Shown piece after piece: positions 1 to 64,000 of a stretch of 64,000 nucleotides of DNA. The position numbers and the translations under genes were made by a program. Location of the stretch: the NCBI GenBank assembly GCA_020056225.1, contig JAGVIE010000006.1, forward strand, positions 79,085 through 143,084. The letters run 5' to 3'. The notes below the pieces were generated by a model. It did no database searches. It was given only the letters and a program-made list of their open reading frames with translations, and had not been told where the DNA came from. Position 1 is the stretch's first letter; every line of letters begins with the position of its first letter. Source of the stretch: Bacteroidota bacterium. Its GTDB lineage: Bacteria > Bacteroidota > Ignavibacteria > UBA10030 > SZUA-254.

Positions 1-1
1 G

Positions 2-1015
2 AAAGTAGCGAACTATCCGTTTACCACGATTGAGCCGCAAGCCGGGATCGTTGCAGTGCCGGATGTAAGAGTTGAAGCATTAGCAGATATCTTCAAGCCT
101 CCGAAAGTAATTCCCACAACGATTGAGTTTGTTGATATCGCCGGGCTTGTGAAGAATGCCAGCAAAGGGGAGGGACTCGGCAACCAGTTCCTCGCACATA
201 TTCGGGATGTTGACGCCATTGTTCATGTAATTCGTTGTTTCGTAAACGATGATGTTGCACATATAGAAAGTAATCTCAATCCTGTTAGAGATGTTGAAAT
301 TATCGAGGCTGAACTTCTATTGAAAGATTTGGAAACAATTGAGAAAAAACTTCATGAAACAGAAAAGAAGTCTAAGAGCGGCGAAAAGAAAATCAGACAG
401 GAAGTCGATTTTTATTCAAAAATAAGAGATCATATCGGTGCAGCGAAACCCGCTAACACATTCGTAGTCCATGAAGAAGAGAAGCAGTATTTCAACACTC
501 TTCATTTACTCTCAATAAAACCGGTAATGTTTGTCGCTAATGTTGACGAGGACGGATTACTAAGAGAAAATGAATATATTGGTAAAGTCAAAGAACTTGC
601 CAAGAATAGAAACGCAAAGCTTGTTGTAGTTAATGCAGGCATGGAAGCTGAACTTGCAACGATGGCTTACCGGGATCGGGAAGATTTTTTGAAAGACCTC
701 GGCATCCCTGAATCAGGACTCGATAAAATGATACATGAAGGGTATGCTCTTCTGAATCTCATCACGTTTTATACACACAACGAGAAAGAACTTCGTGCAT
801 GGACAATCACCCGCGGCACTAAAGCACCTCAAGCTGCGGGTATAATTCATACCGATTTTGAAAAGGGGTTTATTAGGGCTGAAGTTATTAAATACACCGA
901 CTTAATACAGTTTGGTTCAGAGCACGCAGCTAGAGAAAAGGGTCACTTCGCTGTGCATGGACATGATTATGTGGTCGAAGATGGCGATGTGATTTTCTTT
1001 AGGTTTAATGTTTAG
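2..1015 (+). CDS. ychF: Redox-regulated ATPase/GTPase YchF, 5'-truncated by window edge
   Basis: Frame open from base 2 (KVANYPFTTIEPQAGIVAVPDVRVEAL); YchF hallmarks incl. C-terminal TGS-like region. Confidence 0.93.
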   Translation, partial: KVANYPFTTIEPQAGIVAVPDVRVEALADIFKPPKVIPTTIEFVDIAGLVKNASKGEGLGNQFLAHIRDVDAIVHVIRCFVNDDVAHIESNLNPVRDVEIIEAELLLKDLETIEKKLHETEKKSKSGEKKIRQEVDFYSKIRDHIGAAKPANTFVVHEEEKQYFNTLHLLSIKPVMFVANVDEDGLLRENEYIGKVKELAKNRNAKLVVVNAGMEAELATMAYRDREDFLKDLGIPESGLDKMIHEGYALLNLITFYTHNEKELRAWTITRGTKAPQAAGIIHTDFEKGFIRAEVIKYTDLIQFGSEHAAREKGHFAVHGHDYVVEDGDVIFFRFNV

Positions 1016-1071
1016 TATGCAATATATGATTTATTGATAATGAGAGGTGCACTTAGGTTGAGGCATTTATC

Positions 1072-1404
1072 TTACTTCATACCCAATCTCTTCTTTCCTT
1101 CTTCTGTCATCATCGACGGGTTCCATTGCGGTTCCCATATAATTTTTACCTCAGCTTCATGGACACCGGGGATTGTTAGTAATTTCTCCCGTACATCGTT
1201 GGCAATATAACCGCCCATGCCGCATCCGGGGGTTGTCAGCGTCATTGTTATTCCAACACAATCACCTTTTATTTTTATCTGGTAAATTAGTCCAAGATCC
1301 ACTATGTTCACCGGAATCTCAGGATCGTTGCATTGTCTTAAAACATCGTAAATGCGCTCGACTGTTATATCATTTTTATTGTCAGTAGGATTTTGGCTGT
1401 CCAT
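1072..1404 (-). CDS. DUF59/MIP18-family metal-sulfur cluster assembly protein (SufT/PaaD-like)
   Basis: DPEIPVNIVDLGLIYQIKI ... TLTTPGCGMGGYIANDV motif. Confidence 0.85.
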   Translation of the reverse strand: MDSQNPTDNKNDITVERIYDVLRQCNDPEIPVNIVDLGLIYQIKIKGDCVGITMTLTTPGCGMGGYIANDVREKLLTIPGVHEAEVKIIWEPQWNPSMMTEEGKKRLGMK

Positions 1405-1551
1405 TTAGGCTCTCCTTTTGTGTTAAGATAAGAGTTTTAAATATCGATTGCAATAAAGTGGGTGAAAATACAGAAAAATACTTGGATTATTACTCTCTTT
1501 CTTATACATTTATCGTGTATTTGTTATATCAATAATTTAACAGGAGATGGT

Positions 1552-2310
1552 ATGATCAATCTATTAAACCAGGTGGCATTGATAACAGGCGGTTCGCGTG
1601 GAATTGGGGCTGCAACAGCGACTATGTTAGCCAAAGCCGGTGCAGATGTCGCTATAGTTTATAGGGAAGATTATAAATCGGCAGTAGAAGTCATTAGGTC
1701 GATTGAACAAAGTGGGCGTTCTGGATTCGCGTTAAGAGGGAATATTGTCAAATACACCGATTGTAGGAATATTGCAAACAAAGTGATAAAAAAATTTGGG
1801 CAGATAGATATACTTGTCAATAATGCGGGAGTTTGGGAATACGGCGAAATCGGGAAAATGACAGAGAAGAATTGGAAAAAAACAATCGATATCAATCTGA
1901 CGGGCACATTCAACATGTGTAATATTATTGTTCCAATCATGAAAAGACAAAAATATGGGCGTATTATTAATATATCAAGCACAGCGGGGCAAAGAGGAGA
2001 AGCATTCCACTCACACTATGCTGCATCGAAGGGCGGTATAATAGCATTTACAAAATCTCTTGGACCTGAATTGATAAAAGACGGCATCTGGGTAAATTGC
2101 GTAGCCCCCGGATGGGTAGATACTGATATGGTTGCTGCCGAAATAAAAAATCCATCGACAAAAAAAGAAATTTCTCAATCAATACCAAGAGGGAAAGTCG
2201 GAAAACCGGAAGAAATCGCAGGACCGATTGTTTTCCTGGCTTCGTCTCTAGCAAATCATATTGTCGGTGAAATTCTCAATGTTAATGGAGGAAGCACTCT
2301 TTGCGGGTAA
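1552..2310 (+). CDS. SDR family oxidoreductase, 3-oxoacyl-ACP reductase-like
   Basis: TGGSRGIG cofactor motif, NNAG, YAASKGG; start moved to ATG 1552 with AGGAG RBS. Confidence 0.88.
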   Translation: MINLLNQVALITGGSRGIGAATATMLAKAGADVAIVYREDYKSAVEVIRSIEQSGRSGFALRGNIVKYTDCRNIANKVIKKFGQIDILVNNAGVWEYGEIGKMTEKNWKKTIDINLTGTFNMCNIIVPIMKRQKYGRIINISSTAGQRGEAFHSHYAASKGGIIAFTKSLGPELIKDGIWVNCVAPGWVDTDMVAAEIKNPSTKKEISQSIPRGKVGKPEEIAGPIVFLASSLANHIVGEILNVNGGSTLCG

Positions 2311-2423
2311 AAATATCCCCCAAAATTCATCAATTTCAAGGCATTTTTATCTTCCTTTAAATTCTTTCGTTTTTTGAAGATTTTTCTTGCTTAATTCTTT
2401 AAAAATTGTATATTTTAGCCATC

Positions 2424-3545
2424 ATGAAACGGCAAAAAAATAATCTTCTTACCGGCAACCAAATCCTATCGAAACCGATTCCGAAGAATATAACAGTTAA
2501 GCAACTAATTGACGAATATTTCCAGGCATACAATTCAGGAAGATTACGAGAAGCCGCGCACTTGTTTACAGAGAAAATGCTTGAACCAGATGTTACGATA
2601 GGATTAAGCTTAACTGGCGCGTTAACTCCCGCAGGCATTGGCGGATCTTGTATTGTTCCATTAATAAAAGCCGGTTTCATTGATTGGATTGTAAGTACCG
2701 GCGCAAATTTATATCACGATACACATTTTTCCATCGGAAAAACACTTCATCGTGGTTCTCCATTTCTCGATGATCGTCAATTGAGAGATGAAGGAATCGT
2801 TCGAATCTATGATATTTTATTCGAATACGATGTATTATTATCAACCGATGCTTTTTTTAAGAAGATACTGAGGTTACCTGAATTCCAGCAGGAAATGGGT
2901 ACCGCAGAATTGCATAACCGGTTAGGAAAATATATTGCACAGCGGGAAAAAGTTCTTGGAATTCAACACAGCAGTATACTTGCAACTGCATATCGTTGCG
3001 GTGTTCCGATTTACACATCTTCACCGGGCGATAGCTCAATCGGAATGAATATTGCCGAAGCTGTGTTAGACGGTTTTAAAATTAAATTGGACGTTTTACT
3101 CGATGTAAATGAAACTGCCGCCATAGTACTCAATACGAAACGCACTGGCGGAAAGAGCGGCGTTTTTATAGTCGGAGGCGGCTCACCTAAAAACTTCATG
3201 CTTCAAACTGAACCACAAATTCAGGAAGTATTAGGTATCGATGAAAAAGGTCACGATTATTTTATTCAGATTACCGATGCGCGACCCGATACCGGCGGAC
3301 TTTCGGGGGCAACACCATCTGAAGCCGTAACCTGGGGCAAAATCGATCCGAATATGCTGCCTAGCACCGTTGTGGCATATGTTGATTATACAATAGCTCT
3401 GCCTTTGCTGACTTCATACGCACTCGGGAAAGTTAAACCTCGGCATCTGAAAAGATTGTATGATCGGCGAGAAGCTTTATTAGGGAAATTATTCAAAGAG
3501 TATATAAAAGCTAAACAAAAGAATATTAAACCAAAGAATAAATAA
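2424..3545 (+). CDS. Deoxyhypusine synthase-like family protein
   Basis: [48 protein letters not shown] motifs; start at ATG 2424. Confidence 0.82.
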
Positions 3546-3575
3546 TCCATAATCACAACCACATGGAGGAGTACT

Positions 3576-3785
3576 ATGAGTAGATTCACAGAAATAAAAG
3601 ACTTGTTAGTTAGTTTTGAAAAGGACTTTATTAAGTTCTACGAAAAAGGAAACAAGTCGGCTGGTACCCGCGTTCGCAAAGAGATGAACGAACTAAAGAA
3701 AAAAGCCCAGGAAATCCGCAAGGAAATCCAGGACATTAAGTTAAAAGCGAAAGAAGCTGAAGGCGGAGCTACCCCCACGATGTAG
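3576..3785 (+). CDS. Histone H1/Hc1-like small basic protein
   Basis: 69 aa Lys-rich helical protein (FEKDFIKFYEKGNKSAGTRVRKEMNELKKKAQEIRKEIQDIK); GGAGG RBS. Confidence 0.75.
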   Translation: MSRFTEIKDLLVSFEKDFIKFYEKGNKSAGTRVRKEMNELKKKAQEIRKEIQDIKLKAKEAEGGATPTM

Positions 3786-3809
3786 TTTATTGCAACACTT
3801 GTTACAACC

Positions 3810-3846
3810 GGAGACTCCTGTGTTATATGAATACACACGGAGTCTC
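3810..3846 (+). terminator. Candidate terminator hairpin after histone-like gene
   Basis: GGAGACTCC...GGAGTCTC inverted repeat. Confidence 0.45.
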
Positions 3847-3883
3847 TTGTATTAATTACTGAATTTAAAATATTACGCGTAAT

Positions 3884-5080
3884 ATGACATTCGGCAGACA
3901 ATTCGTTTTCAGGGTAATCACCACAGTGAGCATTATGTTTATTGGCTTCACAACTGGGAATGATTATAAAAAAATTCACTTCGAAGCGATTGTCATAGAC
4001 GCTCACAACGATGTAACAGGGAGGATGGTCGATGGTGCAGACATCTCATGCCGCACATCTCAAGGGCATTCCGATCTGCCACGATTCCGCGAAGGCGGCA
4101 TCGACGCAGAATTTTTTTCAATCTGGGTGCCGCCTAAGAAAGTTACACAATCCTATTATAAACAAGCAAATATTCAGATCGATTCGGTATTAAGCTTTGT
4201 CAATCATAATTTATCAGAGGTCGGTTTAGCAACTTCGGTTTCTGATATACATAGATTTGTAGGCGAAAAGAAGTTTGCTGTCATGCTCGGTTTAGAAGGA
4301 GGTCATCCGCTAGAAAATAATCTAAAGAATATTGAGCATTTTTACCGGCGAGGTGTTCGTTATATTACTCTAACCTGGAATAACAGCACCAATTGGGCTA
4401 CATCAGCGAAGGATGAAGGTGATAATTCCAAAAAATTGGAAAGGAAGGGGCTTTCCGCGCTTGGCAAACGGATGATTCGCGAAATGAATAAACTTGGGAT
4501 GATGATTGATGTATCACATGTAGGTGAAAAAACTTTTTGGGATGTGATAAAAACCTCCCGTAAACCGGTGATTGCTTCGCATTCTTCTGTATGGGCGATA
4601 TGTAACAATCGACGGAATTTGAAGGATGACCAAATTCGCGCAATTGCGAAAAGCGGCGGAATCGTATGTATTAATTTTGCTCCTTTTTTCATCGACAGTA
4701 CTTTTGCAGAGAAAGAGAAATTAGTACGCAATCAAACCAAGGCGCAGATCGATTCAATTAATGTATTGTTCAAAGCTGATGATCGGGCAAGGGATTCTGT
4801 TACTGCTGAGTTTTTAAAAGGTAAGTATTTGAAAATTCGGCCCACTCTTCAGAAACTTGTCGATCACTTCGATTATGTGGCGAAACTTGTTGGTGTTGAT
4901 TATGTCGGTATCGGATCGGATTTTGACGGCATTAGTGTTACTCCGCTCGATATGGATGATGTCTCATTCCTCCCAAACCTAACGAACGAATTGATGAAAA
5001 GGGGCTATTCTGATAAGGATGTGAAGAAAATTCTGGGACAAAACTTTTTGAGGGTTCTGAAGGAAATAGAAGTTATATAG
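3884..5080 (+). CDS. Membrane (renal-type) dipeptidase, peptidase M19
   Basis: IDAHNDVT, EGGHPLENN, ITLTWNNSTNWA, IDVSHVG, IASHSS, GIGSDFDG motifs. Confidence 0.9.
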   Translation: MTFGRQFVFRVITTVSIMFIGFTTGNDYKKIHFEAIVIDAHNDVTGRMVDGADISCRTSQGHSDLPRFREGGIDAEFFSIWVPPKKVTQSYYKQANIQIDSVLSFVNHNLSEVGLATSVSDIHRFVGEKKFAVMLGLEGGHPLENNLKNIEHFYRRGVRYITLTWNNSTNWATSAKDEGDNSKKLERKGLSALGKRMIREMNKLGMMIDVSHVGEKTFWDVIKTSRKPVIASHSSVWAICNNRRNLKDDQIRAIAKSGGIVCINFAPFFIDSTFAEKEKLVRNQTKAQIDSINVLFKADDRARDSVTAEFLKGKYLKIRPTLQKLVDHFDYVAKLVGVDYVGIGSDFDGISVTPLDMDDVSFLPNLTNELMKRGYSDKDVKKILGQNFLRVLKEIEVI

Positions 5081-5162
5081 ATCACATAGAAGGTAGGATA
5101 TAATTGTCAAACTTTGTATCTTAAACGTGAAATTTTTTACAATCATTTGAAAGGATTTATCA

Positions 5163-7370
5163 ATGAGGTTATTTGTTATCATATTGTTATGTTGCCTATT
5201 CTTCACGGTTACGGAAGCAGGCAGCCCCGGGAAGATTTTCCCTACTTTAAAGCATGATAATACAAAAGTTACTACCGGAACAGGAGATATTACTTATCTA
5301 AAATTTTCTAAATCGGTCAACGGTCCATTTACATCGCCGGCAACACTATATAACGGTGATTCGTTATTTGTGCAAGTCGACGTTTCTCCATTGGGAACTG
5401 TGTATCTTGTTTTCAATCTCGATCTCAATGGAAATGGTATTCTCGATACATCAGACTTGTCGATTGGGGACGCGAATCTGATAGATAATGGGGGCACCGG
5501 TAAAGATGTAGATTTAGATCCCAATGCAGGTATAATTGTAGTTTATCTCGAGACAGGAGAAACACCTCAGATGGATGTGGTTGCAGTTGGAACCGAAGGC
5601 GTCACATCAGCCAGTGGTATTCTTCATTTCCGAAATACACCATTGACTTATACATTAAGCGGGCATGTTTATACATCGGGTGGTGATCCGATTGGCGGAG
5701 CTATGGTTTTTGTGCAAGATTCATCTCTGAAGATGATTGGTACTGTCTCAGATTTAACCGGATATTTTTCTGTTCCTATAGAAGCGGGTACACATGGTGT
5801 TCATATTCAAGATTGGGCGAGTCGTTACAGTTCGTTCGATACGATGATGACATTCACCGGCAACACAGTTCAAGATTTCACTCTAAAAGTTCTCTCATCA
5901 TATATTCGCGGGTATGTAAGAGATGAATTGGCAAATCCGCTTCCCAATATTCAAGTTTGGGCTGGCAGAAATGGCGGTGCCATGACCGATTCAAGTGGTA
6001 TGTATAAAGTCATGGTATCTCCCGGTAGCGAAAATGTTGGTGTAGAATGGTCGAGTGTTCTTCCAAATTACATGCAGCCTAATTCGCATTACTATACAAT
6101 CGCAGATAACGATTCCATAGTAGATAATTCAGTTTCAAATTTTATTTGTTATACAACAAATGCTACAATTACAGGTAAGGTTACTGAGAACGGCGGTGCT
6201 GCAACGCGCCAGTATATGACGAATGGATGGTGTAGTTCCCTTGAATCATCTACATATGCATTGACCGATGTAAATGGTGATTATACTTTGCCCATTTATA
6301 GCTCTGTCGCGATGGAACAATACGGTGTGAATTTGACAGATTGGGGAGGCAATTATCCAATGCCCCCCGGTATGTATTCCGATACCAGTTATTGGGGATT
6401 AACAGCCGGAGCTGTTGCTAATTTTAATCTTATAGGCGCGCTTACATCATACGAAGATCATTTTACAGGGAATGGTGGTTTCCCAAATTCAATGTGGAAT
6501 ACATATAATTACGGAAATCCATGGGGAATAAATTCAACGGTTATTTTGGAAAACGATAGATTGAAAGTTGAGTGCAACAGCAACGATGTTCTCTCAGGTT
6601 TGGGGGTAATCTCAATGAAGCCGTTTAGTTTGAGTAACCGAGAATTCAGAATTTACGCCGATCCAACGAGTATGATGAATTCTAACAATACAATTAAAAT
6701 TGTTCTAACAGATGTATCGTGGAACTGGCAGCATCCGCAGAACTTTGAAAATTCTTTGCAGTTAATTTGGGAAAAGAACGCGCTCGGTTACAGGCAATGG
6801 CGGTTGGTGAAATCACAGAACGGTATCTTCACCGATCTTTGCACCTCAGATGACAGCACAGGCCAACATATACTTTTCCAATTCATCGACCCGGATACCT
6901 TAAGATTGAAAATTCACGGCGTGGTCTATTTCAACGGACAATGGGGCAATATGATCTCGATGGCATATGTTTACCTGACACAGTTCAACCTTGATCCCGA
7001 AGAATCAAATCCTGTTTACTTCGATGAATTTGTTTGGGATCAGTTAGGTACAACTGGTGTAAAAGAGATCGGTGGAGCGTTGCCGACAGCTTTTATACTT
7101 GATCAGAATTATCCGAATCCTTTCAATCCATCAACATCAATCCGGTATCATATTCCGGTGAGCAGTCAGGTTATGTTGAAGGTGTTTAATACACTCGGGC
7201 AGGAAGTGTCGACACTTGTCAATGGCATTCAAGGTCCCGGGAATTATGAGGTTACTTTGCTTGCAAATAATTTAACAAGCGGTGTTTATTATTACCGTCT
7301 CTCTACAGTCGATATTGTATCGGGCAAACAAATAACGAACACTTTACGGAAAGCATTGCTGCTTAAGTAA
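5163..7370 (+). CDS. Secreted protein with carboxypeptidase-regulatory-like repeats and T9SS C-terminal sorting domain
   Basis: Signal peptide, repeated CarboxypepD_reg-like segments, NYPNPFNPSTSIRYHIP...LRKALLLK C-terminus. Confidence 0.82.
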   Translation: MRLFVIILLCCLFFTVTEAGSPGKIFPTLKHDNTKVTTGTGDITYLKFSKSVNGPFTSPATLYNGDSLFVQVDVSPLGTVYLVFNLDLNGNGILDTSDLSIGDANLIDNGGTGKDVDLDPNAGIIVVYLETGETPQMDVVAVGTEGVTSASGILHFRNTPLTYTLSGHVYTSGGDPIGGAMVFVQDSSLKMIGTVSDLTGYFSVPIEAGTHGVHIQDWASRYSSFDTMMTFTGNTVQDFTLKVLSSYIRGYVRDELANPLPNIQVWAGRNGGAMTDSSGMYKVMVSPGSENVGVEWSSVLPNYMQPNSHYYTIADNDSIVDNSVSNFICYTTNATITGKVTENGGAATRQYMTNGWCSSLESSTYALTDVNGDYTLPIYSSVAMEQYGVNLTDWGGNYPMPPGMYSDTSYWGLTAGAVANFNLIGALTSYEDHFTGNGGFPNSMWNTYNYGNPWGINSTVILENDRLKVECNSNDVLSGLGVISMKPFSLSNREFRIYADPTSMMNSNNTIKIVLTDVSWNWQHPQNFENSLQLIWEKNALGYRQWRLVKSQNGIFTDLCTSDDSTGQHILFQFIDPDTLRLKIHGVVYFNGQWGNMISMAYVYLTQFNLDPEESNPVYFDEFVWDQLGTTGVKEIGGALPTAFILDQNYPNPFNPSTSIRYHIPVSSQVMLKVFNTLGQEVSTLVNGIQGPGNYEVTLLANNLTSGVYYYRLSTVDIVSGKQITNTLRKALLLK

Positions 7371-7387
7371 ACATTTCTTTCAAACCA

Positions 7388-7424
7388 AAAACCCATCCTG
7401 ATAATTTCGGGATGGGTTTTTTAT
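7388..7424 (+). terminator. Rho-independent terminator
   Basis: AACCCATCC-TGATAATTTC-GGGATGGGTTTTTT just after stop at 7370. Confidence 0.8.
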
Positions 7425-7436
7425 TTCTATTCAGAA

Positions 7437-7934
7437 TTAATAGATAAACGGAATCAGTTTGCGGACACGTTTTTGGTAATCGTTGTAATTAGAGAATCTT
7501 TCTTTTAGCCATATTTCTTCACGACGCGACTTGAAGTCGAGAAAAATAAATAGGATCACTGCGTAGCCGATGGTTAACCAGCTGTGAATACAGAATGCCC
7601 ACCCAAACGCCGCAATAATTCCGCCGCAGTACACGGGATGTCGCACTAATTTATATGGACCTGTTTCAATTAATGTCGCCTGCTCCTTAGGATAGGGCAG
7701 GGGTGTGAGATTCGCTCCCAACTTGAAAAGACCAGCCAGGAATAAAATAACACCAACCAAAAGAAATATACCGCCAACGATGGAAGCGAGCAGAGAATAA
7801 GGATACGTCTATTCCGGCAACCCTGAACATGTCCGCGGTCCCAAAAACACAAGTACGATTAATGCAACCTGGATGACAACGTACCATTCGCCGCGTTTGG
7901 CTTTCCACCAGGGGGTTTGAGATGTTATCGCCAT
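7437..7934 (-). pseudogene. Isoprenylcysteine/phospholipid methyltransferase-like membrane protein interrupted by an in-frame TAG
   Basis: Same frame continues both sides of TAG (7809-7811): MAITSQTPWWKAKRGEWYVVIQVALIVLVFLGPRTCSGLPE*TYPYSLLASIVGGIFLLVGV...RHPVYCGGIIAAFGW. Confidence 0.75.
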
Positions 7935-7976
7935 AGTGATGTGAGAGTGGGATTTTTCTTTGATCTTTTATAGATG

Positions 7977-8387
7977 TTAGGTACTGCTCTCGGATTTGGT
8001 TCTGGCAAGTTTCGTAATATCTGTATTTTCCAGAACCTGTTTTGCATAACCCTGCTTGACCGATTGAATCATCGCAATACCCAGTTCCTGTAAAGTGCAT
8101 ACAAACTTCGGGAAAAGAAATTTCCATAATGGATACATCGAGCCAAGCGCCTTGATGATTGTTTTTACATTCCTCTGACCCTTGATCGGTTTCATCAATC
8201 CCGGTCTGAACAAATACACAGCTTTAAAAGGCAGTTTCATCAGATGATTTTCAGTTTTACCTTTTATTCGTGCACACATGGTACGACCGTTTTCTGTGCT
8301 GTCGGTTCCGGTTCCGGATACATAGCAAAAGGTCATGTTGGGATTGAGTCGGGATAATGAAGTCCGGAAATGCAACATTACCTTCAA
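7977..8387 (-). pseudogene. C-terminal remnant of NAD-dependent epimerase/oxidoreductase-like protein
   Basis: LNPNMTFCYVSGTGTDSTENGRTMCARIKGKTENHLMKLPFKAVYLFRPG matches the C-terminal half of such proteins; Rossmann N-terminus absent, kinase gene abuts. Confidence 0.65.
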
Positions 8388-8404
8388 AATTAGAATCGCA
8401 TTTT

Positions 8405-11400
8405 TTATTCAGTTATCGCTCTATTGAGTGTTCCTAACAATTTCTCCGCAGTATACGGCTTTAGCAGGGATAATTTTAAATCAGGTATCAGTGATTTTAC
8501 CGTTTCGATCTCGGATGGGAGACCGCTTGTGGGAATGATAAGTACTTGCGGATTCATTTTCTTCAACACTTTGATTGTAGCATACCCTCCCATAATCGGC
8601 ATCATCATATCCATTAAAACAATGGAAATATCATTTTTCTTCTCGGCATATATCGATAATGCTTCCATACCATCAGAAGCCGCTATCACTTTGTAGCCAT
8701 ATGTTTCAAGCGTATTTCTCGACATCTCGCGTACAGATGCTTCATCATCAACAACAAGAATTGTTTCCCCGTGTCCCACTGGCATCTCAACTCGGATTTC
8801 CTCTTTTGGAGAAACTTCATGTTTCATGCTGGCAGGCAAATAGATCTTGAATGTGGTTCCCTTGCCGACTTCACTGTTTACATGGATAAATCCTCCATGG
8901 TTCTTCACAATAGTATGTGTCGTCGAGAGACCAAGCCCTGTGCCTTTTCCGACCTCTTTTGTCGTAAAGAAGGGTTCAAATATCTTGTTGAGGATCTTAG
9001 GGGATATACCGATACCAGTGTCTGTTATGGCAATAACCACATATTGACCGGGCTTCGCATCAATATCCATACAGGCATATTGTTCGTCGATAATAATATT
9101 CTCTGCTTTTATCGTGAGTTTACCTCCCTTGGGCATTGCATCACGGGCGTTAACACACACATTCAACAATACTTGGTGTATCTGTGTTGGATCCGCCAAA
9201 AGCGCCCATAAATTTCTAGGAACATCTGCTTGTATCTCAATTGATCTGGGAAAAGTTTCTTTTGCTATCTTAACTATTTCGTCAATCAGATGCTTTGGTT
9301 GGAGCAGTACCCGTTCACCCTCGGCGCCGCGGCTAAATGTGAGGACCTGCTTTACTATATCCGATCCACGCTTAGCGCTCGACTCGATTGTTTCAAGCAT
9401 TCTCTTACCTGTTTCGTCAGTGGTTCTCTTGCGGAGAACTTCAATTGATAGCATTATAGGTGCGAGAACATTATTAAGATCATGGGCAATTCCACTAGCA
9501 AGTGTGCCGATGCTTTCCATTCGCTGTGACCTTAAGAATTGTGACTCAAGCAATTTTTTCTCAGTGATGTCTTCCTTCACGGCGAGATAATGAGTAGTCT
9601 TGCCCGATGCATCCTTTATCGGAGAGATTGATGCGGATTCCCAATAAAGAGCACCGTTCTTTTTCTTATTGTGAAATTCCCCACGCCATTCTTTACCTGA
9701 AGTGATTGTTTCCCATAGTTGCTTGTAGTCTTCGGACGGTTTTTCACCCGACTTCAGTAAGCTTGGCTTCTGACCAAGTGCCTCAGCGTAAGCGTAACCG
9801 GTAACTTGTGTAAACTTAGGATTAACATATTCTATCTTTCCCTCAAGATCGGTTATGACAATGGATGCAGGGCTTTGTTCCATAGCACTGGAAAGCATCC
9901 GGATGTTTTCTTCTGCACGTTTTCGCTGGATGGCTTTCGCTACCTGCGATGAGACATATTCAAACATCAGTAATTCACGCTTACTATACGCTTTCGAATC
10001 AGTATAATGTTGAATAACCATAACGCCTATTGTTTTGTTCTCAACGATTAGTGGAACTCCGAGCCAGATCGCAGAAGTTGCTCCAACAACTTCAACTTCT
10101 CCTCGCCGACGTAATTCCATATCGGTTGCTTCATCACAGAGCAGTGGTTTGCCAGTGCAGAGGACATATTCTGTCAGACCTTTTCCGGGCTTAACTGGTG
10201 AAGGAGGGCTTTCGACCTCATCAACAAAGTAAGAATAATTGATTAAATCTTTCTCTTTATCATATAACGCAATGTAAAAATTCTTTGCCGACATTACAGT
10301 ACCGATAATTTCATGAACTGACTTATACAATTCACCAAGATTTGCAGCTTTATCTGATGCCTGCGAAATTCGGTAAACAGCATTTTGTAAAAGCTCTGCC
10401 CGCTTACGCTCTGTGATGTCCATGGCAATTCCGGTCATAGCATATGGCTTACCCTCCTTGTTTTTCAATACGGTCGTTGTCATTAAAGTCGGAAACGGTT
10501 TCCCGTCTCTGGTTATATGCCCAACTTCCCCGCTGAAAGCACCGAGCTCAATGGCCTTTTCGTTAAATGGCTTTACCTCATTTTCCATCTGTTCTTGATT
10601 GTGGAAAATGGCAAGGTTCTTACCAAGAAGCTCCTTGGAGCTTTCGTAACCGTGCATTTTGCACCATGCCTCGTTGATAAAAGTGAGATTACCACCTAAG
10701 TTGGCAATAGCAATGCCTTCTGTTGACTGCTCGACCACAGTTGAAAGCATTTTGATTTCTTCTTCAGCCTGCTTGCGTTCGGTAATATCTTTAAGGATAC
10801 CAAGATACTCGTTTAACCCTTTTATAGGTGTGTGAGAAACAAGGCAATCAACGATGGAACCGTCTGCCTTGATAACTTGCGTTTCATACACACTACTCAC
10901 TCCTCGCTGGATTTCCAACCACTTTTCCTGCATAACAGAATGGAACTTTTTGGGGATAAACTCGAGAAAATGCCTGTTTTGTATATCTTCAAACTTATAG
11001 CCCAGAATATCAAATAGTTTCTTGTTTGCATATCCAAACGTGCCATCCATTTTTACAGTGAAGATCAAATCCAAAGAACTATCCATGATAGTCTCGAGAT
11101 ATGTTTTACGTTCTAGGATTTCCTCCTCCGCCCGCTTGCGTTCAGTGATGTCTCTCAAAATTCCCAGAGACATTCTCTTACCCTTTAACATTAAAGTAGA
11201 AAGGGATAATTCAACTGGAAATTCGTCTCCATTTTTTTTAATGGCAGCTAATTCTAAAACTTTCCCGACAGCTGACCCTTCGCCTGTCTCTAAATATTTT
11301 GCAAAACCTTTTTCGTAATCGTCGTGAAAACGTTTTGGCATGATTAACGCATGAACCACTTTGCCCGTGATTTCTGAACTTTTATACTGGAATAGTTTTT

Positions 11401-13825
11401 CGAACGCCTCATTCCAGTAGAAGAATTTTTCTTCGTCGTCCATCATAATAATCGAATCTTGAGCTGATGAAGCGAGGTTCTTAAATTTTTCCTCACTCGC
11501 GAGCAGCGCTTCCTCCATCTCATCCCGTTTTGCCCGCATCCGTAGCGTGGTGATACCAAATGCCAGATCGCTCGCCAGCTCTTTTAGAATTTCTACTTCC
11601 TTAGTATCGAATGCATACACCTCATTGGAATATATGCCTAACGCTCCAAGAGTCAGATCTTCGCTTATCAACGGCAGAGCAATAACAGATTTATATCCAT
11701 GTTGAATTGCTGCCTCACGCCATGGAGCGAAAGTAGGATCCATTGGAATGTTACGCACTATACATGGTTTCCCTGTTCGGATTGCAGTGCCGCCGGGACC
11801 ACGGCCGCGCTCATTGTCTCCCCAGGTAACCTTTGCTGATTCAACATAACCTGACTCGAATCCTGCATGGGCTATAGGTCGCAAGGCCTTATCTTCATCA
11901 TGTTCAGCGAAACCGACCCATGCCATGCGATAACCGCCTACATCGACAGCGATTTGGCAGACCTCGTTCAGCAATGTCACTTCATCAGTAGTGCGGATAA
12001 GAGCCTGATTCGTATCGCTGAGCATAAGGAGAGTTCGGTTCACATGGGCAATCTCCATTTCTGCCAGTTTGCGTTCCGTAATATCTTGGACTGTTCCTAT
12101 GGAGAGGAGTGGTTTGTCATCAGCATCATAGAAAGTTTCGCACTCTTCGTGGACGTATTTTATCCGTCCATCTGCAAAACGAAGGCGATGATCTATAGCG
12201 TAGGGAGTTCGGGTTTTTATGGAGTTAGTATAGGCAAAATTTACAGCATCCCGGTCATCGGGATGGATGGCATCCAAAAAAGACTCGTAGGAGGCGCCGA
12301 ACCTCTTGGGATCGATCTCGAACATCTGGTAGATTTCGTCGGACCACGTTAGAATGTTGTTGACAATATCCAACTCCCAACTGCCGATATGAGCGATACG
12401 CTGGGCTTCATTGAGTCGGCTTACGCTTTTCTTTAAAGCTTCTTCAGTTCGTTTGCGCTCAGTGATATCTATAAAAGCACCCACGATACCTGCTACCTGA
12501 TCGTTTTCATCACGAAAGACATCCTTAGAATAGATGACCGGGCGTTCCAATCCATCTTTATCTCGTACTTTGAATTCATAAATTTGCCGCGCAGGGTTTC
12601 TCATTAATTCCAAATCTTTGATATGGTAAACTTTCGCGTGTTCGCTTGGCCATAGTTCATATACAGTTTTCCCCTTTATCTGATCAGAGGTAACGCCCAT
12701 GAACTCGGAGAAAGCGCGGTTGCAACCTAGATACCGACCTTCCTCGTCCTTATAAAATACAGGCGTGGGAGTTGCCGAAAGCAATGCCTCGTTGAATCTC
12801 AATGTCCGTTGTAGGTCTTCGTGAGCCTTTTGTAACGCTTCCTCTGCCTGCTTGCGCTCGGTAATGTCTTGAGCAAACACAACCACTCCTATGACGCTGC
12901 CATCTTCCCCAAAAACAGAATTGTGCGATATTTCAAAATACAACCGTGACAACTTTTCCTCACCGGAATAAGACGCCTCAATATGACTCTCTCCAGCCAG
13001 CGCACGATCAATGTTTCGTTTGGCTTTTTCTCGATCCTCCATTACGGTCATGTAATCCAAGAGACTGTGGTTTATTTCGATTTCCGCGCCGTAGATTGCT
13101 TTCATGACGGCGGCATGTCCTTTGTTGAAACTCGTGTAACAGTATTGTCGGTCCACAGAAAAGACCAGAGCATCTGTGCTATCGATGATGCTGTGTAATG
13201 TCGAGTATTGTACTTTCAACGCCTCCTCGGCGTGACGTTGCTTGATGATTTTCTGCAGTTCATTAGCAACGAGTTGGATGTGAATGACATCATGCTTATC
13301 ATACTCCTCAATCTTGTTTCCCACGCCGAAGATGATCCTGACTTTGTCACCCTCCATCACAGGGATACTCATGAACCGACGTACAGGCGAGTGTCCCTCG
13401 GGTAATCCTTTCCGGTTGGGAGAATTTGCAAAATCGTTATAGATCACCGGACGCTTAAGACGCACACAGTCAACCCAGTTGCCTGCACTATCGATAGGAT
13501 AGTGCGTGTCATACACTGCTGTGCAGTTCTTCAATGCCTCACTATTCCACGTTGTGAGAATGATATTTTTCTGATCATCTGAAACGAGATGGAAAAAACC
13601 AATAGCACTGTCTGTAAGCTTAACAACATGCTCAAGAGTATAGTCGTAGAGTTGTTTCTCTGTCAATTGAGGGGCTTTCTCGTAAAGCTCCAGAAGTAGA
13701 TTTCCGCGCTCCGCTTCTTTGTGCAGATATTCCTCTGCCTTCTTACGCTCGGTTTTGTCGCTCAAATTATTGGAAAGAGATGCTGGTTTACGGATGGATT
13801 GCCTGGATCTTTTTTTCTGATTCAT
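8405..13825 (-). CDS. Giant cytosolic hybrid sensor histidine kinase (multiple PAS and GAF, HisKA, HATPase, REC)
   Basis: Seven PAS/PAC ends (DITERK/DITEKK), three GAF-like blocks, MESIGTLASGIAHDLNNVL H-box, GTGLGLST, C-terminal ILVVDDE...LMDMMMP. Confidence 0.93.
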   Translation of the reverse strand: MNQKKRSRQSIRKPASLSNNLSDKTERKKAEEYLHKEAERGNLLLELYEKAPQLTEKQLYDYTLEHVVKLTDSAIGFFHLVSDDQKNIILTTWNSEALKNCTAVYDTHYPIDSAGNWVDCVRLKRPVIYNDFANSPNRKGLPEGHSPVRRFMSIPVMEGDKVRIIFGVGNKIEEYDKHDVIHIQLVANELQKIIKQRHAEEALKVQYSTLHSIIDSTDALVFSVDRQYCYTSFNKGHAAVMKAIYGAEIEINHSLLDYMTVMEDREKAKRNIDRALAGESHIEASYSGEEKLSRLYFEISHNSVFGEDGSVIGVVVFAQDITERKQAEEALQKAHEDLQRTLRFNEALLSATPTPVFYKDEEGRYLGCNRAFSEFMGVTSDQIKGKTVYELWPSEHAKVYHIKDLELMRNPARQIYEFKVRDKDGLERPVIYSKDVFRDENDQVAGIVGAFIDITERKRTEEALKKSVSRLNEAQRIAHIGSWELDIVNNILTWSDEIYQMFEIDPKRFGASYESFLDAIHPDDRDAVNFAYTNSIKTRTPYAIDHRLRFADGRIKYVHEECETFYDADDKPLLSIGTVQDITERKLAEMEIAHVNRTLLMLSDTNQALIRTTDEVTLLNEVCQIAVDVGGYRMAWVGFAEHDEDKALRPIAHAGFESGYVESAKVTWGDNERGRGPGGTAIRTGKPCIVRNIPMDPTFAPWREAAIQHGYKSVIALPLISEDLTLGALGIYSNEVYAFDTKEVEILKELASDLAFGITTLRMRAKRDEMEEALLASEEKFKNLASSAQDSIIMMDDEEKFFYWNEAFEKLFQYKSSEITGKVVHALIMPKRFHDDYEKGFAKYLETGEGSAVGKVLELAAIKKNGDEFPVELSLSTLMLKGKRMSLGILRDITERKRAEEEILERKTYLETIMDSSLDLIFTVKMDGTFGYANKKLFDILGYKFEDIQNRHFLEFIPKKFHSVMQEKWLEIQRGVSSVYETQVIKADGSIVDCLVSHTPIKGLNEYLGILKDITERKQAEEEIKMLSTVVEQSTEGIAIANLGGNLTFINEAWCKMHGYESSKELLGKNLAIFHNQEQMENEVKPFNEKAIELGAFSGEVGHITRDGKPFPTLMTTTVLKNKEGKPYAMTGIAMDITERKRAELLQNAVYRISQASDKAANLGELYKSVHEIIGTVMSAKNFYIALYDKEKDLINYSYFVDEVESPPSPVKPGKGLTEYVLCTGKPLLCDEATDMELRRRGEVEVVGATSAIWLGVPLIVENKTIGVMVIQHYTDSKAYSKRELLMFEYVSSQVAKAIQRKRAEENIRMLSSAMEQSPASIVITDLEGKIEYVNPKFTQVTGYAYAEALGQKPSLLKSGEKPSEDYKQLWETITSGKEWRGEFHNKKKNGALYWESASISPIKDASGKTTHYLAVKEDITEKKLLESQFLRSQRMESIGTLASGIAHDLNNVLAPIMLSIEVLRKRTTDETGKRMLETIESSAKRGSDIVKQVLTFSRGAEGERVLLQPKHLIDEIVKIAKETFPRSIEIQADVPRNLWALLADPTQIHQVLLNVCVNARDAMPKGGKLTIKAENIIIDEQYACMDIDAKPGQYVVIAITDTGIGISPKILNKIFEPFFTTKEVGKGTGLGLSTTHTIVKNHGGFIHVNSEVGKGTTFKIYLPASMKHEVSPKEEIRVEMPVGHGETILVVDDEASVREMSRNTLETYGYKVIAASDGMEALSIYAEKKNDISIVLMDMMMPIMGGYATIKVLKKMNPQVLIIPTSGLPSEIETVKSLIPDLKLSLLKPYTAEKLLGTLNRAITE

Positions 13826-14335
13826 AGTGATTCTCCTGAAACATTCTACCTACAAAAGGTTTTCAACTTTGCTACTCGGCTATGACAAAAAAAACAGCAC
13901 AACGATGCCATGTACCCACAGTGATGCGTGTGAATATTCTTCCAAGAGATCAATTACCGCGATTGGATGTCATCGTAATGCCTCAAAGTCTGTGCAATTT
14001 TGCACAACTTTTGTAATTACGTATTGCGTTTCTACTTCCAATAATGGTGTAATGACGCAATATTGTCCCGCCGTTGGCGGGGTAAACTATTTTTATTCTT
14101 TTTGTCTGTATTGATCATAAGTCAGTATCTCTTCAAATAACGATGGGTTGAACTCTACCCTCTTACAAAATCCATCCTTCACTGCAAAGATATTAAATGT
14201 TAATCTAATTGTCAATACAAAATACCATCCTCATCGAAATACAACAAAAGGGGAATATTTAAATCAGTTTAGTGGGATTAGTTTCTTGGATGTCATGAAC
14301 TATTTCGTGATACGAGGGAAGATACCTTAGTCAGT

Positions 14336-14470
14336 GTCATGGTGTGTACCATGACACCCAGGTCTGGTTCGACGGAGTCTATCCCGTCGTCGACTTCGAC
14401 TCCGCTTAGCATGACGACGGGACTCACCATGACGGGGATTGTTTGACTACAGGACTCACAATGACGAGGT
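14336..14470. repeat. GTCAT/ATGAC-rich palindromic intergenic repeat
   Basis: GTGTCATGG-tgtgta-CCATGACAC palindrome followed by GGACTCACCATGACG / GGACTCACAATGACG near-repeats. Confidence 0.6.
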
Positions 14471-14668
14471 TGATTGATGGAACTCATATTTGCAAATAAT
14501 CGTTATAGCTCCTGAATTTCGGTTGCATACGAGTTATTTTTTTCGTAATATCCCTAAACTAAAATCACCCTTTTAAGTCCGATAATTGATTCCTCCACAA
14601 GAATATAGAGGAACGTTTTGCCAAAGATGTTGTTTGTTAATGATACGTTGATATAAGCTTCGCATAGT

Positions 14669-15238
14669 ATGAAGAAATCGCTTTTAGATTATACGCTCCG
14701 CATTCGGCTTCCGATTGTTCTCTTCGTTGCTGTTATAGCATCTATTATTACATATTTTGTTTCGCGTGCCGAGCGCGACGGTGTTGGTTACGCGCCAGTT
14801 CAGCCGATCGCTTTCTCGCATAAACTTCATGCCGGAACAATGCAGATCGATTGTAAATATTGTCATACCGGAGTAACATCTTCTCCCCATGCCATGGTGC
14901 CGCCCGTGAGCACATGTATGAATTGCCACAGCGTTGCGCGCAAAAACAAACCCGAAATTATAAAGCTTACTAAATTTTATCAGGACAGCACTGCAATCCC
15001 CTGGAAACGCGTGCATAAAGTACCGGATTACGCTTACTTCAATCACAGCGTGCATGTGAATAAAGGAATCGATTGCGCTAACTGTCACGGAAAAGTTGAA
15101 AACATGGATGTCGTTCAGCAAGTATCTGAATTTACCATGGCGGCATGTTTGAATTGCCACCGCAACGCAACGACTCAACTGGCGAATGTTCCGAATATTA
15201 AAAATGGTCCTACAAACTGCTCAGCATGTCATAGATGA
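14669..15238 (+). CDS. actA: Alternative complex III pentaheme cytochrome c subunit
   Basis: Five CXXCH (CKYCH, CMNCH, CANCH, CLNCH, CSACH), N-terminal TM, followed by actB. Confidence 0.88.
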   Translation: MKKSLLDYTLRIRLPIVLFVAVIASIITYFVSRAERDGVGYAPVQPIAFSHKLHAGTMQIDCKYCHTGVTSSPHAMVPPVSTCMNCHSVARKNKPEIIKLTKFYQDSTAIPWKRVHKVPDYAYFNHSVHVNKGIDCANCHGKVENMDVVQQVSEFTMAACLNCHRNATTQLANVPNIKNGPTNCSACHR

Positions 15239-15426
15239 TTGTGAAGAATGAAATAAAGCGGCGTAATTTTTTCGGTTATATCCTCGGCGGTATTACTTCA
15301 GGGTTTTTAATCTCTAATCCAACAAGACTGATCGCACGCGCTAAAAGAATATTCAAAACAGAAAAAAAGATCGTGGTGAAACAAAATCCGTTAGCGGTTC
15401 CTCGAATGAAAGATAATCCTTTTTAA
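15235..15426 (+). CDS. Small Tat-signal-like protein between actA and actB
   Basis: ATG overlaps actA stop; KRRNFFGYILGGITSGFLIS twin-arginine-like N-terminus. Confidence 0.65.
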   Translation: MIVKNEIKRRNFFGYILGGITSGFLISNPTRLIARAKRIFKTEKKIVVKQNPLAVPRMKDNPF

Positions 15427-15427
15427 G

Positions 15428-18400
15428 ATGGCTTACGATAAAAAATACTGGAAGAGTTTGAGCGAATATCAGGATGAGAAAACATCACGACAGATGAAGG
15501 AGAAAGAATTCATCGATGGTGTAACTGAAGGTTTTGGACTTACAAATCTTTCTCCAATATCCAGAAAAAAATTCCTTGCGCTTATTTCTGCTTCTACGGC
15601 TTTTGCCATGGCAGGATGCAGCAATTACAAAGACCGTGGAGAAATTGTTCCTTACAGTAAAAAGCCGGAAGATGTAACACCGGGCGTGGCAAATTTTTAT
15701 GCTTCAACGTGCAACAGTTGTAGTCAATCATGCGGAATATTGATAAAGACGCGCGAAGGCAGGCCAATTAAAGTCGACGGCAATCCGGATCATCCAATTA
15801 ATCAAGGTAAGATTTGTGCCAAAGGACAGGCGAATGTTCTTAATTTATACGATCCTTATCGTTTGAGGGCTCCTCAGTATGGAACAGCATCGGGGAGAAT
15901 GGGAGAATTGATATGGCAGAATGCCGATGCCGAGGTGATACCGAAATTAGAAGAATCGGTAAAGACCGGAAAAGAAATTTCGATTATCACTCATTCGATC
16001 CACTCACCAACCACAAAGAAGGTGTTAGACGATTTTACTGCGAAATTCCCAGTGACCAAAATTTACACATACGATTTATTCAATGATGAAAACCGGAAAC
16101 GTGCGTGGAATAAATGTTACGGAACAAATAACTTGCCAGTGATAGAATGGGAAAAAGCAAAAGTTATTTTAGCGCTCGAAGCAGATTTTTTGGGAACAGA
16201 CGGGATGACGGTTGAGCAAACGCGCAAGTTTGCCGATGGGCGAGACATCATGAAGTCGAAAGAGTTCAGAAAACTTTATTGTGTTGAAGGAACAATGTCG
16301 CTGACCGGCGCGAATGCCGATTATCGATTACGTCTTCGTCCCGGCGCACAGCTTGAATTTGTCCTCGGTCTTATTAATGAAATTTCTAATAAGCTAGGTG
16401 TAATTAATGCTCTTCCCCAAAGCGTATCTTTGAAATCTATCTTGAATAAATATTCGCTGGATGAAAATATCATCAATCATCTCATCGACGATTTGTTGAA
16501 GAATAGAAGTCAGTCTATTATCTATGCCGGGAATATTTTATCCGAAGAGATTCACGTTGCGGTTAATTATCTGAATGAAATTCTCGGTAATACAAAATTA
16601 TATCAATCAAACCGAATGTTAACATCTTTAACGACCTTAACGGAACCAAAAGGTTTTGAGGAACTTGTCGGCAAAATGAAATCCGGGGATGTGAGTGTCG
16701 TTATTCATTTTGATTCGAACCCTGTTTATCATCTTCCGAAAGATTTCGGCTACGAGCAGGGCATGAAATCTATTCCGCTGACGCTAAGTTTAGTTGAATC
16801 TTATAATGAAACTTCGGGATTGTCTACATTTGTTCTTCCCATCAATCACGCATTCGAATCGTGGGGAGATTTTCAGGTGCGGACCGGCATTTACTCGCTT
16901 CAACAGCCTGTCATTGCCCCTCTATATAATACCCGTCAGAAGGAAGCGATTCTTCTAACCTGGATTAATGGCAAAGATTCTTATAAAGATACGATCTATC
17001 ATGAATATTTGATGAACAGGTGGCAAAAGGAATTGTTCCCGTCGCTCGATAGAAGAGTAGATTTTAAATCGTTCTGGTATTCATCGCTTCATGACGGAGT
17101 TGTTAAGTATGATGAAACGGCGAAAAATGATTACAGCTTCAACAAAGGATCGCTTACTTCCATCGCACCAACGCAGAGTACGTCGGGGTTCAGTGTTGCA
17201 TTAACCGAAAATTATTTTATAGGTGATGGACGATTTGCGAATAACGGATGGCTTCAGGAGCTTCCGCATCCTGTTTCGAAAATAGTTTGGGATAATTATG
17301 CGGCAATTTCTCCTAAGAGCGCTGAGGAATTAAATCTTGAAAATAATGATCTGATTGAGATAATACTTGCTGACAGAAAAATAGTTTTACCGGTATTTCT
17401 ACAACCCGGGCAAGCGAATGATTTTATTTCTGTCGCGCTTGGTTATGGTAGATCAAACGCCGGACCAATCGGGACAGACGTTGGTGTAAATGCAAATCTT
17501 TTACTCTCAAAGGAATCAATTATTGCTTCTCGCGTTTTTCAAAACGCAGTAGTCAAAAAATTAGAAGGGAAGCGTGAACTTGTTTCCACGCAGGAACATC
17601 ATTCGCTTGATGATGAGTTTGTCAAAGATCTCCACATCAAAAGGAAGATTATTCAAGAAGGAACGCTTGAAGAATACGAAAAGAATCCGAACTTCCTGCA
17701 TGAAGAAAAACATGAATTATTCAACATTGCCAAGACTGTAGAATATAACGGTGTTAAGTGGGCAATGGCAATCGACCTCAACAAATGCACTGGCTGCAAT
17801 GTTTGTGTGGCGGGATGCAATGTTGAAAATAATATTCCTGTCGTTGGCAAAGAGCAGGTAGGCAAAGGGCGAGAGATGCAATGGATTCGGATTGACCGAT
17901 ATTATTCTGGTACGAATGAAAATCCTTCGCTCAGTCATCAGCCGATGCTTTGCCAGCATTGCGATAACGCGCCGTGCGAAAATGTTTGTCCTGTTGTTGC
18001 CACAAACCACAGTCCTGATGGATTGAACCAGATGGTTTACAACCGTTGTGTCGGTACGAAATATTGTTCGAATAACTGTCCGTATAAAGTGCGCCGTTTT
18101 AACTTCTTTAACTGGCGGGATAATTTAGCGGACGGATATTATGAAGGCGAGCCTATAAGTTTATTGCACAATCCCGAAGTAACAGTTCGCTCACGCGGAG
18201 TGATGGAAAAGTGCACATTTTGTTTGCAACGAATCATGGAAGCACGTCAGCACGCGACTGAGCAGGGAAAGGTATTGGTTGGAACAGATGTTCGAACTGC
18301 ATGTGAAGAAGCATGTCCTGCATCTGCAATAATTTTTGGAGATATGAACGATCCGAATTCGGAAATATCAAAATACCGGAAGCATGAACTTGGTTATCGT

Positions 18401-18481
18401 GTATTGGAAGAAGTAAATGCCAAACCCAACGTAACATACCTTGCCCGGCTGAGGAATGTGAATGAGGAGAAAACTGCATGA
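15428..18481 (+). CDS. actB: Alternative complex III molybdopterin-oxidoreductase-like/4Fe-4S subunit
   Basis: Tat-like [21 protein letters not shown], MopB-like N-terminal half, FeS C-terminal half ([25 protein letters not shown]). Confidence 0.93.
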
Positions 18482-19845
18482 GCACGACGGTTATCGATTA
18501 CACTAAAGAACTTCCCGTCGTTGAAGGCAGACCGCCTGCATCTCAGATAGATGCAGTTGTGTCGGCGCCGCTCGATCAATTCCCGCCGCGAAAATGGTGG
18601 TATGCATTCGCCGTTACATTATCAATGCTCTCCATCGGCGGATTTTGTATCGGTATGTCGCTTTATAAGGGGTTGGGAATCTGGGGTGTAAATCAACCGG
18701 TTGGATGGGGATTTGATATTGTTAATTTTGTTTTTTGGGTAGGAATAGGTCATGCGGGAACTTTGATATCAGCAATTTTATTTTTACTTCGGCAAAGATG
18801 GCGGACAGGCATCGCGCGTTTCGCGGAAGCTATGACTATCTTTGCAGTTATGTGTGCCGGATTATTTCCGTTAATGCACACCGGACGACAGTGGCTGCCG
18901 ATGTATTTAACTCCATATCCAAATCAGCACGGATTGTGGGTGAACTTCACATCGCCGTTATTGTGGGATGTGTTTGCAGTCTCAACTTATTTTACTGTGT
19001 CGTTAGTGTTTTGGTATTTAGGATTGATTCCAGATCTAGCGACGCTCCGAGATCGAACTACAAACAAAATAAAGAAAACCATTTATTCTATTTTCAGTTT
19101 GGGCTGGCGTCATTCGAATCGTCATTGGCAGCATTATGAACGCGCGTATTTAATACTTGCGGGTTTTGCAACTCCACTTGTCCTTTCTGTTCATACAATC
19201 GTAAGTTTCGATTTTGCCGTATCGGTGATACCGGGGTGGCATACAACAATTTTTCCGCCATACTTTGTAGCGGGCGCGGTTTTCTCCGGCTTTGCGATGG
19301 TGCAGAATGTTTTAATTTTTGTGAGACAATATTTCAATCTCAAACATATCATCACGTTAGATCATCTTGAAAAGATGAACAAAGTAATGGTGCTCACAGG
19401 CAGCATGGTCGGATATGCTTACGCGATGGAATTTTTCATTGCATGGTACAGCGGAAGTCAGTTTGAAACGTTTGTCTTTTTAAATCGTGCACTTGGTCCC
19501 TATTCTTGGGCGTACTGGACAATGGTTAGCTGTAATGTGATTTTCCCTCAGTTATTCTGGATTAAAAAAATCAGACGTTCTATACCGGCGATGTTCCTAA
19601 TAGGAATTACAGTCAACATCGGCATGTGGTTCGAAAGATTTGTCATTGTTGTAACATCGCTCTCGAGAGATTTTCTGCCATCAAGTTGGGGGCATTATAC
19701 GCCGACGCTTTACGATGCCGGAATTTTTCTCGGTAGTTTCGGTTTATTTTTTACACTAATATTAATCTTTGTCCGTGTACTACCGGTCGTTTCAATTTCT
19801 GAAGTGAAAGCAGTTGTTGAAGGCGCGCAACCGAGTCATCATTAA
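18478..19845 (+). CDS. actC: Alternative complex III NrfD-like membrane subunit
   Basis: Multi-TM NrfD family, overlaps actB stop. Confidence 0.92.
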
Positions 19846-19851
19846 AAAAGT

Positions 19852-20991
19852 ATGAGCAAAAAACAATTATATTCTATAACAGCGCTCTTCGATTCACCCG
19901 ACGCAATTATCAATGCGGCGTCAGAGACGAGCAAAGCCGGTTATACAAAGTATGACGTGAATACGCCTTATCCGGTTCACGGAATGGATGGAGCAATGCA
20001 GTTGAAGCCGTCGCGCCTCGGATATTTTGCGATGGCATTCGGATTGCTTGGCGCTGTTTCAGCTATCGGCTTTATGACGTGGGTAACTCTTGTAGAGTAT
20101 CCACTCGTTATCGGTGGTAAACCATTCTGGTCATGGCCCGCATTCGTTCCGGTTTCTTTTGAATTAACAGTACTTCTTGCCTCAGTTCTTTCAATTGTAG
20201 CGATGATTGTTATCTATTTTAAATTTCCGAATAATGCTCACCCGCTTCATGATACAAAATACATGAAGGCAGTTTCGTCTGATAAATTCGGAATAAACAT
20301 TCAGGCGAACGATCCGAAGTTTGATGAGAAAGTTATTACAGAGTTTTTCAAATCGCTTGGCAGTAAAGATATTGCTCCGATTTATTTCGACGATGAAGAA
20401 CTTCAGCACGGTCAGAAATTATTCGATCCTAAATTTATCGGTATTCTGTTGCTGGTGGCGATTATTTCTTCAGGGGCGACGTACCTTATATTCAATCAAT
20501 TAATGTTCATGCCGCCTTTTAATTGGATGATGACACAGGAAAAATTGAAGGCGCAAAAACCAAGTGAATTATTTGCCGATGGTATCGGAATGCGTAAACC
20601 TGTTGAGGGAACTGTTGCACGGGGCATTCTACCTTATCCGTTTAAAGGTCAACCGGATTCTGCCGGAAAATATTTAGTTAATCCGTCGCTGCCAACAAAA
20701 GAAGTTCTGGAAACCGGGAAACAGAAATATCTCACATTTTGCAGTCCATGCCATGGAAATTTTGGTCAGGGTGATAGCCGGCTACGCGGTCAATTCCCGA
20801 ATCCGCCTACGCTTCATTCCGATAAAGTAAGAAATTGGCCCGACGGGAATATCTATCATGTAATTACAGAAGGACAAAATGTAATGCCGAGTTACGCGCC
20901 ACAGATTGCACGCGATGACCGCTGGGCAATTATTCATTATCTCCGGGCATTACAACGCGCACAGAATGCAAAGGAATCCGATTTAAAGTGA
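19852..20991 (+). CDS. Fused ActD (DUF3341) - ActE (monoheme cytochrome c) protein
   Basis: N-terminal DUF3341 (SITALFDSPDAIINAASETSKAGYTKYDVNTPYPVHGMD), C-terminal FCSPCHGNFGQGDS...MPSYA. Confidence 0.88.
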   Translation: MSKKQLYSITALFDSPDAIINAASETSKAGYTKYDVNTPYPVHGMDGAMQLKPSRLGYFAMAFGLLGAVSAIGFMTWVTLVEYPLVIGGKPFWSWPAFVPVSFELTVLLASVLSIVAMIVIYFKFPNNAHPLHDTKYMKAVSSDKFGINIQANDPKFDEKVITEFFKSLGSKDIAPIYFDDEELQHGQKLFDPKFIGILLLVAIISSGATYLIFNQLMFMPPFNWMMTQEKLKAQKPSELFADGIGMRKPVEGTVARGILPYPFKGQPDSAGKYLVNPSLPTKEVLETGKQKYLTFCSPCHGNFGQGDSRLRGQFPNPPTLHSDKVRNWPDGNIYHVITEGQNVMPSYAPQIARDDRWAIIHYLRALQRAQNAKESDLK

Positions 20992-22172
20992 GCGATACAC
21001 ATTTCCATATTGAACCAATGAAAAAAGAACTTCCTTCCAAAGTCAAAAATCTCGGATGGGCATTATTATTTGTCGGTATTGTTATTTATGCAATCGGATA
21101 TACGGTAAATCCAAGAGAAGCGGCATTCAACAACATAATTGGATTTTTATTTATTACGAGCATTGCTGTTGGTTCAATATTTCTGATTGCGCTTGAATAT
21201 ATAGCAGGTGCAGTTTGGAGTGTTCCAATGCGCAGGGTGAATGAGTTCATGGGCGGACTTATACTGGTTGCTCCAATTGTCGCTGTTCCAATGTTCTTTC
21301 ATCTACACGATATTTTTCATTGGACGGATTTAGGAGCGATTGGAACAGATGAACTGCTTAAAGGTAAACAGCCGTATCTCAATTTGAATTTCTTTATCAT
21401 TCGCTTCGTTGTCGTGTTTGCTCTCTGGAATTTGTTCTACAGGCTGTTCACGCGCAATTCCTTGAAGCAGGATCTATCAAAAGATCAAAAGCTAACGACA
21501 ATCAACATACGATTGGCAGCAGTATTCCTGCCGGTATTCGCGATAACTCTTACAGTTACAGCAGTCGATTGGGCGATGAGTTTGGAGCCGCACTGGTTCT
21601 CAACTATTCTTGGTGTTTACTATTTTTCTGGAACGGTTTTGGCAGCCGTAGCCACCGCAACTTATATCATAGTTAAATTTCATGAGAACGGTTATTTGCA
21701 AAATCTTAAGCGTGATCATTTTTATAGTCTCGGCGCACTTCTATTTGCATTCATAAATTTTTGGGCGTATATCGCTTTCAGTCAGTTTCTTTTGATTTGG
21801 TACGCGAATCTTCCTGAGGAAACAATCTGGTTTATGAAGCGGTGGGAAGGTGGAATGCAATTCGTTTCCGTTCTTCTCATCATCGTTCATTTTGCAGTAC
21901 CATACTTTTTATTGCTGCCGCAGGAAGCAAAAATGAATTTAAAGCGGCTGAAGTTTATGGCAATATGGATTTTATTTGCGCATCTTTTTGATCTTTACTG
22001 GCTCGTCATGCCGACTTACGCAAATGGTGTAACTATTGGATGGATGGAAATCGGCTTCCCGGTTTTGATTATCGGATTAATAATTGTTGTGCTTGGATAT
22101 AAAATGAAGCGGCATAACCTGATGCCGGTTGGCGATCCAAAATTGGAACGGGGATTGAAATTCAGATTATGA
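20988..22172 (+). CDS. actF: Alternative complex III NrfD-like subunit ActF
   Basis: Multi-TM quinol:cytochrome c oxidoreductase-type protein, GTG start overlapping previous stop. Confidence 0.88.
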   Translation: MSDTHFHIEPMKKELPSKVKNLGWALLFVGIVIYAIGYTVNPREAAFNNIIGFLFITSIAVGSIFLIALEYIAGAVWSVPMRRVNEFMGGLILVAPIVAVPMFFHLHDIFHWTDLGAIGTDELLKGKQPYLNLNFFIIRFVVVFALWNLFYRLFTRNSLKQDLSKDQKLTTINIRLAAVFLPVFAITLTVTAVDWAMSLEPHWFSTILGVYYFSGTVLAAVATATYIIVKFHENGYLQNLKRDHFYSLGALLFAFINFWAYIAFSQFLLIWYANLPEETIWFMKRWEGGMQFVSVLLIIVHFAVPYFLLLPQEAKMNLKRLKFMAIWILFAHLFDLYWLVMPTYANGVTIGWMEIGFPVLIIGLIIVVLGYKMKRHNLMPVGDPKLERGLKFRL

Positions 22173-23119
22173 TGGAAAACAATCCTAAATATAAAGCCGA
22201 GATGGATTGGAGTGATCTGCTGAAAAAGCCGGCGAAGCTTTTTGGTTATTCTTATTTTTATTTCGTTCTTATTCTTGGCGCGCTAGGTTATCTTTATATT
22301 TCGAATCTCACTAACATTGGAAAGAACTCGATTGCACCGGCTGTGCTTAGCGATTCAACAGCTTTCGTCCAGGATATTCCGATGCAAAGCGCACGAGTAA
22401 TTCCGCCAGTGGATGTTATGAAAGTCGGAATTTCATCCCCCGATCTTATTGCCAAAGGAAAAGAATTATTCAAAGCTAATTGTTCTTCGTGCCATGGTGA
22501 TAACGGTCAGGGTGACGGACCAACAGCTTTGAGGTTAAATCCCAAGCCGAAAAACTTTCATTTGCTCGATGCATGGAAAAATGGATCGAAAGTTTCTCAA
22601 ATTTATAAAACCCTTCAGGAAGGAATTACCGGAAGCGGAATGGCATCATACAATTATCTTTCACCAGAAGATCGGTTTGGATTGATTCATTATGTGAGAT
22701 CATTCGCCACGGGTCATCCGGTCGATTCTTCTGAAGAGCTTAAACAGCTTGATGCAGCTTACCAGCTTTCAAAGGGGATGAATGTTGCCGGTCAGATTCC
22801 TGTAAAGAAAGCTATGCAGATCATTGTAAATGAATCAAAACTAAATCATATTAAAATTTCCGATGAACTAAAAGCGGCGTTAGCTGAAGATAATTCTGGC
22901 GCGAATATTTTCTGGCGATCTGTGCGGAATGCATCTATAGTATTTACGAGTTTCGGCAATAGCCGGAGTCTTCCAACAGGAATCGACCAATTTATTAAAA
23001 CCATAACTGCCGATCCGATTCAATTCGGTTTCAAGTCGAGCGTTGCCCAGCTTTCGGCAGACGAATGGCACCAAATGTATAAATATATTATGAGTATTGT
23101 TGAGCGGAAGGAGAAATAG
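22169..23119 (+). CDS. Membrane-anchored monoheme cytochrome c
   Basis: N-terminal TM; ANCSSCHGDNGQGDGPTA. Confidence 0.85.
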   Translation: MMENNPKYKAEMDWSDLLKKPAKLFGYSYFYFVLILGALGYLYISNLTNIGKNSIAPAVLSDSTAFVQDIPMQSARVIPPVDVMKVGISSPDLIAKGKELFKANCSSCHGDNGQGDGPTALRLNPKPKNFHLLDAWKNGSKVSQIYKTLQEGITGSGMASYNYLSPEDRFGLIHYVRSFATGHPVDSSEELKQLDAAYQLSKGMNVAGQIPVKKAMQIIVNESKLNHIKISDELKAALAEDNSGANIFWRSVRNASIVFTSFGNSRSLPTGIDQFIKTITADPIQFGFKSSVAQLSADEWHQMYKYIMSIVERKEK

Positions 23120-23120
23120 T

Positions 23121-23909
23121 TTGAAAAATCTAATCATTATAATATTTCTAATCATTATCGTATCGGGATTAGGATATTCAAATCAGGAACAACCAAAGCC
23201 GCCTGTCGGGATTGTCGAAAAGTTGGGACAAACAATTCCTATGGATGAAGAATTTTATGATGAAAGCGGGAATTTAGTTTCGCTAAAATCGATAATCGAC
23301 AAACCGACTATTGTAACTTTTGTCTATTATAGGTGTGCAGGCATTTGCAATCCACTTCTAAAAGAGATGACGGATATTGTCAGCAAGATGGATTTAACAT
23401 TGGGCAAAGACTATCAGGTCCTAACATTGAGTTTTGATCATAGTGAAAAACCAGAGTTGGGGAAAGAGAAAAAAGGAAATTATTTAGCCGAAATAAAAAA
23501 ATCAGTCGATCCGAATGGATGGCATTTCTTTACGGGCGATAGCGCGAATATTTACCGCATGACTGATGCCGCCGGTTTCTATTTTCAACGCGACGGAAGA
23601 GATTGGATTCACGCGGCTTCGCTGATTGTTCTTTCTCCGCAGGGAAAAATTACACGTTATCTTTACGGTATTCAGCATCTGCCGTTCGATGTGAAGATGG
23701 CAGTCATCGAAGCATCTGAAGGAAAAGCAACGCCAACAATAGCGAAGGTATTGAAATTCTGTTATAGTTACGATCCGGACGGAAAGAGGTATGCTTTTAA
23801 CTACACACGCATTGGATTCGCGGCAACGATTCTATTTGTTCTAATTTTTATCGCCATATTTCTTATTAAACCAAAGAAGAAAGATCCCGGAAAGGCATTG
23901 AAGATATGA
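23121..23909 (+). CDS. SCO1/SenC-type copper assembly protein with C-terminal TM
   Basis: TIVTFVYYRCAGICNPLL; TTG start preferred with AAGGAGA upstream; frame opens at 23097. Confidence 0.85.
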   Translation: MKNLIIIIFLIIIVSGLGYSNQEQPKPPVGIVEKLGQTIPMDEEFYDESGNLVSLKSIIDKPTIVTFVYYRCAGICNPLLKEMTDIVSKMDLTLGKDYQVLTLSFDHSEKPELGKEKKGNYLAEIKKSVDPNGWHFFTGDSANIYRMTDAAGFYFQRDGRDWIHAASLIVLSPQGKITRYLYGIQHLPFDVKMAVIEASEGKATPTIAKVLKFCYSYDPDGKRYAFNYTRIGFAATILFVLIFIAIFLIKPKKKDPGKALKI

Positions 23910-25543
23910 CGACTGTAGCTCGGACACCGGAACCCGATTATCTACACGCGCAAACAAACCGCAAAGGAATCGGCGCATGGATATTCAGCACCGACCACAA
24001 AAGAATCGGTATCCTCTACCTTGTGTCGATGCTTGTGTTTTTTATTGCTGCGGTTACATTCGGTGTGCTCATGCGTCTTGAGATGCTGACCCCCGGTAAA
24101 ACTATCATGCAGCCGCAGACATACAACACATTCTTCACGCTTCACGGAATAATGATGATTTTCCTTTTCATTATACCGGGATTACCCGCCGTGTTCGGGA
24201 ATTTTCTTCTGCCGTTAATGATCGGCGCGAAGGATGTATTCTTCCCGCGGCTCAATCTTTTCTCCTGGTGGCTGTTCATAACCGGAGGATTGCTGGCTCT
24301 TGTATCGCTTTTCCTGCCGGGTGGTCCTGCCGATACAGGGTGGACGTTCTACGTTCCGTACAGCATCCGTACCACAACAAATGTTATTCCCGCTCTGATG
24401 GCGGCATTTATACTGGGATTCTCTTCTATACTTACCGGATTAAATTTTATAACGACAATTCATAGAATGAGAGCGCCGGGAATGGACTGGTTCAAAATGC
24501 CGCTGTTCATATGGTCGCTTTATTCAACCGCATGGATTCAAATTTTGGCAACTCCGATTATAGGTATAACACTTCTCCTTGTTACAATCGAGCGGTTGTT
24601 TGGTGTTGGGATTTTCGATCCCACATTGGGCGGCGACCCGGTTCTCTATCAGCATTTGTTCTGGATATATTCGCATCCGGCAGTTTATATTGTTATTCTT
24701 CCAGGACTTGGCGTAGTCTCCGAAATTCTTCCGGTATTCGCGCGGCGGACAATTTTTGGCTACAAGGTTATCGCGTATTCGAGTCTCTCGATCGCTTTTA
24801 TCGGATCGCTTGTCTGGGCGCACCACATGTTTACAGTCGGGATGAGCAACACGGGAATGTTTATTTTTTCTCTTCTAACATTTCTTGTCTCAATTCCAAG
24901 CGCGATAAAAGTTTTCAATTGGATTGCCACTCTCTATAAAGGATCGATTAAAATTGAAGTTCCGTTTCTTTTTGTTTTGGCATTCATCTTCCAGTTTTCA
25001 ATCGGCGGACTGACAGGTTTGATGCTTGGCGTTCTTTCAGTTAATATTCATGTGCAGGATACATATTTTGTTGTGGGGCATTTTCATTACGTAATGTTCG
25101 GCGGGACCGGCTTCGGTCTCTTCGCGGCGATGCATTACTGGTTTCCAAAAATATTCGGCAGGATGTACAAAAATGTTCCGGCATTTGTCGGCTGGCTGTT
25201 GATGACTATCGGACTTAATTTACTCTACTTCCCGTTTCTCATCATGGGATATATGGGAATGCCGCGCCGGTACTACGACTACCTGCCGCAGTTTCAAACA
25301 TATCATGTTATATCGACCGTCGGCTCATGGGTATTGGTACTTGGGATCATCATCATATTCGTGAATTTAATTCTGTCACTGAAGAAAGGTGCAAAAGCAC
25401 CGATGAATCCATGGGGTGGAAAAACGCTTGAATGGACTGTTGCATCACCGCCACCTGTTGAGAATTTTCATGAAATACCCATTGTGGAAAAAGGTCCGTA
25501 CGATTATTCTGAGTATGAGATTAAACCGGAGATAGCAAAGTGA
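23906..25543 (+). CDS. ctaD: Cytochrome c oxidase subunit I (A2-type)
   Basis: HGIMMIF, FWIYSHPAVYIVILPGLGVVSEI, WAHHMFTVGM, DTYFVVGHFHYV. Confidence 0.96.
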   Translation: MTTVARTPEPDYLHAQTNRKGIGAWIFSTDHKRIGILYLVSMLVFFIAAVTFGVLMRLEMLTPGKTIMQPQTYNTFFTLHGIMMIFLFIIPGLPAVFGNFLLPLMIGAKDVFFPRLNLFSWWLFITGGLLALVSLFLPGGPADTGWTFYVPYSIRTTTNVIPALMAAFILGFSSILTGLNFITTIHRMRAPGMDWFKMPLFIWSLYSTAWIQILATPIIGITLLLVTIERLFGVGIFDPTLGGDPVLYQHLFWIYSHPAVYIVILPGLGVVSEILPVFARRTIFGYKVIAYSSLSIAFIGSLVWAHHMFTVGMSNTGMFIFSLLTFLVSIPSAIKVFNWIATLYKGSIKIEVPFLFVLAFIFQFSIGGLTGLMLGVLSVNIHVQDTYFVVGHFHYVMFGGTGFGLFAAMHYWFPKIFGRMYKNVPAFVGWLLMTIGLNLLYFPFLIMGYMGMPRRYYDYLPQFQTYHVISTVGSWVLVLGIIIIFVNLILSLKKGAKAPMNPWGGKTLEWTVASPPPVENFHEIPIVEKGPYDYSEYEIKPEIAK

Positions 25544-26154
25544 CCACGGCAGCAGCGACACATACGCACCGCGACGATGTCGGTTCAAGAATGGGAATGT
25601 GGCTTTTCCTGTTCACAGAGCTGATTCTTTTCGGCGGGTTGTTTATTGTTTATGCCGTATATCGTTTTAAATTTCCGGAACAATTCCAGCTCGCGGCAAG
25701 AGAATTAGATACTCTTGTGGGAACCGTAAACACGATTATTCTGCTCACGAGCAGTTTAACTGTGGCAATGTCGATTACGGCGATTCAGCAAGGGAAAAAA
25801 CATCTATCGATGATGCTGATAGGGATAACGATAATCTTCGCGTTAGCTTTTTTAGTGAATAAGTATTTCGAGTGGAGCCATAAAATTTCCATCGGCATCT
25901 ATCCTCAATCACCTGAACTTCTTAATAAACCTCCGGGTGAAATTTTATACTTTGGTTTATATTATGTGATGACCGGGCTTCATGCGCTTCATGTTATTAT
26001 CGGCATGGTAGTGCTGGCGTTCAGCATGGTTTTCATCGCAACCGGAAAAATTAATCAGCAATCATATGTAAAGCTTGAAGCCGGCGGACTCTACTGGCAT
26101 CTTGTCGATATAATCTGGATTTTCCTATTCCCATTATTTTATTTGATCAGTTAA
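25540..26154 (+). CDS. ctaE: Cytochrome c oxidase subunit III
   Basis: MGMWLFLFTELILFGGLF, YYVMTGLHALHVIIGM, YWHLVDIIWIFLFPLFY. Confidence 0.94.
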   Translation: MTTAAATHTHRDDVGSRMGMWLFLFTELILFGGLFIVYAVYRFKFPEQFQLAARELDTLVGTVNTIILLTSSLTVAMSITAIQQGKKHLSMMLIGITIIFALAFLVNKYFEWSHKISIGIYPQSPELLNKPPGEILYFGLYYVMTGLHALHVIIGMVVLAFSMVFIATGKINQQSYVKLEAGGLYWHLVDIIWIFLFPLFYLIS

Positions 26155-26157
26155 TTT

Positions 26158-26454
26158 ATGTCACAGCCCGAAGAGCAACATACGCAGCATTCAATCAGTT
26201 ACGGCAGATATATTTTGATCTGGCTCGGTCTGCTCGCGTTTACCGGCATAACGGTAACGCTCGCTGGGATTGATCTCGGGCGATGGGTGATCATCACATC
26301 GTTGGTGATTGCCTCAGTTAAATCGCTGCTTGTCCTGAATATCTTCATGCACTTAAAGTTTGAAGACAAGATGTTTAAGATTTTCGCGCTTGTTGCAGTT
26401 GCAACTCTGACAATTTTCATCACGCTAACATTCTTTGACTATGCGTTCTATTAA
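26158..26454 (+). CDS. Cytochrome c oxidase subunit IV family protein
   Basis: 98 aa, three TM, position in operon, ASVKSLLVLNIFMHLKFED. Confidence 0.88.
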   Translation: MSQPEEQHTQHSISYGRYILIWLGLLAFTGITVTLAGIDLGRWVIITSLVIASVKSLLVLNIFMHLKFEDKMFKIFALVAVATLTIFITLTFFDYAFY

Positions 26455-26462
26455 GGTTTGAT

Positions 26463-27122
26463 ATGTTACAGGATACTTCACCTTTTTCGGATTATGTCGA
26501 TACAACGTTTCTAATCGTTGTTGGAATCTCATCTCTTGTGCTGTTGGGATTGATGATTGCGATGATATATTTCATTATCCGATACAGCCGTAAAAGAAAT
26601 CCAAATCCAACAAACATCGAAGGAAACGTACCGCTTGAAATTACCTGGACGGTAATTCCATTAGCGCTCTTTATGGGAATGTTCTATCTTGGCTGGCACG
26701 GTTATCTAAAACAAATCACCGTTCCTGAAGGTGCACATGTAATTAAAGTTACCGCCCGAATGTGGGCATGGTCGTTCGAGTATCCCAACGGCGTTAAAAC
26801 CGATACGCTTTATGTCCCGGTCAACACGCCAATCAAACTGTCGCTTCATTCATTGGATGTGAACCATTCTCTTTACATTCCTGAATTTCGTATCAAGAAA
26901 GATGTAATTCCTAACCGCGAAAACGTCATGTGGTTCCAAACGCCAAGAGTGGCATCGTACGATATTGCCTGTGCCGAGTACTGCGGGTTACAGCATTCTT
27001 ACATGTACACGAAAGTTGTTGCGAAAGACTCGTCCGATTTTGAACGGTGGTACAAAGAAGTTTCGCTGAAACAATCGAAGCCGTACCTGCCGATGCTGAA
27101 GGAAGAAAAGGTGAAGGAATAG
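26463..27122 (+). CDS. ctaC: Cytochrome c oxidase subunit II with CuA site
   Basis: Two TM then cupredoxin; CAEYCGLQHSYM. Confidence 0.94.
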   Translation: MLQDTSPFSDYVDTTFLIVVGISSLVLLGLMIAMIYFIIRYSRKRNPNPTNIEGNVPLEITWTVIPLALFMGMFYLGWHGYLKQITVPEGAHVIKVTARMWAWSFEYPNGVKTDTLYVPVNTPIKLSLHSLDVNHSLYIPEFRIKKDVIPNRENVMWFQTPRVASYDIACAEYCGLQHSYMYTKVVAKDSSDFERWYKEVSLKQSKPYLPMLKEEKVKE

Positions 27123-27124
27123 AT

Positions 27125-28456
27125 ATGGATTTCTTAAAAGATGCGGCGCTTCCGCAATCGTTAGAACATTTTCATCTAATCGTGCTGATCGCGGCGATCA
27201 ATTCACTTCTGTTCGTGCCATTTCTGACATTCTTGCTTGGCTCATCTGTTCTTTCTTACCTTTTCGATAGAAAAGAGAAGAAGGATAACAATCCGTCATA
27301 CAATAAATTAGCGAAGGCAGTAATTGATGTTGCCTTATACAACAAAAGTGTGATTGCGTTTCTTGGAATAATTCCCGGCATGTCGCTCGTGTTTATATAT
27401 GCGCAGATGCTTCAGTCCACCGGTTCCATATCTGTAGGATTGGCGGGATTCGGTTTTTTATCTCTCGTTGTCGCTCTCGTTCTTTTGTACACGTATAAAT
27501 ATACATTCAGAGTTCAGGGATTGCTCGATGTTGTAGGAGATAACAAGGCAAACGGTGATGTTGACGATTACCGCAGAACAAATACCAGTGTCCATATTCG
27601 CACAGGCAAATGGGGATTGTTCTTTCTCATTGTTGCTGTATTTCTCTACTCATCGGCGATGAGTGTAACAACGAATCCTTCAAGCTGGACTGATATCGGT
27701 TCGATATTCGATGTTTTGATCTCGGCTGATGTTTGGTTGAAGTTCATTAGCTTCTTGGTATTTTCTCTGGGTATTACCGGGGTTGGTATTCTTTATTTCT
27801 TCTTCGCATATAAGGATCGGAAACCGGATATGGATGAACAATTAACGGCTCTTGTTCATAAAATTGCCAAACGATTCGTAGTCATCTCTATGCTGGTACT
27901 GCCGGCGCTGGTTCTTCTGAATGTTTTCACTCTTTCGATTGATGTCCTTTCCGGGACGATTTATCTTCTTGCCGGGTTAACCCTTGTGTTTCTATTTCTT
28001 GCGGCGCATTTCCTTTATGGTTATTTCAAACAAGGAGAGGTGAAAGCAGTCGGATACGGATTTTTCTTCTTCCTTTGTGCGGCAGCATCGCTCATCATTA
28101 ACGATCATGTTATGATCGGAAATGCTACTAAAGAACATGCCGCTCTGCTCGGTTTGAAATATGAGAAAACAACCGAGGAATTAAAATTGAAATTGGGTGT
28201 TGCGATGGTGGTTATGACTGGGGAGGATATTTACAATGCGAAGTGTTCTGCGTGTCATGTATTCGATCAGAAAAAAGTCGGTCCACCTTACAATGAAACA
28301 ATTCCAAAGTACAACGGAGATAAAGCGAAGATCATCGCCTTTGTTTTGAACCCATCCAAGATAAATCCGGCATATCCGCCGATGCCGAACCAAGGATTAA
28401 AACCAGCCGAAGCCGACTCGATTGTGAGTTATTTACTTAATAGGATAGGAAAGTAA
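27125..28456 (+). CDS. Polytopic membrane protein with C-terminal cytochrome c domain
   Basis: ATG 27125 right after ctaC; many TMs; IYNAKCSACHVFDQKKVGPPYNE C-terminus. Confidence 0.82.
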   Translation: MDFLKDAALPQSLEHFHLIVLIAAINSLLFVPFLTFLLGSSVLSYLFDRKEKKDNNPSYNKLAKAVIDVALYNKSVIAFLGIIPGMSLVFIYAQMLQSTGSISVGLAGFGFLSLVVALVLLYTYKYTFRVQGLLDVVGDNKANGDVDDYRRTNTSVHIRTGKWGLFFLIVAVFLYSSAMSVTTNPSSWTDIGSIFDVLISADVWLKFISFLVFSLGITGVGILYFFFAYKDRKPDMDEQLTALVHKIAKRFVVISMLVLPALVLLNVFTLSIDVLSGTIYLLAGLTLVFLFLAAHFLYGYFKQGEVKAVGYGFFFFLCAAASLIINDHVMIGNATKEHAALLGLKYEKTTEELKLKLGVAMVVMTGEDIYNAKCSACHVFDQKKVGPPYNETIPKYNGDKAKIIAFVLNPSKINPAYPPMPNQGLKPAEADSIVSYLLNRIGK

Positions 28457-28491
28457 TTTTCACAGTTTGTTATATTGAACCAGCTTCAATT

Positions 28492-28593
28492 TTTGTCATT
28501 TCGAAGAAGTCCCGAAGGGACGACTGAGAAATCTATCTCGGATTGCACTGTTAAGATTTCTCTCCCGACTTCGTCGGGATCGAAATGACAAAT
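28492..28593. repeat. Inverted-repeat element with 13-bp termini
   Basis: TTTGTCATTTCGA ... TCGAAATGACAAA, inner GAGAAATCT/AGATTTCTC pairing. Confidence 0.85.
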
Positions 28594-28665
28594 AGACCAT
28601 GTGGGAATCGGAATGACAAGGGTTTTCATAAAAAAATATGGAACGTGTTTGAGGAAGTATACTCT

Positions 28666-28959
28666 GTGAGAGATTACAACTTTTTTATTTATCTCATGAC
28701 AAACTGGAATAATAAAGTTCTGTATACCGGGATGACAAATAATTTAGAACGAAGAGTCTATGAACATAAACATAAGATAGTAAGAGAATTCACTCAGAAG
28801 TACAATATCGATAAATTGGTTTATTATGAGCATACAACAGATGTCCACTCAGCAATCGATAGAGAGAAGGAAATCAAAAAATGGAGAAGAGAAAAGAAAA
28901 ACAAGTTGATTAATTTAGTGAATCCTGAATGGAAAGATTTGTCGGAGGAATGGCGCTAA
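28666..28959 (+). CDS. Single-domain GIY-YIG endonuclease
   Basis: NFFIYLMTNWNNKVLYTGMTNNLERRVYEHK, DREKEIKKWRREKK; frame opens at 28585 inside the repeat terminus; GTG 28666 preferred. Confidence 0.85.
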   Translation: MRDYNFFIYLMTNWNNKVLYTGMTNNLERRVYEHKHKIVREFTQKYNIDKLVYYEHTTDVHSAIDREKEIKKWRREKKNKLINLVNPEWKDLSEEWR

Positions 28960-28989
28960 AAAGAATTACTATTTTGCCATGATACCCCA

Positions 28990-29853
28990 ATGACACAACG
29001 ACTCTCAAATTACGTCGCCCTCACCAAACCGGGTTTAACATTTGTTTCGGTGAGTACCGCAGTCGGCAGTGCATACCTTGCATCGGTTGGGACGGACAAT
29101 TTGTATTTGCTGTGGCATCTATTCATCGGCGCATTCATGGCTGGAGGCGGGGCGGGTGCGCTAAATCAGTATCTTGAGCGTGACTTCGACGCACGCATGA
29201 CAAGAACAGGCCTAAGACCGCTTCCGGCAAATAGATTACCTGCCAATAATGTTTTCCTGTTTGGAATTATACTCTCTCTTATCGGATGCATCTATCTGGC
29301 GATTTTTACGACTATCGTTGCGGCGGTTCTAACTGCTGCAACGTTAATTATCTATTTACTTTTATACACGCCGATGAAACGACGAACACCGTTCGCAACT
29401 GTTATCGGCGGCATTGCCGGCGCTCTTCCTCCCCTCATCGGTTGGACGGCAATGACGGGAAATATTTCAATACAGGACTTATCACTTTTCTTTATTTTGT
29501 TTTTTTGGCAAACGCCCCATTTTCTTGCGATCGCCTGGATTCACCGTGAAGATTATGAACGTGCCGGTTACAAAGTTATCACCGTTGTTGATCCTACCGG
29601 AATTTCTGCGGCTCGACAAGTTATAATTTATTGCATCGCTCTTGTTCCCGCTTCGCTCATGCCTGCGATTGTCGGTCTTGCCGGTATGATTTATTTTACC
29701 GGCGCTCTGTTATTTTCGCTCGTATATTTATCGGTTGGATTGGTGCTCTTCCGTGATCGCACGAATGCAAAGGCACGATTGCTGTTCATTACTTCAGTGG
29801 TGTATCTGCCCGCTTTGTTTATTCTTATGATTATGGATAGATTGTTACATTGA
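28990..29853 (+). CDS. ctaB: Protoheme IX farnesyltransferase
   Basis: UbiA family; NQYLERDFDARMTRTGLRPLP motif. Confidence 0.94.
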   Translation: MTQRLSNYVALTKPGLTFVSVSTAVGSAYLASVGTDNLYLLWHLFIGAFMAGGGAGALNQYLERDFDARMTRTGLRPLPANRLPANNVFLFGIILSLIGCIYLAIFTTIVAAVLTAATLIIYLLLYTPMKRRTPFATVIGGIAGALPPLIGWTAMTGNISIQDLSLFFILFFWQTPHFLAIAWIHREDYERAGYKVITVVDPTGISAARQVIIYCIALVPASLMPAIVGLAGMIYFTGALLFSLVYLSVGLVLFRDRTNAKARLLFITSVVYLPALFILMIMDRLLH

Positions 29854-29878
29854 ACCGGTTCAAATCTAACGAGGTTTT

Positions 29879-31375
29879 ATGTATAGATACTCAATATCAT
29901 TTCTGCTAACTTTATTTGTAGTTACCAATGTCTCACTATCCCAGACATCGCCTTCAACAGGGTTAGTGCAAGAAACTCAGGATTCAAATTTCCAGCAATT
30001 CATTAACCGTGTCATTTCCGCTCCCTCGCAGGATCGAAGCGCAATTGTCGATAGCTTCATGCTGGCGGTTCCTGCCTTTCCATTCATTGAAGACCCTGTT
30101 GCTCATTTTATTTATCGCGGCAATGTAACAAGCGTAAATGTTCCCGGCGACGCCAACGGATGGAACAGCGCCGGCTATCCAATGACAAAACTCTCCACAA
30201 CAGATTTCTGGTATTCTTCTCAGGTGTTCGAGAGCGATGCACGTCTCGATTATAAATTCATCCTCAATGGCTCATCGTGGATTCTCGATCCTCGCAACCC
30301 GATTACTGTATCGGGCGGATTTGGTCCCAACTCCGAGCTTGCAATGCCGCAGTATATTCAGCCGTGGGAAATCCAATACCGCGCAACAATCTTGCACGGC
30401 CGTACTGAAGCAAAAACCATTTACAGCAATTTCAGGTCAGTTACTTACAACGTAACAATCTATCTGCCTCCGGGATATGACGCCGCAAGTGAATTCTATC
30501 CAACCGTATATTTTCAGGATGGAAGCGAATACATCAGTTTGGGAAGCGCGGTCAATGTAATTGATAATCTTATCGACAGTTTAAAAATTCGACCAGTGAT
30601 TGGCGTGTTCGTAACACCTATAAACCGTAATGAAGAATATGCCGGCACAACCCGCACACAGTACCAGCAATTTTTTGCTTATGAACTTGTTCACTTCATC
30701 GACAGCGTTTACCGGACGCTCACTTCACCGCAATACAGGGCGGTGATCGGTGATTCATACGGCGGGAATATTTCCGCTCTCATAAGTTACAATCATCCCG
30801 ATCTGTTCGGTAACTGCGGATTGCACTCGGGCGCTTTCCAGCCCAACAGTTACGAGGCGTATAATCTGGTAGTAAACGGTGCGGTGAAGAAAGATTCTAT
30901 AAAGTATTGTTCGGTGTGGGGAACGTACGAAAGCCCGCTCACACAAAACATGCGCTCTTTCAGAGACTCGCTCTTAAACAAGGGATATAATTTCACATGG
31001 CAGGAACGGCACGAGGGGCACAGTTGGGGACTTTGGCGTGCGACAACCGATTTCATTCTTCAGAATTTCTTCCCGCTTCTAACGGGTGTAGAGGATAGGG
31101 GAGAGTTGCCTGTGCGGTTTCAGCTTTACCAGAATTATCCGAATCCTTTTAATCCCACGACAATTATCAATTACCGATTGGCATCTGACGGTTGGATTAC
31201 CCTGAAGGTATATGATATGCTCGGGCGTGAAGTGGCAACTTTAGTTAACGAAACGAAGCGGGTCGGTGAGTACAAGGTGAAGTGGAATGCAGAAGGAGTG
31301 CCGAGTGGAGTGTATTTGTACCGACTGAAAACCGGAAGCTTCTCGCTGACGAAGAAGTTGTTGTTGGTAAGGTAA
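29879..31375 (+). CDS. Secreted esterase (enterochelin-esterase-like) with N-terminal CBM48/E-set-like domain and T9SS sorting domain
   Basis: IYLPPGYDA, GDSYGG, GHSWGLW; C-terminal NYPNPFNPTTIINY...KKLLLVR. Confidence 0.87.
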   Translation: MYRYSISFLLTLFVVTNVSLSQTSPSTGLVQETQDSNFQQFINRVISAPSQDRSAIVDSFMLAVPAFPFIEDPVAHFIYRGNVTSVNVPGDANGWNSAGYPMTKLSTTDFWYSSQVFESDARLDYKFILNGSSWILDPRNPITVSGGFGPNSELAMPQYIQPWEIQYRATILHGRTEAKTIYSNFRSVTYNVTIYLPPGYDAASEFYPTVYFQDGSEYISLGSAVNVIDNLIDSLKIRPVIGVFVTPINRNEEYAGTTRTQYQQFFAYELVHFIDSVYRTLTSPQYRAVIGDSYGGNISALISYNHPDLFGNCGLHSGAFQPNSYEAYNLVVNGAVKKDSIKYCSVWGTYESPLTQNMRSFRDSLLNKGYNFTWQERHEGHSWGLWRATTDFILQNFFPLLTGVEDRGELPVRFQLYQNYPNPFNPTTIINYRLASDGWITLKVYDMLGREVATLVNETKRVGEYKVKWNAEGVPSGVYLYRLKTGSFSLTKKLLLVR

Positions 31376-31438
31376 TGCCCTGAGTTGACTTTCTCAGTTA
31401 AATGATATTATATTGATAGTAATAAATTGGAGCATCTA

Positions 31439-31711
31439 ATGCCAGTAATAAGACCCATTTCCGATTTGAGGAATAAAGCCAACAAAATCTCGGAGCTTGC
31501 CCACAAATCGGGTGAGCCGATTTTCATCACGAAAAATGGTGAAGGAGATATGGTTGTAATGTCCATGGCTCAATACAGTAAAATACAACTCAAACTTGAT
31601 CTGTTCAGCAAACTTGCAGTCGCCCAAGTTCAGCGTGCGAGCGGCGACAAAGGTCGAAGTTTATCAGCCGTTATGAAAGACATCCGCCGGCGGATACATG
31701 AGTCGGAATAA
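31439..31711 (+). CDS. Phd/YefM-family antitoxin
   Basis: ISDLRNKANKISELAHKSGEPIFITKNGEGDMVVMSMAQY; overlaps toxin ORF. Confidence 0.87.
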   Translation: MPVIRPISDLRNKANKISELAHKSGEPIFITKNGEGDMVVMSMAQYSKIQLKLDLFSKLAVAQVQRASGDKGRSLSAVMKDIRRRIHESE

Positions 31712-32006
31712 GTATACTGTTCGATTTCTCCGGATTGCCGAGGACGATTTTGCGGAAATCATAACTTATATCTCAGCCGACCGTCCATCAGCCGGCGAAG
31801 CCCTTGCCACGAAGATTGAAAAAAACCTTCAACTCTTATCCAAAAATCCACATTTGGGTCGGGTGCCGAAAGAAGATGAGCTTGCTCAACTCCATTATCG
31901 ATACCTCGTTGTGGAGAATTATCTCATCTTTTATACCGTAGAAAGGCAATCGATTTACATTCATCGAATACTCCACGGCGCACGCGACTATCTAAGTTTG
32001 TTCTGA
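31698..32006 (+). CDS. RelE/ParE-family toxin
   Basis: AEDDFAEIITYIS...LGRVPKEDE...YLIFYTVE...IHRILHGARDY. Confidence 0.9.
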   Translation: MSRNKYTVRFLRIAEDDFAEIITYISADRPSAGEALATKIEKNLQLLSKNPHLGRVPKEDELAQLHYRYLVVENYLIFYTVERQSIYIHRILHGARDYLSLF

Positions 32007-32037
32007 CCAGAGGTTGGCTAAAAAGTAAAAAAAGCAA

Positions 32038-32124
32038 TGTCATTCCCGAATGTTTCTATCGGGAATCCAGAATTCTGATAAAATCAGAGCACTGGACTCC
32101 CGCTTAAAACACGCGGGAGTGACA
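32038..32124. repeat. Inverted-repeat element, TGTCATTCCCG/CGGGAGTGACA termini
   Basis: 10/11 matching termini and internal hairpins. Confidence 0.75.
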
Positions 32125-32159
32125 TTAAAGAACATTTTGGTCAGCCTCGTGGCTCAATG

Positions 32160-32237
32160 CTGCCGAGCGGAGTGTATTTATACCGACTGCAAACCGGAAG
32201 CTTATTGGAGACAAAAAAGTTATTATTGGTGAGATAG
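32160..32237 (+). pseudogene. Orphan remnant of a T9SS C-terminal sorting domain
   Basis: LPSGVYLYRLQTGSLLETKKLLLVR* with no upstream gene; resembles end of 29879..31375. Confidence 0.8.
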
Positions 32238-32314
32238 CGTACGGCAAATGTATTGAGCGAGGCTTTATTCTCACTGGGCTTTATTTTCCAGCGTCGTTAT
32301 TTTGCTTGCTATGC
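32232..32314 (-). other. Degenerate attC-like site downstream of zinc-ribbon gene
   Basis: Internal sequence resembles the 32823..32953 site (AGCGAGGCTTT, GCGTCG, TTTTGC); outer boxes GCATAGC/GCTATCT deviate from consensus. Confidence 0.45.
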
Positions 32315-32332
32315 GAAAATAGATCATCATTA

Positions 32333-32797
32333 TCAATAGAGGTCTTTGCCACAAGCACAGCAATTGTCATCAGATGGATAGTTCATAGTGTAGCAGTGTG
32401 GGCAACGTACATCTCTAAACTGTTGAACCCTTTTTGTCTTTGGTAAAGTGTGTTCAACTTGTTCGGGTGAGGGTGAAGTGCTCTCCGATGTTTTCGTCTC
32501 ATGTGGGCTTTCTAATTCGTCGAAGCGCTTACCACAAAAGCGACAAACCTTTGCTTCGACTTTGATTTCTTCTGCACAGTCAGGACACTTCTTAGTATCT
32601 TTGATTGATGGTATATACGCAGGTTCTTCAACGACTTCTTCTACGAGAAGTGCAGCAATGAATCCAAATACACCGAAGAGAAATCCGATCAAAAACCAAT
32701 CGACTGGATCACGGTTCTTCCGTTTTGCTGCGAGGGAGCTTATTGTCCCAAATGCAGTTCCATATACGACTATGACTGCTATCCAGAAGGCTAACAT
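32333..32797 (-). CDS. Membrane protein with two zinc-ribbon motifs
   Basis: N-terminal TMs; CPDCAEEIKVEAKVCRFC and CPHCYTMNYPSDDNCCAC. Confidence 0.8.
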   Translation of the reverse strand: MLAFWIAVIVVYGTAFGTISSLAAKRKNRDPVDWFLIGFLFGVFGFIAALLVEEVVEEPAYIPSIKDTKKCPDCAEEIKVEAKVCRFCGKRFDELESPHETKTSESTSPSPEQVEHTLPKTKRVQQFRDVRCPHCYTMNYPSDDNCCACGKDLY

Positions 32798-32822
32798 AGA
32801 AATTCTCTTTCGCTTAGTTTTC

Positions 32823-32953
32823 GGCTAACGTCTCGCAAAACATCACAGTATTTTTGTGAACACATAAATCTCATTTGAGCAAACAAAAGATATTAAGCGA
32901 GGCTTTTAAATCTATGGCTTTGCATTCGAGCGTCGGTGTTTTGCGTGTTAAAC
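32823..32953 (-). other. attC-like integron recombination site
   Basis: Minus strand: GTTTAAC-A-CGCAAAACA ... TGTTTTGCG-AGAC-GTTAGCC; R''/R' and L''/L' pairing, 131 bp, between two same-orientation genes. Confidence 0.62.
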
Positions 32954-32970
32954 GCCGGGAGTGGCATCGA

Positions 32971-33663
32971 CTACCTTTTTTCTGGATCGTGTGAATCAGG
33001 ATCAATTCCATGAGTAGTGAACCACCTTAGAACTTCCTCTATTTCGATTTTTCGGAAGTTTGACGCTATTCCTTCAATCATCTTCTTGTAATCGAACTCA
33101 ACGAATGAAACGAGATGATGAACAATAGCGCACGCGGTATTATTGGCCCAACGAATACCTTCTGAGCAACTTAGCTTGTCTGGCCATAGATAATCACTCC
33201 CATCCACTTTGGCACTTGGCGCAACCAGAATGATATCTTTTTGTCCAAGGTCTGCAATATACTTGGGGACGTTGTTTGGCATCTTGTAGTGAATGAGATC
33301 ATTCCTTACTCGGATCAAAAGCATCATGTCTTGATATGGTTGCTCCCCACGTGCAAAGGTTTTCCCGAACAATAATTGTGGAACAAGTACCAGCTTGACG
33401 CTCAATTCAGTTTTTTCAAGCCAATCGTCAGGTAGATTCCACGCGGATGAATTCTTTAATGCGAAACGTGGAAGCATACTCAAAAATGCCTCGTTCATGA
33501 ATGCCTCTACACTTGCAACAGCCATTACATAAGCGGGTAGCCCATCAACAGCTACACCATTGATACCGTGTCGCACTCCTTTCTTGGTTAAAAGGTAGTC
33601 GAGCGATGCAAAGTAGAGACGATGAACGTGACCTATGAAATCACCCGAAACAGTTATTGACAT
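32971..33663 (-). CDS. Hypothetical protein, possible HEPN-like
   Basis: 230 aa ORF; RNDLIH (R-x4-H) in a helical context. Confidence 0.6.
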   Translation of the reverse strand: MSITVSGDFIGHVHRLYFASLDYLLTKKGVRHGINGVAVDGLPAYVMAVASVEAFMNEAFLSMLPRFALKNSSAWNLPDDWLEKTELSVKLVLVPQLLFGKTFARGEQPYQDMMLLIRVRNDLIHYKMPNNVPKYIADLGQKDIILVAPSAKVDGSDYLWPDKLSCSEGIRWANNTACAIVHHLVSFVEFDYKKMIEGIASNFRKIEIEEVLRWFTTHGIDPDSHDPEKR

Positions 33664-33694
33664 TCTTTGAACTCCTTGTCACGCCTGGCACTGA

Positions 33695-33772
33695 ACATCT
33701 GTAAAAACACAATATCTCCCGCACTTTGTGCGGGATAAACTGTTTTTATTCTTTTTATTTTTCATTGTAATT
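33695..33772. repeat. Dispersed palindrome + T-rich repeat
   Basis: CACAATATCTCCCGCACTTTGTGCGGGATAAACTGTTTTTATTCTTTTT; similar copies near 14050 and 34200. Confidence 0.55.
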
Positions 33773-33784
33773 AAGGAATTTCTA

Positions 33785-33945
33785 TGTTTTCTGTTGTAGA
33801 AAATGTTCGTTTTTCCATCACGCCAATTTCAATCCGTAGGTTCTTCCTCAGCTAATCCTCATCCATCATGTCTTTTTAGTTCCAAGAATTTACGCAATCT
33901 TATGTGAAGTGTCAAGTTTTGCCGGAACAAACGACATCTAAAATA
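33785..33945. repeat. Copy 1 of diverged direct repeat flanking the GT87-like gene
   Basis: Shares CCAAGAATTTAcGCAATCTTATGTGAAGTGTCAAGTTT and flanking sequence with ~35470..35612. Confidence 0.6.
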
Positions 33946-34002
33946 TTATTATACGGCAGATCCTGAAACTGTGAAACAGTTTATATTCATCTCTTTTTAT
34001 CA

Positions 34003-34130
34003 GTTAGGGGCTGTCAAAAAAGAATCAGTTACTGTCTGCCTGAGCTTGTCGAAGGCTCAATGTCGCTCAATTTCACATTTCGACAAGCTCAATGTGACAC
34101 TCTCTCGGACTTATTAGACAGCCCCTTAAC
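34003..34130. mobile_element. MITE-like element with terminal inverted repeats
   Basis: GTTAGGGGCTGTC ... GACAGCCCCTTAAC; inner GAGCTTGTCGAA/TTCGACAAGCTC. Confidence 0.65.
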
Positions 34131-34254
34131 AAAAACCTTTTTACCATGTAACCATTTCAATGGTTTATAAATAAATTATCACAGGTCTCTATGCAGTATT
34201 GTTTGCTGCCCAGAGTATTGGGACCGGATAAACTGTTTATATTTATTTTTAATA

Positions 34255-35436
34255 TTATTGAAAAAGCGCATTCTGCTTACCAGTAATCTTCATCCACAAT
34301 TGATTGCCGGAAAAAAGATACAGAACCGAAGAAATAATTAATAGGTTGCTTACACCGAGAAGTCCCCAAGAATCCGGAGTTATATCACCGCATAGAACAA
34401 TAAGCAAAATGAATAAAGAAAGATAGAAATATTTTCTGAATGAATTCAGAAAGAATATTAATAAACCGATGAACGGTACGGCATACATAAAATGCTCTGT
34501 GTCCGTTATTAATAAGCTGGGAATAATTGCAATCATCAAAAAATATTGGATAATAAAGGATTGATTAGTTGGAGCAGTTGTTTTCTGAATCATTCTTTCT
34601 ATTCTAGAATTTAATAAAAAATAAAATATGGAAATTACAACAAAAAAGATCAGTATATAAATAGATAGAATATTTGAGGAAGATTGCCAAATGTAATGTT
34701 TGATTAAAGATGAAATTGTTTGACTGCTGGATAAATACTCGTTATGCTGAGACATTACAGTTATCCAATCTTTCACAAGGGGAAAATTTTTCGATATCCC
34801 AAGAAAAACAGCAGGGATCAACAAAAATATAAACGTGGAGACGGCGGTAATGAGTAAAACTTTTATTTTTCGGTGCAGAAACAAAGGTATAAGCAACAGC
34901 AGAAAATAGGGTTTACAAAGAAAAACCAAACTAAGTAAGATTCCGGCTGGCATTGTTCTTTGTTCTAAAATTAACCATAGTACTGTACACATTATAAAAA
35001 GAAGGATAGCATTAAGGTTGCCTAAATGCAGATCGCGAAAAAAATGAGGCATTACGGATAATAAAATAGCGATTAATAATAAATGTAACCGTCTAACTTC
35101 TACGAACTTGAAATACTTCACATAAAGTTTACTCAATAGAATCAACAATCCGGTAATAGCACCGGCAATAGTAAAAAAATGAATACTGCTTGCAACGGGG
35201 TAAGAAAGCAGGCATAAAGGAGTGAACAAAAGTAAAGTAAATGGAGAGTATTTGTAAAAACCTGTACCCAAACCAAATGGAATACCATATATTTGCTCCC
35301 CGTGAATTAATGCTTTTGCGGCAAAATAATACACTTTAAAATCATTCAACCAGAAACGATGGTTTATATTTTCGAGTAAAAATATTGCGATATATATTAG
35401 CAGGCTAATAAAAATGAACTTTGTTGTATTTTTCAT
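34255..35436 (-). CDS. GT87/DUF2029-like polytopic mannosyltransferase-type protein
   Basis: Many TMs, DFKVYYFAAKALIHGEQIYG near N-terminus, LGNLNAILLF. Confidence 0.72.
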   Translation of the reverse strand: MKNTTKFIFISLLIYIAIFLLENINHRFWLNDFKVYYFAAKALIHGEQIYGIPFGLGTGFYKYSPFTLLLFTPLCLLSYPVASSIHFFTIAGAITGLLILLSKLYVKYFKFVEVRRLHLLLIAILLSVMPHFFRDLHLGNLNAILLFIMCTVLWLILEQRTMPAGILLSLVFLCKPYFLLLLIPLFLHRKIKVLLITAVSTFIFLLIPAVFLGISKNFPLVKDWITVMSQHNEYLSSSQTISSLIKHYIWQSSSNILSIYILIFFVVISIFYFLLNSRIERMIQKTTAPTNQSFIIQYFLMIAIIPSLLITDTEHFMYAVPFIGLLIFFLNSFRKYFYLSLFILLIVLCGDITPDSWGLLGVSNLLIISSVLYLFSGNQLWMKITGKQNALFQ

Positions 35437-35469
35437 ATTGTTCTAAAATATTAGGATGCTCGAAATTGT

Positions 35470-35612
35470 TTTGCCCATGTTCGTCTTTGCATCGCATCAA
35501 TATCAAACGTATGTTCATCACTATGCGAATCTTCACCCATAACGCCTTTTCATTGCCAAGAATTTATGCAATCTTATGTGAAGTGTCAAGTTTGCCTGGG
35601 CGTAGCGAAGTG
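35470..35612. repeat. Copy 2 of diverged direct repeat flanking the GT87-like gene
   Basis: Similar to 33785..33945. Confidence 0.6.
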
Positions 35613-35628
35613 AAGAATCTGACATAAT

Positions 35629-35700
35629 CCAGAGTGTTCGCGCGAATAATTCATTCGTAATCGCGGGCTTCTCCTTGCCTTGAAGTATCGCCACCACCGT
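35629..35700 (-). pseudogene. 72-bp duplicated 3' fragment of the chalcone-isomerase-like gene
   Basis: About 69/72 identical to 36267..36338, counted by eye. Confidence 0.85.
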
Positions 35701-36095
35701 TATGGAATTTGCACACTATTACTCCACACACTAACAGTGTTTGCAAAGTATGCGCGAACACGATAGTAATGCTTGAACCATCGAGAGGGATACCCAAGAT
35801 TATACCTCGTCGATGTACCTTTGTAAACAGTGGAGCTGCTAATAAAATATTCATTAATAGATACCTCCAACTCATAATAAATGGCATCATCAAAAGCCGT
35901 CCAATAAAATCCAATCTCGCCCGTTTCAATTCCCACACCGTAGTGTAAATCTATCTTTTTCGTTGAATCAACTGGCAGGGTAGAAAGATTAATAGAATTG
36001 GATGAAGAGGAGGGAACAGTTATTTCATTGCTACAAGAAGCAAGTAAAATAGTACCCAGGATGATAATGAAATATTTCAGTCTTATACAAATCAT
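35700..36095 (-). CDS. Lipoprotein with FN3-like domain
   Basis: Lipobox LLASCSN; YYELEVSIN...HYYRVRAYFAN...WSNSVQI. Confidence 0.68.
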   Translation of the reverse strand: MICIRLKYFIIILGTILLASCSNEITVPSSSSNSINLSTLPVDSTKKIDLHYGVGIETGEIGFYWTAFDDAIYYELEVSINEYFISSSTVYKGTSTRYNLGYPSRWFKHYYRVRAYFANTVSVWSNSVQIP

Positions 36096-36197
36096 AAACT
36101 AACTGTCACGCAAAGCAAAGCCGCCTGATATTTGTAATAACGACATATGTCGTTATTATTCTTTTAAGTTCATTTTATTTTTAGAAATTTGGTTTCG

Positions 36198-36812
36198 TTA
36201 CTTTCCCACAATTCTCTCTACCAAATCATCTCTATCAACAATTGAGCTTTTAGCAAACCAAATCGACCAGAGTGTTCGCGCGAATAATTCATTCGTAATC
36301 GCGGGCTTCTCCTCGCCTTGAAGTATCGCCATTACCGTGCCGCCGGGCAGCCATCGGAGTATGAACTGCTCGTTCTCTTTTACCTCCTTCGTAAAATATC
36401 CGATGAACTTATCGATCATCGGCTGTATCTTTTGCAGTTCTTCTTTCGAGGCATGTTCTTTGAAGCCGTCGGTGTACGCGCCTTTTATTTTTTCCGCGTC
36501 AACATCGCGGGCAAAATCCATCGTGATTTGTTTTGCTTTCCCGTCGGTCAGCACTTGCTTGAACGCATCCGCTTCATTGCCCATTTTGGCGGCATCCTGC
36601 ATGTAATGCGCCATGCCGTAAACTTTGAAGAACAATTTCTTTCGCACTGTGAGTCCGGTGAGCGTAATCGAGTAATCTTTATCTGCGTACTTGAATTTAA
36701 CTTCCGCCGGAAAAGATTTCTCCGTCGAAGGTTCCTTTACAGTTTGCTGTGCGGCGGCGAGAAACGGCACCGCAATGATTAAGAGACTGATGTAAAGAAT
36801 TATCTTTTTCAT
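36198..36812 (-). CDS. Secreted chalcone isomerase-like domain protein
   Basis: Signal peptide; YSITLTGLTVRKKLFFKVYGMAHYMQDA...GAYTDGFKEH. Confidence 0.8.
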   Translation of the reverse strand: MKKIILYISLLIIAVPFLAAAQQTVKEPSTEKSFPAEVKFKYADKDYSITLTGLTVRKKLFFKVYGMAHYMQDAAKMGNEADAFKQVLTDGKAKQITMDFARDVDAEKIKGAYTDGFKEHASKEELQKIQPMIDKFIGYFTKEVKENEQFILRWLPGGTVMAILQGEEKPAITNELFARTLWSIWFAKSSIVDRDDLVERIVGK

Positions 36813-37040
36813 GTTATCCTCTCGGTTAATATGGTTTATGTGTCTGACTGTTTTTCGTGTTACGCCATGGCAAGAAATATAGGTGTTGGTGGGATGAAAG
36901 TCAAACCAAACCTCCAACATCGTTTTGTCCCGCTCGCTAGCGTGATTTATGCGGAGCTGACTAAGTATAGATGCTTAACCATTCCGAGATAAATTCGGGA
37001 CAAGATGTTCAGCATGACGACATTTAGCGGTTATGCTTAC

Positions 37041-37703
37041 TCACAATTTCTCAAAGGTCTCGCGCTTCGCTTTGCACGCCGGGCAATCGTCGGTCTGCTC
37101 AGTGGTTATCAGATAACCGCATTCCTTGCAAACCGAATATTGCAGTGCCGGCATCTCCTTGCCTTTGTATACTGCGTAGCGGAGAAGCTCGGCGTGCTTG
37201 CTTTCAGCATCCTGAATCGCCTTTAGAACTTTGACGCAATCTTCATGATGTTCAACCTCGGCACAGCGTATCATGTTCTTATACATCGTTCCATATTCGA
37301 TGTCTTCCATGCTGAGCGCCATCTTCAATGTTTGAGGCGTTGTTCCAACCGTTATGTACTCGTCCTTTGGTAGTTTTGGATCCACTCCGAGGTTGTGCAG
37401 GAGTTTGAGATTGCATAAGCTGTGTATTTCTTCGGAGCGTGCGATAGCCCGGTACAAGAGCGCGATTTGTTTCATCTTGTCTTTTTCGGCACGGGCGGAG
37501 AATGCCTCGTACATCTTATGCCTGTTCACTTCTTTCGAATATGCTGTCTGAAGGTTCTCTGCGGTTATGGTTGATTTAACTCCGTTTTTCTCATCGGCAG
37601 TTTTCTGGCAACTGAACAGCACGACAATCGCAAGGAATAAAGCTATAGGAATGATGGAAAGCAGTTTGCTTTTCACAACCGAAGTGATTTTTTTGTTGTT
37701 CAT
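37041..37703 (-). CDS. Exported rubrerythrin-like lipoprotein with C-terminal rubredoxin-type Cys motif
   Basis: Lipobox-like VVLFSCQK; ferritin-like helices; CKECGYLITTEQTDDCPAC. Confidence 0.82.
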   Translation of the reverse strand: MNNKKITSVVKSKLLSIIPIALFLAIVVLFSCQKTADEKNGVKSTITAENLQTAYSKEVNRHKMYEAFSARAEKDKMKQIALLYRAIARSEEIHSLCNLKLLHNLGVDPKLPKDEYITVGTTPQTLKMALSMEDIEYGTMYKNMIRCAEVEHHEDCVKVLKAIQDAESKHAELLRYAVYKGKEMPALQYSVCKECGYLITTEQTDDCPACKAKRETFEKL

Positions 37704-37873
37704 ACTTTTCTCCTCCTTTCAGAAAAAATGTATGATAAAAAATCCTGCTTAGTTGTAATTACGGTCTGATATGAGACCAATAGTAACTTAAGAATTGGCT
37801 GGACAAATGTCAATCTTCCTCTCTCACAGTATCGATCCTCCAAAATCAGAACATGGGGATTATAGACTGAGGG

Positions 37874-38926
37874 TCAATACCCCGCATCCTCGCTTGAAAC
37901 GCTGACTTTTCCCCTAAATGAGCGGTAAACGTAAACGAAGTATCCTGTCGTAAGAACTAAACCTAACATCCACCAGACTATTCCAACACTGAGGCCATAC
38001 TCAGGCGCGATGGCATTGAAGACAGTGATAGAATAGTTAGGATCGGTTGAAGCTGTGAGGAGATTCGGGTAAAGTCCGAACGCTGTAGCAGACAGCATCG
38101 AGGCAATAAAGATCGATTACGAAATAAATGCCCGTGCATCCCTTCCGGATTTTGAATAGAAGAACATTCCCGCCAGACTGACGAATCCTGCGATGGGGAA
38201 AATATTTCCCCATGGATAGTCGGCATAATTTCGCCATATATCCGTATGAATTGTGGTTGTTGCCATAATTGAGCCTACGGAAAGGAGCAACACTGCCCAC
38301 CAGGAAATTTGCGCTACGTTCCGGGCACGTTTTTGCAGATCACCATCGGTTTTCATCGCGATGTAATTCGCTCCGTGAGATGTTAGTGTAGAGAACGTAA
38401 CAAGTCCTATGATGACTGTGAACCAATCGAGAATACCGGATTCGGGAACGACGGTGAATGTTGTCCACAACGGTTCGAAGAAATATCCATCCTGATTTAG
38501 CGGAACGCCACGGATGACATTGCCAAGCGCTGCGCCTAAGAAAATGGAAAGCAAAATGCTCGCAAACGAAAAAACAGTATCCCAAAAAGATTTCCACATG
38601 GGGTTATGGATCAGATGGCGGAATTCAATCCCTATTCCTCTCATCATCAACAACCATAGAACGATTATTAGCGGCAGGTAAAATCCGCTGAAGCTGGAGG
38701 CGTAAAGTTTTGGGAATGCGAAGTAAAGTGTCCCGCCTGCAGCTAAGAGCCAAACTTCATTTCCATCCCATACCGGACCGATTGCTTTGATGAGAATACT
38801 TCTTTCGGATTCTGTTCTACCGATAATGCGGTGAATTATTCCAACACCCAAATCGAATCCGTCGAGCACGACGTACATTGCAAGCATAAAAGCAACGATG
38901 CAAAACCATAATATTTCCATATTCAT
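37874..38926 (-). pseudogene. cydB: Cytochrome bd oxidase subunit II interrupted by one in-frame TAA
   Basis: Two ORFs (38117..38926 and 37874..38098) in one frame: GRDARAFIS*SIFIASMLSATAFGLYPNLL. Confidence 0.85.
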
Positions 38927-38933
38927 ATCCTCT

Positions 38934-40265
38934 CTAATGCGATTCGGTGGTTAATGATGGACCATGATTGATCGTGCGGACGACAAGGAAAAGGAATAAT
39001 ACTCCGAGTACGAAGTACATTCCTATAAAACCGAGCAGAGTGAAAAGTCCGTTGCCTGCTGATACTGTCGGTGAAATTCCATCCGCTGTTTGCATCAATC
39101 CGTATACAAGCCATGGCTGTCTGCCGACTTCTGCTGTCATCCATCCGGCAGTGTTCGCGATGTAGGGAAATGGGAAACTCAAAAGTAAAATCCATAATGC
39201 CCAGCGTGATTCGAATAATTTTTTCTTCCATAAAAGGAATGCTGAAAGGAGCATCGCGGCTATGAATATCGTTCCCAACCCGACCATTATATGGTAACCA
39301 TAGTATAGGAGCGGGATGTTATCGGGCCAATGATCTTTCGGGTATGCATCCAAACCTTTTATCTCCGCGTTCCACCGATTGTATGTAAGGAAGCTGAGAA
39401 GTTTTGGAACATGAAGCGGATTATCGAGTCTCAATTTCTCCATGTCTGGTTGTCCGATGAGGACAAGCTCGGCGCCTTGTTTCGTTTCGAACAATCCTTC
39501 CATTGCCGCAAACTTTTCACCTTGATTGTAGGCAACATTCTTCGATTCCCAGTCACCGGTTGGAAAAGCAACAAGAAGTGAAGCTATCAATCCGACTATT
39601 GTACCGATGCGGACAAATGTTTTTCCGTACTCGATCTCACGTTTTGCTAAGAGATAGTAAGCGCCGATTGAAATCATGACAAAAGCGCCTGTAACTACGG
39701 CGCCAATCATATTGTGAGCGTATTGTGAAAGCGCCCACGGATTCAAGAGCAATGCCCAGAAACTTGTAAGATGAACCGAGCCATCGGGCGAGAGGGCGTA
39801 ACCGACCGGATGCTGCATCCACGCGTTAGTTGCGACTATGAAATAACCGGAAAGCCATGAGCCGAGGAAAACGAGAATTGCTGTTATAAAATGTCCGGTC
39901 TGCCCAAGTTTTTTTTCACCGTACAGGAAAAGTCCGAGGAAACTGGATTCAAGAAAGAAGGCGAACATCCCTTCCATGGCAAGTGTTTGTCCGATAACGC
40001 CGCCCGCGAATGTGGAGAACTGCGCCCAGTTTGTTCCGAACTGGAATTCCATCGGGATACCTGTAACCACACCCACGGCAAAATTGATTCCGAATATCTT
40101 TGCCCAGAAGCGTGCGGCATTGTTGTAATGCTCGCTTTTCTTTTTTATGGCGAGATATTTCAGAATTACGATGAGAAGAGCAAGCCCCATCGTGAGCTGG
40201 GGGAACAAGTAATGGAATGAAATCGTAAAAGCGAATTGGAGCCTGTCAATAAAAAGAGCATCCAT
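38934..40265 (-). CDS. cydA: Cytochrome bd oxidase subunit I
   Basis: FAFTISFHYLFPQLTMGLAL, GRQPWLVYGLMQTADGISPTV. Confidence 0.95.
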   Translation of the reverse strand: MDALFIDRLQFAFTISFHYLFPQLTMGLALLIVILKYLAIKKKSEHYNNAARFWAKIFGINFAVGVVTGIPMEFQFGTNWAQFSTFAGGVIGQTLAMEGMFAFFLESSFLGLFLYGEKKLGQTGHFITAILVFLGSWLSGYFIVATNAWMQHPVGYALSPDGSVHLTSFWALLLNPWALSQYAHNMIGAVVTGAFVMISIGAYYLLAKREIEYGKTFVRIGTIVGLIASLLVAFPTGDWESKNVAYNQGEKFAAMEGLFETKQGAELVLIGQPDMEKLRLDNPLHVPKLLSFLTYNRWNAEIKGLDAYPKDHWPDNIPLLYYGYHIMVGLGTIFIAAMLLSAFLLWKKKLFESRWALWILLLSFPFPYIANTAGWMTAEVGRQPWLVYGLMQTADGISPTVSAGNGLFTLLGFIGMYFVLGVLFLFLVVRTINHGPSLTTESH

Positions 40266-40328
40266 ATAAATTACCTTCTATTTGTCGGCAACACAATAAT
40301 TTGACTATAATATCACAATATTGTTTTT

Positions 40329-41357
40329 TTAATGCAAATAGTTTACAAGTTGATAATTCTCAATCACAGGGGACAGCTCAGAATGCTGAAGTAGGATATT
40401 TGTTTGCGATGGTTGTGTAGCGGATTTCACATTTCGATTGTTGATGTAATCCATTGCACTCAAAGCAGCGATCGTGCCGTCGGCAACGGCGGTTGTAATT
40501 TGCCTGTACCGCTTCGTTATCGAATCACCTGCGGCATAGACTCCGGCGATGTTTGTTTGCAGTTGTTGATCGACTATGATTTCATTTCTCTCGTTCAGCG
40601 CGACAATTCCTCTGAGCTTTTGAGTACTTGGTTCATACCCAATGAGGACGAACACGCCTTCCACTGCCATTGTGGTGATCTCTTTTGTCATCTGATGCTG
40701 AATCTGAACCATTGCTAATTTTTCCGTGCCATTGAACTCAGTAATTTTTGATTCCATGAGAAACCTGATCTTCGGGTTGTTCTTCGCTTCTACAATTGCG
40801 TGAGGGAATGCCTGGAAGTGATCGAACTGATGTACTATCGTTACGGACTTCGCATACTTCGTCAGCGACACAGCTTCTTCGAACGCGGAATTGCCGCCTC
40901 CTACCACGATGATATTTTTATCTTGAAAGAAATCACCATCGCATGTTGCGCAATAAGAAACCCCTTTGCCTTTAAATTCTTCTTCGCCCGGAACGTTAAG
41001 CGTACGGGATTTGCCGCCTGTAGCGAGAATAATCGCATCCCCAGTGTATGTGTCCTTCCCGTTGACTTCAACAGATTTGATACTTTTTTCAAATTCGAGT
41101 TTGGTGATACGAATATTCGATTTGATTGTACAGCCGAAGCTGAGCGCTTGCGCCTTTATCGTCCGTGCAAGCTGAAACCCGCTTATCTTTTCTATGCCGG
41201 GATAATTTGCAATCTCGTGGGTTAGTACCATCTGCCCGCCTACGGTTCCCTCATTCAGTATAAGCGTCTTCATTTTACCTCGGGCAAGGTAAATGCCGGC
41301 GGTTAAGCCGGCAGGTCCTGCACCGATCACGATAACATCATAATGATTGTCGTTCAT
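40329..41357 (-). CDS. Thioredoxin reductase-like flavoprotein
   Basis: GAGPAGLTAGIYLARG, YCATCDGDFFQDKNIIVVGGGNSA, GVYAAGDS. Confidence 0.93.
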   Translation of the reverse strand: MNDNHYDVIVIGAGPAGLTAGIYLARGKMKTLILNEGTVGGQMVLTHEIANYPGIEKISGFQLARTIKAQALSFGCTIKSNIRITKLEFEKSIKSVEVNGKDTYTGDAIILATGGKSRTLNVPGEEEFKGKGVSYCATCDGDFFQDKNIIVVGGGNSAFEEAVSLTKYAKSVTIVHQFDHFQAFPHAIVEAKNNPKIRFLMESKITEFNGTEKLAMVQIQHQMTKEITTMAVEGVFVLIGYEPSTQKLRGIVALNERNEIIVDQQLQTNIAGVYAAGDSITKRYRQITTAVADGTIAALSAMDYINNRNVKSATQPSQTNILLQHSELSPVIENYQLVNYLH

Positions 41358-41370
41358 ATGTAATCAACGC

Positions 41371-41715
41371 TTACTTTGCAAAATTCGAATCTAATATTTT
41401 GGTTATCTGATCCATCGATTGGATACTACTCGTTGCTTTTACTACTTTTCCATTTTTAAAATAAACTGTAAAAGGCAAACCATTGAAGTTTTTGGTCTCC
41501 GGCAAACTGCGAATTACGTTTCCTGTGGGAGAATCAAATTCCATGTCGGCGAATTTGATGTGCTTGTAAGCCGGTTCGAGTTCTTCCATCGATTCGTAAA
41601 CGGGGATACACATAGGTCCCATCCTGCCGCAGCAGACCATAACGTTTTCGTTCTCTTTTAATGTTTGGTTGAATTTTTCTTCGGATGTTAAATGGGTGAG
41701 ATTTGTTTGAATCAT
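41371..41715 (-). CDS. Atypical thioredoxin-like protein
   Basis: ENVMVCCGRMGPMCIPVYESMEEL in place of CGPC; adjacent to thioredoxin reductase. Confidence 0.75.
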   Translation of the reverse strand: MIQTNLTHLTSEEKFNQTLKENENVMVCCGRMGPMCIPVYESMEELEPAYKHIKFADMEFDSPTGNVIRSLPETKNFNGLPFTVYFKNGKVVKATSSIQSMDQITKILDSNFAK

Positions 41716-41890
41716 ATAATGTCTTTCCTCAATAAATAATAAAATCTAAGAATATTTGAGTAATCTGTTGATTTGATGCAGGAAATTACGGGAAGGATTC
41801 AATCAGATGATAACTATGACTGTTTTCTGAGACAAATGAAAGCTGTAAGTTGAATCTCTAGCGCTCCTAACATTTATTGAGGTAATTGAG

Positions 41891-42241
41891 TTAGACTTTC
41901 TGCTGAGTATCATTGATTTCGGGTTGCCATCTTTGTTTATAGCATTTAGGGCACTTTAAGTATTTCGAATTTGGAGTGTGTGGGCTAAAGAAATCAGCAA
42001 GGGCAGAAATATTAAATTCATTACTACATTCAACACAGCGATAAACGGAGTTTCGCGCGTGTTGCCGAACAATAAAAAACAACATACCTCCAACCCCGAT
42101 AATTAACCATGCGATAAATCCGATGGGCCAGAAAATTAGTGCCATTAAATATGCGCTTATCGCTAATGTTGTAGTAACCAACAATATTCGGACAGTTACG
42201 TTAGTCCAATTGGCTTTAGTATCTTCCGTTTGCGAGTACAT
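41891..42241 (-). CDS. Membrane protein with zinc-ribbon-like motif
   Basis: Two TMs; CVECSNEFN...CPKCYKQRW. Confidence 0.6.
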   Translation of the reverse strand: MYSQTEDTKANWTNVTVRILLVTTTLAISAYLMALIFWPIGFIAWLIIGVGGMLFFIVRQHARNSVYRCVECSNEFNISALADFFSPHTPNSKYLKCPKCYKQRWQPEINDTQQKV

Positions 42242-42291
42242 ATCAATCCTCTCATTTCAAAAGTTGTTCGATTAATTGTTGTGTACATCAA

Positions 42292-43485
42292 TTATGGGAT
42301 CTTATTCAACGCCTGATCGAGATCGTCACGAAGGTCTTCATAATCTTCACAGCCAACTGCAATGCGAACTAACTCATCGGAGATGCCGGCTTTTATTTTT
42401 TCTTCTTTCGACACAGAAGCGTGAGTCATCGATGCAGGATGTTCGATCAATGATTCTACGCCGCCCAATGAAACCGCTAAAGTGAATATCTCAACATTGT
42501 TCATTACTATCTTGCCGCCTTCTAAACCGTTCTTTACACCGATAGCAATCATTGCGCCGAAACCATCCATCTGTTTCTTGGCAATCTCGTATTGGGGATG
42601 TTCGGGTAAACCTGGATATGTAACCCAAAGAACTTTTGGGTGAGTTTTAAGGAATTGCGCAAGCTTCGCCGCGTTTTCCTGACTTTTCTCTACTCTCAAT
42701 CCTAATGTTCGTATGCCGCGCAAGACGAGCCATGCCTGATGAGGATCCATGGTTCCTCCGAAGGAGGTAAATGTCGGACGAATCATTTTGTAATAATTTT
42801 CATCTTTCACCACAATCATTCCACCGACCACGTCGCTGTGACCGTTGAGGAATTTCGTCAAACTATGTACGATGATATCCGCTCCGAACTCAAACGGACG
42901 TTGAAGGTACGGGCTTGCAAACGTATTATCAACAACAAGCGGAAGTTTATGCTGATGTGCAACCTCTGCCGCGCCTTTAAGGTCGGTGATTTTCATTGTA
43001 GGATTTGCCGGTGTTTCTATGAAGATCATTTTCGTGTTTGGCTTAATTGCTTTTTTAATGTTATCAAGATTTGATGTATCGACGAAGGAAGATTCGACAC
43101 CGTATTTAGCGTAGATCGTTTCTAGCACAACGCGCGATGGTCCGTAAACGGTTTCTGAGCTAACGACATGCGCGCCTTGATGAAGCAGGGCAGTGTACAC
43201 GGTAGTTATTGCCGCCATGCCTGTAGCTGATGCAAAACCTTTGAAGCCGCCTTCGAGTTCGGTAACATTCTCTTCAAGTGCGTTAATGGTTGGATTCCCC
43301 AATCGTGTGTAAATGTATCCTTGCTTTGTGCCTGCAAAGCGCGCGGCGCCATCATCGGCGTTGGGGAATGCGAATGTTGAGCTTTGGAAAATCGGCATTG
43401 AGACTTCGCCTATTTCGGAAAGATGTGAATTGCCGGCGTGAATTGCTTTTGTTGATTTACCTATTTTTTTTGTCGATTTCATCAA
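42292..43485 (-). CDS. Methionine gamma-lyase/cystathionine gamma-synthase family PLP enzyme, copy 1
   Basis: YIYTRLGNPT, SATGMAAI, SLTKFLNGHSDVVGG, SLGGVESLIEHPASMTH. Confidence 0.92.
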   Translation of the reverse strand: MMKSTKKIGKSTKAIHAGNSHLSEIGEVSMPIFQSSTFAFPNADDGAARFAGTKQGYIYTRLGNPTINALEENVTELEGGFKGFASATGMAAITTVYTALLHQGAHVVSSETVYGPSRVVLETIYAKYGVESSFVDTSNLDNIKKAIKPNTKMIFIETPANPTMKITDLKGAAEVAHQHKLPLVVDNTFASPYLQRPFEFGADIIVHSLTKFLNGHSDVVGGMIVVKDENYYKMIRPTFTSFGGTMDPHQAWLVLRGIRTLGLRVEKSQENAAKLAQFLKTHPKVLWVTYPGLPEHPQYEIAKKQMDGFGAMIAIGVKNGLEGGKIVMNNVEIFTLAVSLGGVESLIEHPASMTHASVSKEEKIKAGISDELVRIAVGCEDYEDLRDDLDQALNKIP

Positions 43486-43730
43486 ATTATCCTCTGTATT
43501 ATCGCCACGGAGTGGACTGGTTGATACTGTATGTATTGATTATTTAACTTGACGCGTTTAAAAATCCGCGTTACAATTTAAGTAAACTTAAACTTTCTCC
43601 CTAATTTCTGCATGTCTCTTTCTCGCAGTTCCGAAAGGTTATTATCCTAACAGTTGTGTCCGATAATATTTTTTTCAATGCAGCAAAATAATAAAAGTCA
43701 TCTACAAATAAAAACTCGTGTCCAAGAATG

Positions 43731-43763
43731 AAAAACCCCGTCTGTTGAGGCAAACGGGGTTTT
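43731..43763 (-). terminator. Rho-independent terminator
   Basis: AAAACCCCGT...ACGGGGTTTT downstream of subtilase. Confidence 0.75.
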
Positions 43764-43811
43764 AACGGAGTGACAGTATTTATAATTTACAACTTTCTAT
43801 AATTTGTAGGA

Positions 43812-45221
43812 TTAAAAACCACTTACATTTAAACGTCCACCGGTTGCGCACTTGCCTGATAATGAGGTAGTCGGGACTACACTGGCAAGAACCGCAGCTT
43901 TAATAGTGGCGGCAGTTGACCCTGGATGATATGCCGCATAAAGTGCAACGCCACCAGTAACGTGTGGGCATGCCATTGATGTACCGCTATAAGATGCATA
44001 GGTTGCTGCGCCTGATCTGCTTGGAATAGTGGAATAGATTGCCGAGCCGGGTGCACCCAAATCAACGGTTGTTAAACCGTAATTTGAAAAACTCGATATT
44101 GCACCGAGCGATGTTATTGAAGCAACAGCGATAATGTTAGCATTGGGGTAACATGATGGATAACTTGCCGTAACATCTGTGTTAAGAGTTGAATTACCCG
44201 CTGCTGCTACGAACAAAATATTTGCCTGATTAGAGCGTTCAATTGCGTCTTGCAGTGCCTGAGAAAATGCGCCGCCGCCCCATGAATTATTTGTTGCAAC
44301 AATATTTAATCCATGACGCGATTTAAGATCTGTAAAATAGTCGAGAGCTAAAATCGCATTAGTAGTAGTGCCACCGGCTCTACCAAGGAACTTACCGGAA
44401 ATAATTTGGATATTCCAGCAAACACCAACAACACCCAAAGCATTACCACCTTTGGCTCCTATAGTACCGGCAACATGTGATCCATGATCGTCCGCCGAAC
44501 CATCATAAATAGTATTGTTATTTCCATCGAAATCCCAACCGTGTATATCATCGATGTAACCGTTGCCATCGTTGTCGATACCATCAACTAAATCATAGGG
44601 ATTAGTCCATATTTGTCCGGCGAGATCGGGATGAGTAAACATAATACCCTCATCAATTTCGCCAACCATTACTGTGGTTAATCCGGTATGACCCGCTGCC
44701 CATGCTTCGCCTGCCTGGCAACCATATTGGTTAGCAGGAGTAGTTGCATCGCCGTACATTCCCCAAAGCAAATTACCCGTATAATATGGATCGTTGGAGG
44801 TTGCATTGTGATAGTAGTAATAGTTTGGTTCAGCAAACTCGATATCGGCAGAGTTTTTTAATGCACTGATAGCTTCACGCACTGCCATTGTAGTATGCAC
44901 AACCGTGATGCCTTCGTTATCGCCGGCTTTTTTCATCGCCGAGGTAACAATTTTTTGGCCGACTTTACCAATTACTGCACTAAGAGCAGAATTGCGTTTG
45001 ACGTCGGTAACACCTGATTTGAATTTTACGATCAGTTCGCCAGGAACATATTCAAGGCGTATGCCATCGTAACCGACTTTTGCTAAAGTTGTGGTTTCTT
45101 GTACGCTCCCTGACTGGGTTGGTTGATCGGTATTTTGGCAACCTGCAATCACCAGTATCGCAATGACCACAAATATTCCAAGCAAAATAAATTTGCTGGA
45201 TATTGTGTTTGGTTTATTCAT
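43812..45221 (-). CDS. Subtilisin-like S8 serine protease lipoprotein
   Basis: Lipobox VIAGCQN, Asp (VGEIDEGI), His (DDHGSHVAGTIGA), Ser (SGTSMACPHVTGG) motifs. Confidence 0.93.
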   Translation of the reverse strand: MNKPNTISSKFILLGIFVVIAILVIAGCQNTDQPTQSGSVQETTTLAKVGYDGIRLEYVPGELIVKFKSGVTDVKRNSALSAVIGKVGQKIVTSAMKKAGDNEGITVVHTTMAVREAISALKNSADIEFAEPNYYYYHNATSNDPYYTGNLLWGMYGDATTPANQYGCQAGEAWAAGHTGLTTVMVGEIDEGIMFTHPDLAGQIWTNPYDLVDGIDNDGNGYIDDIHGWDFDGNNNTIYDGSADDHGSHVAGTIGAKGGNALGVVGVCWNIQIISGKFLGRAGGTTTNAILALDYFTDLKSRHGLNIVATNNSWGGGAFSQALQDAIERSNQANILFVAAAGNSTLNTDVTASYPSCYPNANIIAVASITSLGAISSFSNYGLTTVDLGAPGSAIYSTIPSRSGAATYASYSGTSMACPHVTGGVALYAAYHPGSTAATIKAAVLASVVPTTSLSGKCATGGRLNVSGF

Positions 45222-45473
45222 AAAAACTCCTATGGATTAGGAATGGTTAATGGATGATATGCGGGCAAGCTTATTATATTGAATTCTTTTTACGATGTCA
45301 AGTCTTTTTTTAAAGAAGATTTTGAAAACAATAGTCCATCAAGCATGTCTCGGGCAATAACCAGAGCTATACAGTCTCTATTTATATGATTGCCCTAATT
45401 CAATCAGAAATGGCACATTTCTAAGGCATTATGAAAGGGCAGAGTCTGTGGTAGGTTAAGATAAAATCAAACT

Positions 45474-47501
45474 CTAAGTACCTGCCGGAAATGAAATCAC
45501 GAAGATCGTTCCTTTTCCCTCTTCGCTCTTGATACTGATATTGCCTCCGTGTTGTGTAATGATTTGCTGGGTTATAGCTAAGCCCATTCCTGTTCCATCA
45601 TGCTTAGTTGTGTAGTAGAGATTGAATATTTTTTCTAACTCATCTTTTGAAATCCCCTTGCCAGTATCCGATACTGCAATTCTGATTTCATTCTCGTGGT
45701 CTATGCAAGAGAGTGAAATGATACCGCCGGCAGACGTAACGTCGAGTGCGTTTTGTAAAAGATTGAGAATGGCTTGCGTAAACTGCTCCCGGTCTATAGA
45801 AATATCGTTAACGCATTGTAACTCAATTTTAAAACTCACTCCTTTTGCTGATGCTTGACCGGCGAACAGCGAAGATAAATGTTGGAAAAATTGATTTGGA
45901 TTGATTTTCTCTATGTTCAATTTCGGCGGCCGGGCGAAATTTAAAAATTGCTTGATGATGTTGTTAATCCGCTTCGTCTCCGATTTTATTACAGATGTTA
46001 GTTCCAGAAATTCTTGCTCCTCAGTTTTTGGTTTGAATTCTTTTTCAAACCGCTGTGCTATCATGCTTATCGCATTGATAGGATTTCGTATCTCGTGGGC
46101 AACGCCCGACGCAAGTTCGCCCATCGCTGTAAGTTTATCTTTACGCTGAAGTTCTCGTTCAAGCTGTCGGGCGTTTGTCATATCTTTGATTACGGCCGTA
46201 CGACTTTCGATTGATCCGTCGGTTTTTCTTGAATCGGAGATGGTGGCGAGGATTATCCGCTGTCCTCCATCGGCGCAGGTAATTGCCTGTTCACTAATTG
46301 ATTCAAGTGTACCGAAAATATTTAAGAGGCAAATTCTCGCAATCTGTGGTAATTCGCTGAAGCGTTTTCCAACCACCTCTTTATCTTTTAAATTAAAAAG
46401 AGTTTCCGCCTGTTTATTAAAAATTGTAATTCTACTGTCAGCATCCACGGTTATTACGGCATCCTGCATCTGCTCTAATACATTCCCTGTAAAAGTTTGA
46501 ATCGCTGAGTATTTTTTCTCTGAGATGCGGTAATTTTGTGTTGCAACTATTGCCATAACGATTAGAATACTTAATATTCCTAACACAATCGACATGATTA
46601 TTATGCGGCGCAGCATACGGTCATCGATGGTGCGAATCTCATTCATTGAAAAACCAATTCTAAATATACCGACCGTAACAGAGTTGATCACAAACGGTTT
46701 TATAACCTCATAAACCTCATGGTTTAAAAAAATCGAAGTACGTGTTAAGGTATTATTATTATCAAAAGCATTGGTGAGAAGCGAGTCGTCTTCAATTGCA
46801 CTTAACTCAACTACTGATCGGCTCGCAGCTACAATTCCTCTATCATCTTGCAGTGCCACGTACTCGATGCCACCGTTGTCTCCGATATCTTTAATCAATT
46901 TTCCGATTCCGATTTGTTTCCGGAATTCGAGCAGGTCGGCTGCGTCGATGTTTAACACAATAGCTCCGCCGCTTTTGTGTGTGCGGCTGATGGCGACTGC
47001 ATATCGTTGTCCTGTTTCATAACGCGCATCTTTTAAGCCGATTGTAAGCCGGTTAACTTGACCATCTAAGATCGGTTTGATAAATTGAATAGGTGAGTAT
47101 TTCTCAGGCAGCAGTTCGTGTTCGATATCAATTTTGTGACTCCCGAGTATCCGCCTACCCGTTTTATCGAAAATATTAATGCGGAAAATATTATTTTGAC
47201 CGCAGAATTCCTGTAAAGTTTTTTGATTCAGCGCTCCCAGACTATCGAACCGTGCGATATAGTTTGCATTATTGAACAATCGATCAGCTATTGATTTTTC
47301 AAGCTCCTGCGTTGCTAATATGTTATTCATCCCGCTATGGTCGATTGTTTCGGCTATCGAATTAGCTTCCTCCTGGAGCAAGTGAAAGATTTCTTCACGA
47401 CTTTGATTCAGCTCGATGAATGCGGAAATTACCATCACGAGCATAACAGTAACGGCAATAGCGACAATATATCGCGGCTGAATATTAAATAAAAATTTCA
47501 T
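45474..47501 (-). CDS. Membrane sensor histidine kinase with periplasmic sensor and PAS domain
   Basis: GELASGVAHEIRNPINAISMIAQRF, NLLQNALD, DTGKGIS, GTGMGLAI. Confidence 0.92.
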   Translation of the reverse strand: MKFLFNIQPRYIVAIAVTVMLVMVISAFIELNQSREEIFHLLQEEANSIAETIDHSGMNNILATQELEKSIADRLFNNANYIARFDSLGALNQKTLQEFCGQNNIFRINIFDKTGRRILGSHKIDIEHELLPEKYSPIQFIKPILDGQVNRLTIGLKDARYETGQRYAVAISRTHKSGGAIVLNIDAADLLEFRKQIGIGKLIKDIGDNGGIEYVALQDDRGIVAASRSVVELSAIEDDSLLTNAFDNNNTLTRTSIFLNHEVYEVIKPFVINSVTVGIFRIGFSMNEIRTIDDRMLRRIIIMSIVLGILSILIVMAIVATQNYRISEKKYSAIQTFTGNVLEQMQDAVITVDADSRITIFNKQAETLFNLKDKEVVGKRFSELPQIARICLLNIFGTLESISEQAITCADGGQRIILATISDSRKTDGSIESRTAVIKDMTNARQLERELQRKDKLTAMGELASGVAHEIRNPINAISMIAQRFEKEFKPKTEEQEFLELTSVIKSETKRINNIIKQFLNFARPPKLNIEKINPNQFFQHLSSLFAGQASAKGVSFKIELQCVNDISIDREQFTQAILNLLQNALDVTSAGGIISLSCIDHENEIRIAVSDTGKGISKDELEKIFNLYYTTKHDGTGMGLAITQQIITQHGGNISIKSEEGKGTIFVISFPAGT

Positions 47502-47817
47502 TACTACAAATGTAAGAAATATTTCGGAAAATTATATAATCAATATAAACTAAGTTTTCCTTGATCCTAACCGATACTATAGCTATATTATATTGTGTAT
47601 ATAAACACTACCAACATGATCCTTCTTTCACATATAAGCATTAAATCAAACTACGGAAGAATCGTTCTATTTAAAATAGCGCTGGTATTTTTTATTGCGG
47701 TATTACTTCTCGCTGAATCCGGATAGATTTAGAAGTTTGGACACAAATCCTTATATATGCTTCCGACATAATTGAAATTTTATTGCAATTTAGGGATGTA
47801 ATATGTATCTTTAAGCA

Positions 47818-48099
47818 ATGAAAAAGTTTCTTCTAAGCTTACTAGTTTTATATCTTATAGTTTTAATAGCTGGGTTATCTACTCATGTTCATGCAGATAA
47901 TTTAAATGGACATGAAGATAACTGTCCCGCCTGCCTTTTAGTACGAACAATTCATAATGCTTTGGTTCTTCAGCAGACAATTATTTTTATTCTGCAAATT
48001 CTATTCGGTGTATCTTGCACCATCCTTATATTTTTCACCCCCCCATCAATACGCCTCTCACGCGAAAGAGCGCCACCATTCCTAACCCGTTACATTTAA
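47818..48099 (+). CDS. Small His/Cys-containing exported or membrane protein, possibly metal-related
   Basis: Signal/TM; STHVHADNLNGHEDNCPACLLVRT; precedes zinc uptake-like genes. Confidence 0.6.
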   Translation: MKKFLLSLLVLYLIVLIAGLSTHVHADNLNGHEDNCPACLLVRTIHNALVLQQTIIFILQILFGVSCTILIFFTPPSIRLSRERAPPFLTRYI

Positions 48100-48204
48100 T
48101 TTAGATCATTATAAAATTTTTGTTGGATCTTGACGAGGAATTATATTCTCGCAATCCGACATCTTTCATTACTTAAATAAATTTTTTATAAAGGGGAAAC
48201 AAAT

Positions 48205-49485
48205 ATGAATAAGTTACCTTTTGTACTTATTGCTTTTAGTATTTTAATAAATGTAAATCTATCGGCTCAAACAGAACAGCAATCGGGCGACGACCCGTTT
48301 TCACAATCTAAATTCGTCCCGGATATATCATTCATTCTCGATGTATCATATTTGTATCGTGATATAAAGAATGATGACTACAATCTATTTGAGGTGCCGG
48401 GTTTGATTCAATCGACTCTAGAAGAATCTGCTCATGGTCATGAGCACGCAGAAATGAATTCAAGATCCGGATTTAATCTTAATTATGGTGAATTGGTCGT
48501 TGCCTCAACCGTGGATCCGTATTTTGATTTATTCGGAATATTCCATTTATCTTCTGAAGGATTTGGAATAGAAGAGGGTTATTTTTTAACCCGAAGTTTA
48601 CCTCTCGGATTTCAGATTAAAGGCGGAAAGTTTTTAAGCAGCTTCGGACGAATCAACGAACAGCACGCGCATTATTGGGCGTTTGCAAATATGCCTCTCG
48701 TTTATAAATCTTTCTTTGGTTCTCACGGACTTAGTGAGATAGGTATGCAAATAAATTGGGTTGCGCCAACTGATTTTTATTTGATGTTCGGTGGTGAACT
48801 GCTTCAAGGTAATAATGAGACAAGCTTTGGTGCAGACGGTTTTCAGGATCTTTCAGGTTCTATCAAAGTAAGCAGCAGCAATGCTCCGAATCTTTATACA
48901 GGTTTCATGAGGACATCGTTTGATGTCGACAACCTTACAGTCCTTGCCGGCATATCAGGTGCTTTTGGAAAAAGCCGTTTGAATCACGGCATTGATACGG
49001 ATGCACCCGATGGTCATGCGGTTTATGAAGATGCGAAAATCCTGAATGCTAATCTTACTTTGAAATATATTATTGAATCATACAGAGATATTACTTTTCA
49101 GACTGAGTTTCTTAATAAAATAACAAAAGGAGATTTATACTATAAAGATTCTATAGGAACCACCATGAAAGGAGACATTAGTAAGGATCAATCCGGCTTG
49201 TATTCACAGTTGGTTTATAAATTTTCACAATACTGGAGAATCGGTTTTCGCTACGATCTTTTAATGAAAAATGAAATCGTTAGAAACAGCAGTACGCTCG
49301 ACCTTCCGGATTTTATGCCTCAATTATCGAGTATGATAGAATACAACCCAACCGAGTTTTCCCGCATCAGATTGCAGTATAATCATGATCGGACTAAATA
49401 TTTCGAAGATAATCTAAAAATAAATAACGAAATTTTGCTGCAAATCAATTTGTCAATCGGCGCCCACGGCGCACACTCGTTTTAA
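48205..49485 (+). CDS. Outer membrane beta-barrel protein linked to zinc uptake-like genes
   Basis: Signal peptide, EESAHGHEHAEMNS, terminal Phe; followed by ABC transporter genes. Confidence 0.72.
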   Translation: MNKLPFVLIAFSILINVNLSAQTEQQSGDDPFSQSKFVPDISFILDVSYLYRDIKNDDYNLFEVPGLIQSTLEESAHGHEHAEMNSRSGFNLNYGELVVASTVDPYFDLFGIFHLSSEGFGIEEGYFLTRSLPLGFQIKGGKFLSSFGRINEQHAHYWAFANMPLVYKSFFGSHGLSEIGMQINWVAPTDFYLMFGGELLQGNNETSFGADGFQDLSGSIKVSSSNAPNLYTGFMRTSFDVDNLTVLAGISGAFGKSRLNHGIDTDAPDGHAVYEDAKILNANLTLKYIIESYRDITFQTEFLNKITKGDLYYKDSIGTTMKGDISKDQSGLYSQLVYKFSQYWRIGFRYDLLMKNEIVRNSSTLDLPDFMPQLSSMIEYNPTEFSRIRLQYNHDRTKYFEDNLKINNEILLQINLSIGAHGAHSF

Positions 49486-49501
49486 TTTGAAGGAGAAAAA
49501 A

Positions 49502-50395
49502 ATGAAAAACATCATAATCATATTAATAAGCATAATTCTTACAGGTTCAGTATTTGCAGATGAACTAAATGTTGTAACAACGTATCCGTATATCGCAAGT
49601 ATCGTAGAGCAAGTCGGTAAAGATAAGGTGAATGTTTTTGCTTTGGCGAAAGGCGAATGGGATCCACATACTATAATACCCAAGCCATCGTTCATAGCCA
49701 AACTTCGTAAGGCGGATATCCTGATATTAAATGGCGCGCAACTTGAAATCGGTTGGTTGCCGCCATTGATGCGGCAGGCGAATAATTCTAAAATTCAAGT
49801 AGGCACACCGGGAATACTCGATTTGTCGAAACATGTCGAGTTAATAGAGGTTCCTACTGCCATCTCCCGTGCGCAAGGCGATGTTCATCCCGATGGAAAT
49901 CCACATTTCCATCTGGATTTTAAAAACATTCCCAAAATTTCTACAGCTATTGCACATAAATTATCGGAAATCGATCCGGTTAATAAAGCAACCTATGAGC
50001 AAAATAACAACGCATTTCTCGAAAATTATTATCAGAAAGAAAAGGAATGGACTGCGGCGCTGGAAAAACTCAGGGGTACGAAAGTAATAGAATATCATAA
50101 GATTTATGATTACTTACTTCGAAGAGTCGGTCTCCAACTTGTGGGAACAATCGAACCCGTGCCGGGAATTTCTCCAACCTCGCGTCATATTGAATCGTTG
50201 GAGAAAATCATTTCTTCAAACGATGTAAAATATATTTTGCAAGATGTTTATCACCCGGATGATGCTTCAAAATATCTTTCATCGAAACACAACATTAAAT
50301 TGAAAATTATACCCCATGATATTGGAGCTGTGAGTAATACAAATAATATCTTTGAATTATTTAATGAAATTGTAAGGAGATTAATCGGTGACTGA
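49502..50395 (+). CDS. Zinc/metal ABC transporter substrate-binding protein (ZnuA-like)
   Basis: VVTTYPYIASIVEQVGKDKVNVFALAKGEWDPHTIIPKPS; DVHPDGNPHFHLD; start at ATG 49502. Confidence 0.9.
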   Translation: MKNIIIILISIILTGSVFADELNVVTTYPYIASIVEQVGKDKVNVFALAKGEWDPHTIIPKPSFIAKLRKADILILNGAQLEIGWLPPLMRQANNSKIQVGTPGILDLSKHVELIEVPTAISRAQGDVHPDGNPHFHLDFKNIPKISTAIAHKLSEIDPVNKATYEQNNNAFLENYYQKEKEWTAALEKLRGTKVIEYHKIYDYLLRRVGLQLVGTIEPVPGISPTSRHIESLEKIISSNDVKYILQDVYHPDDASKYLSSKHNIKLKIIPHDIGAVSNTNNIFELFNEIVRRLIGD

Positions 50396-51143
50396 TATTC
50401 TATTCTCTGCATTTATTCTCTCCGTTGTTCTCGTCGGGATACATTCATATTTTGGATTAGAGATTATCCGGCGCGGGATAATTTTTACCGACCTTGCTAT
50501 CGGACAGATGTCGGCGGTTGGTGCCGCTGTTTCTCTTTTATTTTTCGATGGTAATTATCTTTACCCCATTTCTCTTGCCTTTGCTCTCGTTGGCGGATAC
50601 TTAATCGCTTACGTGACGAAAAAGGCAAATAATGTTGAAGCATTTATCGGTCTGATGTATGCGTTGGGTGTTTCGGCTGTTTATATTATATTGTCAAAGA
50701 CTCAACATGGAATGGAAGAATTCCAAAAACTTATGGCGGCAGACATATTATTTACACCCCTTGAAGAGATTGGAAAGGTTGCTGTAATCTATTCCATTCT
50801 TGGTGTATTTATTTTGTATTTTCACCACAAGACAAAAGGTTTTATCAGAGACTTGCTTTTTTTTGTAACCTTTTCGATTACTGTTACAAGCTCGGTAAAA
50901 CTTGCAGGAGTTTTAGTTGTCTTTGCAATTCTGGTTTCACCTGCTCTCATATCGTTATATATTGGAAAGAAAATGCTGCTCGCAAAAGCGTGGTTAATCG
51001 GAACAATAATAAATCTCATAGCGATAATATTATCGTATAATCTTGATTTTCCAACAGGTTATGCTATAGTATTTTGCAACGCATTTACGGCAGTTGCCGT
51101 TGCTTTGACGTCTAAGAAAATGAAAACCATCGAAGTGTCCTAA
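50388..51143 (+). CDS. Metal ABC transporter permease (ZnuB-like)
   Basis: GLEIIRRGIIFTDLAIGQMSAVGAA...KLAGVLVVFAILVSPAL. Confidence 0.9.
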   Translation: MTDILFSAFILSVVLVGIHSYFGLEIIRRGIIFTDLAIGQMSAVGAAVSLLFFDGNYLYPISLAFALVGGYLIAYVTKKANNVEAFIGLMYALGVSAVYIILSKTQHGMEEFQKLMAADILFTPLEEIGKVAVIYSILGVFILYFHHKTKGFIRDLLFFVTFSITVTSSVKLAGVLVVFAILVSPALISLYIGKKMLLAKAWLIGTIINLIAIILSYNLDFPTGYAIVFCNAFTAVAVALTSKKMKTIEVS

Positions 51144-51208
51144 AAGAAAATAGAAAGAGTAATACATTTTTTCATTATTAAATTATATTATAACATAAAG
51201 GAATAACA

Positions 51209-51622
51209 ATGGAAACAAAAAATTTAAAGGTCGCTTTCGTCACAGACGATGGTAACGAGATCAGTCAACATTTTGGTCGTGCACAGTATTACGAAATCGT
51301 AACGATTGAGAACGGAGTAATGACACATCGTGAACGGCGAGAGAAAGCAGGACATCACACGTTCCACAAACAGGAGGAACACGGAGAACATCATGGTCCC
51401 GGTCACGGTTTTGACGAACATTCTCAAGGAAAACACCGCGTGATGACAGCGACCATCGTGGATTGCCAGATATTGGTTGCACGAGGTATGGGTAATGGTG
51501 CGTACCAACACATGGTAACTGCAAACATCAAACCCATTATTACACACAATATAACGATCTATGATGCTGTTCAGGAAATTATTAAAGGTACGATCGTCAA
51601 TCATGTAGAAAATTTGCACTGA
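51209..51622 (+). CDS. NifX/dinitrogenase cofactor-binding-family protein with His-rich insertion
   Basis: VAFVTDDGNEISQHFGRAQYYEIV; HHTFHKQEEHGEHHGPGHGFDEHSQGKH. Confidence 0.82.
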   Translation: METKNLKVAFVTDDGNEISQHFGRAQYYEIVTIENGVMTHRERREKAGHHTFHKQEEHGEHHGPGHGFDEHSQGKHRVMTATIVDCQILVARGMGNGAYQHMVTANIKPIITHNITIYDAVQEIIKGTIVNHVENLH

Positions 51623-51650
51623 TAATAAACAACTAAAGAGGAAAATTTAA

Positions 51651-52838
51651 ATGAAAACTGACAAAGCAGGATTTAATACCAAGTTAATTCACGCAGGTGA
51701 GATACACGATCAATTTCACAGCGCAACAACACCAATATATCAGACTTCAACTTTCGGCTTTCCAAGCGCTGAAGAAGGTGCCAAATGTTTTGCGGGCGAA
51801 AGCGATGGCTACATCTACACACGAATTGGCAATCCGACAATTAATGCGCTTGAACAACAAATTGCAACGCTTGAAAACGGATACGGAGGCATTGCTGTTA
51901 GTTCGGGGATGGCGGCAGTAACTACTATATATTTAGCATTGATGAGCAGTGGAGATCATATCGTTAGCACTGATGCAATTTACGGACCCGCACGCGGCGT
52001 TATGGAAAAACAATTCATACGGTTCGGTTTTCAATCTACATATATCAACACAACCAATATTGATAACATTAAAAAAGCGATTCGTCCGAACACAAAAATT
52101 CTGTACATCGAAACCCCGGCAAATCCTACAATGGACATAACCGATCTTGCCGCCTGTGCCAAAATTGCACATGAGCATGGTATTTTATTAGTTGTAGATA
52201 ATACATTCTGCAGTCCGTATTTGCAGAACCCGTTAGATCTCGGAGCCGATATCGTTTTTCATTCCATGACTAAATCTATTAATGGCCATGCAGATATTGT
52301 AGCCGGAATTATAATTGCAAAAGAAAAAAATATCTATACTCAACTGCGAAGTATGATGATTAATCTCGGCTGTAATATGGACCCACATCAAGCATATCTG
52401 GTTTTACGTGGTCTGAAAACATTGGGTATCCGTATCGAGAGGGCGCAACAAAGCGCTCATCAGGTTGCACTATTTCTTGAACAACATCCCAAAGTAGCAT
52501 GGATAAAGTATCCGGGGTTGGAATCTCACCCGCAATTTCAACTTGGGAAAAAACAAATGCACGGCAGTGGTTCTATCATCAGCTTCGGATTAAAAGGCGG
52601 TTTCGATGCAGCCAAAATATTAATGAATAATGTGCATTTAGCATTACTCGCTGTTTCACTGGGTGGTGTGGAAACGTTAATCCAGCATCCGGCATCTATG
52701 ACACATTCAAAAGTATCGAAAGAAGACAAACTTAAAGCCGGTATTACCGATGATTTAATAAGATTATCGGTCGGTATCGAAGATGTTGAAGATATAATTC
52801 AAGATTTAAAAGCAGGGCTAAATACAGTAACGGTATAA
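51651..52838 (+). CDS. Methionine gamma-lyase/cystathionine gamma-synthase family PLP enzyme, copy 2
   Basis: YIYTRIGNPT, SSGMAAV, SMTKSINGHADIVAG, SLGGVETLIQHPASMTHSK. Confidence 0.92.
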   Translation: MKTDKAGFNTKLIHAGEIHDQFHSATTPIYQTSTFGFPSAEEGAKCFAGESDGYIYTRIGNPTINALEQQIATLENGYGGIAVSSGMAAVTTIYLALMSSGDHIVSTDAIYGPARGVMEKQFIRFGFQSTYINTTNIDNIKKAIRPNTKILYIETPANPTMDITDLAACAKIAHEHGILLVVDNTFCSPYLQNPLDLGADIVFHSMTKSINGHADIVAGIIIAKEKNIYTQLRSMMINLGCNMDPHQAYLVLRGLKTLGIRIERAQQSAHQVALFLEQHPKVAWIKYPGLESHPQFQLGKKQMHGSGSIISFGLKGGFDAAKILMNNVHLALLAVSLGGVETLIQHPASMTHSKVSKEDKLKAGITDDLIRLSVGIEDVEDIIQDLKAGLNTVTV

Positions 52839-52929
52839 AAATGGAAATTGTACTAAACTATCTGGATTTATATAGCAGTTCTCTAATTAAATAATTCATT
52901 AATACTCACATTCACAAACAAAAGAAAGG

Positions 52930-54354
52930 ATGGAACTTATGCAAACATTGAGACTATTTTTTATCATAACTCTCTGTTTTGTTATAAGTGAGCTTGTTTT
53001 TTCACAATCAGATTTTAATACAAGCTTACACAAAACTCGCGCAGGCAAAAACTACTGGTATGGTAAAGCAAATGGTGGATTTGAGCAACTGACCAACGTC
53101 GCTGTTGACAGCGGAGGTATGGGTTGCACAAAGTGCCACGGACCGCTAAACGCAGACGGAGTTGCTTACACAGCAGACTATACTCCCGGATGCGTCGATT
53201 GTCATCCAACAAACTCTGCATTCAATCCAGACTCTATTAAAACCGACCAATGTCTCGGTTGCCACAGCCGCCAAAAGACCGAAGCGGTTACGCTTGGATA
53301 TACTGATGTACATCGCACACGCGGTTTTAAATGTTGGGATTGCCACACATCAGCCGATATGCACGGAACTTCCACAGTTTACAGTTCAATGCTTGAACCG
53401 GGAGCAATGACTACCGATTGCGAAGATTGCCATAATTCACCAGCCACTCTTCCTGACCATTCTGCTCTTGATCCTCATGCAGGCAAGTTGCATTGCACCA
53501 CGTGTCACGCGAAAACAGTGGAAACATGCTATAGCTGCCATCTCGAAAGCCAGATTGTTGGCAAGAAACGCGCAAAACAAACTCTTCATGATTTCGTTAT
53601 GCTCGTTAATAGAACGGAAGATAACAAAGTTTACCCGGCATCATTCCAGTCACTTACATTTCAGGGAAATGCATGGGTAGCATTCGGACCATTTACATCG
53701 CATACAATCGATTCAGCCGGACGCGTATGCACGGACTGTCATCTAAACTTTGGCGGTAACATTCCAGCAATAGCAGAGTATAATGCTACAGGTGAAATCT
53801 ACTTTGCAAAGTGGAATGCATCCGACAGCACGGTCACGTCCAAAACAGGAATAGTTCCGATTCCTGCAGATTATCAACGTTCTCTTAAGATGGACTTTCT
53901 AACGTATAACGGCGCTCCGACAGATCCAGTTGTTGCATCAAAAAATTGGTCGCCGATTGGTAAGAACACACCAGATGGTCATCAGATGTTTTTCGCTACA
54001 CCTCTAACAAAATACCAGATGTCAAAGTTAGGATTCGATACAACATTAACAACTGATGTTCAATTAAAACAGGGAAATCATATCCCTGAAAAATTTGAAC
54101 TTCTCCAAAATTATCCGAATCCATTTAATCCATCGACATCAATTGAATTTCATTTGCCAAAAACATCACTTGTTACCTTAACAGTGTATGATGTAATCGG
54201 GCATGAAGTGGAAAAAATATTAAAAAATCAATCGCTCCCCGCCGGAATTCACACTGCAACATTTTCACCGGAAAATTTACCGAGCGGTTTATATTTCTAC
54301 AAACTCGAGACCAACAATATGACTTTCTCTAGAAAAATGTTATTGATGAAATAG
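52930..54354 (+). CDS. Secreted octaheme cytochrome c with T9SS C-terminal sorting domain
   Basis: Eight CXXCH (CTKCH, CVDCH, CLGCH, CWDCH, CEDCH, CTTCH, CYSCH, CTDCH); NYPNPFNPSTSIEFHLPK...MLLMK. Confidence 0.9.
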   Translation: MELMQTLRLFFIITLCFVISELVFSQSDFNTSLHKTRAGKNYWYGKANGGFEQLTNVAVDSGGMGCTKCHGPLNADGVAYTADYTPGCVDCHPTNSAFNPDSIKTDQCLGCHSRQKTEAVTLGYTDVHRTRGFKCWDCHTSADMHGTSTVYSSMLEPGAMTTDCEDCHNSPATLPDHSALDPHAGKLHCTTCHAKTVETCYSCHLESQIVGKKRAKQTLHDFVMLVNRTEDNKVYPASFQSLTFQGNAWVAFGPFTSHTIDSAGRVCTDCHLNFGGNIPAIAEYNATGEIYFAKWNASDSTVTSKTGIVPIPADYQRSLKMDFLTYNGAPTDPVVASKNWSPIGKNTPDGHQMFFATPLTKYQMSKLGFDTTLTTDVQLKQGNHIPEKFELLQNYPNPFNPSTSIEFHLPKTSLVTLTVYDVIGHEVEKILKNQSLPAGIHTATFSPENLPSGLYFYKLETNNMTFSRKMLLMK

Positions 54355-54604
54355 TAATCCGCTGTGGCACCTAAGAAAGGATTAGAATACTGATATTACG
54401 TGCCAGATAGATGAATAGAAAGTGGGGGAGTATGTCGTATCTGCAAATTCGCTACGACCTCTCCCCCAGATTTGGTCAGGAAACCCATTTCAATGTAACG
54501 AGCATTGGGTGAAAAGATATCCTTTGCGAGAATAAATGAAAGAACTAATCAAACATCAATGCGAGATATTACCACACTGTTAAATTCTATTTCCTCAACT
54601 GAAC

Positions 54605-54700
54605 GCCGATATCACCGATGGCTTGATCAGATTATCAGTCGGTATAGAAGATGTTTAAAATATCATTTCGGATTTGAAAAACGGATTAGAAAGGATATAA
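54605..54700 (+). pseudogene. 3'-end remnant of a third methionine gamma-lyase-like gene
   Basis: ADITDGLIRLSVGIEDV*NIISDLKNGLER vs AGITDDLIRLSVGIEDVEDIIQDLKAGLN. Confidence 0.85.
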
Positions 54701-54706
54701 CTACAG

Positions 54707-55189
54707 ATGAATGAACAAATTTGTTTCAAACCAATCGGAATAATTCATTCACCCTTTGCCGAAATATCGGGTGTTCTAATTCAGCCATTGAGTGCTAAAG
54801 GCATCAAAGGTACAATCGAATTAATTACTGACTTTACCGAAGGATTGAAAGATATTAATGGATTTTCACATATAATATTAATTTATTACTTCCATCTAGT
54901 AAATAAATTCTCTTTACAAGTAGTGCCTTTTATGGATAATGAATTGCATGGAATCTTTGCAACGCGAGCACCTTCTCGCCCCAACGCTATTGGTATTTCA
55001 ACTGTTCGCCTAATAAGCGTTAAGCAAAACATATTGCACATCGAAGAAGTTGATATCATCGATGAAACACCGTTGTTGGACATAAAGCCCTTTTATCCAC
55101 AATTTGATAATCGAAGTACTGATAAAGTAGGATGGTTGAAAGGTAAAGAAATTTTAGATGGGATTCGATCGGATAATAGATTTAAATAA
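54707..55189 (+). CDS. TsaA/TrmO-family tRNA methyltransferase-like protein
   Basis: PIGIIHSPF, FSHIILIYYFH, GIFATRAPSRPNAIGISTVRL. Confidence 0.9.
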   Translation: MNEQICFKPIGIIHSPFAEISGVLIQPLSAKGIKGTIELITDFTEGLKDINGFSHIILIYYFHLVNKFSLQVVPFMDNELHGIFATRAPSRPNAIGISTVRLISVKQNILHIEEVDIIDETPLLDIKPFYPQFDNRSTDKVGWLKGKEILDGIRSDNRFK

Positions 55190-55205
55190 AATGTAGTAAA
55201 CCAAA

Positions 55206-55826
55206 ATGCAAGATTTTTCTAAGTTAATCGCGTCTATTTCTCTTACTGATAGCGACAAGTTATTACAAGGTTGGAGATACAACTTAGCTGCTGAGTATTT
55301 TGAAATCCTCAGTCATGCCACATTAGATACCCACCAGCCGATACTAGAATTGGCTACAGGAACAGGAAGAATGTCGGCTGTGCTAACTCGGCTCGGTTAC
55401 GATGTAATCACAGGCGATGTTTCAACCGAAGACAGAAAAAATGCCGGGCTGCGTATTACAACAGAGTATCTTCATAAGGTAAAGCTGCTTACAATCGACA
55501 TGGAATCGTTGTCCTTTGACGATGGTAATTTTCCATCAGTAATATCGATGAATACTTTTCATCATCTTGAGCACCCGGAGGTTTGTCTAAGAGAGTTAAT
55601 TCGCGTACACTCCGGGAAGAATTCCCTGATAATTGGCGACTTCAATAAAACGGGTTTTGCCGAGCTTCAAAAAATTCATCGTATCCTTTATGGAAAAGAT
55701 CATACGCGTGGTAATTTAAGTATGGATAAATTAAAACCGCTTCTGGAAACACAATATCACGAAGTTAAAGAAATTCATACACAATTAAATGTTACAATCA
55801 TTGTATCTGCAAAGAAGAAAAAGTAA
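55206..55826 (+). CDS. Class I SAM-dependent methyltransferase
   Basis: ILELATGTGRMSAVLTRLGYDVITGDVS; FPSVISMNTFHHLEHPE. Confidence 0.88.
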   Translation: MQDFSKLIASISLTDSDKLLQGWRYNLAAEYFEILSHATLDTHQPILELATGTGRMSAVLTRLGYDVITGDVSTEDRKNAGLRITTEYLHKVKLLTIDMESLSFDDGNFPSVISMNTFHHLEHPEVCLRELIRVHSGKNSLIIGDFNKTGFAELQKIHRILYGKDHTRGNLSMDKLKPLLETQYHEVKEIHTQLNVTIIVSAKKKK

Positions 55827-55839
55827 ATCGGAGAATTAA

Positions 55840-56358
55840 ATGGAACACATCGAAAAGTTGAGTAAGGATGAATTAATTAAACTACTTAAAGTATATGCAA
55901 AAAATTGGTTGGCTCACGATGGTTGTTGGTTTTTAGCGGCAGAAGATAAATATGGAATAGAAGCAGCCATTGAACTTGATACGAAATCGTGGAACAGGTT
56001 CGCCGTTGCGGAAGCTCGACGGATTATGAAGGAATTTAATATTTTCGAAAACGGCGGTCTGAAAGCGCTCGAACAGGCGTTCGGTTACCGTCTGTATGCT
56101 GCAATCAATAAACAAGAAATTGAATGGGTAAATGATCAGACAATGGTATTTAGGATGGTGGAATGCCGAGTTCAGAAAACCAGAGCGGAGAAAAATCTTT
56201 CACCATTCCCCTGTAAACCAGTAGGTATGGTTGAGTTTAGTCAGTTTGCAAAAACGATTGACCCTCGCATCCAAACCCGCTGCCGCACATGCCCGCCCGA
56301 TTCGATTACAGACGTTTATTGTGAGTGGGAATTCACTGTTCAAAATACAATGGAATGA
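55840..56358 (+). CDS. Conserved hypothetical protein (DUF6125-like)
   Basis: 172 aa; NWLAHDGCWFLAAEDKYGIEAAIELDTKSW, CRTCPPD. Confidence 0.65.
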   Translation: MEHIEKLSKDELIKLLKVYAKNWLAHDGCWFLAAEDKYGIEAAIELDTKSWNRFAVAEARRIMKEFNIFENGGLKALEQAFGYRLYAAINKQEIEWVNDQTMVFRMVECRVQKTRAEKNLSPFPCKPVGMVEFSQFAKTIDPRIQTRCRTCPPDSITDVYCEWEFTVQNTME

Positions 56359-56393
56359 AATTTTATCTTGTAAAACTAATTAAAGGAAAAATT

Positions 56394-56876
56394 ATGCGAA
56401 CACGACAAATTGCAATCATCATCTTATTAATCGAGATGACTTTTACTCCAGTGGATGCACAATGGAAACATATCGGCAGAGACTTGAAAATAGAAGAAAC
56501 AACACACATCACCGAGTTGACGGAGCATCCAGAAAAATATTTCAACCGCGATGTGAAGATCGAAGGAATCATTGCATCGGCTTGTACCAACGAAGGATGT
56601 TTCATCGAAGTTGTTTCAAAAGATGGAACAGGAGAAGGTATAGTTGTGAACTTCCCTGAGTTGGTTCACAAGTTCCCAACCGACTGTGCCGGATACGAAG
56701 TGGTAGTTGAAGGAATGTTTTACCAGAAAATTTATCCCGAGTCGCGCGTTCTCCACTGGCAAGGACATTCATTCAGAAAGGGGATAAAAGTCCCGGAGTT
56801 TTCATTGATTAAGTGCATCCATGCAAAGGGGGTAAGCATCGGTGAGGTAAAGGCAACTGCACCTAAGCCAGGTTAA
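56394..56876 (+). CDS. Secreted DUF4920-like protein
   Basis: Signal peptide; KYFNRDVKIEGIIASACTNEGCFIEVVS; start at ATG 56394. Confidence 0.72.
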   Translation: MRTRQIAIIILLIEMTFTPVDAQWKHIGRDLKIEETTHITELTEHPEKYFNRDVKIEGIIASACTNEGCFIEVVSKDGTGEGIVVNFPELVHKFPTDCAGYEVVVEGMFYQKIYPESRVLHWQGHSFRKGIKVPEFSLIKCIHAKGVSIGEVKATAPKPG

Positions 56877-56915
56877 ATCATTCCTGCATCAGTAGACCGG
56901 ATTAATCTCAACGTT

Positions 56916-57203
56916 ATGGAGTTCGAAGCCGAAGGTTTTGGTGCTGGCAAAAAATGGTTTCTCCCTGGAGATAGCACTGAAAAACATAACTCAGGAAATT
57001 ATAGGGAAATTGTTTATTGTCTGGATGGAACGATTACCGTATTCAAGGAAGGTATTTTACCAATAACACTTGTTTCAGGAGAAATTACATACATTCCACC
57101 TGAGACCAAGCACGAAATAAAAAATCTTTCAGATAAACCTGCCAAGTACTTCTTTGTGTTCTCAAAAATGATTGAAAGTGAAAAGAAACCGCATCAGCAT
57201 TAA
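56916..57203 (+). CDS. Cupin-domain protein
   Basis: REIVYCLDGTITVF...GEITYIPPETKHEIKNLSDKPAKYFFVF. Confidence 0.78.
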   Translation: MEFEAEGFGAGKKWFLPGDSTEKHNSGNYREIVYCLDGTITVFKEGILPITLVSGEITYIPPETKHEIKNLSDKPAKYFFVFSKMIESEKKPHQH

Positions 57204-57262
57204 CGTAGAACGACTTCATCGAGCTATACTACATAATAACTTTAACTCAACATCGAATTTGC

Positions 57263-57300
57263 AAAAAAAACATCCTAAGAACATGAAGTTCTCAGGATGT
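57263..57300 (-). terminator. Rho-independent terminator
   Basis: ACATCCTAAGAAC-ATGAA-GTTCTCAGGATGT with A-tract on + (U-tract on -). Confidence 0.75.
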
Positions 57301-57326
57301 ACACTGCAATAATTATTCAACGAACC

Positions 57327-58112
57327 TTAATTCGATAGTAGTGTTATTGTACCAATATTGCTGTCTTGTTGTCTGACGACAGCTACACCTGCGATAGTAG
57401 AATCTCTGTATGCTGTGTTCGCAGGAATGATTTTCAGTGTGTATGTTCCTTCGGGCAGCGCCATTAGCTTAAAATTTCCAGATGTATCCGGGATAGTTGA
57501 TACCGTGTCGAGACCGACTGTGGTTTGCACTAAAGCATTCGCAACGGTTGGAAGAATTTTCCCTGAAATCGTTCCAGATATGACGTTAGAAACGACTCGA
57601 ATTGTAGGTTGCAGTTTGTATGTATTGCTTCCGAGCAATTTGATCGATTCATCCGCATCAAAGTCGAGCGTTAATTCATACAATTTGTCGGCTTCGATTG
57701 TGAACGCATGTGTGAGTTTGATGCCGCTTTCCATTCCGCTTGGTATTACGAGATCATATTTAATACCATTCACAACAACATTACTTCCGCTATCGATCAT
57801 GAGGCGGAGTTGTGTGTAATGTTCGGGAGTAAGTTTTGCTGTCCCGAGTATTGAACTTGCACCGTTCCTAAGTGTGAGTAAATCGTAGGTAGCCGGCGTG
57901 TTGTTTATTGTAGACCAACCTGTAGTAGTATCGGTATCTGAATTATGAACTTCGACTCGGTTAACTACGATGTTCACTTCGTCGTAATCTCCCGGAGAAT
58001 CTACGAGATATAACTTCAATTCACCAGGTCCGGGTGTCGCTTCAACAGCCGATTTTTCGCATCCAGTTATTATCAGGAAGCTGGCAATAAGAAAAAGTAA
58101 TGTGTATTTCAT
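57327..58112 (-). CDS. DUF4382-type lipoprotein with carboxypeptidase-regulatory-like C-terminus
   Basis: Lipobox LIITGCEK; LKLYLVDSPGDYDEVNIVVNRVEVH; C-terminal SGNFKLMALPEGTYTLKIIP. Confidence 0.82.
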   Translation of the reverse strand: MKYTLLFLIASFLIITGCEKSAVEATPGPGELKLYLVDSPGDYDEVNIVVNRVEVHNSDTDTTTGWSTINNTPATYDLLTLRNGASSILGTAKLTPEHYTQLRLMIDSGSNVVVNGIKYDLVIPSGMESGIKLTHAFTIEADKLYELTLDFDADESIKLLGSNTYKLQPTIRVVSNVISGTISGKILPTVANALVQTTVGLDTVSTIPDTSGNFKLMALPEGTYTLKIIPANTAYRDSTIAGVAVVRQQDSNIGTITLLSN

Positions 58113-58158
58113 AATGTTTCTCCTATATTGTTAATGATTCAGTTAATTATTTTTCTTG

Positions 58159-59301
58159 TTAATACTGATAAGTCAAATTTATACCAAAGATATTATTGCT
58201 GTATTTAAAGTACTCATCGTTTGATGAGTTTTGGAGATATTCGTACGATAAACCGAAAGAAAGTCCTAATTCCTCAAAATTTTTTTCCGCAGATATGTAG
58301 ATATTTTTACGTGTGTCAATTCTTTTTTCGGCAATTTCATTCCCAATAAGATCGTATGCCGGTCGAAGAAGGTAATTGCGGTTCTGTATTCCCGAAGTCA
58401 TCTTGAGTACGACTTGAGCCGGCAATAACTGTGTTAGCGTAATATTTGCTGATGGTCCTTCGTATGAATATTGATCGTCAAAGATATCGTCACCCGATAC
58501 AATTCCATCGTACGACAATATATAACGTGATTCGCTTTGGAGATTTAAAATGTATTGTCCTGATAAGCTTAAGCCTGTTCCATCAACTATTGCCTGACCG
58601 ATCCGCATCATCCCAATTAATTGTGTTACACTGGGATATGAAGATGTGCTTGCAGAATTTTTTTCTCCCCATCTTCCACTACCCATAGTGGAGGTTGTAT
58701 CGATATTTGGCGTCGTATACATCTTATATCCAAAATCAGTTTGTAAAATGATTGTCGTTCGAGTCGGTAAGAAGCTTTTTAATTGAAAAAAAGCTGCATG
58801 TTCGATGTAATTAAAATCAGGAACTTCTTGCATTTTCAAATAAGTGAACGAATAGCCGGACATTCCGGTAAGCCGTTCAGAGATCGGGAATTTTATAGTC
58901 CCGAATAAATTCAATTGGTTATGGTCGTATAGGGTGTAATCATTCCTGTTGATTCTTGTACTATATGAAGCGCCAAGATTAAGATATGTATCCTGCTCTT
59001 CACCGTAGAGATGATTATAATCAATGCCGATTGAATGATAGTGGAATGTTCTATCTATTGTAGTGCTGTAATAATTCAGAGAACCTGAGTAGAACATCTC
59101 TGTTGCACTATTATCGGTTTCCCACGTGTACGATCCGGTAAGTGAAAGCGATGTAATCTTATCTTTCATCTGGAGGTAATTATTATTGATATTGTCGTCG
59201 TACTTACCGCTCAAACCTGTTTGCAGACTCCATTGACTTAATCCGCTGGAAGTAAGTAAAATAAAAGTAAAAAACGCGTTATATATTCGAACTAATTTCA
59301 T
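58159..59301 (-). CDS. Predicted outer membrane beta-barrel protein
   Basis: Signal peptide; alternating aromatic strands; terminal YQY; start at ATG 59301. Confidence 0.68.
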   Translation of the reverse strand: MKLVRIYNAFFTFILLTSSGLSQWSLQTGLSGKYDDNINNNYLQMKDKITSLSLTGSYTWETDNSATEMFYSGSLNYYSTTIDRTFHYHSIGIDYNHLYGEEQDTYLNLGASYSTRINRNDYTLYDHNQLNLFGTIKFPISERLTGMSGYSFTYLKMQEVPDFNYIEHAAFFQLKSFLPTRTTIILQTDFGYKMYTTPNIDTTSTMGSGRWGEKNSASTSSYPSVTQLIGMMRIGQAIVDGTGLSLSGQYILNLQSESRYILSYDGIVSGDDIFDDQYSYEGPSANITLTQLLPAQVVLKMTSGIQNRNYLLRPAYDLIGNEIAEKRIDTRKNIYISAEKNFEELGLSFGLSYEYLQNSSNDEYFKYSNNIFGINLTYQY

Positions 59302-59624
59302 TGCCGTCCTCTGGGACCTTTCTTTTGTCCACCTTGTTTCATTGAATTTTTTCCACCTAATCGCCAGCCTAATCCGCTTGCACGGTCGTCGCAAATTCCA
59401 TCACCGTCCCGATCGATGAATTTATCTTTTTTGTTTTTAAACTTCTTTCCTTTTTGCTGTTGTGCATCATCGATTCCGTCGGCGTTTTCATCAACTATCT
59501 GCCGTTGTTGTAATTGCTTCTCTGCCTGGTTCTTTTTTACAGTAGCGGAATCCTGGACAGCTTGCGCAGTTGATTCACCGACCGTTAAGATTACGATCGC
59601 CAATATTATCCAAATTGTTTTCAT
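59298..59624 (-). CDS. Small secreted protein with DxDxDG (EF-hand/TSP3-like) motifs
   Basis: Signal peptide; VDENADGIDD and IDRDGDGICDD; basic tail. Confidence 0.68.
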   Translation of the reverse strand: MKTIWIILAIVILTVGESTAQAVQDSATVKKNQAEKQLQQRQIVDENADGIDDAQQQKGKKFKNKKDKFIDRDGDGICDDRASGLGWRLGGKNSMKQGGQKKGPRGRQ

Positions 59625-59690
59625 TAAGTTATTCTCCAATATTAAAATTAATAATTACCAATATAGTAATATGAATTTTAAAATATTTAG

Positions 59691-60131
59691 TCATTTCCAG
59701 CGATTGCTCCGTCCTTGTCCTTTACCCTGCATCTTGCTTGCTTTATTTTTTACCCCTGCCCATTTTGGGATGCCATTTTCATCGGCAAGCGAGATCGATT
59801 TACCGTCTTGAGAAATTTCCCAGGGATAAAAATGGTACTGCCCGTTTACATTTTCAACTTCACCGCGGACTCTGGCTTTAATGTTCTTTTTCAACTCAAA
59901 CTTTTCACGATGCCAATACCAATATGGTCCTAAGTGTATCTCGTATTCTCTTCCATTCTCATCTTTCAATGTGGCGCAGGAGTGATTGACTTTTATTATT
60001 ATACCGCTAACCGACATTACGCCATTCTTATCTGTGTTCATAGAGCCGCTTGATTTTCCAGTCTGTGCAAAAGCCGGCAACAGAAAAAACAGCATAAGGA
60101 CTGTAAACATTATCGTATTTGTTAGCTTCAT
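59691..60131 (-). CDS. Secreted hypothetical protein
   Basis: Signal peptide; SGIIIKVNHSCATLKDENGREYEIHLGPYWYWHREKFELKKNIKARVRGEVENVNG. Confidence 0.65.
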   Translation of the reverse strand: MKLTNTIMFTVLMLFFLLPAFAQTGKSSGSMNTDKNGVMSVSGIIIKVNHSCATLKDENGREYEIHLGPYWYWHREKFELKKNIKARVRGEVENVNGQYHFYPWEISQDGKSISLADENGIPKWAGVKNKASKMQGKGQGRSNRWK

Positions 60132-60157
60132 AATTTTATTCCTTTCATCTTCAAAAT

Positions 60158-60190
60158 AAAAAAAAGCTGGAGTTGTTGAGACCCCAGCTT
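60158..60190 (-). terminator. Rho-independent terminator
   Basis: AAAAAAAAGCTGG...CCAGCTT, U-tract on minus. Confidence 0.8.
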
Positions 60191-60203
60191 GATGTTTGCT
60201 CTC

Positions 60204-60587
60204 TTATCCACGACCTTTTGGACCTGTGCCATCGCAAGCGCCAGTTCCAACACCTGTTTTACGGCCGTTTCCGGTGCCGTCCTTCGGACCAACACCACTC
60301 TTACCTGTGCCGTTACCTGAGCCATAACCGCTCCCTTTGCCGCTCATGGAAGATGTGCCTTTGTTGGCTTGCCCGAATTTCTTTCCGGTTCCGTCTTTCG
60401 GTTTTACATAATCGGGATCTTTACCGTTCGGTATTCCATCACCGTCGTCATCCCGCGGTCCATATTGTTCCATATTCTTTTTGCCAAACTGATTGCCGAC
60501 TTGCTGTGAGAATGCGCTGTCGAGAGTTAACAAACTAAAAACTCCGAGCATCAGAAGTACGAGTGAGAAAGATATTGTGCGTTTCAT
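60204..60587 (-). CDS. Small secreted Gly-rich protein with DDDGDGIPN motif
   Basis: Signal peptide; YGPRDDDGDGIPNGKDPDY; repeated GTG/GPKDGTG segments. Confidence 0.65.
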   Translation of the reverse strand: MKRTISFSLVLLMLGVFSLLTLDSAFSQQVGNQFGKKNMEQYGPRDDDGDGIPNGKDPDYVKPKDGTGKKFGQANKGTSSMSGKGSGYGSGNGTGKSGVGPKDGTGNGRKTGVGTGACDGTGPKGRG

Positions 60588-60911
60588 TGTTTATTCCTTT
60601 TAGTTGTATTGATGAATTAGTTTGAATTATTTTTTCTTCTGTTCGTATTCATTACAAGTGATGTGCCAATCATTAAATTATCCTAATTAGCGCGGAAAGA
60701 TTGATTTATCTTTTAGCAATCATTTGTTGTCGACACTATTGTCGAAAGTCTTCGGCAGAATCGTCGATATGTCTCATTGCGGTTCTGTAATACCATTATT
60801 ATTTGGCAGGAAACCACTAATTATATATTGGCACGTGTATTGAACCAGTATTAAAGCTGTTTGTATCTTTTCACGTTTATAATCATCTAACAAATAACAT
60901 AAATTATATTA

Positions 60912-63166
60912 ATGTCGGATCGGATAATTTCCATGCAAAAAATATTTCAACAAAACATAATTTATATTTTATCTCTCATCATAATTGTCATGAGTGTTAA
61001 CCGTGCATACTCGGAAGAGAAATTCGGAAGCATTTCGGGTGAAGTGCGCGATGCAGTAACGAAGCAACCACTGCCAGCGGCAAATGCCATGCTTGTGGGA
61101 ACTAACTCCGGTGCATCAACTAACGACAATGGATATTTTGTTATAAAAAATATTCCGATCGGTGTCTATCAATTAAAAGTGTCGTATATCGGTTACAACA
61201 ATTTCATCAATGATGATGTTCAAGTTGTATTAAACCGAAACACGAATATGTAGTAGTAACCGGAGGATATTTTCAGAAACCTACGGAAAGCACTGTTAGC
61301 TATCGAACGCTTTCGTCACAAGAGATTCGACGCTCTCCCGGCTCGGCAGAAGATATATTTCGGGTGATGCAATCGTTGCCGGGTGTTGCAACTGCTGGCG
61401 GTAAAAGCGCTCAGTTGATTGTTCGCGGCGGAAGTCCTGACGAAAATCTAACACTGCTCGATAATATCGAAATCTATAACCCAATACATTTTGCACGCAC
61501 AGGTGAATCGATGGGAATCATAAGCATAATAAATCCTTCGTTGTTGAAAGAAGTAAATTTTATGACGGGCGGTTTTCCGGCTAAGTATGGTGATAAAATG
61601 TCGTCTGTGTTCGATATGACTATGGTCGATGGTAATAAGGAATTACACAATATCGATGTCAATGCAAATGTAGCCGGCTTCGGATTGATGGTAGATGGAC
61701 CGGTGATGGATAACGGCACAATGGTTTTTTCTGCACGACGCGGTTTATTTGATATGCTGACATCAATTCTCAATCGACCCGCGGCCCCAAGTTATTATGA
61801 TGCTGTAGGAAAGTTTACATACGATTTAAATGCCAAAAATCGATTGAGTCTTGTCGGTTTTTATTATCTCGATCAGATAGAGCGTGAAGGGACTGTAAGA
61901 ATGAAAAGTTCTACCGATACCGGTAAGTATAATTATTTAACGCGCGATGATTATGGAACTGCATTCGGTGTTAATTGGCGTTATCTCTTATCGCCGAAAG
62001 CTTATAGTTTAACTACTCTGTCATTTTCGGGTAACGGCTGGAATACTCTTCGAGGCACCGAAACTCAAAGAGATTTAATAGGTGAAGATATTCTTGAGAA
62101 CAGCTATACCTTGAAAAATGAAATCACTTATCAAATAAAATCTAATCTTGATATTAAAAGCGGAGTTCATGTTCGATTTATCGAATCGGAACATATAACA
62201 TGGAAACCCGCCGACACTACTCGGCTTGGGCAAATTATTCCTGCGTCGTCAATTTCTTATCTACCCGATTTAAGTAATAAAACATCCGTATTTATGCAAA
62301 GCACATGGAGCCCATGGGTGCGATTATCTTTAACTGCCGGCGGACGTTATGATTATTTCTCCTTCACAAAAGAAGAAACATTTAGTCCGCGCTTGTCAGC
62401 TTCTTATCATCTGACAGATAGAACATCTTTCAACATGGCGTATGGCAAATATTATCAAACCCCTGCATCATACCAGATTGCCCTCGATCCACTCAATCAA
62501 CAGCTTCGCAGCAGCAGTGCGATCCATTATATTATTGGTGTAGAACAACTCCTCCGCGATGACATCCGTGCAACGCTTGAAGTGTATCATAAAGATTTAT
62601 CGAATGTTATCGTAGGAAACGACACAACCGATATTCTATACAATACTGGAAGCGGTTACGCGAGAGGAATTGAATTATCTCTCCAGAAAAAATTTACAGA
62701 TGGATTTGTTGGAACGGCATCGTATACTTTTTCCGAGTCGAAGCGGCAAGATGCTGATGGACTTGCCGAGTATTATTTCGAATTCGATAGACCCCATATC
62801 CTGAATCTGATTGCAGGCATTGAGCTTGGCGAGGGTTGGCAGCTTGGTGCAAAATTCCAATATTCATCCGGTAATCCCTTTACACCCGTTGCGGGCGTAA
62901 CGGAAAAGAACGGTACTTTTTATGTGGTCGACGGCGATTACAATTCAGACCGGCTTCCCGCTTATCACAAACTTGATGTCCGTTTCGATAAGAAGTTTGT
63001 TTTTAACGCTTGGACTTTGACCGCATATCTCGACCTTTGGAATGTGTACAACCGAGAAAATATATTAGATTATTCTTACAAAGTCGATTCTAACGGTCTC
63101 ATCACAGAAACGCCGAGGTACGATTTTGGAATATTACCGATTATTGGGTTAACGGCGCAGTTTTAA
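60912..63166 (+). pseudogene. TonB-dependent receptor with N-terminal CarboxypepD_reg domain, split by frameshift/deletion
   Basis: 60912..61253 (SGEVRDAVTKQPLPAANAMLVGTNSGASTND) ends near 61252; other frame continues EYVVVTGGYFQKPTESTVSYRTLSSQEIRRSPGSAEDIFRVMQSLPGVA into 61364..63166. Confidence 0.75.
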
Positions 63167-63336
63167 ATATCAGATCAATATATTTATTAAACATCGTAGC
63201 TTTTCAATGAATTCAAACAACAAAAAGAAATTTCAATCGAGTCGAAGATTCGTAGAAGGGATGAGTCCGAAACAAGTTTGACTTTAACATGAGCTTTTCG
63301 TAATATTTGCGGTGATAGATTCTTAGGCTTATTAGA

Positions 63337-63399
63337 GTCTAACATTCACACTGCCTGCATGTTAGCTCGATTTATTGGCAGTATAATTAATAGTTAGGC
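63337..63399 (+). other. attC-like integron site
   Basis: GTCTAAC-ATTCAC-ACTGCC ... GGCAGT-ATAATTAATA-GTTAGGC; 63 bp. Confidence 0.42.
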
Positions 63400-63416
63400 G
63401 GGCGAAAATCATTATT

Positions 63417-64000
63417 ATGAAAATTAAAGCATCCATTATCCTATTCCTTGCATTTACTGCAAATTCATTTGCACAGTCCATAAATTCGGACAATCAAACA
63501 TTGCAGATTGACATTTCATCAATAAAGGAACTTAATAATATTAAAGTGTTATATGATATTCCCAATCTTTTGCACCCAACTATATATTATAGAAATGACA
63601 CAATCGATATTTCAAAATATGTAATAATTACTCCTAGAAACCGTTATATCCTTGGTGAAACTGAGAATCATCCCGAAAATTATATTCATTCAAAAAAAGT
63701 TGTAAATATTAATAACCATATAAGTTATAATGGTTACATAATTTGTCTTTCCGACGAAGTTTATGGTAAAGACGTTTTAATATGGAAAAAGAAAAATCAA
63801 GGATATTCTTTAATTGCAATCTATCCAAGCGAAATAGGCATTTGTTTGTATTGCAGCCCTGATTTCTATACATCCAATGTAGATACATTCTCAATTGGGT
63901 CCATTGATCTTCCCCCTAATTTTCGGACAGAGAGAAAAGCCAGTATATTAGAGAAAAGGAGAAGTCCGAAATGGAAGCAGAACAAGTCAGAAGAAGAAGA
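63417..64000 (+). CDS. Hypothetical secreted protein, 3'-truncated by window edge
   Basis: ATG 63417, open to window end; MKIKASIILFLAFTANSFAQSINSDNQ signal peptide; absent from supplied ORF track. Confidence 0.65.
   Translation, partial: MKIKASIILFLAFTANSFAQSINSDNQTLQIDISSIKELNNIKVLYDIPNLLHPTIYYRNDTIDISKYVIITPRNRYILGETENHPENYIHSKKVVNINNHISYNGYIICLSDEVYGKDVLIWKKKNQGYSLIAIYPSEIGICLYCSPDFYTSNVDTFSIGSIDLPPNFRTERKASILEKRRSPKWKQNKSEEE

Follow-up and report, generated by a model that had tools for sequence, protein, structure and literature searches.

A degraded array head in an Ignavibacteria genome probably belongs to a variant integron whose IntI-related integrase lacks I2

The I2 insert of integron integrases is said, from work by Messier and Roy in 2001, to be necessary for IntI activity. 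The same work is cited for the I2 requirement in PMC4792948, I2 has been described as the innovation enabling integrons, with a 'lack of intermediates' (PMC7790495), and the IntI-specific domain serves as a criterion for finding integrons (PMC9668308). At the level of the recombination sites, extrahelical bases are common to known attC sites and the first of them has been called absolutely conserved (PMC2727003), while XerCD, which has no I2, uses a CTXphi stem without extrahelical bases (PMC4792948). No published integron with an I2-less integrase was found in the open-access literature, to which the search was confined.

The window is a stretch of 64,000 nt from a Bacteroidota bacterium (Ignavibacteria; UBA10030; SZUA-254; assembly GCA_020056225.1, contig JAGVIE010000006.1, positions 79,085-143,084, forward strand). 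A sequence-only reading had proposed an integron-type cassette array on its minus strand. This was right in kind, but the array is not of the canonical type in either its integrase (I2) or its sites (extrahelical bases). It is the degraded, integrase-less head of a new integron variant whose activity is inferred. The array occupies 33975-32226 and runs, on the minus strand throughout, from promoter-like sites through an integrase tail and an attI-like site to two cassettes, each with an attC-like site, which confirms the proposed layout of one site after each same-orientation gene.

Cassette 1 (inferred unit, 33695-32829) carries a HEPN-like ORF (33663-32971) with an RNDLIHYK motif; 17 nt separate the ORF from GTTTAAC at 32953. 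Its attC-like site (site 1, 32958-32818; core 32953-32823) has the inner boxes CGCAAAACA/TGTTTTGCG and ends at 32823 with an R' of GTTAGCC, one position off GTTRRRY, exactly as had been pointed out. The bottom strand of this site folds at -41.4 kcal/mol and the top strand at -31.8 kcal/mol. Three relatives at 74-80% DNA identity are present in the same genome, two on contig C33 and one on C52. Cassette 2 (32828-32333) carries an ORF for a zinc-ribbon membrane protein (32797-32333), whose zinc-ribbon family matches fall below cut-off, and is followed by site 2 (32319-32226), with an R''-like GCATAGC at 32314-32308. Site 2 had been read as a decayed likeness of site 1; its left half is indeed alike, and is 85% identical to site A of C33, but the right half is missing altogether: the site is real but truncated, half a site only. 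Each cassette start resembles the reverse complement of the R'' that belongs to the same cassette, with 12/17 positions matching for cassette 1 (GTTCAGTGCCAGGCGTG) and 9/12 for cassette 2. An Rfam scan of the window gave no family match. A YefM/RelE-like toxin-antitoxin pair, recognised by eye, adjoins the array on the opposite strand (31427-32006, plus), and a fragment resembling a T9SS sorting-domain end, also on the other strand (32130-32226), abuts truncated site 2. Upstream, a repeat (GGGGCTGTCTAATAAGTCCGAGAG...) at 34010-34125 recurs at L017:40-160 and so has at least two copies in the genome.

The HEPN-like ORF has no match in Pfam, NCBIfam, PADLOC or PDB. A homolog in genome G003 is 56% identical and keeps the RNDLIHYK motif, and the gene is missing from nearly all of 394 relatives, so that the proposed refutation, synteny showing that both genes are ancestral here, did not come true. 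The G003 homolog is not flanked by sites that match the model, so the mobility of cassette 1 is not shown, and no exchange of this cassette between genomes was seen.

Because nucleotide relatives alone were too divergent, a structure-based covariance model (R1) was built from twenty sites of other genomes, with own-genome sites excluded. This native attC-like model matched both window sites (site 1, 97.1 bits, E=1.8e-24; site 2, 20.2 bits, E=0.0027), thereby satisfying the covariance check that had been proposed for them. In the own genome, 20 sites matched at E<=0.001, including three on C33 (107, 103 and 56 bits) that follow three unrelated genes; contrary to what had been named as a refutation, similar sites adjoin unrelated genes on many other contigs, although some are single and scattered. 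The consensus of the twenty sites contains 29 pairs, 25 with compensatory changes, and the stems show 125 double-change cells against 39±4 in shuffled and 17-36 in slid controls. By this covariation, the criterion that attC folds as a conserved hairpin is met. The third C33 site (L009:10755-10897, 56 bits) has a left half homologous to sequences in G010 and G011 and a right half from another site, and so looks chimeric.

The L stem sets these putative sites apart from those of IntI arrays in the same class, where 6-bp blocks are split by extrahelical bases: the median uninterrupted run is 11 bp as against 6 bp (p=2e-5), with the caveat that the canonical sample was small (10 sites). A bulge count over the first 12 bp, which alignment running into the junction made unreliable, was dropped in favour of the longest uninterrupted run. 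On the predicted pairings, the criterion of extrahelical bases in the L stem is not met. An I2-less enzyme acting on bulge-less stems would fit the logic that I2 reads extrahelical bases, which remains an inference.

It had also been noted that no IntI is present in the window, and a genome-wide search for intI was suggested. The window does lack an integrase gene, but a decayed integrase tail had been overlooked (33815-33742, including sequence 3' of the stop codon), and the genome does encode integrases, an intact one on C59 and a second, 60% identical, on C52, but both are without I2. Both lie at contig ends, so the arrays beside them cannot be read. The IntI-specific insert is missing from these enzymes by alignment, and they match TIGR02249 (NCBIfam) only outside positions ~180-231; among 15 family genomes, only the integrase of G012 scores above the cut-off of this profile. 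The gap from KxKDR to HxxRH is 59-64 aa in the I2-less enzymes compared with 100-105 in IntI. The best PDB sequence match is 2A3V (VchIntIA), split exactly at the I2 position, and a predicted model (pLDDT 79) has 2A3V and then XerA as its best fold matches. By alignment, PDB match and gap length, these enzymes therefore fail the integron criterion of an IntI-specific (I2) domain.

A tree built without the insert columns placed the I2-less array integrases in one clade (99/98), I2-bearing IntI in another (100/100) and Xer in a third (100/100). The I2-less clade branches outside IntI, and these tyrosine recombinases are, by this phylogeny, sisters of IntI that do not group with Xer. Whether they diverged before I2 was gained is indicated but not settled, since the intervening nodes have supports of 93/83 and 96/87 and the branches are long. 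Several families have intact copies in which the catalytic residues are invariant, and some copies (G006, G009) carry stops or frameshifts. In CPR bacteria and one Actinomycetota MAG, I2-less recombinases (L088, L090, L093 and L095) likewise fall next to IntI in the tree, with no convincing arrays beside them; viral contigs yielded distant recombinases only.

The intact C59 integrase gene clarifies the head of the window array. Positions 33815-33742 are 70% identical over 74 bp (E=3e-5) to the last ~45 bp of this gene and ~30 bp beyond, and 33715-33693 are 96% identical to sequence 3' of it. On C59, the stop codon is followed by a perfect 26-bp palindrome, GTAAAAACGCAATATTGCGTTTTTAC, and then AGATG^TT, and the counterpart of 33715-33693 is part of this palindrome. 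The attI-like site of the window (33750-33694; inferred crossover G33696^T33695) has its palindrome broken by a CCCGC..GCGGG hairpin (33735-33717); the genome contains several REP-like hairpins, this one among them. A variant palindrome with compensated arms is present in G011, and many I2-less integrase genes are followed immediately on the 3' side by attI-like sequence, which satisfies the integron criterion of an attI next to the integrase gene, with a degraded copy in the window. The C52 integrase (L011:1-1089, contig start) is accompanied by a different attI-like region with AAACGCAATGCGT-type repeats. The locus had been called a CALIN or a distal piece of an array; it does have two sites and no integrase gene, but it is the proximal, attI end.

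The same unit of integrase tail and attI heads further arrays on C33 (L009:8081-8172), C34 (L213:2154-2235), C52 (L010:10826-10634), C4 (L212:6794-6721), C10 (L216:212-309) and C60 (L208:386-195). Together with window positions 33815-33693, these make seven heads in which only a short integrase tail and attI are kept, and in six of the seven the 5' border of homology clusters within ~16 bp. The unit looks like a defined one rather than the product of random decay. Two promoter-like sites precede the tail in the window as Pc candidates (33975-33948, TTCACA-16-TATAAT; 33915-33887, TTGACA-17-TAAATT), and similar sites precede the heads on C52, C10, C33, C34 and C4. With per-head shuffle fractions of 0.01-0.15, this evidence is only suggestive, and promoter function is inferred.

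Around I2-less integrases more broadly, a hairpin finder detected 41 sites on the downstream side (158 kb searched) but just 2 on the upstream side (227 kb; p=4e-14), and none in shuffled sequence; some contigs appear twice among the loci (e.g. L092 and L067), which slightly inflates the counts on both sides. Cassette starts matched the reverse complement of their own-site R'' at 167 positions, against a permutation mean of 116.5 (sd 6.7; 0/10000), and the longest ORF per cassette is mostly on the array strand. Tandem cassettes, an attC after each gene and the RYYYAAC/GTTRRRY core satisfy a further integron criterion. Since some family genomes had contributed training sites to R1, a survey of 199 genomes of the class, with association assessed by Fisher test, was the cleaner test. 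At least four R1 sites were found in 22/26 genomes that have the I2-less type, in 3/32 that have only I2-bearing IntI and in 7/141 that have neither. On these predictions the sites track the I2-less enzyme and not I2-bearing IntI, despite four of the 26 genomes in which R1 found no site and 10 genomes that have four or more but no strong I2-less match.

Evidence for movement comes from a DUF4386 cassette. The gene on C33 and its counterpart in G010, which belongs to another genus, are 97% identical in protein and 94% in DNA, and the integrases of the two genomes are 78% identical. In G010 the cassette is flanked on both sides by R1 sites, and homology tapers off towards its ends; in G011, where the protein is 88% identical, homology sets in at the R' core. 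Recent movement is suggested by the 94% DNA identity, and site-specific insertion and excision of cassettes is inferred from sequence signatures only.

What remains at the locus is thus very probably the proximal end of an integron-type platform, now degraded, that was run by an I2-less sister of IntI, with catalysis inferred. An I2-less tyrosine recombinase of this clade would have inserted circular gene cassettes at the attI-like site that adjoins its own gene on the 3' side, the substrate being a folded single-stranded attC hairpin recombined at the G^TT / AAC core. In the window, loss of the integrase gene would then have left only its tail, attI would have been interrupted, and the remaining two cassettes and one good site may still be mobilisable in trans by the intact C59 integrase. 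Anatomy, array architecture, cassette signature, covariation, co-occurrence and the absence of I2 are all observed, whereas catalysis, a single-strand substrate, trans activity and promoter function are inferred without biochemical data.

An ordinary CALIN, with canonical attC sites left by an I2-bearing IntI that was lost or acts in trans and with the I2-less recombinases as bystanders, would explain why the RYYYAAC/GTTRRRY cores are identical in type, and I2-bearing IntI is available in 39/199 class genomes, often alongside the I2-less type. The sites, however, lie directly 3' of I2-less genes, their stems differ, R1 gave no convincing match in 14 loci that contain I2-bearing IntI or their arrays, and G012, the one family genome with a true IntI, has no R1 sites. 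Contradicted by co-occurrence in that sites do not track IntI, this explanation is quite unlikely. That other hairpin repeats (REP-like or transposon ends) merely happened to land after genes is far less credible still: the REP-like hairpins of this genome, including that inside attI, and the single, scattered sites speak for it, but not the complementarity of cassette starts to their own R'', a shared cassette with array-specific neighbours, or arrays that start at the integrase, and the permutation and shared-cassette results refute it.

The I2-less integrases might instead be dying IntI that lost I2 secondarily, their arrays being relics. The disrupted copies in G006 and G009 and the heads that retain only a gene tail are what such decay would leave behind, but the 100/100 clade of I2-bearing IntI excludes the I2-less enzymes, intact copies with invariant catalytic residues persist in several families, and two genera share a cassette at 94% DNA identity, so that we regard this as unlikely. 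We lean towards a natural I2-less integron class, widespread in the class, in which an IntI sister predating the gain of I2 recombines bulge-less attC hairpins. For the I2-less system, strand use and the evolutionary order are inferred.

If correct, this class would be the intermediate that links Xer-like recombinases to modern integron integrases, and the origin of single-strand recombination would become testable. A finder that demands the IntI-specific domain would miss I2-less arrays, because their integrase has no I2, and would class even complete ones as CALINs; some CALINs would then belong to integrons whose integrase is missed for want of the I2 region.

Compared with known systems, this one shares with canonical integrons an IntI-related tyrosine recombinase, an attI-like site, tandem cassettes that mostly share one orientation, the RYYYAAC/GTTRRRY core, a folded site with variable terminal structure and the hybrid-site signature. 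We have high confidence that it works like an integron, with recombination activity inferred from sequence alone. It is not a canonical integron, as the I2 and extrahelical-base criteria are both unmet: its integrase has no I2, its L stem is unbulged with a median 11-bp run instead of split 6-bp blocks, its spacers usually measure 1 and 4 nt, several genomes have a palindromic attI, and integrase and array run in the same direction. The CALIN criterion (at least two attC sites, no integrase gene) is met by the window, albeit with a truncated second site, but the window keeps a remnant integrase tail and attI, and the integrase itself is found in relatives. With XerCD/dif, XerH/difH, XerA and CTXphi hairpin integration the system shares the lack of I2 and a palindromic site, and with the CTXphi site a perfectly paired stem (PMC4792948), but its enzymes are closer to IntI and adjoin cassette arrays. 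Archaeal integrons likewise have attI immediately downstream of the integrase gene, but archaeal IntI retains the IntI-specific domain (PMC9668308).
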